A stretch of 64,000 nt of DNA from the NCBI GenBank assembly GCA_028288445.1, contig JAQBNT010000160.1, positions 1 to 64,000 on the forward strand, in the 5' to 3' direction. The translations under genes and the position numbers were made by a program. This document shows, piece after piece, positions 1 to 64,000 of this stretch; within the stretch, counting starts at the first letter, position 1, and every line of letters begins with the position of its first letter. This DNA comes from Hymenobacter sp. GTDB lineage: Bacteria > Bacteroidota > Bacteroidia > Cytophagales > Hymenobacteraceae. The notes under the pieces were generated by a model. The model made no database searches and was not told the DNA's origin. It saw only the letters and a program-made list of their open reading frames with translations.

Positions 1-1165
1 TGGGAAGCTCCGTGAGCCGCAGGTCTTTCTTGATGGTTTCCATGATGCGCACCTCGTTCACATCCTTGCTGCGCTCGTTCATGCTTTCCTTCTCCTTGCG
101 GGCGTAGAGCACGTTTTTGATGGCGACCTCGAGGAGCTTGCGCTTGTCGCCGATTTGGGGGACGGTGAGGGTGGTGCCGGGCAGGGGGAGGACGACGGCG
201 ACGTTGGTGAGGATTTCCTTCGACTCGCTTTCGAACTCCTGGCGGAGCTGCATGATGAGGGGGGCGAGGATTTCGGCATCCTCTTCGTCGAGCTTTTTGG
301 TGACTTCGAGGGATTGGGTGAGGATGATGCTGCCGTTCATCACCTTCAAATAGGTAATGAAGCCCGATTTCTCGTTGCTGGCGATGGCGAAGACGTCGAT
401 GTTGGTGAGCGTGTCGCTGACGATGGTGGACTTGGCCTGGAAGGCTTCGAGCTTATCGAGCTTTACCTTGAAGGCGTGGGCCAACTCGTACTGCATGTCC
501 TGGGCGGCGGCGGACATGCGCTCGCGGAAGTACTGCTTGGGGATGCGCAGGTCGCCGTTGAGGATGTTGCGGATTTGCTGGATATAGGTGTTGTAGGTGG
601 CTTCGTCTTCCTTCGCCACGCAGGGGGCGTTGCAGTTGCCGATTTGGAGTTCCAGGCAGGGCTTGAACTTGCCGGCTTCGACGTTCTGCGCGCTCAGGTT
701 GTAGTTGCAGGTGCGGAGGGGGTAGAGGGCGCGGATGAGCTCCAGGAGGACGTTGAGGGACGTGCCGTTGGCGTAGGGGCCGTAGTAGCGGGAGCCGTCG
801 TTAATCTTGTTGCGGGTGGGGATGAGGCGCGGGAACCGCTCGTTGGTGAGGCAGAGGAAGGGGTAGGTTTTGCCGTCCTTGAGCAGGATGTTGTACTTGG
901 GCTGGTGCTGCTTGATGAGGTTGTTTTCGAGCAGGAAGGCATCGGATTCGCTGTCGACGATGGTAAACTCCAGGCGCTTGATGTTGCGGACGAGCTGCTG
1001 GGTTTTCTTGTTGTGGTCGTTTTTGGTGAAGTAGCTGCTCACGCGCTTGCGCAGGTCGATGGCCTTGCCCACGTAGATGATGCCTTCGTCGTCGAAATAC
1101 TTGTAGACGCCGGGCTTGTGGGGCAGGGCGGAGATTTGGGCTTGCAGTTCGGGGTTGGCGGCCAT
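1..1165 (-). CDS. uvrC: UvrABC excinuclease subunit C (3' end outside window)
   Basis: UvrC makes the dual incisions in nucleotide excision repair after loading by UvrB. About 388 residues are visible. The N-terminal GIY-YIG nuclease domain starts within 20 residues of the Met (KPGVYKYF then GIIYVGKAIDLRKRV). It is followed by the UVR helical hairpin that contacts UvrB and the first part of the RNase H-like second nuclease domain (read near positions 430-330 as FAIASNEKSGFITY). The ATG at 1165-1163 fits the usual UvrC start (MAANPELQAQISALPHKPGVY). The frame stays open to the window edge, so the helix-hairpin-helix end is simply cut off by the window. An inverted repeat lies in the leader (1204-1232). 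The family is certain. Confidence 0.96.
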   Translation of the reverse strand, partial: MAANPELQAQISALPHKPGVYKYFDDEGIIYVGKAIDLRKRVSSYFTKNDHNKKTQQLVRNIKRLEFTIVDSESDAFLLENNLIKQHQPKYNILLKDGKTYPFLCLTNERFPRLIPTRNKINDGSRYYGPYANGTSLNVLLELIRALYPLRTCNYNLSAQNVEAGKFKPCLELQIGNCNAPCVAKEDEATYNTYIQQIRNILNGDLRIPKQYFRERMSAAAQDMQYELAHAFKVKLDKLEAFQAKSTIVSDTLTNIDVFAIASNEKSGFITYLKVMNGSIILTQSLEVTKKLDEEDAEILAPLIMQLRQEFESESKEILTNVAVVLPLPGTTLTVPQIGDKRKLLEVAIKNVLYARKEKESMNERSKDVNEVRIMETIKKDLRLTELP

Positions 1166-1203
1166 GAGGTCTTGCGAGGTAGGAGGGAGCTTATACTAAC
1201 GAA

Positions 1204-1232
1204 ATATGGCTGACGAAAGTCGCCAGCCATAT
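1204..1232. repeat. Short hairpin in the uvrC leader
   Basis: Perfect 9-bp arms ATATGGCTG and CAGCCATAT with an 11-nt loop, 39 bases upstream of the uvrC start codon. It has no T-run. It could be a leader hairpin or an operator; no regulator can be named from the sequence. Confidence 0.5.
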
Positions 1233-1263
1233 CAAAATTTCAAAGGTCTAAGGCATGACATAG

Positions 1264-1302
1264 AAACCCGCCGGGGAGTTGGGCAAGTCCCCGGCGGGTT
1301 TT
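1264..1302 (-). terminator. Probable terminator downstream of the PBP1A gene
   Basis: Arms AAACCCGCCGGGGA (1264-1277) and TCCCCGGCGGGTTT (1288-1301) with a 10-nt loop. It sits between the end of the penicillin-binding protein gene and uvrC, both on the minus strand. T-residues flank both sides, so it could work in either direction. Confidence 0.7.
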
Positions 1303-1306
1303 GCTC

Positions 1307-1368
1307 AACTCATAGTTATGAATTCATCAACTCACAGTGATGAGTTAGGCAACTCATCACTGTGAGTT
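1307..1368. repeat. Tandem array of three 18-bp dyads with 22-bp period
   Basis: Three units of the form AACTCA-N6-TGArTT start at 1307, 1329 and 1351, exactly 22 bp apart with 4-bp spacers. Units 2 and 3 are also perfect inverted copies of each other (AACTCACAGTGATGAGTT and AACTCATCACTGTGAGTT). The array starts just after the terminator-like hairpin and ends 3 bases from the PBP1A stop codon. Function unknown. Confidence 0.85.
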
Positions 1369-1371
1369 GGC

Positions 1372-3714
1372 CTAGATGTCCTTGTCGTCTAAGTCGCCGG
1401 CGTCGGGTACCTGCATCTTCTGGTCGGCGGGGATGGTGTCGCGGGTGCCGCCGTAGTACTTCGAGCAGTCGATTTCGATGCTGAGGGGGGCGGCGGGGGC
1501 GGGGAAGGGGCCGGTGTTGATGCCGATGCTCTTATCCTTGTACACCTTCTGCATGAAGAGGCCGTAGAGGGGCAGGGCTTCGCGGGCACCCTGGCCGTAG
1601 GTGCCGGTGCGGAAGTGGATGCTGCGGTCTTCGCCGCCCACCCACATGCCGCAGACGAGGTCGGGGGTGATGCCCATGAACCAGGCATCGGAGTAGTTGC
1701 TGGTGGTGCCGGTTTTGGCCCCGATTTCGTAGGGGAACTTGAAGCCGGTGTGCAGGATGGTGCTGGTGCCGCCGGGCTCGGTGGTGCTGGCTTGCAGCAT
1801 GTTGGTCATGATGAAGGCGGTTTCTTCGCTGAGCACTTCCTTGGTTTGGGGCACGAATTCGCGCAGCACGTTGCCGTTCTTGTCCTCGATGCGGGTGACC
1901 ATGATGGGGGTGGTGTGCACGCCCTTGTTGACGAAGGTGGAATACACGCCGCAGAGCTCGTAGATGCTGCAATCGGAGGTGCCGAAGCCCATGGAGGGCA
2001 CGGCATCGACGGGGGAGGTGATGCCGAGGCGCTTGGCGTAGGTGGCGATGGTTTCGGGGCCGAGCTTCATCACGAGCCAGGCGGTGATGGAGTTCATGGA
2101 GCGGGCCAGGGCCTGGCGCAGGGTGAAGGTGCGGCCCGAGAAGTTGCCTTCGAAGTTGTGGGGCGTGTAGGCGGCGCGGCCGGCCACGGCGGGGAAGGTG
2201 GTGGCGATGTCGGGGCGCGGGTAGCAGGGCGAGTAGCCCTGGTCGATGGCGGCGGCGTACACGATGGGCTTGAACGTGGAGCCGGGCTGGCGCTTGCCCT
2301 GGCGGACGTGGTCGAACTTGAAGAACTTGTAGTTGGGGCCGCCCACCCAGGCTTTCACCTGGCCGTTGAGGGGGTTCATGGCCATGAAACCGGCCTGGAG
2401 GTAGCGCTTGTAGTATTCGAGCGAGTCGTAGGGCGACATGAGCATCTCCTTTTCGCCGGCCCAGGTGAATACCGGCATCTTGTACTTCTTGCGCAGGTAG
2501 TAGTTCACCGAGTCGCGGTTGCCGTCGTGCTGGGCCATCAGCGACTTGTAGCGCTGGGTGCGGCGCATGGAATTGACGAGGAAGTTGGGAATGACCTTGC
2601 CGTTCTCGTCGCGCCAGGGCAACTGGCCCTTCCAGTGCTGCGAAAACCACTTCTGCTGCAAAGTCATGTGCTCAGCCAGCGACTTTTCGGCGTACTGCTG
2701 CATGCGCGAGTCGATGGTGGTGTAGATTTTCAGACCGTCGGCGTACAGGTCGTGGTCAGTTTCCTTGGCCCAGCTGATGAGCGACTTCACCACCTCGGCC
2801 CGGAAGTAGGGGGCCAGGCCCTTGCTGGGGTTTTCCACGGAGTAATGGAGCACGATGCGCTTGGCGGTGTCCTGGGCCAGCTCCACATCGGTGATGTAGT
2901 TGGACTTGGCCATCTGGCGCAGTACCCAGTTGCGGCGCTTGCGCGAGCGGTCGGGGTGCACCACGGGGCTGAAACGGCCGGGCGCGTTCACGATGCCGAC
3001 GAGGGTGGCGGCCTCGGGCGTGCTCAGGTTTTTGGGCGCTTTGTTGAAGAAGGTTTTGGCGGCCGTGTTGATGCCGAAGGCGTTGGAGCCGTACTCCACG
3101 GTGTTGAAGTACATGCGGATGATTTCGCGCTTCGTGTAGTTGCGCTCCAGGCGGATGGCCAGAATCCATTCCTTGGTTTTGGTGATGAGCATGCCCAGCT
3201 TGCCGGTGCCGTTGAGGGTGCCGTCGTTGAGGTCGCCGCGGGTGCGGAACAGGACTTTGGCCACCTGCTGGGTGAGCGTGGAGCCGCCGCCGTTGTGCGA
3301 GAAGGTGAGCACGCCGGTCACGGCGCGCAGCACGCTCTTGGCGTCGATGCCCGAGTGCTGCTCGAAGCGCACGTCCTCGGTGGCGATGAGGGCGTCAATC
3401 AGGTTTTGGGGCAGGTCCTTGAAATCGACGGGCGTGCGGTTTTCGCGGAAGTATTTGCCCAGCAGCACGCCATCGGCTGAATAAATTTCGGAGGCCAGCT
3501 CCGAGCGCGGGTTTTCGAGGCTTTTGAGGTTGGGCATGCGCCCGAACAGGTTCAGGAAGTTGCCGCTCACGGCCAGCACGAACAGCGCCAGCCCCAGCAC
3601 GCCCGCGCCAAACAGCACCCACATGGTGCGCACAAACGCCGTGAATCGCCCGGAACGAGCCGGTTTCAGGGGTTGCTGCGGCTTGGAACGACGGGTGGGA
3701 GGAGTGGTGGGCAT
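1372..3714 (-). CDS. Class A penicillin-binding protein (PBP1A-type)
   Basis: Bifunctional peptidoglycan synthase of 780 residues: a glycosyltransferase polymerises lipid II and a transpeptidase cross-links peptides, anchored in the inner membrane by one N-terminal segment (about residues 30-52). The GT51 domain carries EDVRFEQHSG (catalytic Glu about 113) and GGSTLTQQ. The transpeptidase has all three signature motifs: STFK (nucleophile Ser about 479), SMN (about 539) and KTGTTSNYSDAWF (about 667). The ATG at 3714 is preferred over an upstream in-frame TTG because it gives the usual short, basic cytoplasmic tail. It lies downstream of the SprE-like gene on the same strand, with a terminator between them, so it is probably transcribed separately. 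Intact and of normal length. Confidence 0.95.
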   Translation of the reverse strand: MPTTPPTRRSKPQQPLKPARSGRFTAFVRTMWVLFGAGVLGLALFVLAVSGNFLNLFGRMPNLKSLENPRSELASEIYSADGVLLGKYFRENRTPVDFKDLPQNLIDALIATEDVRFEQHSGIDAKSVLRAVTGVLTFSHNGGGSTLTQQVAKVLFRTRGDLNDGTLNGTGKLGMLITKTKEWILAIRLERNYTKREIIRMYFNTVEYGSNAFGINTAAKTFFNKAPKNLSTPEAATLVGIVNAPGRFSPVVHPDRSRKRRNWVLRQMAKSNYITDVELAQDTAKRIVLHYSVENPSKGLAPYFRAEVVKSLISWAKETDHDLYADGLKIYTTIDSRMQQYAEKSLAEHMTLQQKWFSQHWKGQLPWRDENGKVIPNFLVNSMRRTQRYKSLMAQHDGNRDSVNYYLRKKYKMPVFTWAGEKEMLMSPYDSLEYYKRYLQAGFMAMNPLNGQVKAWVGGPNYKFFKFDHVRQGKRQPGSTFKPIVYAAAIDQGYSPCYPRPDIATTFPAVAGRAAYTPHNFEGNFSGRTFTLRQALARSMNSITAWLVMKLGPETIATYAKRLGITSPVDAVPSMGFGTSDCSIYELCGVYSTFVNKGVHTTPIMVTRIEDKNGNVLREFVPQTKEVLSEETAFIMTNMLQASTTEPGGTSTILHTGFKFPYEIGAKTGTTSNYSDAWFMGITPDLVCGMWVGGEDRSIHFRTGTYGQGAREALPLYGLFMQKVYKDKSIGINTGPFPAPAAPLSIEIDCSKYYGGTRDTIPADQKMQVPDAGDLDDKDI

Positions 3715-3746
3715 GGGAATCAAAAGCGGAATTATTCAGCAAAAAT

Positions 3747-3773
3747 AAAGCCTCCGGCCGCGCCGGAGGCTTT
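3747..3773 (-). terminator. Terminator of the SprE-like gene
   Basis: Arms AAAGCCTCCGGC (3747-3758) and GCCGGAGGCTTT (3762-3773) with a 3-nt loop. On the minus strand the stem is followed by TTTATTTTTG, a good T-rich tail. It lies between the end of the SprE-like gene (3800) and the PBP gene start (3714). Confidence 0.85.
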
Positions 3774-3799
3774 CAAGTAACAGGAAGGACTACAAGCGG

Positions 3800-6700
3800 C
3801 TATTTATAAACACGCTGGTAGAAGGTCAAATACCCCGCCAAATCGCCGCTGGCTTGCAGCAAAGCCAGGTTTTCGAGGCTAATAACCATTGTCTGGTAAC
3901 CCGCGCCGCGCAGCTTGGCCAGCGGCGACTGCGGCCCGCGCAGCTTGGTGGCGTAGCTCTGGGCCACTTTGGCCCAGGGCAACGTTTTCACTACTACTAA
4001 TTCCTGGTCAGCCCCCAGCGGCGTAACTTCCACCGTCAGGTTGTTGGCTTTGAAGAAACGGCTGTTATATGTGGCCAGCTGCGCCGCCAGGCCCGCAATA
4101 GCGGGCGAGTCTTTCGGAAATGCCAGCACTACCACGTGCGGGCTATTCAGCTGCGTGGTATAAGCCGTGGCTGGGGCCGAGGAGGCTGTGCTTGCGCCGG
4201 CCGTGGGCGTGGCGGCCGGAGTGGTAGCCGCGGGAGTAGCCGTGGTGCCGGGGGCTGGGGGCAGTGTGCCGGGCGTAGCTCCCGTTGCAGCGGCGGCTTT
4301 GGCAACGGCGGCTTTGGCGGCGGCCTCGTCGGCCAATTGCTTGCGAGTCGGCCGGCCCTTGCGAACAGGGGCCGCCGTGGTTGTGGGCGTAGTTGCGGCC
4401 GATGTCCCGTTCGGAGCGGCCACCGGAACCGGTGAGGCCGTTGGCGCGGGCGCGGTAGTGGTCGGGCTGTTACCCGCCGCCGTTGACAAAGCGCCCGTGG
4501 CGGCAGTAGCGGCCGCGGCCGCTTTTTTCGCCGCTGCGTCATCGGCCAGCTGCTTGCGCGTAGGCCGGCCCTTACGCACCGGGGCTGCCGCAACTGGTGC
4601 CGCGCCCGGCGTGAGCGCGGGGGCTGTCTCTTTGGTTGGGGAGGTAGCCGCCGCTTCTTTTGCGGGAGCTATTGACGAGCCCGCCGGGGCTTCTGCTTCT
4701 GGTATTGCTTCAGCAGCGGCCGAACGCCCCGGCCGTTTTCGTATCGCATCCGGTGCCGGCACTGCGGAGGCAGGCGTAGTGGTAGCCGGGGCCGGCGGAG
4801 TAGTCGGCCCCAGGGCTTTGGCCGGACTGTCGCCTTCGCGGTACACGATGCGCATCCGGTTGTCGATTTCGCCGGGGCGGAAAATAGACACCACGGGCTT
4901 TTCGGTGGAGGCCAGCGCGCCGGCAATCTGGCCGTCGTCCTTCTTCTGATAAGCAGCGGCCAGGGCTTGGGCCTGCGGCACCAGGGGGCTTTCCGGGAAG
5001 TCCTTGTAGAACTTTTCTACCGAAGAGCGGGCCGTGAGCGGCGGCTGGGTGCGAATCACGAGCAGCGTTTTCAGGTAGGCCACCCGGTCGCTGAGGTCGC
5101 TTTTGGGGTATTGCTGCTCAGTACGTGCCAGTACGGCCGTGGCCTTGCGGAACTCCTGGTTTTTGTAATAGGTGAAAGCCGAATCGACGCGGCTGGCCAC
5201 GGCGTTGTGCAGGGCCAACTGGTGCTCGCGGTACAGCGGGTCGGCAATCAGCTTGGCGTAGAGCGACTGCGGGAATTCGCGTTGCAGCGCCGCCGCGTAC
5301 TGCGCGGTTTTGGCCGCGTCGGGCATGTCCTTGTAGTAGAGGTACAGCAGGTAGTAGGCATCCGGCGCGTGCTCGCCGCGCGCGTAGCGGGTCACCTGCT
5401 TTTCGTAGGTTTCGAAGCCCTTTTCGCGCTCCTTCAACTGCTCTTTGTAGATGCCACCCAGCTCATAGAGTGCCCCTTCTACCTGTTTATCAGAAGCAGC
5501 CAGTTGGGCCGGCGTGGCCGGGATAGCGGCGCGGTACTGCGCCACCAGGGCATTCCGGGCGGCGTCGGGGTTGGCCGCCGCTGCGGTGGCCGCCGAATCG
5601 GGCCGGCCGCCGTTCACCCGCGTGTTATCGTTGCCGGTCATCGACAAGGGCACGCCGCCGTTGGCAACGGTATTGGGCGAGCTGCTGGCCTGGCGGCTGG
5701 TGCGCCAGTTGTCCTGCAACTGCCGGTCGCCCCATTTGCGGATGAAGTCGGCGCGGGCCGTTCCCAGCGTGGCGGGGTTGTCGAAGTACCACTGCGCCCC
5801 CGAAGCCACGGCCGTGGGGTCAAAAGCCATTGGGTCGGAGCTGCCGGCCCCGCCGGGCAGGTTGCTGCCCAGTCCGCTTCCGCTGGAGGTAGTCCGGCTG
5901 GAAAACTCGGCTGCAGACGCCTGCTTCTTCTGTTGGGCTGCCAGGCGGTCGGCGGCGGCCTTTTTGGCGGCCAGCTCAGCCTCGGCGTACGTATTGAGCT
6001 GCTGAGTCAGCGCATCGGGAGCCAAACGGGCCAGGGCCTGTAGGCTATCCTGCGTTTCGATGATGGTATACTGCTTGGCAAAATCCTTCAGAATGCCGCT
6101 GCGCTCACTGATGGCGGCGTAAGTTTTGGCCTCCTTGTTCAGGGTTTGCACCGTGCTGTCGTAGTACGCCGCCGCGAGGCGGTACTTCTGCAGGTTCTCG
6201 TAGTATATGCGGCCGGCCAGCAGGTAGGTATAGCTTTTCTGGAGGCGGTTGGTGGTGGTGGCTTTGACGGACTGCCGCAGCAGCTTCAGCGCCTCGGGGT
6301 AGTTCTTTTCGCGGTAGTTCAGCCGCGCCATCTCGTAGTAGATTTTATCGCGGTAGTCCTTGTTCTTCGGGTCTTTCAGCAGGTCGGCGAAGTTCTTGTT
6401 CAGCTTCGCCCGGTCAGCGGGGGTCAGGTCCGATACCTGCGGCAGCATCAGTTTGGCTTGAAAGTCCAGCTCATACGGCGGGTTGCGGGCCAGAATCTGG
6501 TCAAGCTGCTCATAGGCTTTCTTATTCTCGCCCGCATCCTGATACAGCTGCGCCAGGATGTAGCGCGTGCGCGACCGCTCGTTCTTGAACTCAATCAGCG
6601 GAATGGCCTTCTCCAACTGCGGAATGGCCTTGGCCGGTTCCTCCGTGCGGATGTAGTAGTCGGCCCGCGTCAGAAACAGCTGGCGTGCGTCCTGTGGTAG

Positions 6701-7243
6701 GCCCTCTTCCTTGTCCAGCAAATCCGACACGGCCTTGGCGCTTTCCATCTCGCCCTGCGCCACAAACGTGCGCATCAGCCCAATCAGCGCCTCGTGCTTG
6801 GCATTAGCATCCTTGCTTGTCGAGTTCACATACTTGAAGGTCTGCGCCGCGTCATCAAACTGCATCTGATAAAACCGCGCCCAGCCTACCAGCACGTAGG
6901 CATCATCGGTCCAGTCCGAGCCCGGCCGGTTCTGAATCGGCATCGAGGCCTTCTTGATGATGTCCACCAAATCGGCGCGGTTGGCCTTCACGCTGGCGCT
7001 GTCCAGCGTCGGGAACAGCGGCAGCGTCTGGTTGTAGTCGTTCACGCGGGCCGCGTACATCTTGTCCTCAGCGGCGTGCAGCTTCTCGCGGGCCAGAAAG
7101 TAGGCGTTGTCGCGGGCGGCCACGTTGTTGAAGGCGTGCGCCACCAAGTTTTTGTCCGATGCGCAGCCCGCCGCTCCCACTCCCAGCAGGAAGGTAAGCA
7201 GCGCGGCCCAGCGATATGTCAGCGAATAATGTGTCAAAGTCAA
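3800..7243 (-). CDS. sprE: SprE/PorW-like TPR lipoprotein of the type IX secretion system
   Basis: Probable outer-membrane-associated lipoprotein of about 1147 residues, required for T9SS secretion and gliding where SprE/PorW has been studied. The lipobox GVGAAGC gives a lipidated Cys near residue 27. After it comes the SprE-type start (ARDNAYFLAREKL) and tetratricopeptide-like helical repeats. Next is a low-complexity Ala/Pro/Thr linker with two copies of KGRPTRKQLAD, then the C-terminal domain found in SprE proteins (ending LAGYLTFYQRVYK). No ATG fits the signal peptide; the in-frame ATGs lie upstream and overlap the divergent atpZ, so TTG at 7243 (or 7237) is chosen. It supplies a machinery component in a window full of T9SS cargo genes. 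Family assignment is from memory of SprE sequences. Confidence 0.8.
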   Translation of the reverse strand: MTLTHYSLTYRWAALLTFLLGVGAAGCASDKNLVAHAFNNVAARDNAYFLAREKLHAAEDKMYAARVNDYNQTLPLFPTLDSASVKANRADLVDIIKKASMPIQNRPGSDWTDDAYVLVGWARFYQMQFDDAAQTFKYVNSTSKDANAKHEALIGLMRTFVAQGEMESAKAVSDLLDKEEGLPQDARQLFLTRADYYIRTEEPAKAIPQLEKAIPLIEFKNERSRTRYILAQLYQDAGENKKAYEQLDQILARNPPYELDFQAKLMLPQVSDLTPADRAKLNKNFADLLKDPKNKDYRDKIYYEMARLNYREKNYPEALKLLRQSVKATTTNRLQKSYTYLLAGRIYYENLQKYRLAAAYYDSTVQTLNKEAKTYAAISERSGILKDFAKQYTIIETQDSLQALARLAPDALTQQLNTYAEAELAAKKAAADRLAAQQKKQASAAEFSSRTTSSGSGLGSNLPGGAGSSDPMAFDPTAVASGAQWYFDNPATLGTARADFIRKWGDRQLQDNWRTSRQASSSPNTVANGGVPLSMTGNDNTRVNGGRPDSAATAAAANPDAARNALVAQYRAAIPATPAQLAASDKQVEGALYELGGIYKEQLKEREKGFETYEKQVTRYARGEHAPDAYYLLYLYYKDMPDAAKTAQYAAALQREFPQSLYAKLIADPLYREHQLALHNAVASRVDSAFTYYKNQEFRKATAVLARTEQQYPKSDLSDRVAYLKTLLVIRTQPPLTARSSVEKFYKDFPESPLVPQAQALAAAYQKKDDGQIAGALASTEKPVVSIFRPGEIDNRMRIVYREGDSPAKALGPTTPPAPATTTPASAVPAPDAIRKRPGRSAAAEAIPEAEAPAGSSIAPAKEAAATSPTKETAPALTPGAAPVAAAPVRKGRPTRKQLADDAAAKKAAAAATAATGALSTAAGNSPTTTAPAPTASPVPVAAPNGTSAATTPTTTAAPVRKGRPTRKQLADEAAAKAAVAKAAAATGATPGTLPPAPGTTATPAATTPAATPTAGASTASSAPATAYTTQLNSPHVVVLAFPKDSPAIAGLAAQLATYNSRFFKANNLTVEVTPLGADQELVVVKTLPWAKVAQSYATKLRGPQSPLAKLRGAGYQTMVISLENLALLQASGDLAGYLTFYQRVYK

Positions 7244-7377
7244 AGCAAGGGAAAGGACGGCCCGGAGCAGCCGGAACGCCCAAAGCAGCCGGAAATGTTC
7301 GACGGCTCTGTCAGATAACGAAGCCGCACGGGTAAAATTACGTTTTTCCCCGGGCAAACGTAGCCCCGCCCGCGCCG

Positions 7378-7385
7378 TAACTTTG
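7378..7385 (+). promoter_or_regulatory. -7 promoter element for the atp operon
   Basis: TAACTTTG, an exact match to the Bacteroidota -7 consensus TAnnTTTG, 24 bases upstream of the atpZ ATG. No convincing -33 TTG was placed. Confidence 0.7.
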
Positions 7386-7409
7386 TCAACCGTCTTTCCC
7401 GTCCCACCC

Positions 7410-7643
7410 ATGCCCACTCCCTCCGACCCCCAGCCCGCCGGCAACAACCGCCTGCAGGCCGTCATGAAGTACTCCGGCCTGGCCTTCCAGATGCTGGCCA
7501 TCATCGGGGGCAGCGCCTGGCTGGGCACCTGGCTCGACGGCCGTTTCCACACCCAGCCCTGGCTCACCATCGGGTTGCTGCTGCTCGGCGTGTTCGTAGC
7601 CGTGTTCCAAGTCATCCGCAGCCTCACCAAAGAGTCGCTGTAA
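7410..7643 (+). CDS. atpZ: AtpZ/AtpI-family F0F1 ATP synthase accessory protein
   Basis: Small membrane protein of 77 residues with two transmembrane helices and a short loop (GGSAWLGTWLDGRF), typical of the AtpZ/AtpI family encoded first in many ATP synthase operons and linked to rotor-ring assembly or Mg2+ supply. The ATG at 7410 is chosen over an upstream TTG at 7383 because that TTG lies inside the -7 promoter element. First gene of the atp operon, divergent from the SprE-like gene; this neighbourhood is one I recall from other Bacteroidota. Confidence 0.85.
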   Translation: MPTPSDPQPAGNNRLQAVMKYSGLAFQMLAIIGGSAWLGTWLDGRFHTQPWLTIGLLLLGVFVAVFQVIRSLTKESL

Positions 7644-7670
7644 GGCGCAGCCGCAACGCTAGTATAGCCT

Positions 7671-8075
7671 ATGCCCAAGTTTCTGCGTCAGTTTATTGTA
7701 TTTGCCTTCGCGCTGGGCCTGCCCATCTACGTCCTGCACCGCGTCTACGGCACGGCGGTGGTGCATCCGCGCACCGGCCTGCTATTCGCGGTCATGGCCG
7801 CGCTCACTTACTTTGCTTACAGCCTCACGGCGCGCCTCGTGGCCCGCTCGCCCGATAACCTCGGCATGGGCTACCTCATCGGCATGACCGTCCGGCTACT
7901 GGTGTCGCTGGGCCTCGTAACGTGGCTGCTGGCGGGCGGAATTGCGCGCGAGCCGAGGGGCGTCTGGACCTTCCTCGGAGCCTTCTTCATCCTGTACTTT
8001 TCGTGGGCCGGGTTTGAAATCTGGGCTACTTTGAGTAACTTGCGGCCGATTTCAGGAAAGCAAGTAGCGCAATGA
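7671..8075 (+). CDS. Four-helix membrane protein of the atp operon, function unknown
   Basis: A 134-residue protein with about four hydrophobic segments (near residues 5-25, 36-55, 68-90 and 98-118) and no catalytic motif that I recognise. It sits between atpZ and atpB, the position of the second AtpI-like gene in other operons, so a role in ATP synthase assembly is likely by context only. ATG start 28 bases after the atpZ stop codon. Confidence 0.8.
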   Translation: MPKFLRQFIVFAFALGLPIYVLHRVYGTAVVHPRTGLLFAVMAALTYFAYSLTARLVARSPDNLGMGYLIGMTVRLLVSLGLVTWLLAGGIAREPRGVWTFLGAFFILYFSWAGFEIWATLSNLRPISGKQVAQ

Positions 8076-8105
8076 TAATGCGTTAGCCCGGAATTAGTCA
8101 TTAAT

Positions 8106-8113
8106 TAACTTTG
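8106..8113 (+). promoter_or_regulatory. -7 element match directly before atpB
   Basis: TAACTTTG ends one base before the atpB ATG. Transcription from it would begin at or just inside the start codon, so it is either a leaderless-type internal promoter or chance. Confidence 0.35.
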
Positions 8114-8114
8114 A

Positions 8115-9179
8115 ATGAAGCGTTTACTCTCGATTCTCCTTTGCTTCGTCTCCCTGTCCGTTTTCGCTAACGAACCCGCCGGCGAGGGCGCAAAGGCCGA
8201 AGGCTTCAATCCCGGCGAAATGATTTTGCACCACATCGGCGATTCGCACGAGTGGCATTGGCTGGCCACCGATACCGGCAACTTCACCACCTACCTGCCC
8301 ATCATCGCCTACCGTCCCGGCAAGGGGGTTTCGGTGTTCTCCTCGAAGCACATTTCCAACGGCGAGTCGGAAGGCCCCGCGAAAGAATACGACGGCCTGA
8401 AGCTCGAACACGAGAAACTCGTGAGCACCGATGGCAGCAAGCTCTACGACTTCTCCATCACCAAAAACGTGGCCGGCCTCATCGGCAGTGCCATTTTGAT
8501 GCTGGTCGTGTTCACCGCCGTAGCCAGCGGCTACCGCAAGAACCATGGCCGTGCCCCCAAAGGCATCCAGTCGTTCTTCGAGCCCATCATCGTTTTCATC
8601 CGCGACGAAGTAGCCAAGAAAAATATTGGCCCGAAGTACGAGCGCTACATGCCGTACCTGCTCACGGTGTTCTTCTTCATCTGGTTCAACAACCTGCTGG
8701 GCCTCACGCCCGGCGCGGCCAACCTCAGCGGCAACATCGCTGTGACCATGGTGCTGGCCCTGATGACCCTGGTTATCACCCTGGCTTCGAGCAATAAGTA
8801 CTACTGGGCGCACATTTTCGCCACGCCCGGCGTGCCCAAGCCCCTGCTGCCCATCATGATTATCGTGGAGGTGATTGGCATTTTCACCAAGCCCTTCTCG
8901 CTCATGATTCGTCTGTTCGCCAACATCACGGCGGGCCACATCGTGGTGCTAAGCTTCATCAGCCTGGTGTTTATCTTCAAATCGTGGGCCGTAGCACCGG
9001 TGACGCTGGCCTTCGGCCTGTTCATCAACGTGCTCGAATTGCTGGTGGCCGTTCTGCAGGCCTTCATCTTCACGCTGCTGACCTCGATGTACATCGGCGG
9101 CGCGGTGGAGGAGCACCACGACGCCGACCTGCAAATCGGCTACAATGAGGATAGCACCGCTCCCCACGTTTCCCACTAA
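8115..9179 (+). CDS. atpB: F0 ATP synthase subunit a
   Basis: Stator subunit that forms the two proton half-channels against the c-ring. At 354 residues it is longer than the roughly 270 of E. coli because of an N-terminal cleavable signal (MKRLLSILLCFVSLSVFA) and a periplasmic extension of about 100 residues, as I recall for other Bacteroidota. Transmembrane core from about residue 115. The essential Arg is seen in SLMIRLFANITAGH (about residue 263). The C-terminus is acidic and His-rich (EEHHDADLQIG). Confidence 0.97.
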   Translation: MKRLLSILLCFVSLSVFANEPAGEGAKAEGFNPGEMILHHIGDSHEWHWLATDTGNFTTYLPIIAYRPGKGVSVFSSKHISNGESEGPAKEYDGLKLEHEKLVSTDGSKLYDFSITKNVAGLIGSAILMLVVFTAVASGYRKNHGRAPKGIQSFFEPIIVFIRDEVAKKNIGPKYERYMPYLLTVFFFIWFNNLLGLTPGAANLSGNIAVTMVLALMTLVITLASSNKYYWAHIFATPGVPKPLLPIMIIVEVIGIFTKPFSLMIRLFANITAGHIVVLSFISLVFIFKSWAVAPVTLAFGLFINVLELLVAVLQAFIFTLLTSMYIGGAVEEHHDADLQIGYNEDSTAPHVSH

Positions 9180-9180
9180 T

Positions 9181-9300
9181 CTGACTTAACCGGCCGGATG
9201 CCTGCCATCCGCCAACTGGCTGTTTCGGCCAGACCGTGGCAATCCCCCCCCCCGCCGCGGGACTGACGAACTTTTTCTTTTTCCCCTTTTTCCAATTTTT
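9181..9300 (+). other. atpB-atpE spacer with small hairpins and a C10 tract
   Basis: Holds a small hairpin (CGGATG-N5-CATCCG, about 9196-9212), another (CTGGC-N7-GCCAG), a run of ten C at 9244-9253 and a pyrimidine-rich stretch directly before atpE. Confidence 0.6.
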
Positions 9301-9576
9301 ATGTTGCTCTCTTTGTTTTTGCAAGCTGTCGCTATGGCGGCTAACTACGGTCCTGGTCTGGCTGTAATGGGTGCCGGTATCGGTGCAGGTCTGGTTGCTC
9401 TGGGCGTAGGCCTGGGCATTGGCCGCATCGGCGGCAGCGCCATGGATGCTATCGGCCGTCAGCCGGAAGCTTCGGGCAAAATTCAGACGGCTATGATTAT
9501 CGCCGCCGCTCTGATTGAAGGTCTGGGCCTGTTCGCAGTCGTAGTCTGCGTTCTTATCTGGACGAAACTCGTTTAG
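9301..9576 (+). CDS. atpE: F0 ATP synthase subunit c
   Basis: Rotor ring proteolipid, 91 residues, two membrane helices joined by the polar loop (GRQPEAS). Helix 1 has a dense small-residue pattern (GAGIGAGLVALGVGLGIG). Helix 2 carries the ion-binding carboxylate, Glu in AALIEGLGLF. The residues I associate with sodium binding (Gln in helix 1 and Ser/Thr after the Glu) are absent, so proton coupling is inferred. ATG at 9301. It is followed by a strong intercistronic hairpin before atpF. Confidence 0.97.
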   Translation: MLLSLFLQAVAMAANYGPGLAVMGAGIGAGLVALGVGLGIGRIGGSAMDAIGRQPEASGKIQTAMIIAAALIEGLGLFAVVVCVLIWTKLV

Positions 9577-9609
9577 TGCTGGCCGGGCTTCGGGCCCGGA
9601 AGTAGTTGG

Positions 9610-9655
9610 AAGCCCGCCGCCCGCTGCTGCAATACGCAGTTGGCGCGGCGGGCTT
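9610..9655 (+). repeat. Intercistronic hairpin between atpE and atpF
   Basis: Perfect 11-bp arms AAGCCCGCCGC (9610-9620) and GCGGCGGGCTT (9645-9655). No T-run follows, so more likely an mRNA-stabilising or partly terminating structure than a full terminator. Confidence 0.7.
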
Positions 9656-9711
9656 ACCTGCTCCTAATCTGTATACTTGATTAGTCGACATTTCTTTAAA
9701 ATACCATATCA

Positions 9712-10212
9712 ATGCTGCCAGCTTTTTTATCCCCTGAACTCGGCCTGATTTTCTGGCAACTGGTTATTTTCCTGCTGGTCTTGTTCCTGCTGGGGAAATT
9801 TGCCTGGAAGCCGATTCTGCTCGCCCTCAAGGAGCGTGAAGACAACATCGAAGGCGCGCTGCGCATGGCCGACCAGGCCAAAATCGAGATGCAGCAGCTC
9901 AAAGCCGGCAACGAGAAGTTGCTGACCGAAGCCCGTCTTGAGCGCGACCGCATGATGCAGGAAGCCACCGTGATGGCCAACCAGCACCGCGAAGCCGAAA
10001 AGGCCCGTGCCACGGCCGAAGCCAACACCATCATCCAGCAAGCCCGCGAAGCCATCCAGCAGGAGAAAAACGCGGCCCTGGCCGAAGTGAAAAATACCGC
10101 CGCCAAGCTCTCGCTCGACATCGCCGAGCGCATCCTGCGCCGCGAGCTGACCGACCCTGCTGCTCAAACCCAGCTGGTCGATTCCTATCTGAAAGACGTA
10201 AAATTGAATTAA
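9712..10212 (+). CDS. atpF: F0 ATP synthase subunit b
   Basis: Peripheral stalk subunit of 166 residues: one N-terminal membrane helix (about residues 10-28, LIFWQLVIFLLVLFLLGKFAW) followed by a long charged helix for b-b dimerisation and a C-terminal part that contacts delta (ERILRRELTDPAAQ). Normal length. ATG at 9712. Confidence 0.96.
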   Translation: MLPAFLSPELGLIFWQLVIFLLVLFLLGKFAWKPILLALKEREDNIEGALRMADQAKIEMQQLKAGNEKLLTEARLERDRMMQEATVMANQHREAEKARATAEANTIIQQAREAIQQEKNAALAEVKNTAAKLSLDIAERILRRELTDPAAQTQLVDSYLKDVKLN

Positions 10213-10238
10213 CGGTTAATCACTAACCATTAACCGTT
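10211..10238 (+). repeat. Inverted repeat between atpF and atpH
   Basis: Perfect 10-bp arms AACGGTTAAT (10211-10220) and ATTAACCGTT (10229-10238) that begin in the atpF stop codon. AT-rich and unlike the GC-rich hairpin at the previous junction. Confidence 0.7.
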
Positions 10239-10252
10239 AACCACTACTAAAT

Positions 10253-10813
10253 ATGGCTGACCAACGAGTAGCGGCCCGCTACGCCAAGTCGCTCCTCGAC
10301 TTAGGCCAAGAGATGGGTACCCTGGATGCCGTGAAAGCGGACATGGACCTGCTGAGCAAGACCATGGCCGAAAGCCGCGAGCTGCGTCTGTTGCTGCGCA
10401 ACCCGATTGTGAAGCACGACAAGAAGCTGGCCATCCTCAAGGCCATTTTCGAGGGCAAGGTGTCGGACATGACGCTGCGCTTCTTCACCATCCTCACCGA
10501 TAAAAACCGCGAGTCGGCTATCGAAGGCATTGGGCCGGAGTTTTTGGCCCAGTACAACGTGCTGCAAGGCATTCAGTCGGCCCAGGTAACGTCGGCCACG
10601 CCGCTCACGGCCGCTTCGCGCGCCGAGATGCAGGCCCTCGTGACCAAGCAAACCGGCCACGCCGACGTGCAGCTCTCCGAGAAGGTGGACCCCGAGCTTA
10701 TTGGCGGCTTCGTGCTGCGGGTGGGCGACAAGCAAATTGACGATTCCGTGCGTACCAGCCTTCGCAAGCTGCGCACGTCGCTGCAAGAAAATTCTTACCA
10801 ACAAAAACTGTAG
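10253..10813 (+). CDS. atpH: F1 ATP synthase subunit delta
   Basis: The 186-residue delta (OSCP) subunit joins the peripheral stalk to the alpha-3 beta-3 head. Typical start RVAARYAKSLLDLGQE, an N-terminal helical domain and the family's C-terminal signature near DPELIGGFVLRVGDKQID. Normal length, ATG at 10253. Confidence 0.96.
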   Translation: MADQRVAARYAKSLLDLGQEMGTLDAVKADMDLLSKTMAESRELRLLLRNPIVKHDKKLAILKAIFEGKVSDMTLRFFTILTDKNRESAIEGIGPEFLAQYNVLQGIQSAQVTSATPLTAASRAEMQALVTKQTGHADVQLSEKVDPELIGGFVLRVGDKQIDDSVRTSLRKLRTSLQENSYQQKL

Positions 10814-10882
10814 GGTATAGGGAAGTTGGGATAGGGGACACGCTCCCGCCGTCCCCACCCCATATCCCGGATTCCCTATACC
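10814..10882 (+). repeat. Long hairpin between atpH and atpA
   Basis: Outer arms GGTATAGGGAA (10814-10824) and TTCCCTATACC (10872-10882) with inner matching blocks (GGGAT/ATCCC and GGGGAC/GTCCCC), giving a nearly continuous stem. It starts right after the atpH stop codon. Confidence 0.75.
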
Positions 10883-10897
10883 TTAATTCCCCCAAAA

Positions 10898-12481
10898 ATG
10901 GCAGAAGTACGTCCGGATGAAGTCTCCGCAATCCTGCGGCAGCAACTGTCCAATTTCAAGTCCGAAGCCGAGCTGGAAGAAGTTGGCACCGTGTTGCAAG
11001 TAGGCGACGGCGTGGCCCGTATCTACGGCTTGAGCAAAGCCCAGGCGGGCGAACTGATTGAGTTCGAGAACGGCTTGCAAGCCCTCGTGCTCAACCTGGA
11101 AGAAGACAACGTGGGTGCCGTAATGCTGGGCGACTACTCGGAAATCCGGGAAGGCGCTACGGTGAAACGCACCAACAAAATCGCCTCCATCAAAGTGGGC
11201 GAGGGCATTGTGGGCCGCGTGGTGAACACGCTGGGCCAGCCCATCGACGGCCGTGGCCCCATCGCCGGCGAGCTGTACGAGATGCCCCTGGAGCGCAAGG
11301 CTCCCGGCGTAATCTTCCGTCAGCCCGTGACCGAGCCGATGCAAACCGGCATCAAGTCGATTGACGCGATGATTCCGATTGGCCGTGGTCAGCGCGAGCT
11401 GATTATCGGTGACCGCCAGACCGGGAAGTCGGCCGTGGCCATCGATACCATCATCAACCAGCGCGAGTTCTTTGAGGCCGGCAACCCGGTATTCTGCATC
11501 TACGTGGCCATTGGCCAGAAGGCCTCGACCGTGGCCCAGGTAGTGCAGGCCCTGACCAAAGGCGGCGCGATGGATTACACCGTGGTAGTAGCCGCTTCGG
11601 CTTCGGACCCGGCTCCGCTGCAATTCTACGCGCCTTTCACGGGTGCTGCCATTGGTGAATTCTTCCGCGACACGGGTCGTCCGGCCCTCGTGGTTTACGA
11701 TGACTTGTCGAAGCAGGCCGTGGCTTACCGCGAGGTGTCGCTGCTGCTGCGTCGTCCTCCGGGCCGCGAGGCTTACCCCGGCGACGTGTTCTACCTGCAC
11801 AGCCGCTTGCTGGAGCGGGCCGCTAAAATCAACTCCTCGGACGAAATCGCCCGCGAGATGAACGACCTGCCCGATAGCATCAAACATTTGGTGAAAGGCG
11901 GCGGCTCGCTGACCGCGCTTCCTCTGATTGAGACGCAGGCTGGTGACGTATCGGCGTACATTCCGACCAACGTGATTTCGATTACGGACGGCCAGATTTT
12001 CTTGGAGACTAACCTGTTCAACTCGGGTGTTCGCCCGGCCATCAACGTGGGTATCTCGGTGTCGCGTGTGGGTGGTAACGCTCAGATTAAGTCGATGAAG
12101 AAGGTGGCCGGTACGCTGAAACTCGACCAGGCCCAGTTCCGCGAACTGGAAGCCTTCGCCAAGTTCGGTTCCGACCTCGATGCCTCGACCAAGCTCACCA
12201 TCGAGCGCGGCCGCCGCAACCTCGAAATTCTGAAGCAGCCCCAGTACTCGCCCGTGAAGGTGGAAGACCAGGTGGCCATCATCTACGCCGCCACCAACGG
12301 CCTCCTCGACACCGTGCCCGTGAACCGCGTGCGGGAGTTCGAGAAGGAGTTTGGCCAGGTGATGAACTCGCGCTACCCCGACGTGCTGAAGGCCCTGAAA
12401 GCCGGCAAGCTGGAGGACGCTGGCACCAAGGCCATCCGCGAGGTAGCTAAGGACGTTTCGGCGAACTACGCAGCCAAGTAA
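10898..12481 (+). CDS. atpA: F1 ATP synthase subunit alpha
   Basis: Non-catalytic nucleotide-binding subunit of the F1 head, 527 residues, normal length. Walker A is GDRQTGKS (about residue 172), the Walker B region is [11 protein letters not shown], and the F1 signature follows ([14 protein letters not shown]) with the alpha arginine finger. ATG at 10898. The partner beta subunit gene is absent from this operon. Confidence 0.98.
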
Positions 12482-12487
12482 TTATCA

Positions 12488-12574
12488 ATGAAGAATGAAG
12501 AATGAGGAATGAGGAATTGTCGCTGCCGTTTCTGGCGCAGCAATTCTGCATTCTTCATTCCTCATTCTTAATTC
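12488..12574 (+). repeat. Inverted repeat of AATGA units between atpA and atpG
   Basis: The left side has repeated GAATGA/GGAATGA words (AATGAAGAATGAGGAATG); the right side has the complement (CATTCTTCATTCCTCATTC). Together they form a long imperfect stem. AATGA-rich intergenic repeats of this style are common in Bacteroidota. Confidence 0.7.
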
Positions 12575-12581
12575 AACCTAA

Positions 12582-13466
12582 ATGGCAAGCTTAAAAGAAG
12601 TCCGCAACCGCATTCAGTCGGTGAGCAGCACGCAGCAGATTACCAAAGCCATGAAAATGGTGGCGGCGGCCAAGCTGCGTCGGGCCCAGGACAACATCGT
12701 GCGGATGCGGCCCTACGCCCAGCGCCTGAATGCCATCCTGACCAACCTGACCCGCAACGCCGACGATGACATCGTGAGCGACTACGGCGTGGCCCGCGAG
12801 GTGCGCAAGGTGCTGGTCATTGCCATCACTTCCGACCGTGGCCTGGCCGGCGCGTTCAACACGAACGTATTCAAGGGCGTGAACGCGGCCATTGCTTCGC
12901 GTTATTCCAACCTGCCGGCGGCCAACATCTCGGTGATGGCCATTGGCAAGAAGGCGCACGACTACTACGGCCGTCGCGGCCCGATAGTGGGCGACTACAC
13001 GCATGTCTTCGCCAAGCTCTCGTTCGAGACGGTGCGGGCGGCAGCGGAAGTGGCGATGGACGGTTTCCGCAACGGCATTTACGACGAGGTGGTGATGGTC
13101 TATAACGAGTTCCGCAACGTGGCTACGCAGATTATCCGCACCCAGCAGCTGTTGCCGCTGGTGCAGGAGGAAGCGCCCGCTACGGCCAAGCCGGAGTCGA
13201 ACGTGGATTACCTGTTCGAGCCTTCGAAAGAGGACATCGTGCAGACGCTGATTCCGCAGTCCATCAAGATTCAGCTCTACAAAGCGGTGCTGGAAAGCAA
13301 CGCCTCGGAGCACGGGGCCCGCATGACGGCTATGGACAAAGCCACCGACAACGCCGGTGAGCTGCTCAAGGCCCTCAAGCTAACCTACAACCGGACGCGT
13401 CAGGCGGCCATCACGACCGAGATTCTCGAAATCGTGGGCGGTGCTGAGGCGCTGGCGGCTGGCTAG
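12582..13466 (+). CDS. atpG: F1 ATP synthase subunit gamma
   Basis: Central shaft that couples c-ring rotation to catalysis, 294 residues. N-terminal coiled-coil helix (LKEVRNRIQSVSSTQQITKAM) and the diagnostic C-terminal helix (YNRTRQAAITTEILEIVGGAEAL). Last gene of the operon, followed by a strong terminator. Confidence 0.97.
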   Translation: MASLKEVRNRIQSVSSTQQITKAMKMVAAAKLRRAQDNIVRMRPYAQRLNAILTNLTRNADDDIVSDYGVAREVRKVLVIAITSDRGLAGAFNTNVFKGVNAAIASRYSNLPAANISVMAIGKKAHDYYGRRGPIVGDYTHVFAKLSFETVRAAAEVAMDGFRNGIYDEVVMVYNEFRNVATQIIRTQQLLPLVQEEAPATAKPESNVDYLFEPSKEDIVQTLIPQSIKIQLYKAVLESNASEHGARMTAMDKATDNAGELLKALKLTYNRTRQAAITTEILEIVGGAEALAAG

Positions 13467-13487
13467 GCTCGGCATGCTAATTTGTGG

Positions 13488-13525
13488 AAAAGCCTGGAAA
13501 CCGTGAGGTTTCCAGGCTTTTTTTT
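13488..13525 (+). terminator. Rho-independent terminator of the atp operon
   Basis: Stem AAAAGCCTGGAAACC (13488-13502) and GGTTTCCAGGCTTT with a 4-nt loop, followed by a run of T to 13525. Confidence 0.93.
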
Positions 13526-13604
13526 GCGCCAATGCTTCGGCACAGGCATTCCCTGTGAAACCCGGAGGCTACCTTCACCTCCCTATTTCCCTTTCCATAT
13601 AGTG

Positions 13605-16184
13605 ATGAAGTATTTACTACGCACCCGTTTTCAATGTGTCATTGCGCTGGTTTTATTCGTTTTCGCGGGGCTGGTGCCTGCTTCGGCGAAAGGCGTGCCC
13701 GCGTTAGCGAGTGCCCTCGATGAGAACGGGAAGCTGCGCGGCGGTGCGTCCGGCTCGTTCGATGCCCGGGGATACCGACTGCGCATCGCGACGGATGGCC
13801 AGCCGACTTTTCAGCCTGAGAACACCCGGCGCGTGGCGGGCACCCTGGGCGCCGGCGACGCAAACTGGTCGGGGGCCTTTAGCGTGAACGGCACCGACGG
13901 CCGGGTATATGCCGTGGCCTTGGATGGCAGCGGCAACTTATACGTGGCGGGACTATTTACCTCCGCTGGCGGGGTGGCCGCCAATTGCATTGCCAAGTGG
14001 AACGGCACGGCCTGGACGGCGCTGGGCACCGGCATCGACCATTACGTGTACTCCCTGGCGGTAGACGGCAGCGGCAATGTGTACGCCGGGGGCGACTTTA
14101 CCACCGCCGGGGGCGTGGCTGCCAGCCACATTGCCAAGTGGAACGGGACGGCCTGGAGTGCGCTGGGGGCCGGGATTAATACGGCCGTGTATGCGCTGGC
14201 GGCAGACGTTGGGGGCAACGTGTACGCCGGGAGCTATTTCAACAGTGCCGGCGGTGCCCCCGCCAACTGCATCGCCAAGTGGACGGGCAGCGCGTGGGTG
14301 AACCTGGGCGCAGGCATTAGCAGCAATGCGTTTGTTACTTCATTGGCCGTGGATGGCAGCGGCAATCTATACGCGGGCGGCACCTTCACGGCCATTGGGG
14401 GCGTGCCGGCCACCAACGTGGCCAAATGGAACGGCACCGCCTGGAGTGCCCTGGGCACGGGTCTCAACAACGAGGTAGACGCGCTGGCCGTATCGGGCAG
14501 CCGCTTGTACGTCAGTGGAAGCTTCACCACGGCGGGCGGCGTGCCGGCCAACAACGTGGCCGAATGGAACGGCACGGCCTGGAGTGCCCTGGGCACCGGA
14601 GTAGCCGGCGGAGGGAGTGCCCTAGCGGTAGACGGGGCGGGCAACGTGTATGTGGGCAGCACCGTCAGCACCACCACCCCGGTCCTGGCGGCCACGGGCA
14701 GCGTGCTGAAATGGAACGGCACAACCTGGACGGTCCTGGGTACTGGTGCCGACAACGCGATACGGGCCCTCGCGGTGCGGGCCGACGGCACGGTGTACAT
14801 CGGCGGCAGTTTTGGCGTGGTCGGCGGCGTGGCCGTGAACAGCGTGGCCCAATGGGTGCCCGGCACGGCTGCCTGGGCGCGCCTGGGCACCGTGGCCGGG
14901 CCGGGCCAGGGCCTGTACGGCATTGCCTACGGGGGCGGGAGCGGAGTGGGCGCGCTGGCGGTGGATGCCAGTGGCCATGTGTACGCGGCCGGGACCTTCT
15001 TGACCGCCGGCAATGGGCTGTTGAACAAAGTGGCCCAATGGAACGGGGCAACCTGGAGCGACATGGGCGGCGGGGTAACGGGGAGCGTCAGTGCCGTGGC
15101 CGTCGGGCCCAACGGCAGCGTGTACGTGGGCGGCACGTTTACGGCGGCGGGCGGCGTGGCGGCCAGCAACATTGCCAAGTGGAACGGCACCACCTGGGTG
15201 CCCCTGGGCGCTGGCACCAGCGGGGCCGTGACGGCCCTGGCCGTGGATGCCGCCGGCAACGTGTATGCCGGGGGAGTGTTTACCACGGCTGGCGGGGCAC
15301 CGGCCAACCGGGTGGCCCGCTGGAACGGCACCGCCTGGACGGCCCTGGGCACCGGCACCGACAGCAACGTGTGGGCAATGGCCCTGAGCAGCAGCGGCGA
15401 CCTCTACGTGGGTGGTGGGTTCAGCACGGCCGGGGGCGCGCCGGCGGCCAACCTGGCCCGCTGGAACGGCACCGCCTGGACGGCGCTGGGCACCGGCACC
15501 GACCGCCCGGTGTACGCGCTGGCGGTGGATGGCAGCACCGTGTACGCCGGGGGATATTTTACTACGGCCGGGGGCGTGCCGGCGACCAACCTGGCCCGCT
15601 GGAATGGCACGACGTGGGCCGCCCTCGGGGCCGGTGCCGACGGCCCCATCCTGTCGCTGGCCGTGGATGGCAGCGGCAGCCTGTACGCGGGCGGCCTGTT
15701 CAGCAGCATCGGGGGCGTGGCCGCCAGCCATGTGGCCCGCTGGAACGGGAGCAGCTGGAGCCCCCTGGGCTCGGGGCTGAATGGCTACGTGTATGCCCTG
15801 GCGGCGGCCGGCAGCAGCGGCGTGTACGTGGGGGGCGATTTCAGCACGCTGGGCGACGGCAGCAAGCTGATGTCGAATATCGGCTACTATTCCAGTGCGC
15901 CGCTGGCGACGGCCACCCCCGCTCGCCCGGGAATCACCATTAGCCTCTATCCGAATCCGGCCCGTGCCCGCGTGGCGGTGCAGGTGCCCGCCCTGGCCGG
16001 TGCTACCAGGGCCACGCTCACCCTGCTGGATGCCCTGGGCCGCCCGGTGCACACGCAGCGCGTGGCCTTGTCTGCTGCCGGCGCGGCCACCGAAGTCCCA
16101 CTGGCGGGCCTCGCGCCGGGCCTTTACTACGTGCAGGTGCAGGCCGGGGGGCAGCTCACCAGCCAAACGCTGGTGGTGGAGTAA
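13605..16184 (+). CDS. Secreted T9SS cargo with 13 propeller-like WNG repeats
   Basis: Surface or secreted protein of 859 residues, function unknown. Signal peptide MKYLLRTRFQCVIALVLFVF...ASA. Then about 13 tandem units of about 50 residues, each with a (I/V)AKWNGTAW-like block, ALGTG, an AVDGSGNVYAGG strand and FTTAGGV; one unit (near residue 420) has an insertion (VPGTAAW). The spacing suggests a beta-propeller or solenoid. C-terminal T9SS type A sorting domain (LYPNPARARV ... GLYYVQVQAGG ... LVVE). The ATG at 13605 is chosen for the signal peptide; a longer upstream frame runs into the atp terminator. A near-match to the -7 element, TACCTTCA, begins at 13570. First gene of the cargo island. 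Confidence 0.88.
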   Translation: MKYLLRTRFQCVIALVLFVFAGLVPASAKGVPALASALDENGKLRGGASGSFDARGYRLRIATDGQPTFQPENTRRVAGTLGAGDANWSGAFSVNGTDGRVYAVALDGSGNLYVAGLFTSAGGVAANCIAKWNGTAWTALGTGIDHYVYSLAVDGSGNVYAGGDFTTAGGVAASHIAKWNGTAWSALGAGINTAVYALAADVGGNVYAGSYFNSAGGAPANCIAKWTGSAWVNLGAGISSNAFVTSLAVDGSGNLYAGGTFTAIGGVPATNVAKWNGTAWSALGTGLNNEVDALAVSGSRLYVSGSFTTAGGVPANNVAEWNGTAWSALGTGVAGGGSALAVDGAGNVYVGSTVSTTTPVLAATGSVLKWNGTTWTVLGTGADNAIRALAVRADGTVYIGGSFGVVGGVAVNSVAQWVPGTAAWARLGTVAGPGQGLYGIAYGGGSGVGALAVDASGHVYAAGTFLTAGNGLLNKVAQWNGATWSDMGGGVTGSVSAVAVGPNGSVYVGGTFTAAGGVAASNIAKWNGTTWVPLGAGTSGAVTALAVDAAGNVYAGGVFTTAGGAPANRVARWNGTAWTALGTGTDSNVWAMALSSSGDLYVGGGFSTAGGAPAANLARWNGTAWTALGTGTDRPVYALAVDGSTVYAGGYFTTAGGVPATNLARWNGTTWAALGAGADGPILSLAVDGSGSLYAGGLFSSIGGVAASHVARWNGSSWSPLGSGLNGYVYALAAAGSSGVYVGGDFSTLGDGSKLMSNIGYYSSAPLATATPARPGITISLYPNPARARVAVQVPALAGATRATLTLLDALGRPVHTQRVALSAAGAATEVPLAGLAPGLYYVQVQAGGQLTSQTLVVE

Positions 16185-16311
16185 GCCGGGGGGAAGCCTA
16201 CGCCGGGCACCCCGAGGATGGAATAGCCGGTGGCTGAATGGCCGCCGCTGTTAGGCCGCGGAAGGCCATGGCAGCCCGGACCACTGCGTAATCAGCAGAG
16301 ACAAACAAAAT

Positions 16312-16348
16312 AAACCAGGCCCGCTACCGTTAGGAGCGGGCCTGGTTT
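16312..16348. terminator. Probable terminator after the WNG-repeat gene
   Basis: Arms AAACCAGGCCCGCT (16312-16325) and AGCGGGCCTGGTTT (16335-16348). T-poor on the plus side and T-rich on the minus side. The rest of the 16185-16521 gap shows no gene or other clear signal. Confidence 0.65.
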
Positions 16349-16521
16349 ATGGAACGGGGGTTAACACTGGGGGCGGCTTTCGAGTAGGAGGGGGCGGGGC
16401 GGCGATGATTGATGGACGAGTGAAGCCGACGCCCCCTCCCCACAACCCCGGAGCGGAGCACCCGCCCAGCGCCCCGGCCCGCCTTATGCTGCCGTTTTAT
16501 CTTACCTATCCTATCCCCGCT

Positions 16522-16875
16522 ATGAGACGCATTGTGTTATCGCCCCGCATGGGGCTGCTGGCCATCCCGGTATTGCTGGAGCTGCTGGGGCCGGCGGCCT
16601 GCGCGCAGGACCTGGCCCCCCTGGCCGAGGTGGGCGTGTTCCCCAACCCCGCCCACATCCGGGCCACGGTGCAGGTGCCGGCGGTGCCGGGGGCCGATAC
16701 CGCCACCGTGACGCTGACCGACGCGCTGGGCACCGTGGTCTTCGAGCAGCCCGTGAGCCTGACCGGGGCCGGCGGCGCGGCCGAAGTGCCGCTGCTGGGC
16801 CGCCCCCCCGGCCTCTACCGCGTGCAGGTGCGGGCCGGCGCGCAGCGCGTGGCCCGCACCCTGAAGGTGGAGTAG
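16522..16875 (+). CDS. Minimal T9SS precursor: signal peptide plus sorting domain only
   Basis: A 117-residue protein. The signal peptide (about 28 residues, ending GPAACAQ) is followed after about eight residues by a complete T9SS type A sorting domain: VFPNPA, two beta-strand blocks (TATVTLTDALGTVVF and AAEVPLLGRPPGLYRVQV) and a closing LKVE. No cargo domain is present. The ATG at 16522 is chosen for the signal peptide; an in-frame upstream ATG at 16405 adds a proline-rich stretch without clear meaning. The frame is intact with the same codon bias as its neighbours, so it may be translated. It lies between two full cargo genes. It could be a degenerate cargo gene or a short product that occupies the sorting machinery. 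Confidence 0.7.
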   Translation: MRRIVLSPRMGLLAIPVLLELLGPAACAQDLAPLAEVGVFPNPAHIRATVQVPAVPGADTATVTLTDALGTVVFEQPVSLTGAGGAAEVPLLGRPPGLYRVQVRAGAQRVARTLKVE

Positions 16876-16952
16876 GAGAGGCCCCCGCCTGTTCCTGCGG
16901 TTCTGGTGGCCCCACCCGCGCCGGCGTGGCGCGGCTGGGGGCGGGGCTGCCG

Positions 16953-16960
16953 TAGCTTTG
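16953..16960 (+). promoter_or_regulatory. -7 promoter element before the VCBS-repeat gene
   Basis: Exact TAGCTTTG, 64 bases upstream of the chosen GTG start. Confidence 0.7.
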
Positions 16961-17024
16961 CACCCCGGCCGCGCAACCGTGGGTTGTGGGCCGGCTTTCT
17001 GCTATCTTCTTGCCCCCTGCTATC

Positions 17025-18743
17025 GTGTTGAATCCCTACTTCCTGCCGGCCCGGGCCGTGGCCCTGCTGCTGCTGGCCCCATTGGCCCCGGCTTTGGCCC
17101 AGGCCCCCGTCCTCATCAACATTGCGCCGGCCGCCAATGCCGTGGCCGCGCCCCGCAACGGGGGTGTGGTGGCCAGCTTCAGCCAGCCGCTCACCGCCGC
17201 CTCGGCGGGGGCGCTCCGGGTGTTCAGCAGCCAGCGGGGCGGCTTGCGGGGGGGCGGGGCGGCCACGGTGGTGGGGGCCAACGTGGGCTTCTTCCCCACG
17301 GCCTACGACTTCCGGCCCGGCGAAACCGTGCAGCTCACCGTGACCACGGCGGCGGCCAGCGCGGGCGGGGCCCTAGCCGCGCCCCGGGTGCAGCAGTTTA
17401 CCACGGCGGTGGGCGGCACGGGCACGGGCCGCTTTGCGCCGGGCACCGAAGTAGCCGTGGGGGTTGAGCCCAACAGCGTGGCCGTGGGCGACCTTGACAA
17501 CGACGGCGACCTCGACCTGCTGACCGGCAACCGGGGCACGGGCACCGTGAGCGTGCGCCTGAACAACGGCACCGGCACCTTCGGCGGCGGGCAGAGCCTG
17601 GCCGTGGCCAGCGCCGCGCTGGGCTTGGTGCTGGGCGATGTGGACGGCGACGGCGACCTCGACCTGCTGTCATCCAGCACGACGGGCAACGTCGTGAGCG
17701 TGCGCCTGAACAACGGCAGCGGCACCTTCGGCGGCGGGGCCGACGTGCCCGCCGGCGCCGGCCCCCAAGCGCTGGCCCTGGGCGACGTGGACGGCGACGG
17801 CGACCTGGATTTCGTGGCCACCAACCGCGACGTGGATTCGGTGAGCGTGCGCTTTAATAACGGCAGTGGCAGCTTTGGCGGCCGCCGGGGCGTGGGGGTG
17901 GGCAATGGCCCCCAGGGCGTGGCCCTGAGCGACGTGGATAACGACGGCGACCTCGACCTGCTGGCCACCAACCTGCTGGCCGGTACCGTGAGCGTGCGCC
18001 TCAACAACGGCCGCGGCACCTTTGGCGGCGGGCAGGAGGTGCCCACCGGCGGGCAGCCCTTCGGCATTGCCGTGGGCGATGTGGACGGCGACGGCGACGC
18101 CGACCTGCTGGCCGTGAGCTACCTCTTCAACGGCATCGTGAGCGTGCGCCTCAACAACGGCAGCGGCACCTTCGGCGGCACCCAGAGCGTGGCCGTGCCC
18201 AGCTACCCCCCCACCGTGGTGCTGGGCGACGTGGACCACGACGGCGACCTGGACCTGCTCACGGCCGACTCGGGCAACAGCACGGCCAGCGTGCGCCTCA
18301 ACGATGGCACCGGCACGTTTGCCGGCGGGGCCGACGTGCCGGTGGGTGACGTGGCCAGCGGCCCCAGCACGCCCAGCGCCGTGGCGCTGGCCGACGTGGA
18401 CGGCGACGGCGACCTCGACCTGCTCGCGGCCAACACCACCACGGCCGGCACCGTGAGCGTGCGCCTGAACAACAGCGCCGGCCCGCTGGCCACGGCTGCC
18501 GGCCGCGCCCCCGCCGCCCTCACGGCCTACCCCAACCCTGCCGGGCACGGCCCCGCCACCGGGCGCGTGGCCCTCACCCTGCCACCCGCCGCCACCCGCG
18601 CCGAGCTGCTCGACCCGCTGGGCCGGGTGGTGCGCGTGGTGCCCGCCCCGGCCGGCACCGCCACGCTGGACGTGGCCGGGCTGGCCCCCGGCCTCTACGT
18701 GGTGCGCGCCGCCGGCCAGGTGGCCCGCCTGGTGGTGGAGTAG
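17025..18743 (+). CDS. Secreted T9SS cargo with Ig-like domain and VCBS repeats
   Basis: About 572 residues. Signal peptide ending LAPLAPALAQA, then an SbsA-like Ig domain (NIAPAANAVAAPRNGGVVASF). Next are seven VCBS/FG-GAP-type repeats with the calcium-binding pattern DxDxDGDLDLL and the partner strand VSVRLNNGTGTFGGG, expected to fold as an integrin-like propeller. The C-terminus is a T9SS sorting domain (AYPNPAG ... GLYVVRAAGQVARLVVE). No ATG is available; GTG at 17025 gives the best signal peptide, and GTG 16986 is an alternative start. Function unknown; adhesion is a common guess for such proteins. Confidence 0.85.
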   Translation: MLNPYFLPARAVALLLLAPLAPALAQAPVLINIAPAANAVAAPRNGGVVASFSQPLTAASAGALRVFSSQRGGLRGGGAATVVGANVGFFPTAYDFRPGETVQLTVTTAAASAGGALAAPRVQQFTTAVGGTGTGRFAPGTEVAVGVEPNSVAVGDLDNDGDLDLLTGNRGTGTVSVRLNNGTGTFGGGQSLAVASAALGLVLGDVDGDGDLDLLSSSTTGNVVSVRLNNGSGTFGGGADVPAGAGPQALALGDVDGDGDLDFVATNRDVDSVSVRFNNGSGSFGGRRGVGVGNGPQGVALSDVDNDGDLDLLATNLLAGTVSVRLNNGRGTFGGGQEVPTGGQPFGIAVGDVDGDGDADLLAVSYLFNGIVSVRLNNGSGTFGGTQSVAVPSYPPTVVLGDVDHDGDLDLLTADSGNSTASVRLNDGTGTFAGGADVPVGDVASGPSTPSAVALADVDGDGDLDLLAANTTTAGTVSVRLNNSAGPLATAAGRAPAALTAYPNPAGHGPATGRVALTLPPAATRAELLDPLGRVVRVVPAPAGTATLDVAGLAPGLYVVRAAGQVARLVVE

Positions 18744-18775
18744 GGGAGCAGCCCGACAGCCGTTTCGGAGGCCAC

Positions 18776-18812
18776 AACCGCCGCCGTTCCAAGGGGGGAC
18801 GGCGGCGGTTTG
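18776..18812 (+). terminator. Terminator after the VCBS-repeat gene
   Basis: Arms AACCGCCGCCGT (18776-18787) and ACGGCGGCGGTT (18799-18810), short T tail. Confidence 0.75.
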
Positions 18813-18914
18813 CGTTGATGGGGCAGCCCGCGTCCGCTGCTGGCGCGCGTTTGAGACGCACGCCAGCAGCGGACGACCCTACCGGGTACGACCCACCGGG
18901 TACGACCCGGCTGA

Positions 18915-19009
18915 CCGGCTACAATCGATAAAAAATAAAAATGAATGTAGCCAGATGGAAGCCTGCCGGCTGGCTACATTCGTTTTTATTTTTTATCGAT
19001 TGTAGCCGG
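18915..19009. repeat. Inverted-repeat element, copy A
   Basis: A 95-bp palindrome made of two 36-bp subunits, each bounded by GGCTACA(A/T)TCG-type ends, separated by about 17 bases. The outermost arms CCGGCTACAATCGAT and ATCGATTGTAGCCGG match perfectly. The interior is AT-rich in a GC-rich genome. A second copy is at 37521-37611. No ORF inside; it looks like a small non-autonomous or REP-type element. Confidence 0.85.
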
Positions 19010-19059
19010 CCGATACCCCCCGTGGCCACACCCGCTGGCGGGTGCTCCGGCCCGCTGCT

Positions 19060-19200
19060 ATGCCCCGGCCGCGTCGCCTCGTGGTGGCCACAGGCCCGGC
19101 GGCGCGGGTGCTGCCGGCCGGGTCGTACCCGGTAGGGCTGCCGGCGGGTGTGTACGTGGTGCGCGCCGGCAATAAGGCCCTGCGCCTAACGGTGGAGTAG
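19060..19200 (+). pseudogene. Remnant of a T9SS sorting domain
   Basis: The last codons of a cargo gene survive: GLPAGVYVVRAGNKALRLTVE then TAG at 19198-19200, nearly identical to the ends of the genes closing at 25796 and 29363. Upstream the in-frame sequence is Pro/Arg-rich and no longer resembles the domain, and no signal peptide or cargo region remains. It is followed by a very good terminator, and the inverted-repeat element lies 50 bases upstream. Read as a decayed or rearranged cargo gene. Confidence 0.75.
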
Positions 19201-19220
19201 GGGTGGAGCCCACTACCCGG

Positions 19221-19257
19221 AAAAGGGCCCGCCGCTAAGCGGCGGGCCCTTTTTTTA
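19221..19257 (+). terminator. Strong terminator after the sorting-domain remnant
   Basis: Arms AAAAGGGCCCGCCGC and GCGGCGGGCCCTTTT around a very short loop, with seven T after the stem. Confidence 0.92.
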
Positions 19258-19310
19258 TGGGGTTGGCGGCAGGGTACGACCCTACCGGGAGGCCGCAAAG
19301 CAACGCTCCG

Positions 19311-19318
19311 TACTTTAG
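19311..19318 (+). promoter_or_regulatory. Near-match -7 element for the Crp-family gene
   Basis: TACTTTAG, one base off TAnnTTTG, 6 bases before the ATG. The same near-match with the same flanks (CGTACTTTAGCG-type) occurs at 26575. Confidence 0.4.
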
Positions 19319-19324
19319 CGCCCC

Positions 19325-19915
19325 ATGAGCCCTACTGCCACTGCCGCCGACTACAAGGCCTTTCTACGGCGCTTCCACCCGGCCATCGACGAGGCCGCGC
19401 TGGACTTGCTGCTGAACGAGCTAACCCCGCGCGCCATTAAGAAAGGGAAATACCTGATTGAGGCCGGGCAGGTGCAGCGCGAGCTGCTGTTCGTGTACCA
19501 GGGCGTGCAGCTGACCTGTTTCGACCACGACGGCGACGAGCACGTCATCACCTTCTCCTACCCGCCCTCGCTGGCGGGCATTCCGGACTCCTTCTTTTAC
19601 CAGACCCCGGCCCAGGACAGCATCCGGGCGCTAACCGACAGCGCGTTTGGCGCCATTGGCTTCGAGCGGCTCCAGGAGCTGTTCGACCAGTCGCCGCCGC
19701 TGGAGCGCCTGTTTCGGAAAATGGTGGAGGCCAAGCTGGCCGGCCTCATCCTGCGGCACAAGGAGTTTCACGCCTGCTCCATCCGGGAGCGGTTCCAGCG
19801 GTTCGCGCAGCGCAGCGCGCACCTGTTTCAGCTGGTGCCGCACAAGTACATCGCCAACTACCTGCGCATCGACCCCACCAACTTCAGCAAGCTTTACAAC
19901 TCCACGCCCTGGTAA
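19325..19915 (+). CDS. Crp/Fnr-family transcription regulator
   Basis: A 196-residue protein with an N-terminal cyclic-nucleotide-binding-like beta-barrel (about residues 25-120, including IKKGKYLIEAGQVQRELLFVYQG) and a C-terminal helix-turn-helix (LVPHKYIANYLRIDPTNFSKL). The typical phosphate-binding RSA motif of true cAMP receptors is not present, so the ligand is unknown. This type is common in Bacteroidota, often beside a single metabolic target. The next gene, an alpha/beta hydrolase 69 bases away, is a likely target: an inverted repeat lies between them. ATG at 19325. Confidence 0.88.
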   Translation: MSPTATAADYKAFLRRFHPAIDEAALDLLLNELTPRAIKKGKYLIEAGQVQRELLFVYQGVQLTCFDHDGDEHVITFSYPPSLAGIPDSFFYQTPAQDSIRALTDSAFGAIGFERLQELFDQSPPLERLFRKMVEAKLAGLILRHKEFHACSIRERFQRFAQRSAHLFQLVPHKYIANYLRIDPTNFSKLYNSTPW

Positions 19916-19916
19916 T

Positions 19917-19932
19917 GTTGGTATAAACCAAC
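19917..19932 (+). promoter_or_regulatory. Candidate operator before the hydrolase gene
   Basis: GTTGG-TATAAA-CCAAC, a perfect dyad starting 1 base after the regulator stop codon and 52 bases before the hydrolase start. Half-site spacing fits a dimeric helix-turn-helix regulator. Confidence 0.45.
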
Positions 19933-19984
19933 CTTTGGGGGCGGCGCGGGGCCGAATTTTGCGGCGCACCAACCCGCTGCCGTC

Positions 19985-20908
19985 ATGCTAGCCCCGTACC
20001 ACTCGTTCTTCAAAGACCCGCCCCGCGCCGAAGCCTTCCTGGCCGCCTGGGTGGCCCGCCTGGAGGCCCTGAACCACTGCCGCTACCAGCGGCTGGCGGT
20101 GCCCACCACGCTGGGCACCACGGTGGTGTGGGCCCTCAACGCCGGGCGCACCGACTGGCCGGCGCTGGTGGTGTTGCCCGGCTTTCGCACCAGCGGGCTG
20201 TTCTGGGATTTCGACAACAGCCTGGCCCCGCTCAAGGCCACGCACCGCGTGTTTCTGGTGGACGTGAACGGGCAGCCCGGCCCGAGCGACGGCCACACCC
20301 CGCCCGTGAAAACCCTTGACTACGGCCATTGGGCCGCCAGCCTGCTCGACGGGCTGGGGCTGGCCACGGCGGCGGTGGCCGGGGCCTCGTTCGGCGGGCT
20401 GCTGGGGCTGAAGCTGGCGCTGGTGGCCCCGGCGCGGGTGTCGCGGCTGGTGCTGCTGAACCCCGGCTGCCTCCAGCCCTTCTCGCTGGGGCTGAAAAAC
20501 CTGTACTACAACCTGCTGCCGCTGGCCTTCCCCACCGAGGCCAACGTGCGCCGGTTTCTGCGCGGGGCCGTGCTGTGCCCCGGCCACCACGAGCTGTCCG
20601 ACGCGGCCATGCAGCTGCTGGTCGACTTCGAGCTGTTTGCCATTCAGCAGTACCAGGACCACACCCAGAAGCCCTACGCCATGACGGCGGCCGAGCTGGC
20701 CGGCCTCACCGTGCCCGTCGACCTGCTGCTGGGCGCGCAGGACCTGCTGTTTCCGGCCGCCCGGTCGTTGCGGGCGGCGCGGGCGCGGCTGCCCACCCTG
20801 CGCCGCACGCTGGTGCTGCCCAACATCGGGCACGGCATCGAAACCAGCCCGGTGGCGCTGGCCACCCTGGCCGGGTGGCTGCGCGAAGAGGTGCCGCAAC
20901 CCGCCTGA
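19985..20908 (+). CDS. Alpha/beta hydrolase
   Basis: A 307-residue enzyme of unknown substrate. The nucleophile elbow GASFGG (Ser about 133), the oxyanion loop VVLPGFRTSG and the C-terminal catalytic His in NIGHGIE are all present; an acid is likely in the LLGAQDLLFP strand end. No signal peptide, so cytoplasmic. Directly downstream of a Crp-type regulator on the same strand, probably controlled by it. The gene is followed within 30 bases by a sorting-domain remnant, which suggests a past rearrangement at its 3' side. Confidence 0.85.
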   Translation: MLAPYHSFFKDPPRAEAFLAAWVARLEALNHCRYQRLAVPTTLGTTVVWALNAGRTDWPALVVLPGFRTSGLFWDFDNSLAPLKATHRVFLVDVNGQPGPSDGHTPPVKTLDYGHWAASLLDGLGLATAAVAGASFGGLLGLKLALVAPARVSRLVLLNPGCLQPFSLGLKNLYYNLLPLAFPTEANVRRFLRGAVLCPGHHELSDAAMQLLVDFELFAIQQYQDHTQKPYAMTAAELAGLTVPVDLLLGAQDLLFPAARSLRAARARLPTLRRTLVLPNIGHGIETSPVALATLAGWLREEVPQPA

Positions 20909-20933
20909 CGCTGCTTTGCGGCCGGGCCCCGGG

Positions 20934-20993
20934 CGGGAAGCGGCCGGGTACGTGGTGCGCGCCGCCAATAAGACTTTGCGCCTGACGGTGGAG
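20934..20993 (+). pseudogene. Second T9SS sorting-domain remnant
   Basis: Reads AAGYVVRAANKTLRLTVE in frame, matching the tail of neighbouring cargo proteins at DNA level (TACGTGGTGCGCGCC, then CTGACGGTGGAG). The stop codon is lost (GAG followed by CAA). No start or cargo part remains. A hairpin follows at 21016-21051. Confidence 0.7.
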
Positions 20994-21015
20994 CAAGGCC
21001 CCACGCTGGTACCAA

Positions 21016-21051
21016 CAGAAGCCGCTGCCCCGCCTGGGGCGGTGGCTTCTG
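21016..21051 (+). terminator. Hairpin after the second remnant
   Basis: Arms CAGAAGCC and GGCTTCTG with an inner GCCCC/GGGGC match. No T-run follows, so terminator function is uncertain. Confidence 0.5.
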
Positions 21052-21112
21052 GCATTATAGGCTAATCGGAATATAACCTGGCCAAGGTGCACTGCCGCGC
21101 CGGTCCCGGCTG

Positions 21113-21120
21113 TACCTTTG
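21113..21120 (+). promoter_or_regulatory. -7 promoter element before the metalloprotease gene
   Basis: Exact TACCTTTG; gives a leader of about 125 bases to the chosen ATG at 21252. Confidence 0.65.
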
Positions 21121-21251
21121 CGGGTCCCGGCGTAGCGGAGCTTTAGCGGCGCGGCTTGGCTCACAGGCTCAGGGCTTTTGGGCTGCCCGCCCCTGGGTTC
21201 TCTCCCTATACTCTCTTTTTTCTGCACCCCTATTTACCCTCCCTTCATCAT

Positions 21252-24200
21252 ATGGAGCACCCTTACCCGAAACAACCCAACGCCACCGGCCGGCCCCGGC
21301 TGGTCTGGTACCTTACCCTGCTGCTGCTGGCCGGCCTGAGCGGCGCGGCGCGGGCGCAGCAGCGCCCGGCCCCCTTCTTCGCAGCCGATGCCCCGGCGGC
21401 GCGGGCCGCTACCGCCTCGCCGCTGGTGGCGCGGCTGCGGCAGTACCGCTCCTACACCCTGGACCTGGCCAGCCTGCGCACCACCCTGGCGGCGGCCCCG
21501 TTGCGGAACAAGGCGGCGGTGGCCCTGCCGGGTACGACCCCGCTGGTCATCAGCCTGCCCCTGCCCGACGGCACGGCCCAGCGCTTTGCCGTGTGGGAAG
21601 CCCCCCTGCTGGCCCCGGCCCTGGCGGCCCGGTACCCCACGCTGCACACCTACGGCGGCCGGGGCCTCGACGACCCCACGGCCCTGCTGAGCCTGACCGT
21701 GAGCCCCGCCAGCTTTCAGGCCCAGGTGCTGAGCGACCAGCCCCAGGGCGCGGCCTACCTGGAAATGACCAGCCAGGCCGATGCCGACCACTACCTGAGC
21801 TACTACGCCCACGACGTGACCGCGCCCACCGCTGGCCAACGGGGCTGCGGAGCCGACCAGCTGCCCGCCGTGCCCCGGCCCGCCCGCCGGCAGGGCGGCC
21901 CCCTCGACCCCGGCTCCAGCAACCTGATTCAGCCCGTGGGCCCCACCCTGACGGTGTACCGCCTCATCGTGACTACCACCAAGGAGTACACCAACGGCCG
22001 CACCAACCCTGCCGTGCTGGCCGACGTGACGGCCCTCATCAACAACGTGCGCACCATTCAGGAGCGCGACCTGGCCGTGACGATGACGCTGGTGAACTTC
22101 CACTTCTACCAGGTGGGAGCCGACGGCGGCTACAGCCAGGCCAGCGACAGCCAGATGATTGACCAGAACCGCGTCAACGTGGAAACGGAGTTCGGGGCGG
22201 CGGCCTTCGACCTCGGGCACCTGTTTGCCACCTCGGGCTCGGGGCTGGCCTACGTGGGCGTGGTGGGCACCACTTCCAACGGCGGCACCGCCAACACCTA
22301 CAAGGCCGGGGCCGTGTCGGGCAACCTGAACCGCACCTCGCCGGCGTCCTACTTCTCTACCAGCGTCATTGCCCACGAGATGGGCCACCAGTTCTCGGCC
22401 TCGCACACCTTCAGCAATGCGCAGGGGTCGTGCAGCTCCTTCCCCACGGGCACGGCCTGGGAGCCCGGCAAGGGCTCAACCATCATGGCCTACACCGACG
22501 GCGGCTGCGACTCGCCGAGCAGCAACGTCATCCAGGCCCGCTCCGACGACTACTACCACACCGGCTCGCTGGAGCAGATGCGGACCTACATCGAAGGCAT
22601 CCCGACCGTGGGCACCAAGGTGGCCTCGGGCAATACCGCGCCTACCATCGCGGTGCCGGCCAACCGCACCATTCCGCAGGGCACCCCCTTTCGGCTGACC
22701 GCCACCGGGGCCGACGCCGACGCCGCCGACGCCGCCACCCTCAAGTACAGCTGGGAGGAAATGGACTCGGGCACGGCCGCTAACCTGAACACGGCCCAGA
22801 CCACCAACAGCAGCGTGCCGCTGTTCCGCTCGCTGCTGCCCAGCCTGACGGGCAACGTGCGCTACTTCCCGGCCCTGAGCAACTACAACGGGGCAACCGG
22901 CACCAGCGCCACCGAGCGCCTGCCCACCGTGGCCCGCGCCCTGAACCTGCGCTGCACCGTGCGCGACAACCACGCCGTGAGCGGCGCGGTGGCCACCAAT
23001 ACCAACTCCAGCATCGTGGGCGGCCTCACGCTGAGCCCCACCGTGACCCTGACCGTGAGCGCGGCCAACGCCACGCCCTTTGCCGTGACGGCCCCCAACA
23101 CGGCCGTGACCTGGGCCGGCGGCACTACCCAGAGCGTGACCTGGAACGGTGTGGGCACCAAGACCTCGGCCGTGAGCTGCCAGGCCGTGAACGTGCGCCT
23201 GAGCACCGACGGCGGCCTGAGCTACCCCACCCTGCTGGCCGCCGGCGTGCCCAATGCCGACGGCACCGGCACGGCCAGCATCACGGTGCCCAACGTGGCC
23301 AGCGCCACGGCCCGCATCATGGTAGAGGCCGCCGACAACTACTTCTTCGACATCTCCGACGCCAACTTCACCATCACCGCCGTGGCGGGGCCGGCCATCA
23401 CCGGCTTCAGCCCCACGAGCGGGCCGGCGGGCACGGTGGTCACCATCACCGGCACGGGCTTCACGGGCACTACGGCCGTGAGCTTTGGCGGCGTGGCGGC
23501 CAGCTTCACCGTGAACTCGGCCACCCAGATTACGGCCACCGTGCCCGCCACCGCCCTGACTGGGACCGTGACGGTAACCAACGGCAGCACGACCACGGGC
23601 GGCGTGTTCATGGTAACGCCGGTGCTTACCGGCGTGAACCCCACGTCGGGGGCCATCGGCGTGTCCGTTGTCATCTCGGGCAACTCCCTGGGCGGGGCCA
23701 CGCGGGTGAGCTTCAACGGCACGGAAACCACCACGTTCACGCTCAACACCAGCGTGAGCCCGAACACCATCACCGTGACGGTGCCCCTGGGCGCTACCAC
23801 CGGGCCGCTGCTGGTGTACACGGCCGGCGGGGCCAGCAACGGCATTACGTTTACCGTGCTGCCCCTGGCGGTGGTCAGCATCTCGCCCGCCCCCAACGCC
23901 CGGGCGGCCAAGGAATACAGCACCGTGGTGGCCACGCTGAACGCCGCGCCCAATGCCAACACCAGCACGGTGGCCCCCCTCAAGGTGAGCAGCCTGCAGT
24001 ATGGAGGGCGCAAAGCCGGCACCACTACCGTCAGCGGCAACACCATCATCTTCGACGAGGCCGCCCGCTTCACGGCCGGCGAAGTGGTGCAGGTGAGCCT
24101 CACCACGGCTGCTACCTCCAGTGCCGGCGCGGTCCTGCCCGCGGCCTACGTGAGCCAGTTCACGGTGCGCACCCGCACCACCAGCGGCGTGGGGGCCGGG

Positions 24201-25796
24201 GCAAACTATGCTACCGGCACCCGCCCCGACTACGTGGTGGCCGGGGCCCTCAACGCCGACGCCGCCCTGGACCTGGTGGCCGTGAACCAAACGGCCAACA
24301 CCGTGACGGTGCTGCTGAATAACGGCACCGGCACCGGCTTCGCAGCCGCGTCGGGCAGCCCCATCACGGTGGGTACCACGCCCCAGAGCGCCACGCTGGC
24401 CGACCTCAACAACGACGGCAGCCTCGACCTGCTGGTGGTCTGCGCCAGCGGCACCATCAACGTGCTGCGCGGCAACGGCGACGGCACCTTCACGGCCCAG
24501 ACCAGCCTCACCGGCGTAGGCCCGGTGCAGATGCTGGCCGTGGGCGACCTCAACGGCGACGGCAACCTCGACCTGGTAGCGCCGCAGCTCTACAGCAATG
24601 CCGGCTATGCCGTGGTAGGGTTGGGCAATGGCAGCTTTGGCTTCGCCATCAGTACCTATACCGGGCTGGGCATTGGGCCCCGGGCCGTGGCCCTGGGCGA
24701 CTTCAACGAGGACGGCAAGCTGGACCTGACCTCCGCCAACTATATTAACGGCAGCAACGCCGGCACCATCAGCGTGCGCCTCGGCGACGGGGCCGGCTCC
24801 TTCATGGGCAGCACCGAGCTGACGGCCGCCGGTGCCAACTACGTGGTAGCCGCCGACCTGACCGGCGACGGGCACCTGGACCTGGCGTCTACCAACACCT
24901 ACGGCAGTGGCTCGCCGCTCAACGCGTGGGTCGGTACGGGCGCGGGTACGTTCGGCAGCGCCGCGACGCTGGCGATGAGCGGCGGCGGGGCAACCTACAC
25001 GCTCAGCACCGGCGACTACGACGGCAACGGCAGCATCGACCTGATTGCGCCCCGCAGCCTATACGGGGCCGGGGCGGGGGTCGACCTCTTCTCCTATGCC
25101 GGCGGCAGCTTCTCGGCGGTCACCACCAAAACCGGTTTCGGCAACCAGCCCCGCTACGTGGTCCTGGCCGACCTCAACAACGACCGGGCCCTGGACTTCA
25201 TCACCGCCAACTCGCTAGGGGCCAATACGGTAAGCGCCGCCCTGGGCGTGCCCTCCGGCAACCCCCTGCCCGTGGAGCTGATGACCTTCACGGCTACGGC
25301 GAAAGGCCGCGCCGTGGCCCTGGCTTGGGCCACGGCCTCGGAGAAGAACAGCGCCGCCTTCGAAGTGGAGCGCAGCCTTGATGGCAACGCCTTCGCCCGC
25401 ATCGGCACGGTGGCCGCGGCTGGCAGCAGCAGCACCCCGCACAACTACGAACTGCTGGATGCCCAGCTGCCCACCGGCGCAGCCACCCTCTACTACCGCC
25501 TGCGGCAGGTGGATGCCGACGGCAGCTTCAGCTACTCGCCCGTGCGCACGGTAGCCTTCAAAGGCGCCGCCGCCGGCCTGGCCCTCTACCCGAACCCGAC
25601 CAGCGCCAGCGCGGCCACCCTCACGGGCGCACTGCCCGGCACGGTGGTCACGGTGTATGACGCGCTGGGCCGCGAAGTAACCTCGGCCCCGGCCGATGCC
25701 GCCGGCACGGCCGCGCTGGTGCTGCCTGCTGGCCTGCCAGCGGGCGTGTACGTGGTGCGCGCCGGCTCCCAGGCTCTGCGCCTCACGGTGGAGTAG
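21252..25796 (+). CDS. T9SS-exported reprolysin-like metalloprotease, multidomain
   Basis: A 1514-residue secreted protein. Signal peptide ending GLSGAARAQ and a propeptide-like region. The zinc metalloprotease domain has HEMGHQFSASH (HExxHxxxxxH, about residue 375) and a possible Met-turn in TIMAYTD. Then come Ig-like segments (about 480-710), two IPT/TIG domains (about 714-880, ITGFSPTSGPAGTVVTITG), an SbsA-like Ig domain and seven or so VCBS/FG-GAP repeats (about 985-1330). Next is the ASEKNSAAFEVERS module, then the sorting domain (LYPNPTSASAA ... RLTVE). The ATG at 21252 is chosen for the signal peptide. The zinc ligands are intact, so activity is likely. It ends with a terminator family shared with the gene at 26670. 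Confidence 0.9.
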   Translation: MEHPYPKQPNATGRPRLVWYLTLLLLAGLSGAARAQQRPAPFFAADAPAARAATASPLVARLRQYRSYTLDLASLRTTLAAAPLRNKAAVALPGTTPLVISLPLPDGTAQRFAVWEAPLLAPALAARYPTLHTYGGRGLDDPTALLSLTVSPASFQAQVLSDQPQGAAYLEMTSQADADHYLSYYAHDVTAPTAGQRGCGADQLPAVPRPARRQGGPLDPGSSNLIQPVGPTLTVYRLIVTTTKEYTNGRTNPAVLADVTALINNVRTIQERDLAVTMTLVNFHFYQVGADGGYSQASDSQMIDQNRVNVETEFGAAAFDLGHLFATSGSGLAYVGVVGTTSNGGTANTYKAGAVSGNLNRTSPASYFSTSVIAHEMGHQFSASHTFSNAQGSCSSFPTGTAWEPGKGSTIMAYTDGGCDSPSSNVIQARSDDYYHTGSLEQMRTYIEGIPTVGTKVASGNTAPTIAVPANRTIPQGTPFRLTATGADADAADAATLKYSWEEMDSGTAANLNTAQTTNSSVPLFRSLLPSLTGNVRYFPALSNYNGATGTSATERLPTVARALNLRCTVRDNHAVSGAVATNTNSSIVGGLTLSPTVTLTVSAANATPFAVTAPNTAVTWAGGTTQSVTWNGVGTKTSAVSCQAVNVRLSTDGGLSYPTLLAAGVPNADGTGTASITVPNVASATARIMVEAADNYFFDISDANFTITAVAGPAITGFSPTSGPAGTVVTITGTGFTGTTAVSFGGVAASFTVNSATQITATVPATALTGTVTVTNGSTTTGGVFMVTPVLTGVNPTSGAIGVSVVISGNSLGGATRVSFNGTETTTFTLNTSVSPNTITVTVPLGATTGPLLVYTAGGASNGITFTVLPLAVVSISPAPNARAAKEYSTVVATLNAAPNANTSTVAPLKVSSLQYGGRKAGTTTVSGNTIIFDEAARFTAGEVVQVSLTTAATSSAGAVLPAAYVSQFTVRTRTTSGVGAGANYATGTRPDYVVAGALNADAALDLVAVNQTANTVTVLLNNGTGTGFAAASGSPITVGTTPQSATLADLNNDGSLDLLVVCASGTINVLRGNGDGTFTAQTSLTGVGPVQMLAVGDLNGDGNLDLVAPQLYSNAGYAVVGLGNGSFGFAISTYTGLGIGPRAVALGDFNEDGKLDLTSANYINGSNAGTISVRLGDGAGSFMGSTELTAAGANYVVAADLTGDGHLDLASTNTYGSGSPLNAWVGTGAGTFGSAATLAMSGGGATYTLSTGDYDGNGSIDLIAPRSLYGAGAGVDLFSYAGGSFSAVTTKTGFGNQPRYVVLADLNNDRALDFITANSLGANTVSAALGVPSGNPLPVELMTFTATAKGRAVALAWATASEKNSAAFEVERSLDGNAFARIGTVAAAGSSSTPHNYELLDAQLPTGAATLYYRLRQVDADGSFSYSPVRTVAFKGAAAGLALYPNPTSASAATLTGALPGTVVTVYDALGREVTSAPADAAGTAALVLPAGLPAGVYVVRAGSQALRLTVE

Positions 25797-25818
25797 GGCT
25801 TCCGCTTATCGAACGATG

Positions 25819-25855
25819 ACGACAAAGGGCAGGCCAGTGGTCTGCCCTTTGTCGT
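25819..25855 (+). terminator. Terminator of the metalloprotease gene
   Basis: Arms ACGACAAAGGGCAG (25819-25832) and CTGCCCTTTGTCGT (25842-25855). The word GCCTGCCCTTTGT is repeated just downstream. The same hairpin family closes the gene at 29363. Confidence 0.75.
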
Positions 25856-25920
25856 GAATGGCCTGCCCTTTGTGGTTGGCCTCGACCCCGTTCTGGCGCG
25901 GCGCTGTCGTGGCGGGGCCA

Positions 25921-26140
25921 GGGCCAGGCGGGGCATGGCCTAGGTCTTCCACGCTCTGCTTAGGGCCAGGCAGAATGCGGCTACCCATAAGGAGAGCATG
26001 GTTAGTGCCAGCCGGGGCATGGCTACCCATAAGCAGGACGGACGTGACTAGGGCTAAGCGGAGCGCAGCTAGGGCTAGGCGGGACGTGATTAGGGCTAGA
26101 CGGAGCGCGGCTGGGGCTAAGCAGAGCGTAGCTAGGGTCT
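25921..26140. repeat. Degenerate 21-bp tandem repeat
   Basis: Eight to nine units, best seen as AGGGCTAAGCGGAGCGCAGCT followed by AGGGCTAGGCGGGACGTGATT and AGGGCTAGACGGAGCGCGGCT, mostly 21 bp apart with one 25-bp unit near 26024. Open frames run through it on both strands and read as seven-residue repeats, but no start, signal peptide or known domain supports a gene. Confidence 0.75.
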
Positions 26141-26574
26141 GCCACGTCTGGCTTGGTACCACTCAGGACCGGCTTGCGGGAGGCCGTCGGGCGCGGGCCG
26201 TGGTGGCCGGGCGGACCGCGGCGGACCGGCCGGGCGCAGGCAATAAAAAAGAGTGGAGCGGGGTGAAAATCAGGTATTAATACGCTATTGCCGACGGGCC
26301 GGGGGCCAGTCCTTTGCAGGGCAATTGGCTCCCGATGACGGAGCCCGGCTGTGTTCCGCATCGTGCAATAACCGTCCCCCGCTGCTCAGTGGCAGTAGCG
26401 CGGCGGTCCGTCTGCTCCCCGCCACCCGCCACCCGCCGCACCACCCGCCGCCCTCGCTGGCCGGCCCCGGCCCCCACGCCGCCGCCCTCCCGCCTGGGGT
26501 GGCGGCGGCGTTGGCGCGTGGCCCCGGTGGCAAAACCACCTGTTCATGCGATGCTGCTGCGGGGGCCGGGTGCG
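26141..26574. other. Gap with GC-rich hairpins, no gene seen
   Basis: Holds a GC hairpin ACGCCGCCGCC (26476-26486) with GGCGGCGGCGT (26501-26511), a small hairpin GGTGG-CAAAA-CCACC (26526-26540), and simple CCACCCG-type repeats near 26410-26450. No coding signal. Confidence 0.6.
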
Positions 26575-26582
26575 TACTTTAG
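26575..26582 (+). promoter_or_regulatory. Near-match -7 element before the delta-60 gene
   Basis: TACTTTAG, one base off consensus, as at 19311. Confidence 0.4.
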
Positions 26583-26669
26583 CGGCGTTATTACTTTTTA
26601 ATGAATTTATTGGCCGTCGTTCCGGAAGGGGAGGGGGTTGTTGCCTTGCTCACCCCTTATCTCAACCAG

Positions 26670-29363
26670 ATGACCCTCTTTACCTTGTTCTCCGGTCGCG
26701 CTATGCCCGCGGCTCATTGGCTCTGCCTGGCCCTGCTGGCCACGGGCCTGCTGGCGGCCCGCCCCGCGCAGGCGCAGCTGGCCGACCGGCAAACCTACGT
26801 GACCAACGGCCAGGTCAACGCCATCGTACGCGACGGGGCCACGGTGTACATCGGGGGCACCTTTACTTATGTGGGGCCGAACAACCCCTACGGCAGCGCC
26901 CTTAGTACCGCCACGGGCGCGCCCGCCCCGCGCTCGGCCGTGCCCAACGGCGCGGTGTGGGCCGCCGTGCCCGACGGGGCGGGGGGCTGGTACATCGGGG
27001 GCAACTTCACGCAGGTGGGCGGCGTGGCCCGCAACCATGTAGCCCAGCTCGACGCCAACGGGGCCGTCACGGCCTTCAACCCCAACGCCAGCGGCAACGT
27101 CCTGGCCCTGGCCGTGGATGGGGGCACGGTGTACGTCGGGGGCACCTTCACCAGCATTGGTGGCGCGACCCGCAACAACATCGCGGCGCTCAACGCGGCC
27201 GACGGGTTGGCCGTGGTGGGCTTCAACCCCAACGCCAGCGCCACCGTGCAGGCGCTGGCCGTGGCGGGGGGCGTGGTGTACGCCGGGGGCGGCTTCACCA
27301 GCATCGGCGGCGCGACCCGCAACTATATCGCGGCGCTCAACATAGCCGACGGGCTGGCCGTCACGGCCTTCAACCCCACCGCCAACAACAACGTCCTGGC
27401 GCTGGCCGTGGATGGGGGCACGGTATATGCCGGGGGGCAATTCACCAGCATCGGCGGGCAGGTGCGCAACCGCCTCGCCGCGCTCAACGCGGCCGATGGG
27501 CTGGCCGTGGCGGGCTTCGACCCCAACGCCAGCGCCACCGTGCAGGCACTGGCCGTGACAGGCACCACGCTCTACGCGGGGGGGCAGTTCGCCACCATCG
27601 GCGGCACGACCCGCAACAACATCGCGGCGCTCAACACGGCCGACGGGCTGGCCGTGGCGGGCTTCAACCCCAGCGCCAACAACAGTGTTCTGGCCCTGGT
27701 TGTAGATGGGAGCACGGTGTACGCCGGGGGGCAGTTCACCAGCATCGGCGGGCAGGTACGCAACCGCCTCGCGGCGCTCAACGCGGCCGATGGGCTGGCC
27801 GTGGCCGCCTTCAACCCCAACGCCACCGGCACCGTCTATTCCCTGGCCGTGGCGGGGGGCGCGGTGTACGCCGGGGGCACCTTCACCAGTATCGGCGGAC
27901 AGGCGCGCAACAACATCGCGGCGCTCAACGCGGCCGACGGAGTGGCCGTGGCGGGCTTCAACCCCACCGCCAATAACGCCGTCTTGGCGCTGGCCGTGGA
28001 TGGGGGCACGGTGTATGTCGGGGGGCAATTCACCAGCATCGGCGGGCAGCCTCGCAACCGCCTCGCGGCGCTCAATGCGGCCGACGGGCTGGCCGTGGCG
28101 GGCTTCAACCCCAACGCCACCAACGCCGTCTTGGCGCTGGTCGTGGCGGGGGGCGTGGTGTACACCGGGGGCGCCTTCACCAGCATCGGCGGCGCGACCC
28201 GTAACTATATCGCGGCGCTCAACGCGGCCGACGGACTGGCCGTGGCGGGCTTCAACCCCAATGCCAACAGCCACGTCTATTCCCTGGTCGTGGATGGGGG
28301 CACGGTGTACGCCGGGGGCCTGTTCACCAGCATCGGCGGGCAGGCGCGCAACTCTATCGCGGCGCTCAACGTGGCCGACGGGCTGGCCGTGGCGGGCTTC
28401 AACCCCACCCCCAACAGCAACGTGCAGGTGCTGGCCATGGCGGGGGGCGTGGTGTACGCCGGGGGCACCTTCACCAGCATCGGCGGGCAGGCGCGCAACT
28501 ATATCGCGGCCATTAACGCGGCCGACGGGCTGGCCGTGGCGGGCTTCGACCCCAACGCCAGCAGCGCCGTCTTGGCGCTGGTCGTGGATGGGGGCGTGGT
28601 GTACGCCGGGGGCAACTTCACCACCATCGGCGGGCAGGCGCGCAACCGCCTCGCGGCGCTCAACGCGGCCGATGGGCTGGCCGTGGCGGGCTTCAACCCC
28701 AGCGCCAACGCCACCGTGCAGGCGCTGGCCCTGGCCGGCACCACGCTCTACGCCGGGGGGCAGTTCGCCACCATCAACGGGCAGCCGCGCCCGAGCCTGG
28801 TGGCGCTGAACGCCGTGACCGGGGTGCCGCTGCCGGTGGTGCTGCGCGCCTTCACGGCCACCCTTGCCGGGGTGGGGGCCGTGCGCCTGGCCTGGGCCAC
28901 GGCCAGCGAGCAGCGCAGCGCCGCCTTCGAGGTGGAGCGCAGCGCCGATGGCGTGACGTTTGCCCGCATTGGCATGGTGGCCGCCACCGGCAGCAGCAGT
29001 GCCCCGCGCAGCTACGCGTGGCTGGATGCGCAGCTGCCCGCCCATGCCTCCACCCTTTACTACCGCCTCAAGCTGGTGGATACGGACGGCACGTTCGCCT
29101 ACTCGCCCGTACGCACGCTGGGCCTGACCGGTGCGGGCACGGGCCTGGCCGTCTACCCCAACCCGGCTCGTGGCGGCGCGGCCACGCTCACGGGCGCGCT
29201 GCCCGGTGCGGCGGTCACGGTGCTGGACGCGCTGGGACGCCCGATGCTTACCGCCACGGCCGATGCCAGCGGCAAGGTCGCCCTGGCCCTGCCGGCCGGC
29301 CGGCCCCTCGGCGTGTACGTGGTGCGCGCCGGAGCCAAGGCCCTGCGCCTGACGGTGGAGTAG
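26670..29363 (+). CDS. T9SS cargo with delta-60 (DUF5122) propeller repeats
   Basis: An 897-residue surface protein, function unknown. Signal peptide ending AARPAQAQ. Then about 12 repeats of 49 residues (147 bp at DNA level), each with AVDGGTVYAGGTFTSIGG, ARNNIAALNAADGLAV and AGFNPNA, the pattern of delta-60/DUF5122 propeller repeats. C-terminal ASEQRSAAFEVERS module and sorting domain (VYPNPARGG ... RLTVE). The ATG at 26670 is preferred; an ATG at 26601 would make an over-long signal peptide and one at 26703 is also possible. The repeats are so alike at DNA level that homogenisation by recombination is likely. Confidence 0.87.
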   Translation: MTLFTLFSGRAMPAAHWLCLALLATGLLAARPAQAQLADRQTYVTNGQVNAIVRDGATVYIGGTFTYVGPNNPYGSALSTATGAPAPRSAVPNGAVWAAVPDGAGGWYIGGNFTQVGGVARNHVAQLDANGAVTAFNPNASGNVLALAVDGGTVYVGGTFTSIGGATRNNIAALNAADGLAVVGFNPNASATVQALAVAGGVVYAGGGFTSIGGATRNYIAALNIADGLAVTAFNPTANNNVLALAVDGGTVYAGGQFTSIGGQVRNRLAALNAADGLAVAGFDPNASATVQALAVTGTTLYAGGQFATIGGTTRNNIAALNTADGLAVAGFNPSANNSVLALVVDGSTVYAGGQFTSIGGQVRNRLAALNAADGLAVAAFNPNATGTVYSLAVAGGAVYAGGTFTSIGGQARNNIAALNAADGVAVAGFNPTANNAVLALAVDGGTVYVGGQFTSIGGQPRNRLAALNAADGLAVAGFNPNATNAVLALVVAGGVVYTGGAFTSIGGATRNYIAALNAADGLAVAGFNPNANSHVYSLVVDGGTVYAGGLFTSIGGQARNSIAALNVADGLAVAGFNPTPNSNVQVLAMAGGVVYAGGTFTSIGGQARNYIAAINAADGLAVAGFDPNASSAVLALVVDGGVVYAGGNFTTIGGQARNRLAALNAADGLAVAGFNPSANATVQALALAGTTLYAGGQFATINGQPRPSLVALNAVTGVPLPVVLRAFTATLAGVGAVRLAWATASEQRSAAFEVERSADGVTFARIGMVAATGSSSAPRSYAWLDAQLPAHASTLYYRLKLVDTDGTFAYSPVRTLGLTGAGTGLAVYPNPARGGAATLTGALPGAAVTVLDALGRPMLTATADASGKVALALPAGRPLGVYVVRAGAKALRLTVE

Positions 29364-29384
29364 AACCTTCCCCCACCACATGGT

Positions 29385-29423
29385 CCTGACAATGGGCAGG
29401 CCAATGGCCTGCCCTTTGTCAGG
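29385..29423 (+). terminator. Terminator of the delta-60 gene
   Basis: Arms CCTGACAATGGGCAGGCC (29385-29402) and GGCCTGCCCTTTGTCAGG (29406-29423), one mismatch. Same core (GGGCAGGCC / CTGCCCTTTGTC) as the hairpin at 25819. Confidence 0.75.
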
Positions 29424-29498
29424 AATAGCCTTCACGCTCCGACAGACATCGTTCACGGTGCGGCTAGCCCTAGCCACGTAATCATGGCCATCATCAAC

Positions 29499-30191
29499 TC
29501 AGCCGCGCTGCTTCTGGGGCTTGGGCGCTTCGGGCTGCTGCTGTAGCAGCTCCAGCAGCCGGGCAGGGGTGAGGCCGGTGAAGTCGTTGATGACGGCGAG
29601 CGGGGCCTGAAAGTCCTGCGCCTGGAGGGTGGTGGCCACGGCCACGCAGCGCATGCCGGCCCGGTAGGCGGCCTGCTCGCCCAGCAGGGCATCTTCGAAC
29701 ACGATGCAGTCCTCGGGCTTCACGCCCAGCTTGGCGGCGGTGGCGGTGTAGGTGTCGGGGTGGGGCTTGCCCTTGGGCACGTCGTCTTTGCCCACGATGA
29801 CGTCGAAGTAGCGGCGCAGGTCGAGGTGGTCGAGGATGTAGCTGAGGGTGGGGCCGCCCGAGCCGGTGCCCAGGCCGATTTTGAAGCCCTGGGCCCGGGC
29901 GGCTTGCAGGAAGGGGATGAGGCCGGGCAGGGCGCGGCGCTTGCTCCAGTACAGGGTGCGGTAGAGGAACTCGCGCTGCTCGGCGTAGCCTTCCAGCTCC
30001 TTCTTGGGAATGCGGTGGCGGAAGACGCTTTGGATGATTTCGCCGGCGGGCATGCCGTTGAGGCGCTTGAGGAGCTTCGTGGCGTTGGTCTTCAGGCCGA
30101 GGTCGCGGAAGAGGAGCTGGAAGGCACGGGCCTGGGTGGGGGTGTTATCGACGAGGACGCCGTCCATGTCGAAGATGAGGGCTGGTTTCAT
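29499..30191 (-). CDS. HAD-family hydrolase, beta-phosphoglucomutase/phosphatase-like
   Basis: A 230-residue cytoplasmic enzyme. HAD motif I FDMDGVLVD (nucleophile and acid Asp) is right at the N-terminus, motif II is the Thr/Ser in GLGTGSGG, then a Lys in GKPHPD and motif IV IVFEDALLG. The alpha-helical cap between motifs I and II is of the beta-phosphoglucomutase/phosphonatase type. The substrate cannot be told. Start at 30191 because motif I should lie near the N-terminus; a longer upstream extension would overlap the divergent promoter. Divergent from the alkaline phosphatase gene, with 69 bases between. Confidence 0.9.
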   Translation of the reverse strand: MKPALIFDMDGVLVDNTPTQARAFQLLFRDLGLKTNATKLLKRLNGMPAGEIIQSVFRHRIPKKELEGYAEQREFLYRTLYWSKRRALPGLIPFLQAARAQGFKIGLGTGSGGPTLSYILDHLDLRRYFDVIVGKDDVPKGKPHPDTYTATAAKLGVKPEDCIVFEDALLGEQAAYRAGMRCVAVATTLQAQDFQAPLAVINDFTGLTPARLLELLQQQPEAPKPQKQRG

Positions 30192-30226
30192 AATCCAGCG
30201 TACGCATGGCGGGCGGGGTGCGGCGG

Positions 30227-30234
30227 TATCTTTG
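30227..30234 (+). promoter_or_regulatory. -7 promoter element for the alkaline phosphatase gene
   Basis: Exact TATCTTTG, 26 bases before the ATG. Confidence 0.72.
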
Positions 30235-30260
30235 CCGGGCTTTCGCTCAATTGCCATTTC

Positions 30261-31967
30261 ATGAAGACTCTCCTTGCCTTAGCCTTCCTGGCCCTGCCCA
30301 CGCTGGCGGCCCCTTCCGCCGAGCCCGTGCCGCGCCCCAAGCTGGTGGTGGGCATCGTGGTGGACCAGATGCGCTACGACTACATCTACCGCTACTGGAG
30401 CAAGTACCCGGCGGGCGGCTTCCGGCGCTTGCTGGGCGAAGGCTTCAGCTACGAAAGCTGCCACTACAACTACGTGCCCACCTACACCGGCCCCGGCCAC
30501 GCCAGCGTGTACACCGGCACCACGCCGGCCGTGCACGGCATCATCGGCAACAACTGGTGGGTGCGCGAGGAAGGCCGCGAAACCTACGTGACCGAGGACA
30601 AAACCGTGAAAGCCGTGGGCGGCACCGAGGCCGCCGGCCAGATGTCGCCGCGCCATATGCTCAGCACCACCATCACCGACGAGCTGCGCCTGGCCACCAA
30701 CTTCCAGGCCAAAACCATTGGCGTGAGCATGAAGGACCGGGGCAGCATCCTGCCCGCCGGCCACTCGGCCACCGCCGCCTACTGGTACGACGGCACCAAC
30801 GGGGCCTTCATCAGCAGCACCTTCTACCAGCCCGCCCTGCCCGAGTGGGTAGCGAAGTTCAACGCCGCCGGCCACGCCGCCCAGTACCTGTCCAAGCCCT
30901 GGAACACCCTGCTGCCCATTGCCGACTACACCGAAAGCTCGGCCGATGACGTGCCCTGGGAAGGAGCCTTCAAGGGCGAAGCCCGGCCCGTGTTCCCGCA
31001 CGACCTGCCAGTGCTCTCGGCCGGCGCGCCCGCCTCGGTGCAGCCCGCCCTCAAGAACTCGGGCGAAACCCGCAACCCGCAGGCCCCCACCCAGAACCTC
31101 GACCTCATCCGCAGCACGCCCTTCGGCAACAGCCTGACCACCGACTTTGCCCTCGAAACCCTGCGCCAGGAGCAGATGGGCCAGCGCAGCATCACCGATT
31201 TCCTGGCCGTGAGCTACAGCTGCACCGATTACGTGGGCCACCAGTTCGGCCCCAACTCCATCGAAGCCGAAGACACCTACCTGCGCCTCGACCGCGAGCT
31301 GGCCCGCCTCTTCGAAGCCCTCGACAAGCAGGTGGGCAAGGGCCAGGCCCTCGTCTTCCTCACCGCCGACCACGCCGCCGCGCACGCCGTGGGCTTCTCG
31401 CAGGCCCACCGCCTGCCCGGCGGCGGCGTCGGCCCGTCGGTGATGCGCGACTCGGTGCAGCGCGCCCTCACCCGCCAGTACGGCCCCGGCCAGTGGGTGC
31501 TCAGCTACGAAAACCAGCAGGTCTACCTCAACCGCCCCCTGCTTCAGAAGAAGAGCATTGACCTGGCCAAGGCGCAGCAGGCCGTGGCCACGGCCCTGCT
31601 CACCCTGCCCGGCGTCACCCAGGCCCTCACCGCCCTCGACCTCCAGCGCGCCCACTGGAGCGAGGGCCTGGGCATGTACCAGGAAAACGGCTTCTACGCC
31701 CCGCGCTCCGGCGACGTGCTCACCGTGCTGGCCCCCGGCTGGCTCGAAGCCTACGCCTTTCCCGTGGTGAAGGGCACCACCCACGGCTCGGCCGGCGCGT
31801 ACGATACGCACGTGCCGCTGCTGTTCTGGGGCTGGGGCGTGAAGCACGGCGAGTCATCGGCCGCCGTGCGCATCGTGGACATTGCGCCCACCATCGCGCA
31901 GTTTCTGCACATCCAGGAGCCCAGCGGCTGCTCGGGGGTGCCGCTGCGCGAGGTGCTGGGGAGGTAG
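30261..31967 (+). CDS. pafA: PafA-type alkaline phosphatase
   Basis: Secreted or periplasmic phosphomonoesterase of 568 residues in the alkaline phosphatase superfamily. Signal peptide MKTLLALAFLALPTLAA. The Thr nucleophile sits in YTGPGHASVYTG, the PafA-specific Asn in IGNNWW, and the Lys/Arg pair in MKDRGSILPAGH. Zinc ligands are in VVDQMRYDY, DYVGHQFGP, LTADHAA and GTTHGS. This set matches Elizabethkingia PafA, a broad phosphate-scavenging enzyme. ATG at 30261 chosen for the signal peptide. No sorting domain, so probably periplasmic. A repeat element follows, then the pyrophosphatase gene, giving a loose phosphate-metabolism group with the HAD gene. Confidence 0.92.
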   Translation: MKTLLALAFLALPTLAAPSAEPVPRPKLVVGIVVDQMRYDYIYRYWSKYPAGGFRRLLGEGFSYESCHYNYVPTYTGPGHASVYTGTTPAVHGIIGNNWWVREEGRETYVTEDKTVKAVGGTEAAGQMSPRHMLSTTITDELRLATNFQAKTIGVSMKDRGSILPAGHSATAAYWYDGTNGAFISSTFYQPALPEWVAKFNAAGHAAQYLSKPWNTLLPIADYTESSADDVPWEGAFKGEARPVFPHDLPVLSAGAPASVQPALKNSGETRNPQAPTQNLDLIRSTPFGNSLTTDFALETLRQEQMGQRSITDFLAVSYSCTDYVGHQFGPNSIEAEDTYLRLDRELARLFEALDKQVGKGQALVFLTADHAAAHAVGFSQAHRLPGGGVGPSVMRDSVQRALTRQYGPGQWVLSYENQQVYLNRPLLQKKSIDLAKAQQAVATALLTLPGVTQALTALDLQRAHWSEGLGMYQENGFYAPRSGDVLTVLAPGWLEAYAFPVVKGTTHGSAGAYDTHVPLLFWGWGVKHGESSAAVRIVDIAPTIAQFLHIQEPSGCSGVPLREVLGR

Positions 31968-31996
31968 CACGAGACTTTTGCCGAACATCGAAAACC

Positions 31997-32088
31997 CTGT
32001 CATCCTGAGCGCAGCGAAGGACCTTATCACCGCTGAACTGGACATTGTTCGGGCGTGATAAGGTCCTTCGCTGCGCTCAGGATGACAG
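31997..32088. repeat. REP-like palindrome, copy 1 (TGTCATCCTGAGC family)
   Basis: Outer arms CTGTCATCCTGAGCGCAGCG and its complement, about 30 bp of perfect stem including AAGGACCTTATCAC, with a 26-nt loop. A second copy is at 58475-58576. Words like GTCATCCTGAGC occur as dispersed repeats in several GC-rich bacteria. Confidence 0.85.
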
Positions 32089-32155
32089 AAGCTCCGGAAA
32101 ACGACTTTCTAAGCTGCTTCATTAACAAACTCCCGCTTCCGCTTGTAATTTTGTC

Positions 32156-32163
32156 CCTGGCCG
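32156..32163 (+). promoter_or_regulatory. -7 promoter element for ppa
   Basis: Exact TAATTTTG, 28 bases before the ATG. Confidence 0.68.
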
Positions 32164-32191
32164 TCAAGATAGGCGGCTGCTTTCCCTGAAT

Positions 32192-32746
32192 ATGACCCAC
32201 TTCAACCCCTGGCACGACGTGTCGCGCGGCGACGAAACCCCTACCGTCGTCCAGTCCATCATTGAAATCCCCAAAGGCAGCAAGGCCAAGTACGAGCTCG
32301 ACAAAGAGAGCGGCCTGCTGAAGCTGGACCGCGTGCTGTTCTCGGCCGTGCATTACCCCGCCGCCTACGGCTTCATCCCCCAAACCTACTGCGACGACAA
32401 GGACCCGCTGGATATTCTGGTGCTCTCGTCGGTCGACATCGTGCCCATGTGCCTCGTGGAGGCCAAGGTCATTGGCGTGATGCAGATGGTGGACCAGGAC
32501 GAGGAAGACGATAAAATCATCGCCGTGGCCGCCAACGATATTTCGGTGAACCACTACAACGACATCTCCGACCTGCCCCCGCACACGCTGCTCGAAATGC
32601 AGCGCTTCTTCGAGGACTACAAGGCCCTGGAGCACAACAAGCACGTAGTAGTGGAGCGCTTCATGGGCAAGGAAGATGCCTACCGCATCATCAACGACAG
32701 CATCGAACTGTACAAGACCACCTTCGGCGACCGCAAGGCCGAATAG
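32192..32746 (+). CDS. ppa: Inorganic pyrophosphatase (family I)
   Basis: Cytoplasmic Mg2+-dependent enzyme that splits pyrophosphate and drives biosynthetic reactions; 184 residues, normal for the bacterial family. Motifs: [23 protein letters not shown] near the N-terminus (residues about 23-45), YGFIPQTY, and the signature [11 protein letters not shown] with its catalytic Asp residues. Start ATG 32192 follows a clear -7 element. Confidence 0.95.
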
Positions 32747-32791
32747 CTACGGTCGAGCTACCTTTTTCTGGAATGCCCGTAAAGGCGAAGC

Positions 32792-33475
32792 ATGGCAATA
32801 CAGCGCCCCGCTTCGCCTTTTTGGCGTTTTCTCTACGAGAACAGTCTCATCATCGTCATTCTGCTGCTCACGCTGGGCACCCTGGCCGGGCAGTTCGTCA
32901 CGGGCTGGCACGACAACAACGACGAGCTCAAGGACATGGGCCTGGCCCAGCTCTCGGCCGGGCAGTACTTCCACTCCGGCCACTTCCTCGAAGCCACGTT
33001 TGAGAACTGGGAAAGCGAGTTCCTGCAAATGGCCCTCTACGTGCTGCTCACCGTCTGGCTGCGCCAGCGCGGCTCCTCCGAGTCGAAAAAGCTGTATGAG
33101 GAAGAGGAAGTAGACGCCGAGCCCGACCCGTCCAAAAAGGACGCGCCCTGGCCGGTGCGGCAGGGCGGCATAGTGCTCAAACTCTATAAAAGCTCCCTGA
33201 GCATCGCCTTTTTCGGGCTGTTTCTGGGGGCGTTTTTCCTGCACGCCCGGGGTGGGGCCGAAGTCTACAGCATCGAGCAGGTGCACGACGGCAAGCCGGC
33301 CGTGGATATTTGGGGGTACATGGCTACCTCGCGGTTCTGGTTCGAGTCGCTGCAGAACTGGCAGAGCGAGTTTCTCAGCATCCTGAGCATCGTGGGCCTC
33401 AGTATCTTCCTGCGCCAGCACGGCTCGCCCGAGAGCAAGCCCGTGGATGCGGCCCACAGCGAAACCGGCAAATAA
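32792..33475 (+). CDS. DUF6766-like membrane protein with internal duplication
   Basis: A 227-residue inner membrane protein, function unknown. Four hydrophobic segments in two pairs. Each pair ends with the same motif: FENWESEFLQMALYVLL then LRQRGSSESK (about residues 70-103), and LQNWQSEFLSILSIVGL then LRQHGSPESK (about 186-217). The motif is the one I associate with DUF6766. Between the halves lies a charged cytoplasmic linker (EEEEVDAEPDPSKKDAP). The usual family member has a single copy, so this protein looks like a fused duplication. Start ATG at 32792, 45 bases after ppa. Confidence 0.75.
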   Translation: MAIQRPASPFWRFLYENSLIIVILLLTLGTLAGQFVTGWHDNNDELKDMGLAQLSAGQYFHSGHFLEATFENWESEFLQMALYVLLTVWLRQRGSSESKKLYEEEEVDAEPDPSKKDAPWPVRQGGIVLKLYKSSLSIAFFGLFLGAFFLHARGGAEVYSIEQVHDGKPAVDIWGYMATSRFWFESLQNWQSEFLSILSIVGLSIFLRQHGSPESKPVDAAHSETGK

Positions 33476-33514
33476 GCGGGCGACAACGCGCGGGCGCGGC
33501 TTTACCTTCGCTTC

Positions 33515-34390
33515 GTGGATTCTTCCCCTTCCTTCGCCGCGCCCGGTGCCGCCCGCCCCTTCCTGCGGCGGGCCTTCGATGCGCTGCTGTTCAGCAGCGG
33601 GTGGCTGGCCGGTGCGGCGGCGGCCCAAACGGCCGCCAGCTTCCGCCGCTGGCCCGCTGCCAGCGTGAGCTACCGGGTGGTGGCCTTGGTATTTGCTGCC
33701 ACGCTGCTGGTCTATAATCTCGATGCTGTGCTGCCCTTCAAGCACCGCCAGCCGGCCGGCACCTCCGGGCGCAAGGCCTGGCAGCAGCGGCATCGGCGCG
33801 GGCTGGCGGCGCTGGCGGGCATAGCGGCGCTGGTGGCCGGCTACCTGTTTCTGGCCGATGGCTGGTGGCGGTACCTGCCGGCCCTGCTGCCCCTCACGGT
33901 GCTGGCGCTGGTGTATTCGTGGCCGCTGGTGCGCTGGCAGGGCCAGCGCCGCGCCCTCCGCGAAGTGCCCCTGCTGAAGGGGTTTCTGATTGCGGGCGTG
34001 TGGTCGGCCATCACCGTGGGGCTGCCCGCGCTGGCCCTGCACTGCCCGCTGGCCGAGGCCCTGGGCCTGCTGGCGCAGCGTTTCTGTCTGGTGCTGGCCC
34101 TCACCATTGTGTTCGACATCCGCGACCTGAGCCGCGACCGGGCGGCCGGCACCCGCACCTTTCCGGTGGTGCTGGGCCTGGCCGTGGCCAAAGCCGTGGC
34201 CCTGGCCTTCCTGGCCGCCGCCATGCTGCTGGGCTTCGAGCGCGGCGTGGCCCCGCTGGGGCTGCTGCTCACGGGCCTCTCCGCCGCCACGGTCATCGTG
34301 CTGGCCGACGAGCGCCGGAACGACTATTTCTTCGCCTTCCTGGCCGATGGCGTGCTGCTGGTGCCGGCCGTGCTGTATTTCGTGGTGTAG
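33515..34390 (+). CDS. UbiA-like prenyltransferase family membrane protein
   Basis: A 291-residue protein with eight or so transmembrane helices. The second Asp-rich motif of the UbiA family is clear (FDIRDLSRDRAAGTRTFPVVLG). The first is weak: YNLDAVLPFKHR replaces the normal NDxxDxxxD pattern, so catalysis is uncertain. No usable ATG; the GTG at 33515 is the start, with TACCTTCG (a near -7 element) 5 bases before it. Could belong to quinone or carotenoid metabolism or be a non-enzymatic relative. Confidence 0.75.
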   Translation: MDSSPSFAAPGAARPFLRRAFDALLFSSGWLAGAAAAQTAASFRRWPAASVSYRVVALVFAATLLVYNLDAVLPFKHRQPAGTSGRKAWQQRHRRGLAALAGIAALVAGYLFLADGWWRYLPALLPLTVLALVYSWPLVRWQGQRRALREVPLLKGFLIAGVWSAITVGLPALALHCPLAEALGLLAQRFCLVLALTIVFDIRDLSRDRAAGTRTFPVVLGLAVAKAVALAFLAAAMLLGFERGVAPLGLLLTGLSAATVIVLADERRNDYFFAFLADGVLLVPAVLYFVV

Positions 34391-34435
34391 CCCCCGGCCG
34401 TATTTTGCGTGCCTTCACCCCACCAAACAACCTTT

Positions 34436-35068
34436 ATGGCCGTTGTTAAGCCTTCTACCGTATTCCCACTGGCCGGCTACGAGCGGCTGTGCTTCCTGAA
34501 AAACGTAGTCGACCACCCGCAGATTACCGTGGGAGACTACACGTACTATGACGACTTCGAGGACGTGGCCAATTTCCAGCGTCGGGTGCGCTACCTGTTC
34601 GATTTCACCGGCGACCACCTGCACATCGGCAAGTTCTGCATGCTGGCGTCGGGCGTCGAGTTTATCATGAATGGGGCCAACCACCTGGCGCAAGCCGTGA
34701 GCGCCTACCCGTTTGCCGTGTTCGGCGGCGACTGGGCCGGGGCCATGGCCGGCAAAACCTACCCGAACAAGGGCGACACCACGGTGGGCAATGATGTATG
34801 GATTGGCTACCGGGCCACCATCATGCCGGGCGTGAGCATTGGGCACGGCGCCATTGTCGGAGCCTGCGCCGTGGTCACGCGCGACGTGCCGCCCTACGCC
34901 ATCGTGGGCGGCAACCCGGCCCGCGTTATCCGCTCGCGCTTTGATACCGATACCGTAGCCCGCCTGCTGGCCTTGGCGTGGTGGGACTGGCCCATCGAAA
35001 AAGTCACCCGGTTCGCTCCACTGTTGACGGGCGATGTAACGGCCTTTCTGGCAGCGGCCGAGGAGTAG
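34436..35068 (+). CDS. Hexapeptide-repeat acetyltransferase (CatB/Vat type)
   Basis: A 210-residue left-handed beta-helix enzyme that transfers acetyl from acetyl-CoA. Residues match xenobiotic (CatB/Vat) acetyltransferases: [14 protein letters not shown] with the catalytic His, then [22 protein letters not shown] and [12 protein letters not shown] resistance role cannot be claimed; many chromosomal members act on sugars or other acceptors. ATG at 34436; an upstream non-ATG start would lie over a promoter-like TATTTTGC. It converges with the NnrDE gene, whose stop is 6 bases away. Confidence 0.86.
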
Positions 35069-35074
35069 CAATTG

Positions 35075-36601
35075 CTACACCTCCGCCAGCGCCGGCCCGA
35101 TGTGGCGCACAATATCACCCGCCACCAGTCCGGCCTCGCCGGTGTGCGCGGCGGCCAAATCGCCGGCCCGGCCGTGAGCGTAAACGCCCAGCCGCACCGC
35201 CGCGAAGGCCGGGAGCTGGGCGTGGGCGCGCAGGGCCAGCAGCACGCCCGTGAGCACGTCGCCGCTGCCGCCGGTGGCCATGCCGGCGTTGCCGGTGCTG
35301 TTGAAGTGCAGCTCACCGGTGGGCGTGGCCAGGCAGGTGTAGGCCCCTTTTAGCACCACCAGGCAGCGGTGTTGGGTGGCGAAGTCGCGCAGCAGCTCCA
35401 GGCGGTGGTAGTCGTCGCGGGCCGGCTCGGTGAGGCGCTCGAACTCCTTGGGGTGGGGGGTGAGCACGGTGTTTTCGGGCAGGAGCTTCAGCAATTCGCG
35501 GTGGCTGCCCAGCAGGTTCAGCGCGTCGGCGTCGATGACGAGGGGCAGGGGCTGGCCGGTTTTTTCAACCGGCTTGGCTGCCGCTTTCAGCAGCTTGCGC
35601 AGTACGGCCAGGGTGGCATCCTCCTGCCCCAGGCCGGGGCCAATGCCGACGGCCTGGTAAGGCAGCAGCTTGGGCAGCTTGCCAATGAAATTGACCTGCT
35701 TATCGGTCAGACACATGGCCTCGGGCTGGCTGATTTGGAAGATGTCGTAGCCGCAGCCGGGGATGTGGGCCGTGAGCAGGCCCACGCCGCCGCGCAAACA
35801 CGCCCCCGCCGCGAGCACGGCCGCGCCCATCTTGCCACGGCTGCCGGCCAGCAGCAGCGCGTGCCCGAAAGTGCCCTTGTGGCTGAATTTGGGGCGTGGC
35901 GGCAGCTGGCCGGCCACGGCGGCCGCATCGGTGTAGTGCCAGGGCGTGGCGGCTTCGGCAATGAAACCGGCGCTCAGACCAATATTCTCCACCTGCCATT
36001 CGCCCACAAAATCAGCATTCTGCGGCAGCAGGAAAGCCAGCTTGGGCAGGCCGAAGCTGACGGTGTGCTGTGCCCGCACTACGGGGCTATCGGCCGGCTG
36101 GGGCGCATCGGCGAAGAGGCCGCTGGGCAGGTCGATGGCGATAACACGCGCTTGAGCGTTGTTTAAGTGCTGCACGACGGCCGCCGCCACGCCCTCCAAA
36201 GGGCGCGAAAGCCCCGTGCCAAACAGGGCATCGATAACCAGGGCATTCCGGGCAATGGTGGGCAGGTGCGGCAGCGATAAGTCGGCCACGGGCACGGCGG
36301 CGGGCAGGTGCTTGCGGTTGTGCTGCCAGTCGGGCGAGTGGTTTTCGGCGGGCAGCAGGGCCACGCGCACGGCGTAGCCCTGCTGGAGCAGCAGCCGGGC
36401 GATGGCCAGACCGTCGCCGCCGTTGTTGCCGGGGCCACAGATAATCAGGATTTCACCCGCTTCGGCCGCCGTAAAGCGGCTGCTGAACCACTGGAGGAAA
36501 GCGGTGGCGGCGCGCTCCATCAGCTCCATCGAGAGCAGGTGCTGCTCCTGGATGGTGGCCTGGTCAAGGTCGCGGGTTTGGGCGGCGGTCAGGATTTTCA
36601 T
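35075..36601 (-). CDS. nnrD: Bifunctional NAD(P)HX epimerase / dehydratase
   Basis: Metabolite repair enzyme of 508 residues that restores hydrated NAD(P)H. The N-terminal epimerase half (YjeF_N, about 1-210) has GPGNNGGDGLAIAR. The C-terminal ADP-dependent dehydratase half has KGTFGHALLLAGSRGKMGAA, GIGPGLGQ and NAGMATGGSGDVLTG. Both halves look intact. Start ATG at 36601, where MKILTAAQTRDLD begins as in the family. Divergent from the small hydrolase gene with 37 bases between. Sometimes named nnr or yjeF. Confidence 0.93.
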   Translation of the reverse strand: MKILTAAQTRDLDQATIQEQHLLSMELMERAATAFLQWFSSRFTAAEAGEILIICGPGNNGGDGLAIARLLLQQGYAVRVALLPAENHSPDWQHNRKHLPAAVPVADLSLPHLPTIARNALVIDALFGTGLSRPLEGVAAAVVQHLNNAQARVIAIDLPSGLFADAPQPADSPVVRAQHTVSFGLPKLAFLLPQNADFVGEWQVENIGLSAGFIAEAATPWHYTDAAAVAGQLPPRPKFSHKGTFGHALLLAGSRGKMGAAVLAAGACLRGGVGLLTAHIPGCGYDIFQISQPEAMCLTDKQVNFIGKLPKLLPYQAVGIGPGLGQEDATLAVLRKLLKAAAKPVEKTGQPLPLVIDADALNLLGSHRELLKLLPENTVLTPHPKEFERLTEPARDDYHRLELLRDFATQHRCLVVLKGAYTCLATPTGELHFNSTGNAGMATGGSGDVLTGVLLALRAHAQLPAFAAVRLGVYAHGRAGDLAAAHTGEAGLVAGDIVRHIGPALAEV

Positions 36602-36627
36602 AGCGGTTGGGAAAGGAATGGAGCGGC

Positions 36628-36635
36628 TACTTTTG
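36628..36635 (+). promoter_or_regulatory. -7 element 3 bases before a start codon
   Basis: Exact TACTTTTG; transcription would begin close to the ATG at 36639, so the mRNA may be leaderless. Confidence 0.6.
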
Positions 36636-36638
36636 AGT

Positions 36639-37178
36639 ATGCAAGAAACCACCCGCGTCTTCATCGTGCCCGGCCTCGGCAGCTCGGGCCCCGACCATTG
36701 GCAAACGTATTTTGAGCGCACGCAGCCGGATTTCACCCGCATCGAGCAGCGCGAGTGGGACGTGCCCGACCGCGCCGAGTGGGTCGCCCGCCTCGAATAT
36801 GCCCTCGACGGCGAAGACCTGAGCCAGGTGGTGCTGGTGGCCCACAGCCTGGGCTGCGCCACCATTGCCCACTGGGCCGGGCAGTACGGCCACCGCATCA
36901 AGGGCGCATTGCTGGTAGCACCCAGCGACGTGGAGACGGCGCACTACGCCGCCTTCCCCACCACCGGCTTCGCCCCGATGCCGCTGGCCCGGCTGCCCTT
37001 CCCGAGCAAGGTCGTGTTCAGTCAGAACGATGAGTGGGTGACGCCCGCCCGCGCCCGGCAGTTTGCCGAGGCCTGGGGCAGCGAGCTGGTCGACATCGGC
37101 ACGGCCGGCCACATCAACACGGCCAGCGGCTACGGCGTGTGGCCGGCGGGCCTGGCGTTGCTGGAGTCGTTACTGTAG
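36639..37178 (+). CDS. RBBP9/YdeN-family serine hydrolase
   Basis: A 179-residue small alpha/beta hydrolase. Oxyanion segment VPGLGSSGPDHWQ, nucleophile elbow AHSLGC, the acidic residue in SQNDEWV and the catalytic His in GTAGHINTASG all match the RBBP9/YdeN family. Substrate unknown. Start ATG at 36639 just after a perfect -7 element. Followed by a strong terminator. Cytoplasmic. Confidence 0.9.
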   Translation: MQETTRVFIVPGLGSSGPDHWQTYFERTQPDFTRIEQREWDVPDRAEWVARLEYALDGEDLSQVVLVAHSLGCATIAHWAGQYGHRIKGALLVAPSDVETAHYAAFPTTGFAPMPLARLPFPSKVVFSQNDEWVTPARARQFAEAWGSELVDIGTAGHINTASGYGVWPAGLALLESLL

Positions 37179-37206
37179 CGGCCCTGCCGCTCCGGGAGCA
37201 GGCACG

Positions 37207-37250
37207 AAAAAGGGGGTTGGCCACGGCCGCGCGGCCAACCCCCTTTTTTT
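37207..37250. terminator. Bidirectional terminator
   Basis: Stem GGGGGTTGGCC / GGCCAACCCCC flanked by A5 on the left and T7 on the right, so it can end the hydrolase gene (plus) and the decayed cargo gene (minus). Confidence 0.92.
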
Positions 37251-37267
37251 CGGGCGCACAACGGCGC

Positions 37268-37500
37268 TTACTCCACCATCAGGCGCGTGGTGCGGCTACC
37301 GCTGCGCACCACGTCCACGCCGGGGGCCAGGCCGGCCGGCAAAGGCAATGGCCCTGGTCCCCGGCCGGGTGGTGCCCGTGAGGCCCAGCACCGTGCCCGG
37401 CCGGCCAATGGCCGGAGCTACCGTTGTGAAGGCGAGGCGGTTTGGGCGCAGGCCAGCAGCGCCAGCGCCAGCAGTAGCGGCCGGCACAGCAGGAGGGGGC
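37268..37500 (-). pseudogene. Decayed signal peptide plus T9SS sorting domain gene
   Basis: On the minus strand the 3' end reads LPAGLAPGVDVVRSGSRTTRLMVE and TAA (37268-37270), the tail of a sorting domain. About 60-70 codons upstream in other frames lie the rest of a domain (APAIGRPGTVLGLTG) and a signal peptide (RPLLLALALLACAQTASP, about 37445-37500) followed directly by an in-frame TAG. So there is a frameshift and a stop codon. There is no room for a cargo domain, so the ancestor was a short precursor like the one at 16522. The inverted-repeat element lies just upstream. Confidence 0.7.
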
Positions 37501-37520
37501 AGGGCCCTGCCCGGCGGGTG

Positions 37521-37611
37521 GGCTACATTCGATTTTGTTTTAAAACGAATGTAGCCATTGCCGAAGGGACGGGCCAGCTACATTCGTTTTAATTTTTATT
37601 TGATTGTAGTC
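37521..37611. repeat. Inverted-repeat element, copy B
   Basis: First subunit GGCTACATTCG (37521-37531) with CGAATGTAGCC (37546-37556), a spacer, then a second subunit from GCTACATTCG (37577) to GATTGTAGTC (37611), less perfect than copy A at 18915. AT-rich interior, no ORF. The rest of the gap (37612-37808) shows no gene. Confidence 0.8.
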
Positions 37612-37808
37612 ATCCGGTTCCCCCTTCCGCTCAATGCCGCGTCGCGCCTATCCGTCCAGCAGCCTGGCCGGGCCGGCCGGGCAGCGGCCGGGCCGGGTGC
37701 CGTAAGGAGCGGGCGGTAGCAGCGTCTGCCCCCGCGCGGCCGAAAACCTCCCGGCCCCGGCCGCGTTTACCTTATTCCTGCCGCTTTCCTCCAAATAACT
37801 CCCCCGAT

Positions 37809-38264
37809 ATGCAAACCTGGAACGACGTTATCCGCCTCGCCAACCATCCCATTCCTTCGCCCCGCCGCGTGGAGAAAACGCCCGCCGAGTGGCGCGCCCT
37901 GCTCACCCCCGAGCAGTTCCACGTCACCCGCGAGCACGGCACCGAGCGCGCATTCACCGGCGAGTACTGCGAGGCCCACGAAGCCGGCCTCTACGCCTGC
38001 GTATGCTGCGGCACCCCGCTCTACGACTCACGCACGAAGTTCGAATCTGGCACCGGCTGGCCCTCATTCACCCAGCCCGTGGACGAAAGCGCCATTCGCT
38101 ACAAGAAGGACACCAGCTACGGCATGACCCGCATCGAAGTGCTCTGCAACGTGTGCGATGCCCACCAGGGCCACGCCTTCCCCGACGGCCCGGCCCCGAC
38201 GGGCCTACGCCTGTGCATCAACTCGGCCAGCGTGAAGCTGGTGACGGAGGGCCAGCCGGCCTAA
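37809..38264 (+). CDS. msrB: Peptide-methionine (R)-S-oxide reductase
   Basis: Repairs methionine-R-sulfoxide in proteins. 151 residues, normal length. Two zinc CxxC pairs (CVCC about 61-64 and CNVC about 114), the conserved SGTGWPSF, and the catalytic Cys in [13 protein letters not shown]. No signal peptide, so cytoplasmic. The RxxF-like seleno form is not used. Start ATG at 37809. Confidence 0.96.
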
Positions 38265-38347
38265 TTTGCTAGGGCAATTGCTTCGCCCGCCGTAGCTTGG
38301 GGCCGGATTGGTATGTCGCCAGTCCGGCCCTTTTCGTTGCTACCCCA

Positions 38348-40225
38348 ATGACCCGCGAAGCCTTCGTTGCCCGCCTCGAACACCTCCACCCCCTGGCCCA
38401 GGCCAACCCGCGCGCCTACCGCTGGTGGGTGCGGATGTGGGCGCTGCTCGGCTACGGCTTTATTCTGCTGCTGCTGCTGGGCACCGTGGGCACCATGCTG
38501 GGCGTGCTGGCGCTGCTGGCCCTGGGCACGGCCGTGGCGCTGCTCCTGAAAGTGGGCTTGCTGCTGGGCTTTTTCGCCTGGAAAATTATTCGCTCCCTGT
38601 GGGTGAAGTTTGACCCGCCGCAGGGCCGCGCCCTTACTCCCGCCGAGGCCGCGCCGCTATTTGACGAGCTGCGGCAGCAGGCCCGGGCCATGGCCGCGCC
38701 GCCGGTGCACCGCGTGCTGCTCACTACTGATTTCAACGCCGCCATTGTGCAGCTGCCGCGCCTGGGCGTGCTGGGCTGGCCCCGCAACTACCTCATGGTG
38801 GGCCTGCCGCTGCTGCAGGCCCTGAGCCCCGAGCAAGCCGCCGCCGTGGTGGCGCACGAGCTGGGCCACCTGCGCGGCGGCCACGGCAAGTTCAGCGCCT
38901 GGGTGTACCGCGTGAGCCAGTCGTGGGGCCAGTTGCTGGGCCAGCTCGAAAGCCACGGGGCCGGCACCTGGCTCAGCAAATTTGCCAACTGGTACGTGCC
39001 GCGCTTCAATGCGTGGTCGCACCCGCTGCGGCGGGCCGATGAGTTTGAGGCCGACGCGGCGGCCGGGCGCGTGACCAGCCCGCAGGCCCTGGCGCAGGCC
39101 CTGTGCGCGCTGGTGGTGCGCGACTCGGCCCTCGACAAGCTGCACTGGGACGTGCTCACGGCCAGCATCGCCGCGCAGCCGCACCCGCCCACCAACGCCA
39201 TCAGCCGCCTGCTGCCGCTGGCCAAAAGCGCCCGCCTCGATGACGCTACCGAGGACGAACTGCTGAAAACCGCCCTGGCCGCCGACCCCGACGTGTTCGA
39301 TACCCACCCCGTGCTGCCGGAGCGGCTCGCGGCCCTGGGCCAGGCCGCCGCCGTGCCCACCCCGCCCACCACCACGGCCGCCGAGGCGTGGTTTGGCCCC
39401 AGCCTGCCCGCCCTGGCGGCCGAGCTTGATACGGTTTGGGCTTTCGAGCGGCAGGAGTTCTGGAAGGAGCGGCACCAATTCCTGAGCACCCAGCAGGCGC
39501 GCCTGCGCGAGCTGACCGCCCGCCGCGAAGCCAACGAAACCCTGACTCCCGCCGAAGCCTGGGAACATGCCGACCTCACCGAAGACCACGCCAGCCCCGC
39601 CGAAGCCCTGCCGCTGTTCCGCAAGCTGTTCGACGATGCGGAACACGGGCTGGGGGCCAAATTCGCCGTCGGCCGCATCCTCACCGCGCAGGATGACCCC
39701 GCCGGCCTGGTCCTGCTGGAGGAGGTGATGGCCCGCATGCCCGCCGCCCGCGCCACGGGGCTGGTGCTACAGCAGGCTTACCACCAGCGGCGCGGCGACA
39801 AGGAAGCCGCCCGCCGCCTGCAGGCCGAAACCTTGCGCCACGCCGACCGCACCGACGTGGCCGAAGCCGAGCGCACCACCATCAGCCGCACCGATAACTT
39901 CCTACCCCACGGCCTGAGCGAGGAGGAACTGGCCGGCCTGCGCACGAGCCTGGCGGGTATCGGCAGCCAAATCAAGCGCGCCTGGCTGCTGCGCAAAGAG
40001 CTCACGCAGTTCATCGAGCACCCGCTCTACGTGCTGGTGGTGGAGCACAAGTCGGGCCGCAGCGTGGCCGAAAACACCAGCAAGCTCCTGGTAAACCGGG
40101 TAGTGGAAGAGGTGACGCTGCCCGGTCAGGGCTTCATCGTGCCCCTCACGAAAGCCAACGACTGGCTCGACGCCCCCGTGCGCCGCCACCCCGAAACGCT
40201 GGTGTACGCCGCGCAGCCCGGCTAA
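38348..40225 (+). CDS. M48-family membrane metalloprotease
   Basis: A 625-residue protein. Two membrane segments near residues 28-75, then a zinc protease domain: HELGH (HExxH about residue 170) and the downstream Glu ligand in ADEFEADAAAGR, as in HtpX/Ste24-type M48 enzymes. The C-terminal half (about 350-560) is helical, with a TPR-like accessory region (EDHASPAEALPLFRKLFDDAEHG) that classic HtpX lacks. A role in membrane protein quality control is inferred. ATG at 38348 preferred over an upstream in-frame codon. Confidence 0.88.
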   Translation: MTREAFVARLEHLHPLAQANPRAYRWWVRMWALLGYGFILLLLLGTVGTMLGVLALLALGTAVALLLKVGLLLGFFAWKIIRSLWVKFDPPQGRALTPAEAAPLFDELRQQARAMAAPPVHRVLLTTDFNAAIVQLPRLGVLGWPRNYLMVGLPLLQALSPEQAAAVVAHELGHLRGGHGKFSAWVYRVSQSWGQLLGQLESHGAGTWLSKFANWYVPRFNAWSHPLRRADEFEADAAAGRVTSPQALAQALCALVVRDSALDKLHWDVLTASIAAQPHPPTNAISRLLPLAKSARLDDATEDELLKTALAADPDVFDTHPVLPERLAALGQAAAVPTPPTTTAAEAWFGPSLPALAAELDTVWAFERQEFWKERHQFLSTQQARLRELTARREANETLTPAEAWEHADLTEDHASPAEALPLFRKLFDDAEHGLGAKFAVGRILTAQDDPAGLVLLEEVMARMPAARATGLVLQQAYHQRRGDKEAARRLQAETLRHADRTDVAEAERTTISRTDNFLPHGLSEEELAGLRTSLAGIGSQIKRAWLLRKELTQFIEHPLYVLVVEHKSGRSVAENTSKLLVNRVVEEVTLPGQGFIVPLTKANDWLDAPVRRHPETLVYAAQPG

Positions 40226-40247
40226 GGCCCCCGCAAGCTGCTGCGCG

Positions 40248-40255
40248 TAGCTTTG
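40248..40255 (+). promoter_or_regulatory. -7 promoter element for the serine dehydratase gene
   Basis: Exact TAGCTTTG, 72 bases before the ATG. Confidence 0.7.
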
Positions 40256-40327
40256 CGCCCCGGCCGAGGACACCTTCGGCCGGGGCTTTGCGTTTACTGC
40301 TAATTCGCCCCCTAACTCCCACCCGCC

Positions 40328-41233
40328 ATGTCTTTGCTATTTAATGATTTCGCCTCTTGGGGCGCGCACTGCGCCGAAACCGGCGAGCCCCTCTACCAGC
40401 CCGTCCTCGCCTACGAAATCGAGCAGAAGGGCCGCACCGAAGACGAAATCTGGGCCGGCCTGCAGCGCGCCTACGACGTGATGCGCGACGCCGTGAAGGA
40501 GGGCCTGACCGGCGACATGACCTCCCGCTCGGGCATGATAAACAACGGGGCCAAGAAAATTGCCGCCTCGCCCGTCACGGTCCTGTCGCCCGAGTTCAAG
40601 CAGCTCATCACCCGCGCCCTGGGGGCCAAGGAGGTGAACTCCTGCATGGGCCGCGTGGTGGCCGCGCCCACCGCCGGGGCCTCGGGCATCCTGCCCGGCG
40701 TGCTGGTCACCATCCAGGACCTGCACAAGCTGAGCGACCGTCAGATTCTGGAAGGCTTGCTCGTGGCGGCTGGCATTGCCCTCATCATCGAGCAGAATGC
40801 ATCGCTGGCCGGAGCCGTGGGCGGCTGCCAGGCCGAAACCGGCTCGGCCGCCGCCATGGGCAGCGGGGCCATCGTATACTGCCTGGGCGGGCCCGTGGAG
40901 CAGGTGTTTGCCGCCGTGGCCGTCACCATCCAGTGCATGCTCGGGCTGGTGTGCGACCCCGTGGCCGGCCTCGTGGAAGTGCCCTGCGTGGTGCGCAACG
41001 CCTCGGCGGCGGCCATTGCCTTCAGCTCGGCCCAGATTGCCATCGCCGGCATCGACCCGGTTATTCCCGTCGACCAATGCGTGGCGGCCCTCGGCGAGGT
41101 GGGACAGGCCATGGAAACCCGCTACAAGGAAACCGCCCTCGGCGGCCTGGCTGCCACCAAGCGCGGCAAGGAAATCGAGAAGATGGTGCTAGTGCAGGAC
41201 GTGAACATCTTGCCCGACGAAGCCCACGACTAA
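40328..41233 (+). CDS. sdaAA: L-serine dehydratase, iron-sulfur type, alpha subunit
   Basis: Converts L-serine to pyruvate and ammonia using a 4Fe-4S cluster. 301 residues match the alpha (catalytic) chain: NSCMGRVVAAPTAGASGILPGVL, GGCQAETGSAAAMG and VCDPVAGLVEVPCVVRN with the conserved Cys residues. The beta chain, encoded next door in some bacteria, is not in this window, so it must be elsewhere or fused differently. ATG at 40328. Followed by a strong terminator shared with the next gene. Confidence 0.93.
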   Translation: MSLLFNDFASWGAHCAETGEPLYQPVLAYEIEQKGRTEDEIWAGLQRAYDVMRDAVKEGLTGDMTSRSGMINNGAKKIAASPVTVLSPEFKQLITRALGAKEVNSCMGRVVAAPTAGASGILPGVLVTIQDLHKLSDRQILEGLLVAAGIALIIEQNASLAGAVGGCQAETGSAAAMGSGAIVYCLGGPVEQVFAAVAVTIQCMLGLVCDPVAGLVEVPCVVRNASAAAIAFSSAQIAIAGIDPVIPVDQCVAALGEVGQAMETRYKETALGGLAATKRGKEIEKMVLVQDVNILPDEAHD

Positions 41234-41280
41234 CAAAAACGGTTATTCCTGGGCTGGAATCGCCACTCCCAATAGCCACA

Positions 41281-41322
41281 AAAGAAGCGTGCCTTCCCAA
41301 CCGGAAAGGCACGCTTCTTTTT
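41281..41322. terminator. Bidirectional terminator between converging genes
   Basis: Arms AAAGAAGCGTGCCTT and AAGGCACGCTTCTTT with T5 on the right and A-rich left side; serves sdaAA and the minus-strand cargo gene. Confidence 0.9.
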
Positions 41323-41340
41323 ATGGACAACAAAGGCCGA

Positions 41341-44300
41341 TTAGTCCTTCAGCAGGCGCTGCGAAACCGGGCCGCTGGGGCTCTGCACCGTGAGCAGGTA
41401 AGCACCTTTGGGCAGCTGGCGCACGGCCAGCAGCTGCGCCGCGCCGCCGGGCAGCGTGCCCGTGAGCAGCACCCGGCCGGCCATGTCCGTCACCGTGAAC
41501 GGATAGGCCCCGGCGGGCCAGACCGTCAGGTCGAGGGTGGCCTGGTCGGGGGTGGGGTTGGGGTAGAGCGTGGGCCGGCCGGCCAAGGCCGCGCCAAACG
41601 TGAGGGCCCGCACCGGGCTTAGGCTGGCCGTGCCGTCGAGGTCCATCTGCCGCAGGCGGTAGTACACCGCGCCGGTGGCTTTGGCCCCAATGCCCGCATC
41701 CGTAAAGGTGTAATCGTGGGGCTGGGTGCTGCTGCTCTGGCCGCGCACTTGGCCAATGGCCGCGAATTCGGAGCCGTTCAGCGAGCGTTCCACGGCGAAG
41801 AAGTCGTTGTTTTTCTCGGAAGCCGTGGTCCAGCTTAGCAGGGCATTCGCGCCGCTGGCTTTGGCTTCAAATACGGCCAACTCCACGGGCAGGGCCGTAA
41901 CGGTGTTGGTGCGGCGGAAATCGGCCTCGCCCGCCGTGCGGTTGGGCATGAGGCAGGGCGCGCCGAACGTGCTCGGGTCGAAAAGGTCAATCAGGCCGTC
42001 GCCGTCGGTGTCGTGGAAGTAGGTGCTGCCGAATTCGAGCAGGTCAGCAATGCCGTTGGCGTTGGCATCGTCCAAGTAGTTGGGCAGCTTGTCGTTATCG
42101 GTGTCCAGGGCGTTGACGTAGAACGACGCGTTGCCGCCGGCCAGCGCAAAGGCCGTGGCGCGGGCCCGGATGTCGTTGTCCGAGTAGCCGCTGTGGTCGT
42201 CGTCGAAGCCCTCGGCGAAGTCGTTGTATTTATCGTTGTCCGAGTTCTGGTCGAGGTAATCAGGGGTGTCGGTGCCGTCGAAGTTCAGGGGCGTCGTCAC
42301 GGCGTAGGCGGCGTTGAAGTCCTTGTCGAAGTTGTTGTCGATGCCGTCGCCGTCGACATCGGTGCCGGCCAGGGCGCGGCGGCCGGCCGTGGTCTGGGCT
42401 TCCAGCAGGTCCCAGATGCCATCGTTGTCCGAGTCGCGGTCGCTGTAATTGGCCACGCCGTCGCCGTCGGTATCGGCCGGGTTCAGGGGTGTGTCGGCCA
42501 GGCCGTCGGCGTTGGCATCCACGATGCCGTCCAGCACGCCGTCGCCGTTGGCATCCACACCGCCGCCCTCAATGGCATCCACAATGCCGTCGTCGTCGGC
42601 ATCGCGGTCTAGGTAGTTGGCCAGGCCCGTGCCGTCCGAGTTGAGCAGGGTGGGCGCGGTGCCGGCCGTGCCGCCCGCCACGGTGGGGTCCACCGAGTCG
42701 TATAGGCCGTCGCCGTCGGCGTCGGTGGTTGCGCCGTCCAGGATGCCATTGTTGGTGGCATCGGCCAGACCGGCCTCGCGGGCATCGGTGATGCCGTCGT
42801 TGTCCGAGTCGCGGTCTACGTAGTTGGCTTTGCCATCGCCGTCGAAGTCGGCGGGCAGGGAGGCCGTTACCGCCGCATCGGCAATACCGTCAAAATTGAT
42901 ATCAGGCGTCGTGGCCGTGTAGGCATCGGCCACGCCGTCGCCATTAACGTCGGCAATGCCGGTTTCGCGGGCATCGGTGATGCCGTCGTTGTCCGAATCG
43001 CGGTCGAGATAGTTGGCCTTGCCGTCGCCGTCAAAGTCGGCCACCGCCAGCGGGGTGGTGGCGGTGGCATCGTTCAGGCCGTCGCTGTTGGCATCGGCAA
43101 AGCTGTCGATGATGCCGTCGCCGTTGGCGTCGGTGCCGCCGGCCTCGCGGGTGTCGGTGATGCCGTCGTTGTCCGAATCGCGGTCCAGCGGGTTCACCTG
43201 GCCGTCGAGGTCGGCGTCGTACAAGTCGTTGATGCCGTCACCATTCACATCGGTAAACGTGACGCCAGCACCCGGACTGTTCGAGTCCATGTAGTTCGGC
43301 AGGCCGTCACCGTCGGCATCGGCGAAGATGTTCACGTTGCCGGTTTCCTTCAGGTCCGGGATGCCGTCGTTATCGGAATCGAGGTCGTCGGCCAGGGTGC
43401 TCTGGGTGCCGTCGGCGATGTTGTCGCCGTCGAAATCGGTGTTGCACCAGGTGAAGTTGGTGATGCCCACCCGCTGCACACCGGCCCCGCCGTCGGCGTT
43501 GCGATACACAATGGTCACTTCATCCACCGGCGCGGTGAAGGACACCGTTACGTTCGACGCCGCAATGGCCAGTTTGGTGGCCGCGTCGCTCAGCCCCACC
43601 ACGCGCTGGCCGCCCGTGGTGGCGGCCGCCACCAGCTGGTGGCGCACCGGCGAGTTGATAACCAGGTCCGAAGCGGCCAGGGGAACCACAACGCCCCCGC
43701 GCCGGCCCACAATTTCGATGTCGTCCTTGAACTGTCCGTTGTTAAAGTCAATGTCAATAAAGCCAAACGCGAGGTGGCGCAGCGGCTGCGAAAAGGCAAA
43801 CTTGGCCGTCGTGAGCTGGCTAGTGGTGTTGGCACCCGTCTGGAAAAAGCCCACGCCAATCTCGCTGACCAGCAGGAAGTCGTCCGTGGCCAGAACGGGA
43901 TTGGTGTTGTAGGCAAAGCCGCCCGAGCTCGGGTTGCCGGTGGGCAGCGTCTCGACAAAAGTCACCGTCGTTTTAACGCCGGCGCGGGTGATGTTCTTGC
44001 CCACCAGGTATTTGGCCGCGTTGTTATTATACGTGCCGTTATAAAACGTGCCGTCGTTCCAGTCCAGCTCCGCGCCTCGTTTGCAGTCGATTTCCGCAGC
44101 TTTGAGGTGCAGGTAGTCGGGCACCGTAACGCCGCCCTGGCTGTACACTAGGTAGTTGCCGGCAGCGTCTTCGGCCGCTGTCAGGATGCCGTCGTTGTCG
44201 TCGTCGGTATCGCGCCAGTCAAACAGGTAGTCGTTGTCGGCATTGGGGCGGTGCGACAGCATGCCGGAGTCAACGGCACTGCCCGTCGGGTTGCCGCCGT

Positions 44301-45390
44301 TAACGTTGCCGGTCAGGTTGTTGAAGCCGCTGTCCGTGCCGGTGCCCGCGAAACTATCGAAGGCATCCACCAGCCCGTCCGCGTCCGTATCGGTGGCGGC
44401 ATAAGTGAAATCTGCCACGCCGTTGTGGTCCGCATCCAGAAACTCAATTCGGTCCGCCACGCCATCATTATCGGTATCCGTATCAACGTAGTCGGCCACA
44501 TCGGCCCCGTCCGTATTCACGGGCACCAGGGCCGTGCCACTGTCAGTATCATTCTCGTTTTTGATGCCGTCGTTGTCCGAGTCGGTGTTGGACAGCGTCC
44601 GCACCGACGGCACCGAGATGGCCAGGTCCTGGGCTTCGTACCAGTCGGTGGCCCCGTCGTCGTCGCTGTCGAGGTCGAGGAAATCGGGCCGGCCCGTGGC
44701 GTCGGTGTTGGTGAGCGGCAGGGCGGTACCGCCGCTGTTGGGGTCCACGTTGTTGTGAATGCCGTCGGCATCCCCGTCGGTGAAGGTGGTGTAAAAACCG
44801 TTGTCATTCACCCCCGCGCGAAGCGTGTTGCCGCTGGCCTCGCGGGCATCGGTCAGGCCGTCGCCGTCGGCGTCGCGGTCAACCCGGTTTTTCTTGCCGT
44901 CCCCATCCTGGTCGAGGTCGGGCAGCGGGGTGCCGCCGTCGGGGTCTACTTGGTTGGGCAGGCCGTCGCTGTCGGTGTCATTGGCCGGTATGGCGAGGAA
45001 AGCCGCCGGAAAGCGCCCATCGGCCGCCATGTTGGCCGGCAGCACGCCGTTGTTGGCTTCCACCGCGTCCGGGATGCCGTCGTTGTCCGAATCCAGGTCG
45101 TTGGAGGCATTGCGGCCGTCGCCATCGAAGTCGACCGTGCCTTCCGTCGCGTCCGGAATTCCATCCTTATCGGTGTCGGGGTTAGCGGCCGTTACGCTAA
45201 AAACAGTTTCATCCTCCGGTGCATTGGCCCCACCGTGATGGACTGCGCTGGCCACGGCGGGCACGGCCGCCGTGCTCTCAGCCAGTAGGTGCGTTCCGGT
45301 GGCAGCCAGGCCGGCCGTAGCCACCAGCGCGCCAAACCCCAGCGCTAACCAAGATGCCGGGCCGAAAACGGCTTGTATAGTTTTTTTCAT
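41341..45390 (-). CDS. T9SS cargo with thrombospondin type-3 calcium repeats
   Basis: A 1349-residue surface protein. Signal region MKKTIQAVFGPASWLALGF. Two arrays of TSP3 repeats (about 40-430 and 665-1140) with the calcium-binding pattern DSDNDGIPDAxE / DxDGDGxxNxxD. Between them is a non-repetitive domain (about 430-660, with WNDGTFYNGTYNNN) of the lectin-like type often seen in these proteins. Then the ASEKNNDFFAVERS module and a sorting domain (LYPNPTPDQATLDL ... QRLLKD). Expected to bind many calcium ions and form a stiff rod. The tail differs from the RLTVE type of the first island. Single ATG start at 45390; an AT-rich upstream region holds a -7 element. Confidence 0.9.
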   Translation of the reverse strand: MKKTIQAVFGPASWLALGFGALVATAGLAATGTHLLAESTAAVPAVASAVHHGGANAPEDETVFSVTAANPDTDKDGIPDATEGTVDFDGDGRNASNDLDSDNDGIPDAVEANNGVLPANMAADGRFPAAFLAIPANDTDSDGLPNQVDPDGGTPLPDLDQDGDGKKNRVDRDADGDGLTDAREASGNTLRAGVNDNGFYTTFTDGDADGIHNNVDPNSGGTALPLTNTDATGRPDFLDLDSDDDGATDWYEAQDLAISVPSVRTLSNTDSDNDGIKNENDTDSGTALVPVNTDGADVADYVDTDTDNDGVADRIEFLDADHNGVADFTYAATDTDADGLVDAFDSFAGTGTDSGFNNLTGNVNGGNPTGSAVDSGMLSHRPNADNDYLFDWRDTDDDNDGILTAAEDAAGNYLVYSQGGVTVPDYLHLKAAEIDCKRGAELDWNDGTFYNGTYNNNAAKYLVGKNITRAGVKTTVTFVETLPTGNPSSGGFAYNTNPVLATDDFLLVSEIGVGFFQTGANTTSQLTTAKFAFSQPLRHLAFGFIDIDFNNGQFKDDIEIVGRRGGVVVPLAASDLVINSPVRHQLVAAATTGGQRVVGLSDAATKLAIAASNVTVSFTAPVDEVTIVYRNADGGAGVQRVGITNFTWCNTDFDGDNIADGTQSTLADDLDSDNDGIPDLKETGNVNIFADADGDGLPNYMDSNSPGAGVTFTDVNGDGINDLYDADLDGQVNPLDRDSDNDGITDTREAGGTDANGDGIIDSFADANSDGLNDATATTPLAVADFDGDGKANYLDRDSDNDGITDARETGIADVNGDGVADAYTATTPDINFDGIADAAVTASLPADFDGDGKANYVDRDSDNDGITDAREAGLADATNNGILDGATTDADGDGLYDSVDPTVAGGTAGTAPTLLNSDGTGLANYLDRDADDDGIVDAIEGGGVDANGDGVLDGIVDANADGLADTPLNPADTDGDGVANYSDRDSDNDGIWDLLEAQTTAGRRALAGTDVDGDGIDNNFDKDFNAAYAVTTPLNFDGTDTPDYLDQNSDNDKYNDFAEGFDDDHSGYSDNDIRARATAFALAGGNASFYVNALDTDNDKLPNYLDDANANGIADLLEFGSTYFHDTDGDGLIDLFDPSTFGAPCLMPNRTAGEADFRRTNTVTALPVELAVFEAKASGANALLSWTTASEKNNDFFAVERSLNGSEFAAIGQVRGQSSSTQPHDYTFTDAGIGAKATGAVYYRLRQMDLDGTASLSPVRALTFGAALAGRPTLYPNPTPDQATLDLTVWPAGAYPFTVTDMAGRVLLTGTLPGGAAQLLAVRQLPKGAYLLTVQSPSGPVSQRLLKD

Positions 45391-45468
45391 AGTTTTTCCA
45401 GTATTTTTTTGCAGAGAGGTAGCTCAAGAAGAAGACCATTATTACCCTTTTAGTCAATGAGTAATCAA

Positions 45469-45476
45469 CAAAAGTA
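45469..45476 (-). promoter_or_regulatory. -7 promoter element for the TSP3 gene
   Basis: TACTTTTG on the minus strand, 78 bases before the start, within an AT-rich region (about 45391-45610). Confidence 0.65.
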
Positions 45477-45622
45477 AGTATTGCAGAATATCTATCATAA
45501 ATATTTCTTCATTATTACTCTCTAATATGTACTATTTGATGGAAACGTTTGTGACGCGCTTACTAAAAAATAATCTTGATTAATTCCTGAATCAGGATTT
45601 CCTATTCCGCACCAAAAGGGCA

Positions 45623-45661
45623 CAAAAAAGCCCCGCCGGCAACGCCAGCGGGGCTTTTTTG
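45623..45661 (-). terminator. Terminator of the giant cargo gene
   Basis: Arms CAAAAAAGCCCCGC (45623-45636) and GCGGGGCTTTTTTG (45648-45661); on the minus strand the stem ends in a T6 run. Confidence 0.9.
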
Positions 45662-45678
45662 TGAGTGCCTAACAGCGA

Positions 45679-48600
45679 CTACTCGCGCACCAGGCGGCGG
45701 GTTTCCACACCGTCGGTGTTGCGCAGACGCAGCAGGTACACGCCCGTGGCCACACCCTTCAGGTCGAGGGTGCGGGTGGCGGTACCAGCGTTGGCCGGCA
45801 GCAGCTCGCTGATGAGAACCCGGCCTAGGGCGTCAAGCACCGTGAGCTGGGTAGCGAGGCGGTAGCCGGTCAGCTCCAGGGTCATCTGGCCCGTAGGAGT
45901 AGGGTTCGGGTACACGTTCAGACTGGCCCCGGCAATGCCGTTGCGCGCCGCCGTGATAACCAGTACCGTGGAAGGCAGCGACACGCAACCGTTGGCGTTG
46001 GTCGTGGTCACGGTGTACGAGCCGTACTGCGCGGGCAAGCCATTCACCACGTAGGTTTGGCCCGTGGCCCCGGTGATGGGGTTGCCATTGAGGTACCACT
46101 GGTTGCCGGTCGGGGCGCTGGAAGTCAGCGTCGTGGTGGTGCCGTTGTACACCACGCTGATGGTGGGCGTGGCCGGACGCGGGTTCACCGTGAAGGTGGC
46201 CGTGGCCGTGGCCGCAGCGCAACCACCGGCGGCGGCCACCGTGTTGGTCACGGTGTAGGTGCCGGCCGTGGAGGTAGCCAGGTTGATAGCGCCGGTCGCG
46301 GCGTTAATCACCAGGCCCGTGGTCGAGGAGTAAGTGCCGGCCGAAGCGCCGGTACCCAGCGTGGGCGTCACGGCGGTGGTCGAACCCGCGCAGCCCGCCG
46401 TGGTGGCATAGCTGAACGTGGCCGTCGGGGCCGCCGTGATGGTCACCGTAGTGGTAGCCGTAGCCGCGGCGCATGCGCCTGACGCCGTAATCGTGTTGGT
46501 CACGGTGTAGGTGCCGGGCGTCGACGAGGCCAAAGTGATAGCGCCGGTCGTGGTGTTCAGCGTCAGGCCAGTGGTGGAGGAGAACGTACCGGCCGAGGCG
46601 CCGGTGCCGAGTACCACAGCCGGGGCCGAGGTGCCGCTCACGCAGTAGGTCGACACCGTGCCGTAGCTGAACGTGGCCACTGGAGCGGCCGTGATGGTTA
46701 CCGAAGCCGTAGCGGAGCTGCCGCAGGCGCCGGCCACCGCGTAGGTCACGGTGTAAGTGCCCAGGGTCGAAGCGCTGAGGTTAATAGCGCCGGTGGTGGC
46801 ATTGATGCTCAGGCCCGTGGTCGAGCTGAACGTGCCGCCGGCCGTTCCCGTCACCGTTGGCGTGGGGTTGGTGCCGCTGGCGCAGAACGTGCCCGTGGTG
46901 TAGGCAAACGTAGCCGTGGTGGCCGGCGTGATGGTTACCGTGGTGGTAGCCGTGGCTGCGGCGCAGGCCCCGCTGGCGGCCACCGTGTTGGTCACGGTGT
47001 AGGTGCCGGCCGTCGAGGCGCTCAGCATGATAATGCCGGAGATGGGGTCAATGCTCAGGCCCGTGGTCGAGGAGAACGTACCAGCGGTAGCGCCCGTGCC
47101 TAGCGTGGGCGAAACGGTGTTGGTGCTGCCGGCGCAATACGTCGTAGCCGTGGGGTAGCTGAACGTGGCCACCGGAGCGGGGCTGATGCTCAGTGTTTGC
47201 GTAGCCGTGGCGGCAGCGCAAGGGCCCGAGGCGGCCGAGGTCAGCGTGATGGTCACCGTGCCGGCGGCCACGTCGGCGGCCGAAGGCGTGTAGGTAGCCG
47301 TCAGCGTGGTGGCATTGGGCGAGAACGTGCCCGTGCCGCTGGTGCTGTAGGTGCCGGTCGTCACCGAGCCGCCCACGGTGCCCGTCAGCGCGAAGGCCGA
47401 GGTGCCGCAGGTGCTGGCCGTGGCGGCCGGGAAGCTGGCCGTAGCCGGCTGCGTCACGTTGACCTGAATGGCCGTACGGCCAGTTGCACCTACGCATTCG
47501 TTGCTGAATTGCAGATTGTAGAAGAAGTAGTAAGATGTACTGGTGCTAGGCGGGGTCAAGGTGCCGTTCACCGTCGTTACCGAGCCGCTGGGCGTCGAGT
47601 AGTTGCTGGCACTGGCCGTGCCCCGTATCAGGCCCGTGATGCCGCTGTAAGCCTTCACCAGCAACCGGTAATTGTTGCCGGCCGGAATGTTGGCAAAGTT
47701 CAATGGCACCAACACCGGCGTGCTTACGCCGGTGCCGGTTACGTTAATGTTGCCCGTTTCCTGCGGTACGCCGCCTATCGTTACCTGCGCACCGGTATTG
47801 TCGTAGAGCGCAATGTTCACCGTACCCGTACCCACTGGGTAGATGGTGGTAGAAAGCAACGTGGCGGAGCTGGCAACCACCGTGAACAGCACACCCGACT
47901 GGGTGAAGATGGTGCTACCGTCGCTCGCGTTGGGTGCCGGCATCCCGGTGGCTTCGGTTCCTCCCGTGAACGCCTCGGCGTAATAAGTCGTCGAAGCCGT
48001 AAGGGCGGGCGTGGTGTAGCTGCCGGCCGTGGCGGTAGCCAGGGCCGTGCCGCCTGTGGCTGCGCTAAAGAAGCGCACCGAAGCCCCGGTCGAAGCCGTA
48101 GCCGTGAGCGTGGCCGTACTGCCCGCGCAAATGCTAACCGGCGTGTTGGTCGAAGCCACCAGCGGGTTGTTCACCGTGATGGTGCTCACGTTGGAAGTTG
48201 CCGTGCCGGTATTGCAGCGTACCTGGGCGCGGAAATAAGTAGTCGCGGTGAGTACCGGCGTGGTGAACGTCGCGGTGGTAGCCCCGGCGATGTCCGTGAA
48301 GGTCACGTTGTCGGTGCTGCTCTGGTACTGAATGCTGCCGTTGGCCGCGCCCGTGAGGGTGAGGCTGGCCGTGCCGCTCACGCAGATGTTGGAGCTGGCC
48401 GGAGCCAGCGTACCAGCCACCGGAGCCAAAACCGTACGCGTGGGCGTAGGCGTCAGCAGGTCGTTGGTCGTGTTGCCGTCGCCCGTCACGGTGGCCGTGA
48501 TGGCAAACGAGTACGTGCCCACAGTGCTCATATTGAGCGTGCCGGGCAGCACCACGGTTTGGGTGGCGCCGCTGGCCAGGGTGCCCGTATTCAGGGTCGT

Positions 48601-51600
48601 GGTGAAGGTTTGGGTAGTACCGCCGGGCAACGTCACGACTACCGTCACGGTGGCCGGGCTGGTGGCGAAGTTCAGGGCAGCAGTGCCGGCGTTGCGAATG
48701 CTCACGCTCACCGGCTCGGCGGTGCCGTAGCAGGTGCTGGTCGTGGCCGGGGCCACCAGGCCGTTGGCCGACAGGTCGTTGGTGAGGGGCGTGAATTCGT
48801 ACGCTCCGATGTCAGGCACCGTACCCCGCGTGGTACCGAGGTAGTCCACCGTTACGCTGGCAATGGGCGTGCCCACGTTGTTCAGGGCAGTGTTGCTGGG
48901 CGTCAGGTTGTAAGGAACGGCAGTGGTCTGCACAAACTGTGGGTCGAGGCTCAGCGAATTGGCCTCCTGGCCGGTGGCCGTGCGCCAGTCGGCCAGCGTG
49001 GTAGCGTCGACGCTGTTGATGCGGCCGATGCGGGCCACGCCGGTAGCACCTACCGTTACGAAGAGGTCGTTGTAGTTCAGGGTGCTGCCCGTGTAGTTGG
49101 CCAGCGTGGTATAGTGTGCGTAGAGCGGCGTGGCCGCCAGGCCCGTGCCACCAATGATGCTGAAAATGTTGTTGCGCACATCAATGTTGGCAGCGGCCGT
49201 GCTGGTGATGCCGTTGCCGTTGCTAAAGGCTGCCGAGCCGGCCGAGCCGTTGCTCAGCTGGCCGCTCAGGTACACCGTGTTGTAGTAGTACTGGTCGCCG
49301 TAGCCGCCGTTGTTGTTGATGCCGCTGGTGTTCCACGAGGAACTGGTGGCCGTCGAGTTCAGGGCGTACACCAAGTTGTTGTCGAAACGGTTAACCGAAG
49401 CATTGCCAGCGGTATTGAACGAACTGGTCGAAATCTGCGTCGAAATGCCGTAGAGCTTCGCCGTGCTGGTGCCCGTGTAGCTCAGGTTGTGCACCGTGTT
49501 GCGGGTCACCACGCCGGTTTGCACGTCCTGCAGCAGGATGCCGGTCATATTGGAAGCGAAGGTCGCCGTTGGGTTCACGATGTTCTGCACCTCGTTGCGG
49601 CTCACCACCGGGCTCAGGGCACTGGCCACCACAATGCCATACTGGTTGATGTTGGTGGCCGCAGCGGCCGTTGCCGCACCTACAATATTGCCCGTGATAA
49701 CGAGGTTGTCCAGGCCGCCAACCGAAGTATTGGTCGTGCCAAAGGCCTGAATGCCCGTCGTTACGCCCTGAATGCTGTTGTTTTGCAGGGTCACGTTGTC
49801 GTTGTCGGCACCGCCCAGCACAATGCCGAGGGTAGCGTTGGCCGTGGTGCCGCCGCCAATCACGTTCACGTTGCGAACCGTAGCAAACAGGTTGGCCTGC
49901 GCCTGGCCGGTTTGCAAAAGCAGCCCCAGCCCGTAAGTGCTGGCCGTAAGCGCCGTGTTGGTCAGCGTCAGGTTGCGCGTGGTGCCGTTGGCCGTGTTCG
50001 AGCCATCGATGGTGACGTAGCGGGTGCTGGCCAGTGCCAGCACGCTGCCCGCCGCCGTAATCACCGGGGTGGCACCTGTGTTGGGCTTGATGAGCAGCGT
50101 GTTGGTCGCGCTGGCATCGGGGTTGTTGAAGAACACCACGGGAAAGGTTTCGCCCGTAGCCGCCGAGTAGGCGTTGTCGAGCAGCAGGAAGGTCACCGCG
50201 CTGCTCATGCCGCTGCTGCTATACGCATTGGCCGCCGCCGTGAGGGTGGCGAAGGTGCGGGTAGGGTCGGGCGAGGTGCTGGTGCCAACATAGTATACGC
50301 CGCCCAGAGCGCTCAGCACAGCGAATTGATTCGGCGTGGTGGGGCTGGTGGTGAAGGTGCCGCCGGAAGGGCTCGTGGACGTATTGCCGGGCACGTCTTG
50401 CGCGGCCACGTAATATTGAATGACATCGCCGGCAGCTACCCCGCCCAGGGCGGCGTAGTCGAACGTAAACGTATAGGTGCTGCCGCTCACGCTCGTGGCC
50501 AGGGCCGACGTGAAAGCGCCGGTAGTGCCTTTCCGGTATAGCAAGCGCGGAGGGGTGGTGGTAGAAATGCCGCTGATGTCGGTGATGGTCACGGCCAAGG
50601 TCCGGTTGGCGGTGCTGGCGGTGCTGTTCAGGGCCGTAAACGTGATAATCGGGCCGGTCAGGTCAAGCGGGGTGAAGGTGCCTTCGTCGGCGCCGATGTC
50701 GGGCGTGCTGGCGTTGCGCACGTCGCCGTCAAAATCGACAGTAGTGCCGGCCACAGACTGCCCGCCACTCTCTACCTGGGTAGGTGTGGTGGCGTTGATG
50801 TGCAGGAAGGTAGCGGCCGTGCCCGTCGTGCTCAGGAAGGGAACGTCTTCCGTTACAGACAATTGCTCGCGGTTAGCCAAAAAGGTCTTGTAGGCGGCCA
50901 GCGTTTGCTGGGCATTAGTGGCCGTGGTGGTGCCTTCCACGTAAATCAGGTTCGTGGCCGAAGGCGTGCCGGCGTAGTAGAGGTTGTTGTTGGTGGTGGC
51001 GGCCAGGTTGGCCGGAACCGTGCCCGCGGTGCCGCTCACGCGGCGCAGGGCAACGGTGTAGCCGCCCGTGCCCACGGCCGTGCTTTTGTTCACCACAATG
51101 TTGTTGCGCAAGTCCAGCACCGTGCTGGTCGAGTTCAGGTAAATGCCCGACGTGCCGAACGTGGCGCCCGTGCTCGTGGCATTAAGGTAGATGGTGTTGT
51201 AATAGGCGTTGACGGTGGTGCCGCTGCTCACGAGCAGGCCGGTGACGCCTACCAAGCTGGTCGACGTAGCCGCACGCAGGTCGCCAATCAGGTTGTTGGT
51301 GAGCGTGGTGGTCGTGCCGCCCGTCAGCCAGATGCCCGTGCCGAGGGTGGCCACCGTGCCCGCCGCGGCGCTGCCGCCGGCCAGGTTGTAGACTTTGTTG
51401 CGGCTGATGGTGGGCGAGCCCGTCGACGACAGAATGCCTGCCACGTTCACGGCCACGGCCGCCGCGCCCACGCCCGTGATGTTGCTGATGGTGTTGCCCG
51501 TGATGCTGATGGCGCCCGACGAAGCCGTCGAAATGCCAAACGCGTAGCCCGCGCTCGTGCTGCTGCTCACCGAAATGGGGGCTGCGGCCCCGCCGATGGT

Positions 51601-53697
51601 GTTGCCCGTGGTGGTGCCCACGTTCACGTCGCCGGTGCTCACATAAATGCCCGCCAGGATGCCGTAGGTGGTGCTGGCGCCGCTGCTGCTGGCCCAAGTG
51701 ATGTTGCCCACGGCGTTGCCCTGCACGTTCGAAGCCGTGCCGGTGGTGGTGGCCAGGTAAATGCCCGCAAAGCGGTAGGCCGACGTGCCGGTGGTGGTGA
51801 GCGGCGTACCGCCCAAACTCGGGGCCGAGCCGCCCACGAAGTTGCCCGAAACAGTGTGGCCGTTGCTGGCATTAATGAAAATGCCGTACATCGTGCCGCT
51901 CACGCTGGCGCGGCTGGCCGTCTGATAAAAGCTGTTGCCGGTGATGTTCCAGCCGGCACCCGTCTGGTTCAGGTAGATGCCGTAGGTACTAGCCGTGCCG
52001 TAGTTGTTGAAGAAGTTGTTGTTCAGGATGCTGTTGCGGGCATTCAGGGCGTTGCCGCCGTAAATCAGCGTCACCGGCGTAGTGGCACCGTCGCCCACGT
52101 TGCAGTACTGCACCGTGTTGTCGCTGTTGCCGGTGGTGGTCACCGTGCCGGTGAAGTTGATGTCGGGCGAGCCCGAGTCGCTGGTGCCCACGCCTTTCAC
52201 CTGCACGTGCTGCACCGTGTTGAAGGTGGCGTCGCTGGTGAACTGCAGCGGAATGCCGCTCGTGCTGGTGCTGCTGATGGTCAGGTCGGTGGCTTGGGCC
52301 GCGCCGCTTACCGTGGCGCCCGAGCCGCCAGGGCGGCCGTCAATAATCAGGTACTTGCCGCCCGCAATGCTCATCACCGCGCCAGTGGCCGTGCCCGCAA
52401 TGCTCAGGTTGGTGGCGCCAGCGGCCGGCCGCACCGTCACGGTGTTGGTGGCTGTAGCGCCGGCGTAGCTGTACACCAGCGGGAAGGTTTCGGCGGTGCT
52501 TAGGTAACTGCTTTGCAACTCCAGTACCACCGGGCCGCACAGGCCGTTGTTGAAGATGGCCGAGAAAGCTGCCGTCAGCGTAGCGTAGTCGGCACCTGCG
52601 CCAGGGCCCACGGCTTTGGTGCCGCAGATGGGAACGGCTACCGGCGTGGTGGCCGTGGCCGTGGCCGCAAAAGACTGATAACCTTCGCCGTTGGCCGCCA
52701 CTTTGTAGTAATAGGTGGTGTTGGCCGTCAGGCCGCCCTGGGCCAGCGTCACGGTGCTGCCGGTGCCGGACGAAGAAGACGTGGCCACCGTGCCCACCGA
52801 GGTGAACGTGACGTTGTCGGTGGAGCGCAGCACCGAAAAGCTGTATTCATTGGTGGAGTTGTCGGTGATGCTCACCGTCAGGGTGGTTTGCGTCACCCCC
52901 GTGAGGGCCACCGTGGGGACGGCCGGCACGACGGTGGGCGTAAACGCAAACACCGTGCGCGAGCCGTCAGCCGTCGAGTTCAGCACCCCGATTGCGGCGT
53001 TGTCGGCCAGCGTGGTGGCCGTTGGAGTCGTAGCTACTGTTGCGTCATAGGTCGGGGTAGCGTTGAAGGTTTTCACCACGCCAATCTGGCCGGCGCTGGT
53101 GCCGGACGAAATGAAAATGGAGCGCGTTACGCCGGTGCTGTTATTGTAGGCCGTACCGTAGCGGTACTCAATTTTGCCGGTGTTTTCTTCAAGCACCACT
53201 TGCACCTGCGTGGGTGTGCCCGTGGCCGGGTCGCCCGCGTAGGGAATGCGCAGGCCCGTCCACTGCACCACCAGGGCGCGGTTGGTGCCGGGCACTACCT
53301 TATATGAAACCTTGCCCGTGGCTTGCATGGCATTATCGCCACCGAAGGCGCCCAGAATAGCCGTAGCTGAAGTTGGCGTGGCGTTGGTGCCCGAAATAGC
53401 CGTGGCCCCGAGCCGCAACTGCCCGTTCGAGTTCACGCTGAACTGTGTGTAGGGCGTGCCCATAAACACAAATGAGAAGCCGATGTTCTGCACCGTGGAA
53501 GCATCATCGTCGCGGTAAATGCCCGTGGCTAGTGCATCCGTCGTGCCGCTCGACATATCTACCAACGAACCGGTGGAACTGGTGGTAAACGCGTAATTGG
53601 CTGTACTTTGGGCCCAGGCTGCTGAAGTACTCAGCAATGCCATCAGCACCATAGCCAGCCACCGGCCCAGCCGGTTAGCGAGAAAAGGTTTGTGCAT
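45679..53697 (-). CDS. Giant T9SS cargo: beta-helix and Ig-like repeat protein
   Basis: About 2672 residues. Signal peptide ending LSTSAAWAQ, then an N-terminal domain (SVNSNGQLRLGATAIS ... VVLEENTGKIEYRYG) and an FN3-like domain (about 250-360). Next are two right-handed beta-helix regions that start with similar text (ADYATLTAAF and TFATLTAAAN) with many short strand repeats, and a CARDB-like domain (about 1640-1780). Then Ig-like domains, at least five tandem modules of about 82 residues (VATFSY ... TGASAGTFSSTTGL ... TYTVTNTVAA) and a final Ig domain. It ends in a sorting domain (VYPNPTPTGQMTLEL ... RRLVRE). The ATG at 53697 is chosen for the signal peptide. Probably an adhesin or filamentous surface protein; the ligand is unknown. 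Confidence 0.88.
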   Translation of the reverse strand: MHKPFLANRLGRWLAMVLMALLSTSAAWAQSTANYAFTTSSTGSLVDMSSGTTDALATGIYRDDDASTVQNIGFSFVFMGTPYTQFSVNSNGQLRLGATAISGTNATPTSATAILGAFGGDNAMQATGKVSYKVVPGTNRALVVQWTGLRIPYAGDPATGTPTQVQVVLEENTGKIEYRYGTAYNNSTGVTRSIFISSGTSAGQIGVVKTFNATPTYDATVATTPTATTLADNAAIGVLNSTADGSRTVFAFTPTVVPAVPTVALTGVTQTTLTVSITDNSTNEYSFSVLRSTDNVTFTSVGTVATSSSSGTGSTVTLAQGGLTANTTYYYKVAANGEGYQSFAATATATTPVAVPICGTKAVGPGAGADYATLTAAFSAIFNNGLCGPVVLELQSSYLSTAETFPLVYSYAGATATNTVTVRPAAGATNLSIAGTATGAVMSIAGGKYLIIDGRPGGSGATVSGAAQATDLTISSTSTSGIPLQFTSDATFNTVQHVQVKGVGTSDSGSPDINFTGTVTTTGNSDNTVQYCNVGDGATTPVTLIYGGNALNARNSILNNNFFNNYGTASTYGIYLNQTGAGWNITGNSFYQTASRASVSGTMYGIFINASNGHTVSGNFVGGSAPSLGGTPLTTTGTSAYRFAGIYLATTTGTASNVQGNAVGNITWASSSGASTTYGILAGIYVSTGDVNVGTTTGNTIGGAAAPISVSSSTSAGYAFGISTASSGAISITGNTISNITGVGAAAVAVNVAGILSSTGSPTISRNKVYNLAGGSAAAGTVATLGTGIWLTGGTTTTLTNNLIGDLRAATSTSLVGVTGLLVSSGTTVNAYYNTIYLNATSTGATFGTSGIYLNSTSTVLDLRNNIVVNKSTAVGTGGYTVALRRVSGTAGTVPANLAATTNNNLYYAGTPSATNLIYVEGTTTATNAQQTLAAYKTFLANREQLSVTEDVPFLSTTGTAATFLHINATTPTQVESGGQSVAGTTVDFDGDVRNASTPDIGADEGTFTPLDLTGPIITFTALNSTASTANRTLAVTITDISGISTTTPPRLLYRKGTTGAFTSALATSVSGSTYTFTFDYAALGGVAAGDVIQYYVAAQDVPGNTSTSPSGGTFTTSPTTPNQFAVLSALGGVYYVGTSTSPDPTRTFATLTAAANAYSSSGMSSAVTFLLLDNAYSAATGETFPVVFFNNPDASATNTLLIKPNTGATPVITAAGSVLALASTRYVTIDGSNTANGTTRNLTLTNTALTASTYGLGLLLQTGQAQANLFATVRNVNVIGGGTTANATLGIVLGGADNDNVTLQNNSIQGVTTGIQAFGTTNTSVGGLDNLVITGNIVGAATAAAATNINQYGIVVASALSPVVSRNEVQNIVNPTATFASNMTGILLQDVQTGVVTRNTVHNLSYTGTSTAKLYGISTQISTSSFNTAGNASVNRFDNNLVYALNSTATSSSWNTSGINNNGGYGDQYYYNTVYLSGQLSNGSAGSAAFSNGNGITSTAAANIDVRNNIFSIIGGTGLAATPLYAHYTTLANYTGSTLNYNDLFVTVGATGVARIGRINSVDATTLADWRTATGQEANSLSLDPQFVQTTAVPYNLTPSNTALNNVGTPIASVTVDYLGTTRGTVPDIGAYEFTPLTNDLSANGLVAPATTSTCYGTAEPVSVSIRNAGTAALNFATSPATVTVVVTLPGGTTQTFTTTLNTGTLASGATQTVVLPGTLNMSTVGTYSFAITATVTGDGNTTNDLLTPTPTRTVLAPVAGTLAPASSNICVSGTASLTLTGAANGSIQYQSSTDNVTFTDIAGATTATFTTPVLTATTYFRAQVRCNTGTATSNVSTITVNNPLVASTNTPVSICAGSTATLTATASTGASVRFFSAATGGTALATATAGSYTTPALTASTTYYAEAFTGGTEATGMPAPNASDGSTIFTQSGVLFTVVASSATLLSTTIYPVGTGTVNIALYDNTGAQVTIGGVPQETGNINVTGTGVSTPVLVPLNFANIPAGNNYRLLVKAYSGITGLIRGTASASNYSTPSGSVTTVNGTLTPPSTSTSYYFFYNLQFSNECVGATGRTAIQVNVTQPATASFPAATASTCGTSAFALTGTVGGSVTTGTYSTSGTGTFSPNATTLTATYTPSAADVAAGTVTITLTSAASGPCAAATATQTLSISPAPVATFSYPTATTYCAGSTNTVSPTLGTGATAGTFSSTTGLSIDPISGIIMLSASTAGTYTVTNTVAASGACAAATATTTVTITPATTATFAYTTGTFCASGTNPTPTVTGTAGGTFSSTTGLSINATTGAINLSASTLGTYTVTYAVAGACGSSATASVTITAAPVATFSYGTVSTYCVSGTSAPAVVLGTGASAGTFSSTTGLTLNTTTGAITLASSTPGTYTVTNTITASGACAAATATTTVTITAAPTATFSYATTAGCAGSTTAVTPTLGTGASAGTYSSTTGLVINAATGAINLATSTAGTYTVTNTVAAAGGCAAATATATFTVNPRPATPTISVVYNGTTTTLTSSAPTGNQWYLNGNPITGATGQTYVVNGLPAQYGSYTVTTTNANGCVSLPSTVLVITAARNGIAGASLNVYPNPTPTGQMTLELTGYRLATQLTVLDALGRVLISELLPANAGTATRTLDLKGVATGVYLLRLRNTDGVETRRLVRE

Positions 53698-54043
53698 AAA
53701 AGTTGGGAAATAGATGAGGGAAAAGGGGGTTGGAGATGGTAAAAAATGGGCGGAGAAACGGAAGAAAATGAAACTATTCATATTTCATTTTCTAACAAGT
53801 GCGTAAATTAAGAACAATTTTGGGTTGCTTCGATACAAAGGCTGTGGTAATTAACGGATGAGCTTCGCTAAATGCCAAAAAGCCCTCCCGGAAGATGGAA
53901 AAAGGCCTACATCAGGAATATAAATACATGGCCGGCTTCGCTGTTAGGCGTGCCATGTCTGACCCACTTGTCACCACCCAACCCGGGGCCCACTGCGGCA
54001 GCAGCGGCCAGCCACCCTCATCGGTAACAGTACGAACCCGCTA
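53698..54043. other. Gap upstream of the giant cargo gene
   Basis: AT-rich near 53760-53870 and more GC-rich further right. No exact -7 match or hairpin terminator found. A small plus-strand frame at 53895-54110 overlaps the next gene and has no supporting feature. Confidence 0.6.
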
Positions 54044-55099
54044 TCAACGGGCACTTTTGACTCCCGGGGCCATGGTGAGCCGGGCCAGGAACCCGAGGGC
54101 CGTGGTGTAGCGGCTGCGCAGCTCGCAGTAGCGCCGCCAGGCATCGGCCCGGTCCGCGCAAATCTTCAGGCCGTGCGCAGCCAGTTCCTGGCAGGTACGG
54201 TCGAAATCAGCGCGGCCGGGTTCGGGTTCTTCAGTGGGCAGCAGGCTGGTGGGCTCGGCCCCGGCCTTGGTGTCAAAGAAACGGTACACCCGGTTCAGGG
54301 CCAGGCAGCCGGCCTTGAAGGTAATCTGGGCCTGACGGGGCTGGGGGCCATCCACGGCGGCAAAAAGCAGCGCAGCCGTGTCCAGAATCAGCCCGCCCGA
54401 CGTGACCCACGAACGGCCCGGCTGCGGCGAGCGGAAGAACGAAAGGATGGGCAGCGAGGTGTGGCTTTCCTCAATCTCGACAAACCACCGCTCCCACTCG
54501 GCCCACTGCTGGTCGTCGTTCTGCACCGAGCCGTCGTGGTTGAGCCATCTGAGCAGGCAGGCGGCCGTGGGCGGCGTGCCGGCCCGCAGCTCCAACTGCG
54601 CCACCGTGGCCTCGCGCCGCGAAAACGACTGGTAGATGGTGGGCAGGTACGAGAGCAGCAGCGTGAGCAGCAGCAGCCCCAGCGTGGCCTCGGAATAAGT
54701 GAGCACCCCGCCAATGAAACTGAAGTCATCGATGGTGCCCAGCGTGAGCAAGGAGCTGCCACTCAACTGGTAACAGTGTAATAGATTTCCTTCGCCCACC
54801 GCCCAGTACATGCCGGTGTAGCCCAAGCTGACCAGGGCCTCCCAGAATATGGGTAGTGCCACCAGCGCCACCGGCGCGTAGTGGGCCATTATTTTATCGC
54901 GCCGCTCGTAAGAGTTGGCTATTTTGGCGGCCAGGTCAAAAAAGACCCGAATGCCCATAAATACCCACACGTTCATGCGCACCACCTCGTTGCGGGGCAG
55001 CACAAACGACCGAATTGCCGCCGACAAGGTAGTAATAACCAGCATCATGCCGCCAAGGCCGACAACGATACGCAAGGCCAGCAGCAGGTAAGGATGCAT
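54044..55099 (-). CDS. Membrane protein with a channel-like pore loop
   Basis: 351 residues, four hydrophobic segments within the first 160 residues and a soluble C-terminal half. Between the last two helices is SGSSLLTLGTIDDF, which resembles the pore loop of two-helix potassium channels (TVGYGD type) but with TLGT in place of TVGY. The C-terminal half (after VAQLELRAG) has no known domain. ATG at 55099 preferred to a TTG three codons upstream. Downstream of lutB on the same strand, likely cotranscribed. Function unknown; an ion channel or sensor is possible. Confidence 0.7.
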   Translation of the reverse strand: MHPYLLLALRIVVGLGGMMLVITTLSAAIRSFVLPRNEVVRMNVWVFMGIRVFFDLAAKIANSYERRDKIMAHYAPVALVALPIFWEALVSLGYTGMYWAVGEGNLLHCYQLSGSSLLTLGTIDDFSFIGGVLTYSEATLGLLLLTLLLSYLPTIYQSFSRREATVAQLELRAGTPPTAACLLRWLNHDGSVQNDDQQWAEWERWFVEIEESHTSLPILSFFRSPQPGRSWVTSGGLILDTAALLFAAVDGPQPRQAQITFKAGCLALNRVYRFFDTKAGAEPTSLLPTEEPEPGRADFDRTCQELAAHGLKICADRADAWRRYCELRSRYTTALGFLARLTMAPGVKSAR

Positions 55100-55165
55100 A
55101 AGCGGCAAAAATGCCTGATACGGACAACCGTGCCGAAAAGCCGAATAACCAGGATTTTACCGGGG

Positions 55166-56557
55166 CTATTGCTGTGCCGCCCGCGCCTGCCACAGTTCCC
55201 GGAACGATGGCCCGGCGATGTGCAGGCTCTCGCGGCGCTTGCTCCAGCCCACCTGGCCCAGCAGGCGGCCTAGGCTCCAGTCCTTCAGCTTCACGGGCAG
55301 CAAATCCAGCGCCCAGCGGTGCCGCATGCTCCACTTCCAGAGGCCGATGGCGGCGCGCTCCTCGGTGGGGGCGTGGCCTTCCTGCACGCTTTGCTGGCGG
55401 TTGAGCAGCAGGAGGTTGTGCAGCGGAATGCGCACCGGGCACACGCTGGTGCAGGCCCCGCACAGGCTGCTGGCGTAGCTTAGGTGCTTGTGCTCGGGCA
55501 GGCCGCTTAGGTGCGGGCTGATGACCGAGCCGATGGGGCCGGAATAGGTGGTTTCGTAGGTGTGGCCGCCGATGTTCTTGTACACCGGGCACACGTTCAG
55601 GCAGGCCCCGCAGCGGATGCAGCGCAACGCGGCCCGTTTGTCGGGCTGGGCCAGCAGGTTGGTGCGGCCGTTATCTAGCAGAATCACCACCATTTCCTCC
55701 GGCCCGTCTACTTCGCCGGGCTGGCGCGGGCCGAAGTACACCGTATTATAAACCGTGACCTGCTGCCCCGTGCCGCTGGTGCTGAGCAGGGGCCAGAACA
55801 AGTCCAAATCGGTGAGCTGCGGAATGACTTTCTCGATGCCGACCACCGCAATGTGCAGCTTGGGGAAGGTGGCCGAAAGGCGGGCGTTGCCCTCGTTCTC
55901 GGTCACGGCCACGGCACCTTCTTTGGCAATGAGGAAGTTGCCGCCGGTCACGCCCACTTCGGCACTGGTGTACTTGTTGCGTAGCAGGCGGCGGGCCGTA
56001 AGCACCAATTCCTGAGCGTCGTCGGTGTGTTCGATGCCCAGATGTTTGACGAAAATATTGGCGATGTCGGCCTTGCTCAGGTGCATGGCGGGCGTCACAA
56101 TGTGGTAGGGCCGCTCGCCGTTCAGCTGCACGATGTACTCGCCCAGGTCTGTCTCTACCGACTCGATTCCCTGCGTGGCGAGGTACTTGTTGAGGTGGAT
56201 TTCCTCGGTGGTCATGCTTTTGGCCTTCACCACGGTTTTGGTGTTGCGGGCCTTGGTCAGCTTCCCGATTTCGGCCAGCGCCTCGGCCGCGTCGCGCGCC
56301 CAGATTACGCGCCCGCCCCGCGCTGTAAAGGCCGCTTCGAATTGCAGCAGGTACTCGTCCAGCTTTTCCAGCACGGTGGCTTTGAGGTAGGCGCCCCGGT
56401 CGCGGGCCAGCTCGTGCTGGTCGTAGAGCTTCATGCCGGCGCTCACGGCCGCATCGTACTTGCCGATATTGAAGCGGATTTTGCGGCGGTGCTCGCGGTC
56501 GAAGGCTTTCTTCTCGGCGTCGAGCTGAAACTGGCTGGCTTTGGTGGCGGTGGTCAT
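55166..56557 (-). CDS. lutB: LutB-type iron-sulfur protein
   Basis: 463 residues, the family's usual length. The N-terminal LUD-like domain (about 70-300) has the expected TEEIHLNKYL and ITAM-type segments. Two 4Fe-4S clusters sit at CIRCGACLNVCP (about 309) and CGACTSVCPVRIP (about 358). LutB is the middle subunit of the LutABC L-lactate oxidation complex, but no lutA or lutC is nearby, so the partners must be encoded elsewhere. Start ATG at 56557, only 6 bases after the stop codon of the upstream aminopeptidase gene, which implies cotranscription. Confidence 0.9.
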   Translation of the reverse strand: MTTATKASQFQLDAEKKAFDREHRRKIRFNIGKYDAAVSAGMKLYDQHELARDRGAYLKATVLEKLDEYLLQFEAAFTARGGRVIWARDAAEALAEIGKLTKARNTKTVVKAKSMTTEEIHLNKYLATQGIESVETDLGEYIVQLNGERPYHIVTPAMHLSKADIANIFVKHLGIEHTDDAQELVLTARRLLRNKYTSAEVGVTGGNFLIAKEGAVAVTENEGNARLSATFPKLHIAVVGIEKVIPQLTDLDLFWPLLSTSGTGQQVTVYNTVYFGPRQPGEVDGPEEMVVILLDNGRTNLLAQPDKRAALRCIRCGACLNVCPVYKNIGGHTYETTYSGPIGSVISPHLSGLPEHKHLSYASSLCGACTSVCPVRIPLHNLLLLNRQQSVQEGHAPTEERAAIGLWKWSMRHRWALDLLPVKLKDWSLGRLLGQVGWSKRRESLHIAGPSFRELWQARAAQQ

Positions 56558-56563
56558 GGCAAA

Positions 56564-58258
56564 TCAGGGCTTATTGGAGTCAACCACGATGCGCTGCTCG
56601 CGGTTGGCTAGCGCCCAGGCCGTGTGGAACACGAGTTGCGCGCGTTCCGCCAATTTATCGAATTCTATTTTCTCCACGTCGTCCGTGGCCCGGTGGTAGT
56701 CCACGTGCTCGCCGGTGGTGTAGAAGATGACCGGGATTTTACGCCGCGCAAAGTTGTAGTGGTCCGAGCGGTAGTAGATGTGCTCCGGCTCGCCGGGAAT
56801 GTTGAAATGGTAATCTAATTCGAGGTGCGTGTAGTCGCGGTTGGCCGCTTCGTTGATGGCGTGCAGCTCCGACGACAGCTTATCCGAACCCACGATGCAC
56901 ACGAAATGCCGCTTCGCGCTGTGCTTGCGGTCGGTGCGGCCCACCATGTCAATGTTGAGGTCGGCAATGGTGTTGGCCAGCGGCAGCACGGGATGCGCCG
57001 TGTAGTATTCGGAGCCGAAGAGCCCCTCTTCCTCCGCCGTCATTAGCACAAACAGGATGCTGCGGCGCGGGCCGTGCCCGTCCTTTTTGGCCTGGGCAAA
57101 CGCTTTGGCCAGCGCCAGCACTGCCACCGTGCCCGAGCCGTCATCGTCGGCCCCGTTATAAATCGTGTCATGCTTCACGCCCAAATGGTCGTAGTGGGCC
57201 GAAACCACCAGCACCTCATCCTTTTTATCCGAGCCTTCCAGAAAGCCCAGCACGTTCTCAGTGATGAGCGGCTCCTGGTTTTGCGGCAAATAAATAGACA
57301 CCGTGGGGGCCTGAAAGCCCGCCGGCACCGGCCGCCCGGCGCGGCCCAGCGCCCGCACGTAGTCAATCAGGCCATTCATCGTGGTGCCCGCCATTGCCAG
57401 CCCCAAATCCTGCGAGGTGAAATACACGCCGATGCCCGGCGGGATATTCTCGGCCACCGTATCGATGATTTCCGGGCCGGGGTCGGGCAGCGAAAACGCC
57501 GCTTCGCGCAGCGACTCGCCCAGCTCGCTCGTCTGCTTCTGGAAAGTAAGGGCCGGGGCAAACGTCATCAGGAAAATGCTGCGCGCCCCGTGGGCCTTGG
57601 CCAGCGCCGCCTTGCGCAGGCCCGAATCCCAATAGTCATCCTTGCGGCCCAGCGGCTTGAGCAGCTTGCGGCCGCGCTCGTCCTGCGGCTCGCCCATGAT
57701 GACCACCACGTCCTTGCCCTTCACATCCAAGCCCGCATAGTCCGAATACGCCCCCTGCTCCACCCCAAACCCCGCAAACACCGGCTGCGAAGTCGTTTCC
57801 GCGAGGAAGGGCGACGGCATCGGCCCGTAGCTGAACCAGTCGCTCAGGTAGTCGTAGCGTTGCGCACCGATTTTCAGGTGGCCGCCCGGCGCGTAGGTGC
57901 TGTGCGCCAGCTGGAAGTGTTGCAAATACGGGTTGTCGCTGCCCGAAACCGGCCCTTGCAGGCCAATTTCCGCAAACTGTTTCTGTAAATAATCCGCAGC
58001 CAGCTTCTGGCCCGGCTGGCCCGCCTCGCGCCCCTGAAACGCATCCGAAGCCACCACCGTGAGGTGCGCGCGCAGGTCGGCGGGCTGGATGAGGGCGGCG
58101 TAGGTTTGGGAGAGGTCCGGGGCAACGGGAGTAGCGGGTGCGCCCTTGGTTTTTACCTTGATTTTGGTGGGCGCGGTCTGGGCGACGGTGGGTAGAGTTC
58201 CGGCCAGCAGCAGGGCCGCTAGGGCAAGAGGTTTCAGCGGGTAGGCAGCAGGTCGCAA
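56564..58258 (-). CDS. M28-family aminopeptidase-like zinc protease, paralogue 2
   Basis: About 564 residues, secreted. No ATG is close to the signal peptide; TTG at 58258 gives LRPAAYPLKPLALAALLLAG...PTVAQ. An N-terminal segment and a PA-like insert (about 150-300) are followed by the M28 core: VSAHYDHLG, GADDDGSGT, LMTAEEEGLFGSEYY, NIDMVGRTD and a late His in YYRSDHYNFA. All zinc ligands are present. It closely resembles the next gene on the same strand, so the pair arose by tandem duplication. Likely an exopeptidase of secreted-peptide breakdown; specificity unknown. Confidence 0.88.
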   Translation of the reverse strand: MRPAAYPLKPLALAALLLAGTLPTVAQTAPTKIKVKTKGAPATPVAPDLSQTYAALIQPADLRAHLTVVASDAFQGREAGQPGQKLAADYLQKQFAEIGLQGPVSGSDNPYLQHFQLAHSTYAPGGHLKIGAQRYDYLSDWFSYGPMPSPFLAETTSQPVFAGFGVEQGAYSDYAGLDVKGKDVVVIMGEPQDERGRKLLKPLGRKDDYWDSGLRKAALAKAHGARSIFLMTFAPALTFQKQTSELGESLREAAFSLPDPGPEIIDTVAENIPPGIGVYFTSQDLGLAMAGTTMNGLIDYVRALGRAGRPVPAGFQAPTVSIYLPQNQEPLITENVLGFLEGSDKKDEVLVVSAHYDHLGVKHDTIYNGADDDGSGTVAVLALAKAFAQAKKDGHGPRRSILFVLMTAEEEGLFGSEYYTAHPVLPLANTIADLNIDMVGRTDRKHSAKRHFVCIVGSDKLSSELHAINEAANRDYTHLELDYHFNIPGEPEHIYYRSDHYNFARRKIPVIFYTTGEHVDYHRATDDVEKIEFDKLAERAQLVFHTAWALANREQRIVVDSNKP

Positions 58259-58326
58259 GCGAAGGAGGGTAAGGGGAATGGAGAATGGAAAAGGGACAGG
58301 AGCCGTTTCAGCGTCGTTACTACTTC

Positions 58327-58406
58327 GCAAATGACTTTTGCGCGTGCAAAACAGGTTTGCAGTGCTCCACAAATGGCTTTTGCACGGGCAAAACAGGTTT
58401 GTGGAG
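58327..58406. repeat. Two tandem imperfect palindromes
   Basis: Copy 1 at 58327-58360 (GCAAATGACTTTTGC ... GCAAAACAGGTTTGC) and copy 2 at 58365-58406 (CTCCACAAA ... TTTGTGGAG outer arms) share the core GCAAAACAGGTTTG and CTTTTGC. Both lie just upstream of the paralogue-2 protease start. Confidence 0.75.
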
Positions 58407-58474
58407 TACCGGGAGCCTTTTTTGAGTCTCCTATAGCGGGCAGCGGGCTGGCAAAAGGGCCAATAAAACAAAAA

Positions 58475-58576
58475 CGTCTGTCATCCTGAGCAGCGCGGAG
58501 GACCTTTCAAGCAAAAACGGTTGTAAAGCCAATTTAAACGTGATAAGGTCCTTCGCGCTGCTCAGGATGACAGACG
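58475..58576. repeat. REP-like palindrome, copy 2 (TGTCATCCTGAGC family)
   Basis: Outer arms CGTCTGTCATCCTGAGCAGC and its complement, then AGGACCTT; matches copy 1 at 31997 but with a different loop. Confidence 0.82.
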
Positions 58577-58595
58577 AATCAAACGACAACTTGGA

Positions 58596-60263
58596 TTACG
58601 GCTTATTCGAGTCAACGACAATCCGGCCTTCGCGGTTGGCCAGTTCCCAGGCGGTGTGGAACACCAGCCGCGCCCGCTTCTCCATTTTATCGAACTGGAT
58701 TTTCTCGATTTCGTCGCTCTGCTGGTGGTAGTCGGCGTGCACGCCGTTGAAGAAAAACGCCACCGGTACCTTGTTCACCGCAAAGTTGTAGTGGTCGGAG
58801 CGGTAGTAAAAGCGGTTCGGGTCAGCGGGGTCGTCGAAGCGGTAATCCATGTCAATGGGGCCGTACTGCTTGTTTTGGGCCTCCAGAATCACGCGCAGCT
58901 CCGACGACAGCTTGTCCGAGCCAATGACGTACACGTAGTCGGGCTTGTCCTCATGCTCCACATCGGTGCGGCCAATCATGTCCACGTTCAAATCGGCTTC
59001 GGTGCTGGCCAGCGGGAAAATCGGGTGCTTGGAATAATATTCCGAGCCAAACAGCCCTTTTTCCTCGCCCGTCACGCTCAGGAATAGCAAGCTGCGGCGG
59101 GGACCGTGGCCTTCCTTCTTGGCCTTGGCAAACGCCTCCGCCATCGTAATAATGGCCGTGGTGCCCGAGCCGTCATCATCGGCGCCATTAAAAACCTGCC
59201 CGTCGTGGTTGCCGAGGTGGTCGTGGTGGGCCGAAATCACAATGACATCTTCTTTCTTGTCGGTGCCCTCGATAAAGCCCAGCACGTTCTGCGTGTCCAG
59301 CTTTTCGCGCTTGCGCTCGGCTTTAATCTGCATCGGCACCACGTTGAACGTGGCGGCCACCGGCTGCTTGGTCGAGTTAATTTTGCTCAGATACGTCTGC
59401 ATCGCCGCATCCGTCGTGCCCAGCACGGCCAGGCCCACGGCCGGCGAAATGAAGAACGACGGCGCGCGGCCGGGCTTGTCGTTGCCCACCATTACCATTG
59501 AGGGCCGCGAGATGGCCGGGGCCATGCGCGCCGTTTGTTTAGCGAAGTTGCTGGTGGGGTTGAAACTCACGAAAAACACCGTGCGGGCACCCTTCTGGGC
59601 GGCCAGCTGGGCCTTGCCGCGGTAGTCCATGCTCCACTTGGTAGGCGAGCCGTCGGCGCTGAGCAAGGCTTTGCCGCCGTCGCCAGTGGGCTCGCCCATC
59701 AGCACCAGAATGTCCTTGCCCTTCACGTCCACATTAGCATAGTCGGAGTAGCCGGCCTGCTCGATGCCGTAGCCCACAAAAACCGGCTTCACGCTGGTTT
59801 CCTGAGCGAAAGGTGAGTCGCCGGTGCCGTAGAAGTCCGTCAGCCAGGCGTAGCTCGTGCTGCCTACTTTCAGGGTATTGCCCTCGGCCCAGGTCACCTG
59901 CTCCACGTCGAAGTGCTGCTGGTACGGGTCGGTGCTGGTAGTTACTGGGCCAGTCAGGCCGGCTTCTTTGAACTGCTTGGCCACGTAATCAGCCGCCATG
60001 TGCTGGCCTTTCTGGCCGGTTTCGCGGCCTTCGTACTCATCCGAAGCCAGCACGGCCAGGTGGGTGCGCAGGCGCTCAGCGGTTACCTGGTCGGCGTATT
60101 TCACGCTCCAGTCTTGGCCGTCGGCCTTTCCGGTGGTGGTTTTGATTTTGGTAGCGGCCGTGCCGGAAGCAGGCTTGGATTTCACTTTAACCTTGCCCTG
60201 GGCGTGGGCCGGGGCGGCGCTGGCCAGCGCGAGAAAGGCTAGCAGGAGAGGGGTTTGCTTCAT
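58596..60263 (-). CDS. M28-family aminopeptidase-like zinc protease, paralogue 1
   Basis: 555 residues. Signal peptide MKQTPLLLAFLALASAAPAHA. A PA-like insert (about 140-260) and the M28 core with VISAHHDHLG, GADDDGSGT, VTGEEKGLFGSEYY, NVDMIGRTD and FYYRSDHYNFA, all ligands present. Neighbour and paralogue of the gene at 56564-58258, with repeat elements in the gap between them. The signal peptide makes it periplasmic or exported, and no sorting domain is seen. Start ATG at 60263. Confidence 0.9.
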   Translation of the reverse strand: MKQTPLLLAFLALASAAPAHAQGKVKVKSKPASGTAATKIKTTTGKADGQDWSVKYADQVTAERLRTHLAVLASDEYEGRETGQKGQHMAADYVAKQFKEAGLTGPVTTSTDPYQQHFDVEQVTWAEGNTLKVGSTSYAWLTDFYGTGDSPFAQETSVKPVFVGYGIEQAGYSDYANVDVKGKDILVLMGEPTGDGGKALLSADGSPTKWSMDYRGKAQLAAQKGARTVFFVSFNPTSNFAKQTARMAPAISRPSMVMVGNDKPGRAPSFFISPAVGLAVLGTTDAAMQTYLSKINSTKQPVAATFNVVPMQIKAERKREKLDTQNVLGFIEGTDKKEDVIVISAHHDHLGNHDGQVFNGADDDGSGTTAIITMAEAFAKAKKEGHGPRRSLLFLSVTGEEKGLFGSEYYSKHPIFPLASTEADLNVDMIGRTDVEHEDKPDYVYVIGSDKLSSELRVILEAQNKQYGPIDMDYRFDDPADPNRFYYRSDHYNFAVNKVPVAFFFNGVHADYHQQSDEIEKIQFDKMEKRARLVFHTAWELANREGRIVVDSNKP

Positions 60264-60305
60264 TGAATTAGTATGGTGGGATATTTTTGGAAACAGTTAG
60301 AACGA

Positions 60306-60404
60306 TGTAGAGACGCAACATTTTGCGTCTCGTCGTTCGCGCCGCGTGGGTATCGTTCGAACATCATCGTTCAGCGATGAGACGCAAAATGTTGCGTCTC
60401 TACA
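60306..60404. repeat. Dispersed palindromic repeat (GAGACGCAA family)
   Basis: TGTAGAGACGCAACATTTTG on the left is matched by the complement ending in TCTCTACA on the right. Each arm is itself a palindrome (GAGACGCAA ... TTGCGTCTC). Such repeats occur widely in cyanobacteria and Bacteroidota. Lies between the M28 gene and ispF. Confidence 0.82.
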
Positions 60405-60882
60405 GGCCTTTTACAATCAACACACTGGCGTAGGCGGCCACACCTTCCTGCCGGCCCACAAAACCCAGTTTTTCGGTGGTGGTTGCTTTGATGGAAATGT
60501 CCTCCTCGGGAATGCCCATCACGGCGGCCAGCACGCGCTGCATTTCCGGAATGTGGGGGTTCACCTTGGGGCGTTCCAGGCAGATGGTCGAGTCGATGTT
60601 GCTCACTTCATAGCCGCGCTCGCGCAGCAGGCGCATCACGCCGGATAGCAGTTTTTTCGAGTCGATGCCCTTGTACTGCGGGTCGGTATCGGGAAAGTGA
60701 AAGCCGATGTCGCGCAGGTTGGCCGCGCCCAGCAGCGCGTCGCAAATGACGTGGATGAGCACGTCGGCATCGGAGTGGCCGAGGGCGCCGTGCGTGTGCG
60801 GCACCTCAATGCCGCCGAGCCAGAAGGGCAGCCCTTCTTTCAATTGGTGAACGTCGTAGCCGAAGCCGGTCCGGATTTTCAT
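60400..60882 (-). CDS. ispF: 2-C-methyl-D-erythritol 2,4-cyclodiphosphate synthase
   Basis: Enzyme of the non-mevalonate isoprenoid pathway, 160 residues, normal length. The zinc-binding DVH (GYDVHQ about 9-12) and the substrate loop ALGHSDADVLIHVICDALLGA are present, and the C-terminal KATTTEKLGFVGR is typical. ATG at 60882 places the motif at the right distance from the start; an upstream extension has no family match. Its 3' end overlaps the repeat element by a few bases. Confidence 0.96.
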   Translation of the reverse strand: MKIRTGFGYDVHQLKEGLPFWLGGIEVPHTHGALGHSDADVLIHVICDALLGAANLRDIGFHFPDTDPQYKGIDSKKLLSGVMRLLRERGYEVSNIDSTICLERPKVNPHIPEMQRVLAAVMGIPEEDISIKATTTEKLGFVGRQEGVAAYASVLIVKGL

Positions 60883-60917
60883 AAGCGCGAATGCAAGCGA
60901 GCCACCGCGGCCCGGCG

Positions 60918-60925
60918 CAAAAGTA
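60918..60925 (-). promoter_or_regulatory. -7 promoter element for ispF
   Basis: TACTTTTG on the minus strand, 35 bases before the ATG. Confidence 0.68.
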
Positions 60926-61004
60926 CCCGCGCCCGGCATTTCCGCCGCGCAAGGGCATTGGGCCAAGTTCACAAATAAATAATCTGATTTCGGAATACTA
61001 TCAA

Positions 61005-61045
61005 ACTAATTTTATTAGCTTTGCATTACCAATGAAATTAGTTAG
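61005..61045. promoter_or_regulatory. Candidate operator and -7 element upstream of the tetR gene
   Basis: ACTAATTT (61005-61012) and AAATTAGT (61035-61042) form an inverted repeat around an exact -7 element TAGCTTTG (61016-61023); CTAAT-TTT-ATTAG is also a small perfect dyad. Fits autoregulation by a TetR-type protein, but no footprint data exist. Confidence 0.5.
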
Positions 61046-61190
61046 TCATGCAACACGCAACTCACTTTTTTTCAGGGAGCAGTAAAATATTGGCGCGGGG
61101 TATGCGTCAGGCAGAGGCGAAAAGTGCCCGGACCGGCTGGGAACGCCAAAAAGAAAATGGAAACTTTGAGTACAATGAAAGTTTCCGTTG

Positions 61191-61198
61191 TATCTTTG
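61191..61198 (+). promoter_or_regulatory. -7 promoter element for the tetR gene
   Basis: Exact TATCTTTG, 11 bases before the ATG, giving a very short leader. Confidence 0.7.
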
Positions 61199-61209
61199 CG
61201 GCGTTAGTT

Positions 61210-61824
61210 ATGGAAATCAAAGACCGAATCCTGAACCACGCCCAGAAACTTTTCCTGCGTAACGGCATTAAAAGCGTGAGCATGGACGACATTGCCGCCG
61301 ACATGGCCATGTCGAAAAAAACCCTTTACAAATGGTTCGAAAACAAGGACCAGATTGTGATGGCGGGCATCACTCAGCACCTCAACGGGGTGCAGGGCGA
61401 CTGCGCGGTGGTGGCCGGCAAGGCCGCCGACGCGGTAGAGGAAATGCTGCTGATATCGAAGTGGGCCGACGAGCAGTTTGCCGACATTCACCCCAGCATC
61501 TTCAACGACATGAAGAAGTACCACCCGGCGGCCTGGGAGCTGTTTCGGTCGCACAAAAACACCTTCATCCTGGCCCAGATAACCGAGAACCTGCGCCGCG
61601 GCATGGCCGAGGGCCTGTTCCGGCCCGACCTGGATGTGGAGGTCCTGGCCCGCCTCAGCCTGGCCCAAATCGAACTGGCTTTCGACCCTGAGCTATACCC
61701 GCCCGCACAGTTCAGCCCCATGCGCGTGAACCAGGTGTTCGACGAGCATTTTCTGCTGGGCGTGGCCACCCTCAAGGGGCACAAGCTCATCAACCAGTAC
61801 CGGCACATCACCGAAGCCGAATAA
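61210..61824 (+). CDS. TetR/AcrR-family regulator
   Basis: 204 residues. N-terminal helix-turn-helix (ILNHAQKLFLRNGIKSVSMDDIAADMAMSKKTLYKWFENKDQI, about 8-50) and an all-helical ligand-binding half. Start at 61210 because the helix-turn-helix should lie near the N-terminus; the longer upstream frame reads through the promoter. It is followed by a TolC-like gene and an RND adaptor, so it most likely controls this efflux operon and perhaps itself. Confidence 0.92.
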   Translation: MEIKDRILNHAQKLFLRNGIKSVSMDDIAADMAMSKKTLYKWFENKDQIVMAGITQHLNGVQGDCAVVAGKAADAVEEMLLISKWADEQFADIHPSIFNDMKKYHPAAWELFRSHKNTFILAQITENLRRGMAEGLFRPDLDVEVLARLSLAQIELAFDPELYPPAQFSPMRVNQVFDEHFLLGVATLKGHKLINQYRHITEAE

Positions 61825-61863
61825 TCCGCTTTTCCCCGCTTACCCGTTTCTTTTTTGCTGTTT

Positions 61864-63555
61864 ATGAACACGCTGTTTCGAACCAGATTCCTGCTGGTGG
61901 CCGCCCTGAGCGCGGCCGTGCCCCAGGCGCTGCTTGCCCAAACCCGGCCCAACACGGCGTTGGTGACCACTCCCACGGCGGGTACCATGCCCCTGAGCCT
62001 GCAACAGGCGGTTAGCTACGCCATTCAGAATAAGTCGTCGCTGCTGGCCACGCGTCTGGGCGAAGCCACGGCCGCTGCCAAAGTTGGCGAAATCAAGAGC
62101 GCCGGCCTGCCGCAGGTGAACGTGGCCGCCACGCTGTCAGACAACTTCAAACTGCAAAAGAGCTTGCTGGACGTGGGCGCTTTTGGGGGCGGAGGCTCGA
62201 CCTCCGTGCCGTTGACGGCCGCTGATATTGCGGCGGCCCAGGCCGGGCAAACGGTGAGCATTTCGCCGGTAACGGTGCCCAGTGCGCCGCTGCCGCCGCA
62301 GGCCATTGCCTTCGGCCTGCAATACGCCGGCAACACCAGCGTGTCGGTGTCGCAGCTGCTATTTGATGGTTCGTATCTGATTGGTTTGAAGGCGGCTAAG
62401 GTGTATACCGAGTTGGCTAAAAAGCAAACTCAGCAAGCCGAGATTGACGTAGCCGAGCAGGTGAGCAAGGCCTATTATAGTACGCTGGTGGCCCGCTCGC
62501 GCCTCAGCCTGCTGGCCCGCAACGTGCAGCGCCTCGACACGGTGCTCTACCAAACCAACCAGACCTTTAAGGCCGGTTTTGCCGAGAAGCTGGATGTGGA
62601 CCGCCTGCGCGTGCAGCGCAACAACCTGGTGGTGGAGCAGCAGAAAGCCGCCCGCCTCACCGACCTGAGCCTGGCGCTGCTCAAGTTTCAGATGGGCCTG
62701 TCGCAGCAGCAAAACATTCAGCTCACCGACTCGCTCGGCGCGGCCGTGGTCGATGCCGGGACGCTGCGCCAGCGCCTTGGCGTGGCCAGCCTGAATACGG
62801 GCGGCGGCGTGGATGGCCTGGGTGCCGTACCGACCACGCCCACGGCACCCGGCAGCGACAACACCGCCGCCCAAAACCGCCTCGACCAGCAAAATGCGCT
62901 GTCGGGCGGCCGGCCAGTGGCCGCGCTGGGAGCCCTGAACTATAACAACCGCATCGAATTCTCGACCCTGGAGACGCAGCAGGCCCTGGCCGGGCTGGAC
63001 CTGCGCAACCGCCAGGCCGGCGCGTATCCGCGCCTCGTGCTCACAGGCGCTTACGGTTTCACGGGCTCGGCCCCGACGGCGGGCGACCTGTTTGCCTTCC
63101 GTGGGCCGGACTCGCGCAACGGCAACGGCTTTGCCAACCAGAATTGGTTCGGGTTCGGCAATGTGGGCCTGAGCCTGCAGGTGCCGGTGTTCGACGGCTT
63201 CCGCCGCAAATACCTGGTGCAGCAAAGTCGCTTGCAGCAGCAAACCATCGAGCGTGGCTTCGAAACCCTGAAGCAAAGCATTGATTTGCAAGATGCCCAG
63301 AGCCGCACTACGCTCATCAACGCCCTCGACGTGCTGGACAACCAGAAGGCCAACCTCGACCTGGCTACCGACGTGGCCCGCGTCACGCGCATCAAGTTCA
63401 ACGCCGGTGTGGGCTCCAACCTGGAGGTCATTACGGCTGAAACCGACCTGCGCTCGGCCCAGACCAACTACTACGGCGCCATTTACGATGTGCTGGTAGC
63501 AAAAGTCGACCGCGACAAAGCGACTGGTGAGCTGTTTAACCAAGTCAAGAAATAA
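61864..63555 (+). CDS. TolC-family outer membrane efflux protein
   Basis: 563 residues, outer membrane channel of a tripartite pump. Signal peptide [19 protein letters not shown]...LLAQ. Two long helical OEP repeats (about 45-290 and 330-550), with a low-complexity insert between them (about 300-330, [18 protein letters not shown]) that is unusual. ATG at 61864; a TTG three codons upstream is possible. 39 bases after the regulator stop codon and 52 bases before the adaptor gene, so one operon. Confidence 0.92.
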
Positions 63556-63607
63556 CGCTGGGCTCAGCCCACTTCTCTCTATAAACTCCGAAATACCCCG
63601 CTTACCC

Positions 63608-64000
63608 ATGCGTTTCTCCTCAACCCAACCTGCCGCGCTGTTTCTGGCCGGCACCCTGCTGCTCGCCTCCTGCGGCGGCTCTTCCAACAAAGACCCCAAG
63701 GCCGAGCTGGCCAAGCTGAAAGGCGAGCAGGCCGCCACGCAGGCCAAAATTGCCGAGCTGGAAGCTAAAACTGGTGGCCCGGCCACCGTGGCCCCCACGC
63801 CGGTTTCGGTGATGAACGCCAAGCCTGAGAGCTTCAAGAGCTACCTTGAAGTGCAGGGCCGCGTCGATTTCGACCAGAACGCTACCGTGGGCGCCCGCGC
63901 CGCCGGCTCGCTCACCAGCATCCGCGTGGAGCGCGGCGACCGCGTGAGCAAGGGCCAGGTGCTGGCCACCATCGATGCCAGCATCCTCGATGCCAACGCG
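63608..64000 (+). CDS. RND efflux periplasmic adaptor subunit (3' end outside window)
   Basis: 131 codons visible. Lipoprotein signal with lipobox LLASC (lipid-modified Cys about 22), a charged coiled-coil start, then a biotinyl-lipoyl-like beta-strand domain ([20 protein letters not shown], then ITSI-type strand and [12 protein letters not shown]). Matches the membrane fusion protein of RND pumps. The RND transporter gene is expected downstream beyond the window. Confidence 0.9.

Follow-up and report, generated by a model that had tools for sequence, protein, structure and literature searches.

Two small proteins that contain a T9SS sorting domain (CTD) are the closest described precedents for the gene presented here. 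The CTD of PorA (PGN_0123) binds PorV and the loss of PorA lowers T9SS gene expression; in the same report, PorA is displayed on the surface independently of the translocation machinery, and the authors propose it as an input to the PorXY–SigP pathway (PMC7712824). Fjoh_0547 of Flavobacterium johnsoniae, a CTD-containing protein of 112 residues, is described there as being secreted in sprA and porV mutants (PMC7712824); its cargo-free nature is deduced from its length alone. In the literature on cargo-free CTD proteins this remark on Fjoh_0547 was the only one we found. A CTD which is kept on the mature protein has also been reported for PorU and PorZ (PMC11285876, PMC10202324), but there it ends large multidomain proteins. 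The gene which we call mini lies in a stretch of Hymenobacter DNA of 64,000 nucleotides (the window, meaning the whole stretch that was analysed) and its product appears to fall into the size class of PorA and Fjoh_0547, with no homology implied. PorA, a protein of 246 residues, has a FimH-like N-terminal domain where mini has only ten residues, and the likeness of Fjoh_0547 to mini is one of size. Mini is a stand-alone export signal joined to one CTD; it occurs in one clade, and its position behind the ATP synthase operon is constant.

As the original prediction held, the mini gene (Table 1) is intact, with a normal start and stop (ATG at 16522, TAG at 16873–16875), and encodes 117 residues. 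The predicted signal peptide has a hydropathy maximum of 2.56 over 11 residues, and Q29, which follows A-C-A at the border between signal peptide and linker, is invariant in all 21 intact sequences of the family. According to the Q-rule described for Bacteroidetes, the mature N-terminus is the Gln that follows the signal peptide (PMC5837995, PMC10653852), and the mature chain of mini would then have 89 residues with Q29 as the first. The short gap that had been proposed before the sorting motif is therefore real, but the figures given for it, about eight residues and a mature region of 88, become ten residues before V39 and 89. There is no cargo domain between the signal peptide and the CTD, only the ten-residue linker; from the Gln to the residue preceding [YF]PNP there are 9–23 residues across the 21 sequences and 11 in the window copy. 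We rejected the idea that mini is an outer-membrane lipoprotein, since the Cys of A-C-A-Q, compared with what we take to be the lipobox consensus, is substituted in 19 of 21 sequences and stands here in the context P-A-A-C. The T9SS type A profile TIGR04183 matches residues 39–111 with 25.2 bits (cut-off 23), ending at profile position 66 of 72, and it matches every one of the 21 intact orthologues at E ≤ 0.01; PF18962 gives 22.6 bits on mini (gathering score 27). Taken with its conservation in related species, described below, mini is a true CTD precursor that lacks cargo, and the gene is no damaged remnant.

Table 1. Features of the mini locus, in positions of the window
Feature	Position	Strand	Basis
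atpG, conserved upstream anchor of mini	12582..13466	+	
T9SS cargo gene (beta-propeller), variable neighbour; its CTD shares 53% identity with that of mini	13482..16184	+	
Perfect inverted repeat (arms of 16 nt, loop of 9 nt) separating mini from the cargo gene 5' of it	16310..16350	.	
mini, cargo-free CTD gene, 117 aa, ATG to TAG	16522..16875	+	ORF and 21 orthologous loci
Predicted Sec signal peptide, residues 1–28, ending A-C-A	16522..16605	+	Pattern, hydropathy, invariant Q29
Linker Q29–G38, 10 residues, poorly conserved among orthologues	16606..16635	+	
T9SS type A-like sorting domain (CTD), V39–E117	16636..16872	+	Seven-strand Ig-like sandwich in model
FG-GAP/Big_5 T9SS cargo gene 3' of mini, variable neighbour	16986..18743	+	

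Is mini peculiar to this one genome? Near-full-length matches, signal peptide included, were found in 22 of the 120 genomes of the genus, our own among them. Had all homologues carried an in-frame cargo domain upstream, the original prediction would have had to give way to a truncated gene; what we found in these genomes is the stand-alone form. Its claim of a signal peptide and sorting domain without cargo is also borne out by the CTD tree, where the 22 mini CTDs make up a single clade (support 0.992) and none of the 42 other CTDs, some of them from short or contig-cut frames and all from frames with the [YFLWVH][PA][NS]P motif, falls among them. Twenty-one of the genes are intact, all with an ATG start, and one (L024, genome G039) has a single TGA in the signal-peptide region. 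In the alignment of intact orthologues, identity to the window protein is 59–91% and 36 columns are invariant. The mini-family profile sets these 22 matches (178–215 bits) apart from the next best, at 100.2 bits in the genus and 103.4 bits in the rest of the family. Short-framed CTD matches of other kinds in the genus score 60–70 bits. Outside the genus, with up to 21 first-look candidates scored in each of 204 family genomes, two genomes gave profile matches at E ≤ 1e-15, G196 with 103 and 79 bits and G202 with 66 bits, all in frames of 603–660 codons; among the candidates scored in 390 genomes of the order (up to 11 first-look candidates in each), G196 was the only genome outside the genus at E ≤ 1e-21. 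The scan of genome contigs gave at least two distant loci in other taxa. Within our own genome, 55 places match the mini protein at E ≤ 0.001, and for all of them except mini the open frame has at least 253 codons.

The history of the gene was followed on a species tree of 82 genomes (atpG and part of atpA, FastTree, midpoint root) comprising our own, the 21 other carriers and 60 of the 98 non-carriers; of the 38 remaining non-carriers, 37 were without a fetched atpG locus (75–81% atpG identity) and one (G097) without an atpG match. All 22 carriers belong to one clade of 28 genomes (support 0.96) and none of the 54 tips outside it carries mini. The non-carriers inside the clade are G020, G042, G045, G065 and the poor assemblies G096 and G098. 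The simplest reading of this pattern is a single gain followed by several losses and, since several members of the clade lost the gene, any role of mini would be dispensable. The atpG genes of G020 (L093/L123), G065 (L133) and G045 (L134) are 97–98% identical and are followed by other genes in place of mini; those in G065 and G045 read like T9SS cargo, with the CTD ends outside the stretch fetched. That different genes follow atpG in these three genomes indicates a quick turnover of this place. Nor has the inheritance of mini been purely vertical. In the mini-gene tree, G115 (L010) groups with the window genome and its near relatives and G025 (L025) joins the wider window group, both with support 1.0, while in the atp tree both lie in the other half of the clade, a conflict that points to horizontal exchange of mini.

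The mini gene is selectively maintained, with purifying selection on its CTD. In 11 of 12 pairs, hand-picked from 210, dN/dS of the CTD was 0.04–0.28; the twelfth, L011/L013, gave 0.41, a value resting on just two changes. Over all pairs, mean pN was 0.139 in the CTD and 0.398 in the signal peptide plus linker, which shows that selection is strongest on the CTD and not on the leading peptide. Between L011 and L013 (genomes G072 and G073), dS was 0.01 in the CTD and 0.75 in the signal-peptide region, which looks like recombination within this short gene.

All 22 mini genes lie downstream of atpG on the same strand. The distance from atpG is 118–552 bp in 15 relatives, 1,495–3,417 bp in six and about 3,055 bp in the window, and the long gaps, those of the six relatives and the window, contain a T9SS cargo gene; in G103 and G039 it was seen as a CTD match in frames of 467 and 576 codons, respectively. 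The cargo gene in the window has its first possible start at TTG 13482, and the real start is perhaps an ATG at about 13605. Downstream neighbours of mini differ between loci, and the FG-GAP/Big_5 gene was matched in only two of the 21 relatives' loci. It had been proposed that mini might be a partner delivered in pieces, which we examined as a pairing with its neighbour. With a cargo gene between atpG and mini in just seven of 22 loci, we abandoned the idea of a fixed pair; neighbouring cargo genes are not conserved and such pairing is therefore unlikely. The inverted repeat between the upstream cargo gene and mini might be a terminator and hints at separate transcription of the two. A sigma-70/terminator scan listed nothing at the mini gene, the inverted repeat included. 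TTG-N17-21-TAnnTTT is a promoter pattern of the Bacteroidetes type, and it did not occur in the 90 bases before any of 21 mini starts. The decayed copies said to lie nearby exist in at least one place, a CTD tail at 19087–19197 (+) in a frame of 64 codons (ORF 18941–19135), which over 37 residues shares 73% identity with the CTD encoded by the gene that ends at 25796. There is a similar CTD scrap on the minus strand at 37271–37336.

What could a sorting domain do with nothing to sort? Our preferred interpretation, offered tentatively and by analogy with PorA, is that mini works in trans, as a CTD in its own right, at the T9SS of the outer membrane. Sec would export the protein and signal peptidase would leave pyroGlu29 at its N-terminus. 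The folded Ig-like CTD would itself be the product, with the short leading peptide not a functional part, and it would dock as a free ligand on a PorV-type shuttle or on the attachment complex, where it would be an accessory or a regulator, the kind of role proposed for Porphyromonas gingivalis PorA. The SprA/Sov channel may not be needed for it to get to the surface, which is what has been reported for PorA and Fjoh_0547. That mini competes for the secretion and attachment machinery or regulates it, as originally proposed, is possible. The genome encodes SprA (1990 bits) and PorV (450 bits); it also has two PorU-like pieces, on separate contigs and both below the family cut-off, and at least 150 TIGR04183 matches. 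For the second PorU-like match the scores were 98 and 72 bits, again below the cut-off; it is in a single frame of 1734 codons at C49:22808-29046 (L231, L194) and has a weak PorV-like match (37 bits) near it, and the two are a possible alternative sortase and shuttle. Another weak PorV-like match is on C196. PorU was discarded as a model for a non-cleaved CTD like that of mini because the loop differs: in the PorU-like CTD of this genome, H follows the loop glycine and position 74 is R.

Nearly as likely as the trans-acting CTD, and equally to be held with reserve, is that mini is a small secreted or surface Ig-like protein which was derived from a CTD and has a function unrelated to T9SS, for example adhesion or the binding of another surface protein. 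Ig-like domains commonly serve as binding modules. AlphaFold2, run on the alignment of 21 sequences, predicted an Ig-like sandwich of seven strands, with pLDDT block means of 89–95 from residue 41 (model ma37d55d401fd; strands 38–41, 47–52, 60–66, 72–79, 84–90, 97–105 and 108–116). The top two Foldseek matches, which speak for an unrelated function, are the DUF3244 Ig-like proteins BT_1867 and BT_3571 (4g5a and 3sd2; E 2.2e-4 and 8.4e-4), whose solved chains of 99 and 86 residues share the fold; their identity to mini is 14–16% and the likeness is known from the structure search alone. The CTD of mirolase (8qb1) came third (E 1.0e-3) and NucA bound in the T9SS complex (8glk) was at rank 36. 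In VIA-align, PorZ 686–775 (5m11) gave Z 10.0 (rmsd 2.0, 79 residues aligned) and mirolase also Z 10.0 (rmsd 2.6, 77 aligned), but many unrelated Ig-like domains equalled or exceeded these CTDs, the best with Z 11.1, and the fold is therefore not proof of T9SS engagement. A search of solved structures with the sequence profile returned two Chordin entries at E 0.8–0.9, which we took as chance. A function outside T9SS would also suit the incomplete TIGR04183 match, the missing basic residue discussed below and the invariant residues that are mini's own; among those seldom seen in cargo CTDs are I46, F74, E75, P77 and L92. Against it stands the retention of the PNP, D-x-x-G and G-x-Y positions of ordinary CTDs in all 21 sequences, save for one D-to-N change (P41, N42, P43, G70, G97 and Y99 are invariant), although these could be kept for the fold only.

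Mini thus shares with type A sorting domains (TIGR04183/PF18962) the fold, PNP, the glycine of the beta3–beta4 loop and G-x-Y, and differs from them in having no cargo, in the residue after the loop glycine, and in lacking a basic residue at the aligned motif E. The sorting domain had been called complete, a description to be qualified for the last strand. Motif E contains a near-invariant lysine near the C-terminus which has been linked to efficient secretion and to contact with PorV (PMC10202324, PMC10994853); a source cited on this lysine is PMC5446621, whose result we give as the citing papers present it. At the corresponding position, five residues from the C-terminus and equated with the published lysine by our alignment, not by structural superposition, a basic residue is found in none of 21 mini proteins (T in 19, P in one, M in one) versus 128 of 148 CTDs of the same genome. 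These 148 are the 150 scored TIGR04183 matches minus the second-family protein described below and L315, which is cut by a contig end; L313 was read to an internal stop, and L342 and L346 look like type B CTDs. Split by score, the count is 64 of 69 in the best-scoring matches and 64 of 79 in the rest; an earlier alignment gave 66 of 69, being limited to the 70 best-scoring of the 150 matches, which favours canonical tails. With the basic residue missing in all 21 sequences, PorV binding could be weak or absent. Could this loss mark a cargo-free protein? It could not, as the 13 CTDs closest to that of mini, of 42 ranked, also lack a basic residue in the last strand, and the loss is thus a trait of a CTD subtype and not of the cargo-free protein. 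These 13 are L086 (from G196, another genus), L031, L033 and ten more, all in longer frames. Their tails suggest a CTD subtype without the basic residue that may use a different route or shuttle.

The loop shows a second peculiarity. The beta3–beta4 loop motif is required for the secretion of RgpB in P. gingivalis (PMC11285876). The residue after the loop glycine is T or A in 21 of 21 mini proteins, and R (78), Q (51), A (6), K (3), N, S and H (2 each) or T, V, Y and G (1 each) in the 148 CTDs of the genome. Arginine occupies this position in 49 of 50 CTDs that resemble the mini CTD and were picked with the D-x-x-G pattern, but we dropped the notion that every cargo CTD has it and that cargo-free proteins alone have lost it, given its presence in just 78 of the 148.

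These comparisons also bear on a further reading, which we regard as unlikely: that mini is a natural competitor whose CTD enters the SprA–PorV pore, fails at a later step for want of the basic residue of motif E, occupies the translocon and so tunes the flux of ordinary cargo. Solved complexes show the CTD docking chiefly through its shape and through hydrophobic contacts, and the main role of the near-invariant lysine is placed at another point in transport (PMC10994853); most CTDs of this genome have the basic residue and mini does not. However, the loss belongs to the subtype, there are basic residues nearby (position 112 in 21 of 21 sequences, 115 in 16 of 21), and the CTDs counted in this genome make a large pool to compete with. 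We give very little credit to the idea that mini is an ordinary T9SS substrate whose payload is just the short N-terminal peptide, which PorU would free from the CTD for release or for attachment to LPS; signal peptide and CTD are both there, but the linker varies in sequence as well as in length and the CTD is the conserved part. That mini is a truncated cargo gene or a decaying remnant, as its position beside T9SS cargo genes, the likeness of its CTD to that of the gene just upstream and the stop codon of L024 might suggest, can practically be dismissed in view of the stand-alone orthologues with conserved start and stop, the in-frame stops one to four codons 5' of the ATG in five of them (L011, L012, L014, L019 and L021), the purifying selection, the cargo-free CTD clade, the fixed locus, and the contrast with six other short CTD frames that we read, four of them contig-cut and two starting inside cargo remnants, none with a signal peptide.

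The free-standing CTD acting in trans, which we prefer, may have a parallel in a second family. From the TIGR04183 matches of our own genome (here C159:14882-15115, in a frame of 160 codons) we identified a protein of 128 residues, encoded at C159:14882-15265 (L199; L191:1501-1884, minus strand), which consists of a signal peptide, a short stretch and a CTD and scores 43.9 bits on TIGR04183. Two more short-frame CTD matches in this genome are at C2:14381-14572 (L328, 194 codons) and, near a contig start, at C138:36-221 (L288, 73 codons). The second family was matched in 97 of 390 genomes of the order, 79 of them within the taxonomic family (our own included) and in all its six genera; the 20 unmatched genomes listed include no member of the family, and a further 273 were also unmatched. 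Best matches within the family are in frames of 125–289 codons, one with an internal TAA (G158), and those in the 18 genomes of other families are in frames of at least 205 codons. We read 30 sequences, a few with N-termini set by script at a later ATG: S or T follows the loop glycine and the lysine close to the C-terminus is kept in all 30, and all 30 loci contain a homologue of the upstream divergent neighbour gene of our genome, which we take from its motif to be a FAD-dependent oxidoreductase. Like mini, the second family has little between signal peptide and CTD, a small residue next to the loop glycine on its C-terminal side and, four positions beyond that glycine, an aromatic one; unlike mini, it has another CTD sequence, the lysine close to the C-terminus, another locus and a spread over six genera. 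The existence of a second cargo-free family indicates that this architecture is recurrent.

The CTD is usually viewed as a disposable address label. A cargo-free label under selection in 21 genomes, together with a second family that spans the taxonomic family, means that the label domain can itself be the product. Perhaps, though we think it rather improbable, stand-alone sorting domains form a distinct functional class, the two families acting in trans on secretion and sensing or throttling its flux while delivering nothing. At 89 residues, the mini protein would be a natural minimal ligand for understanding how PorV and SprA recognize a CTD, what motif E does and whether free CTDs regulate the flux of secretion.
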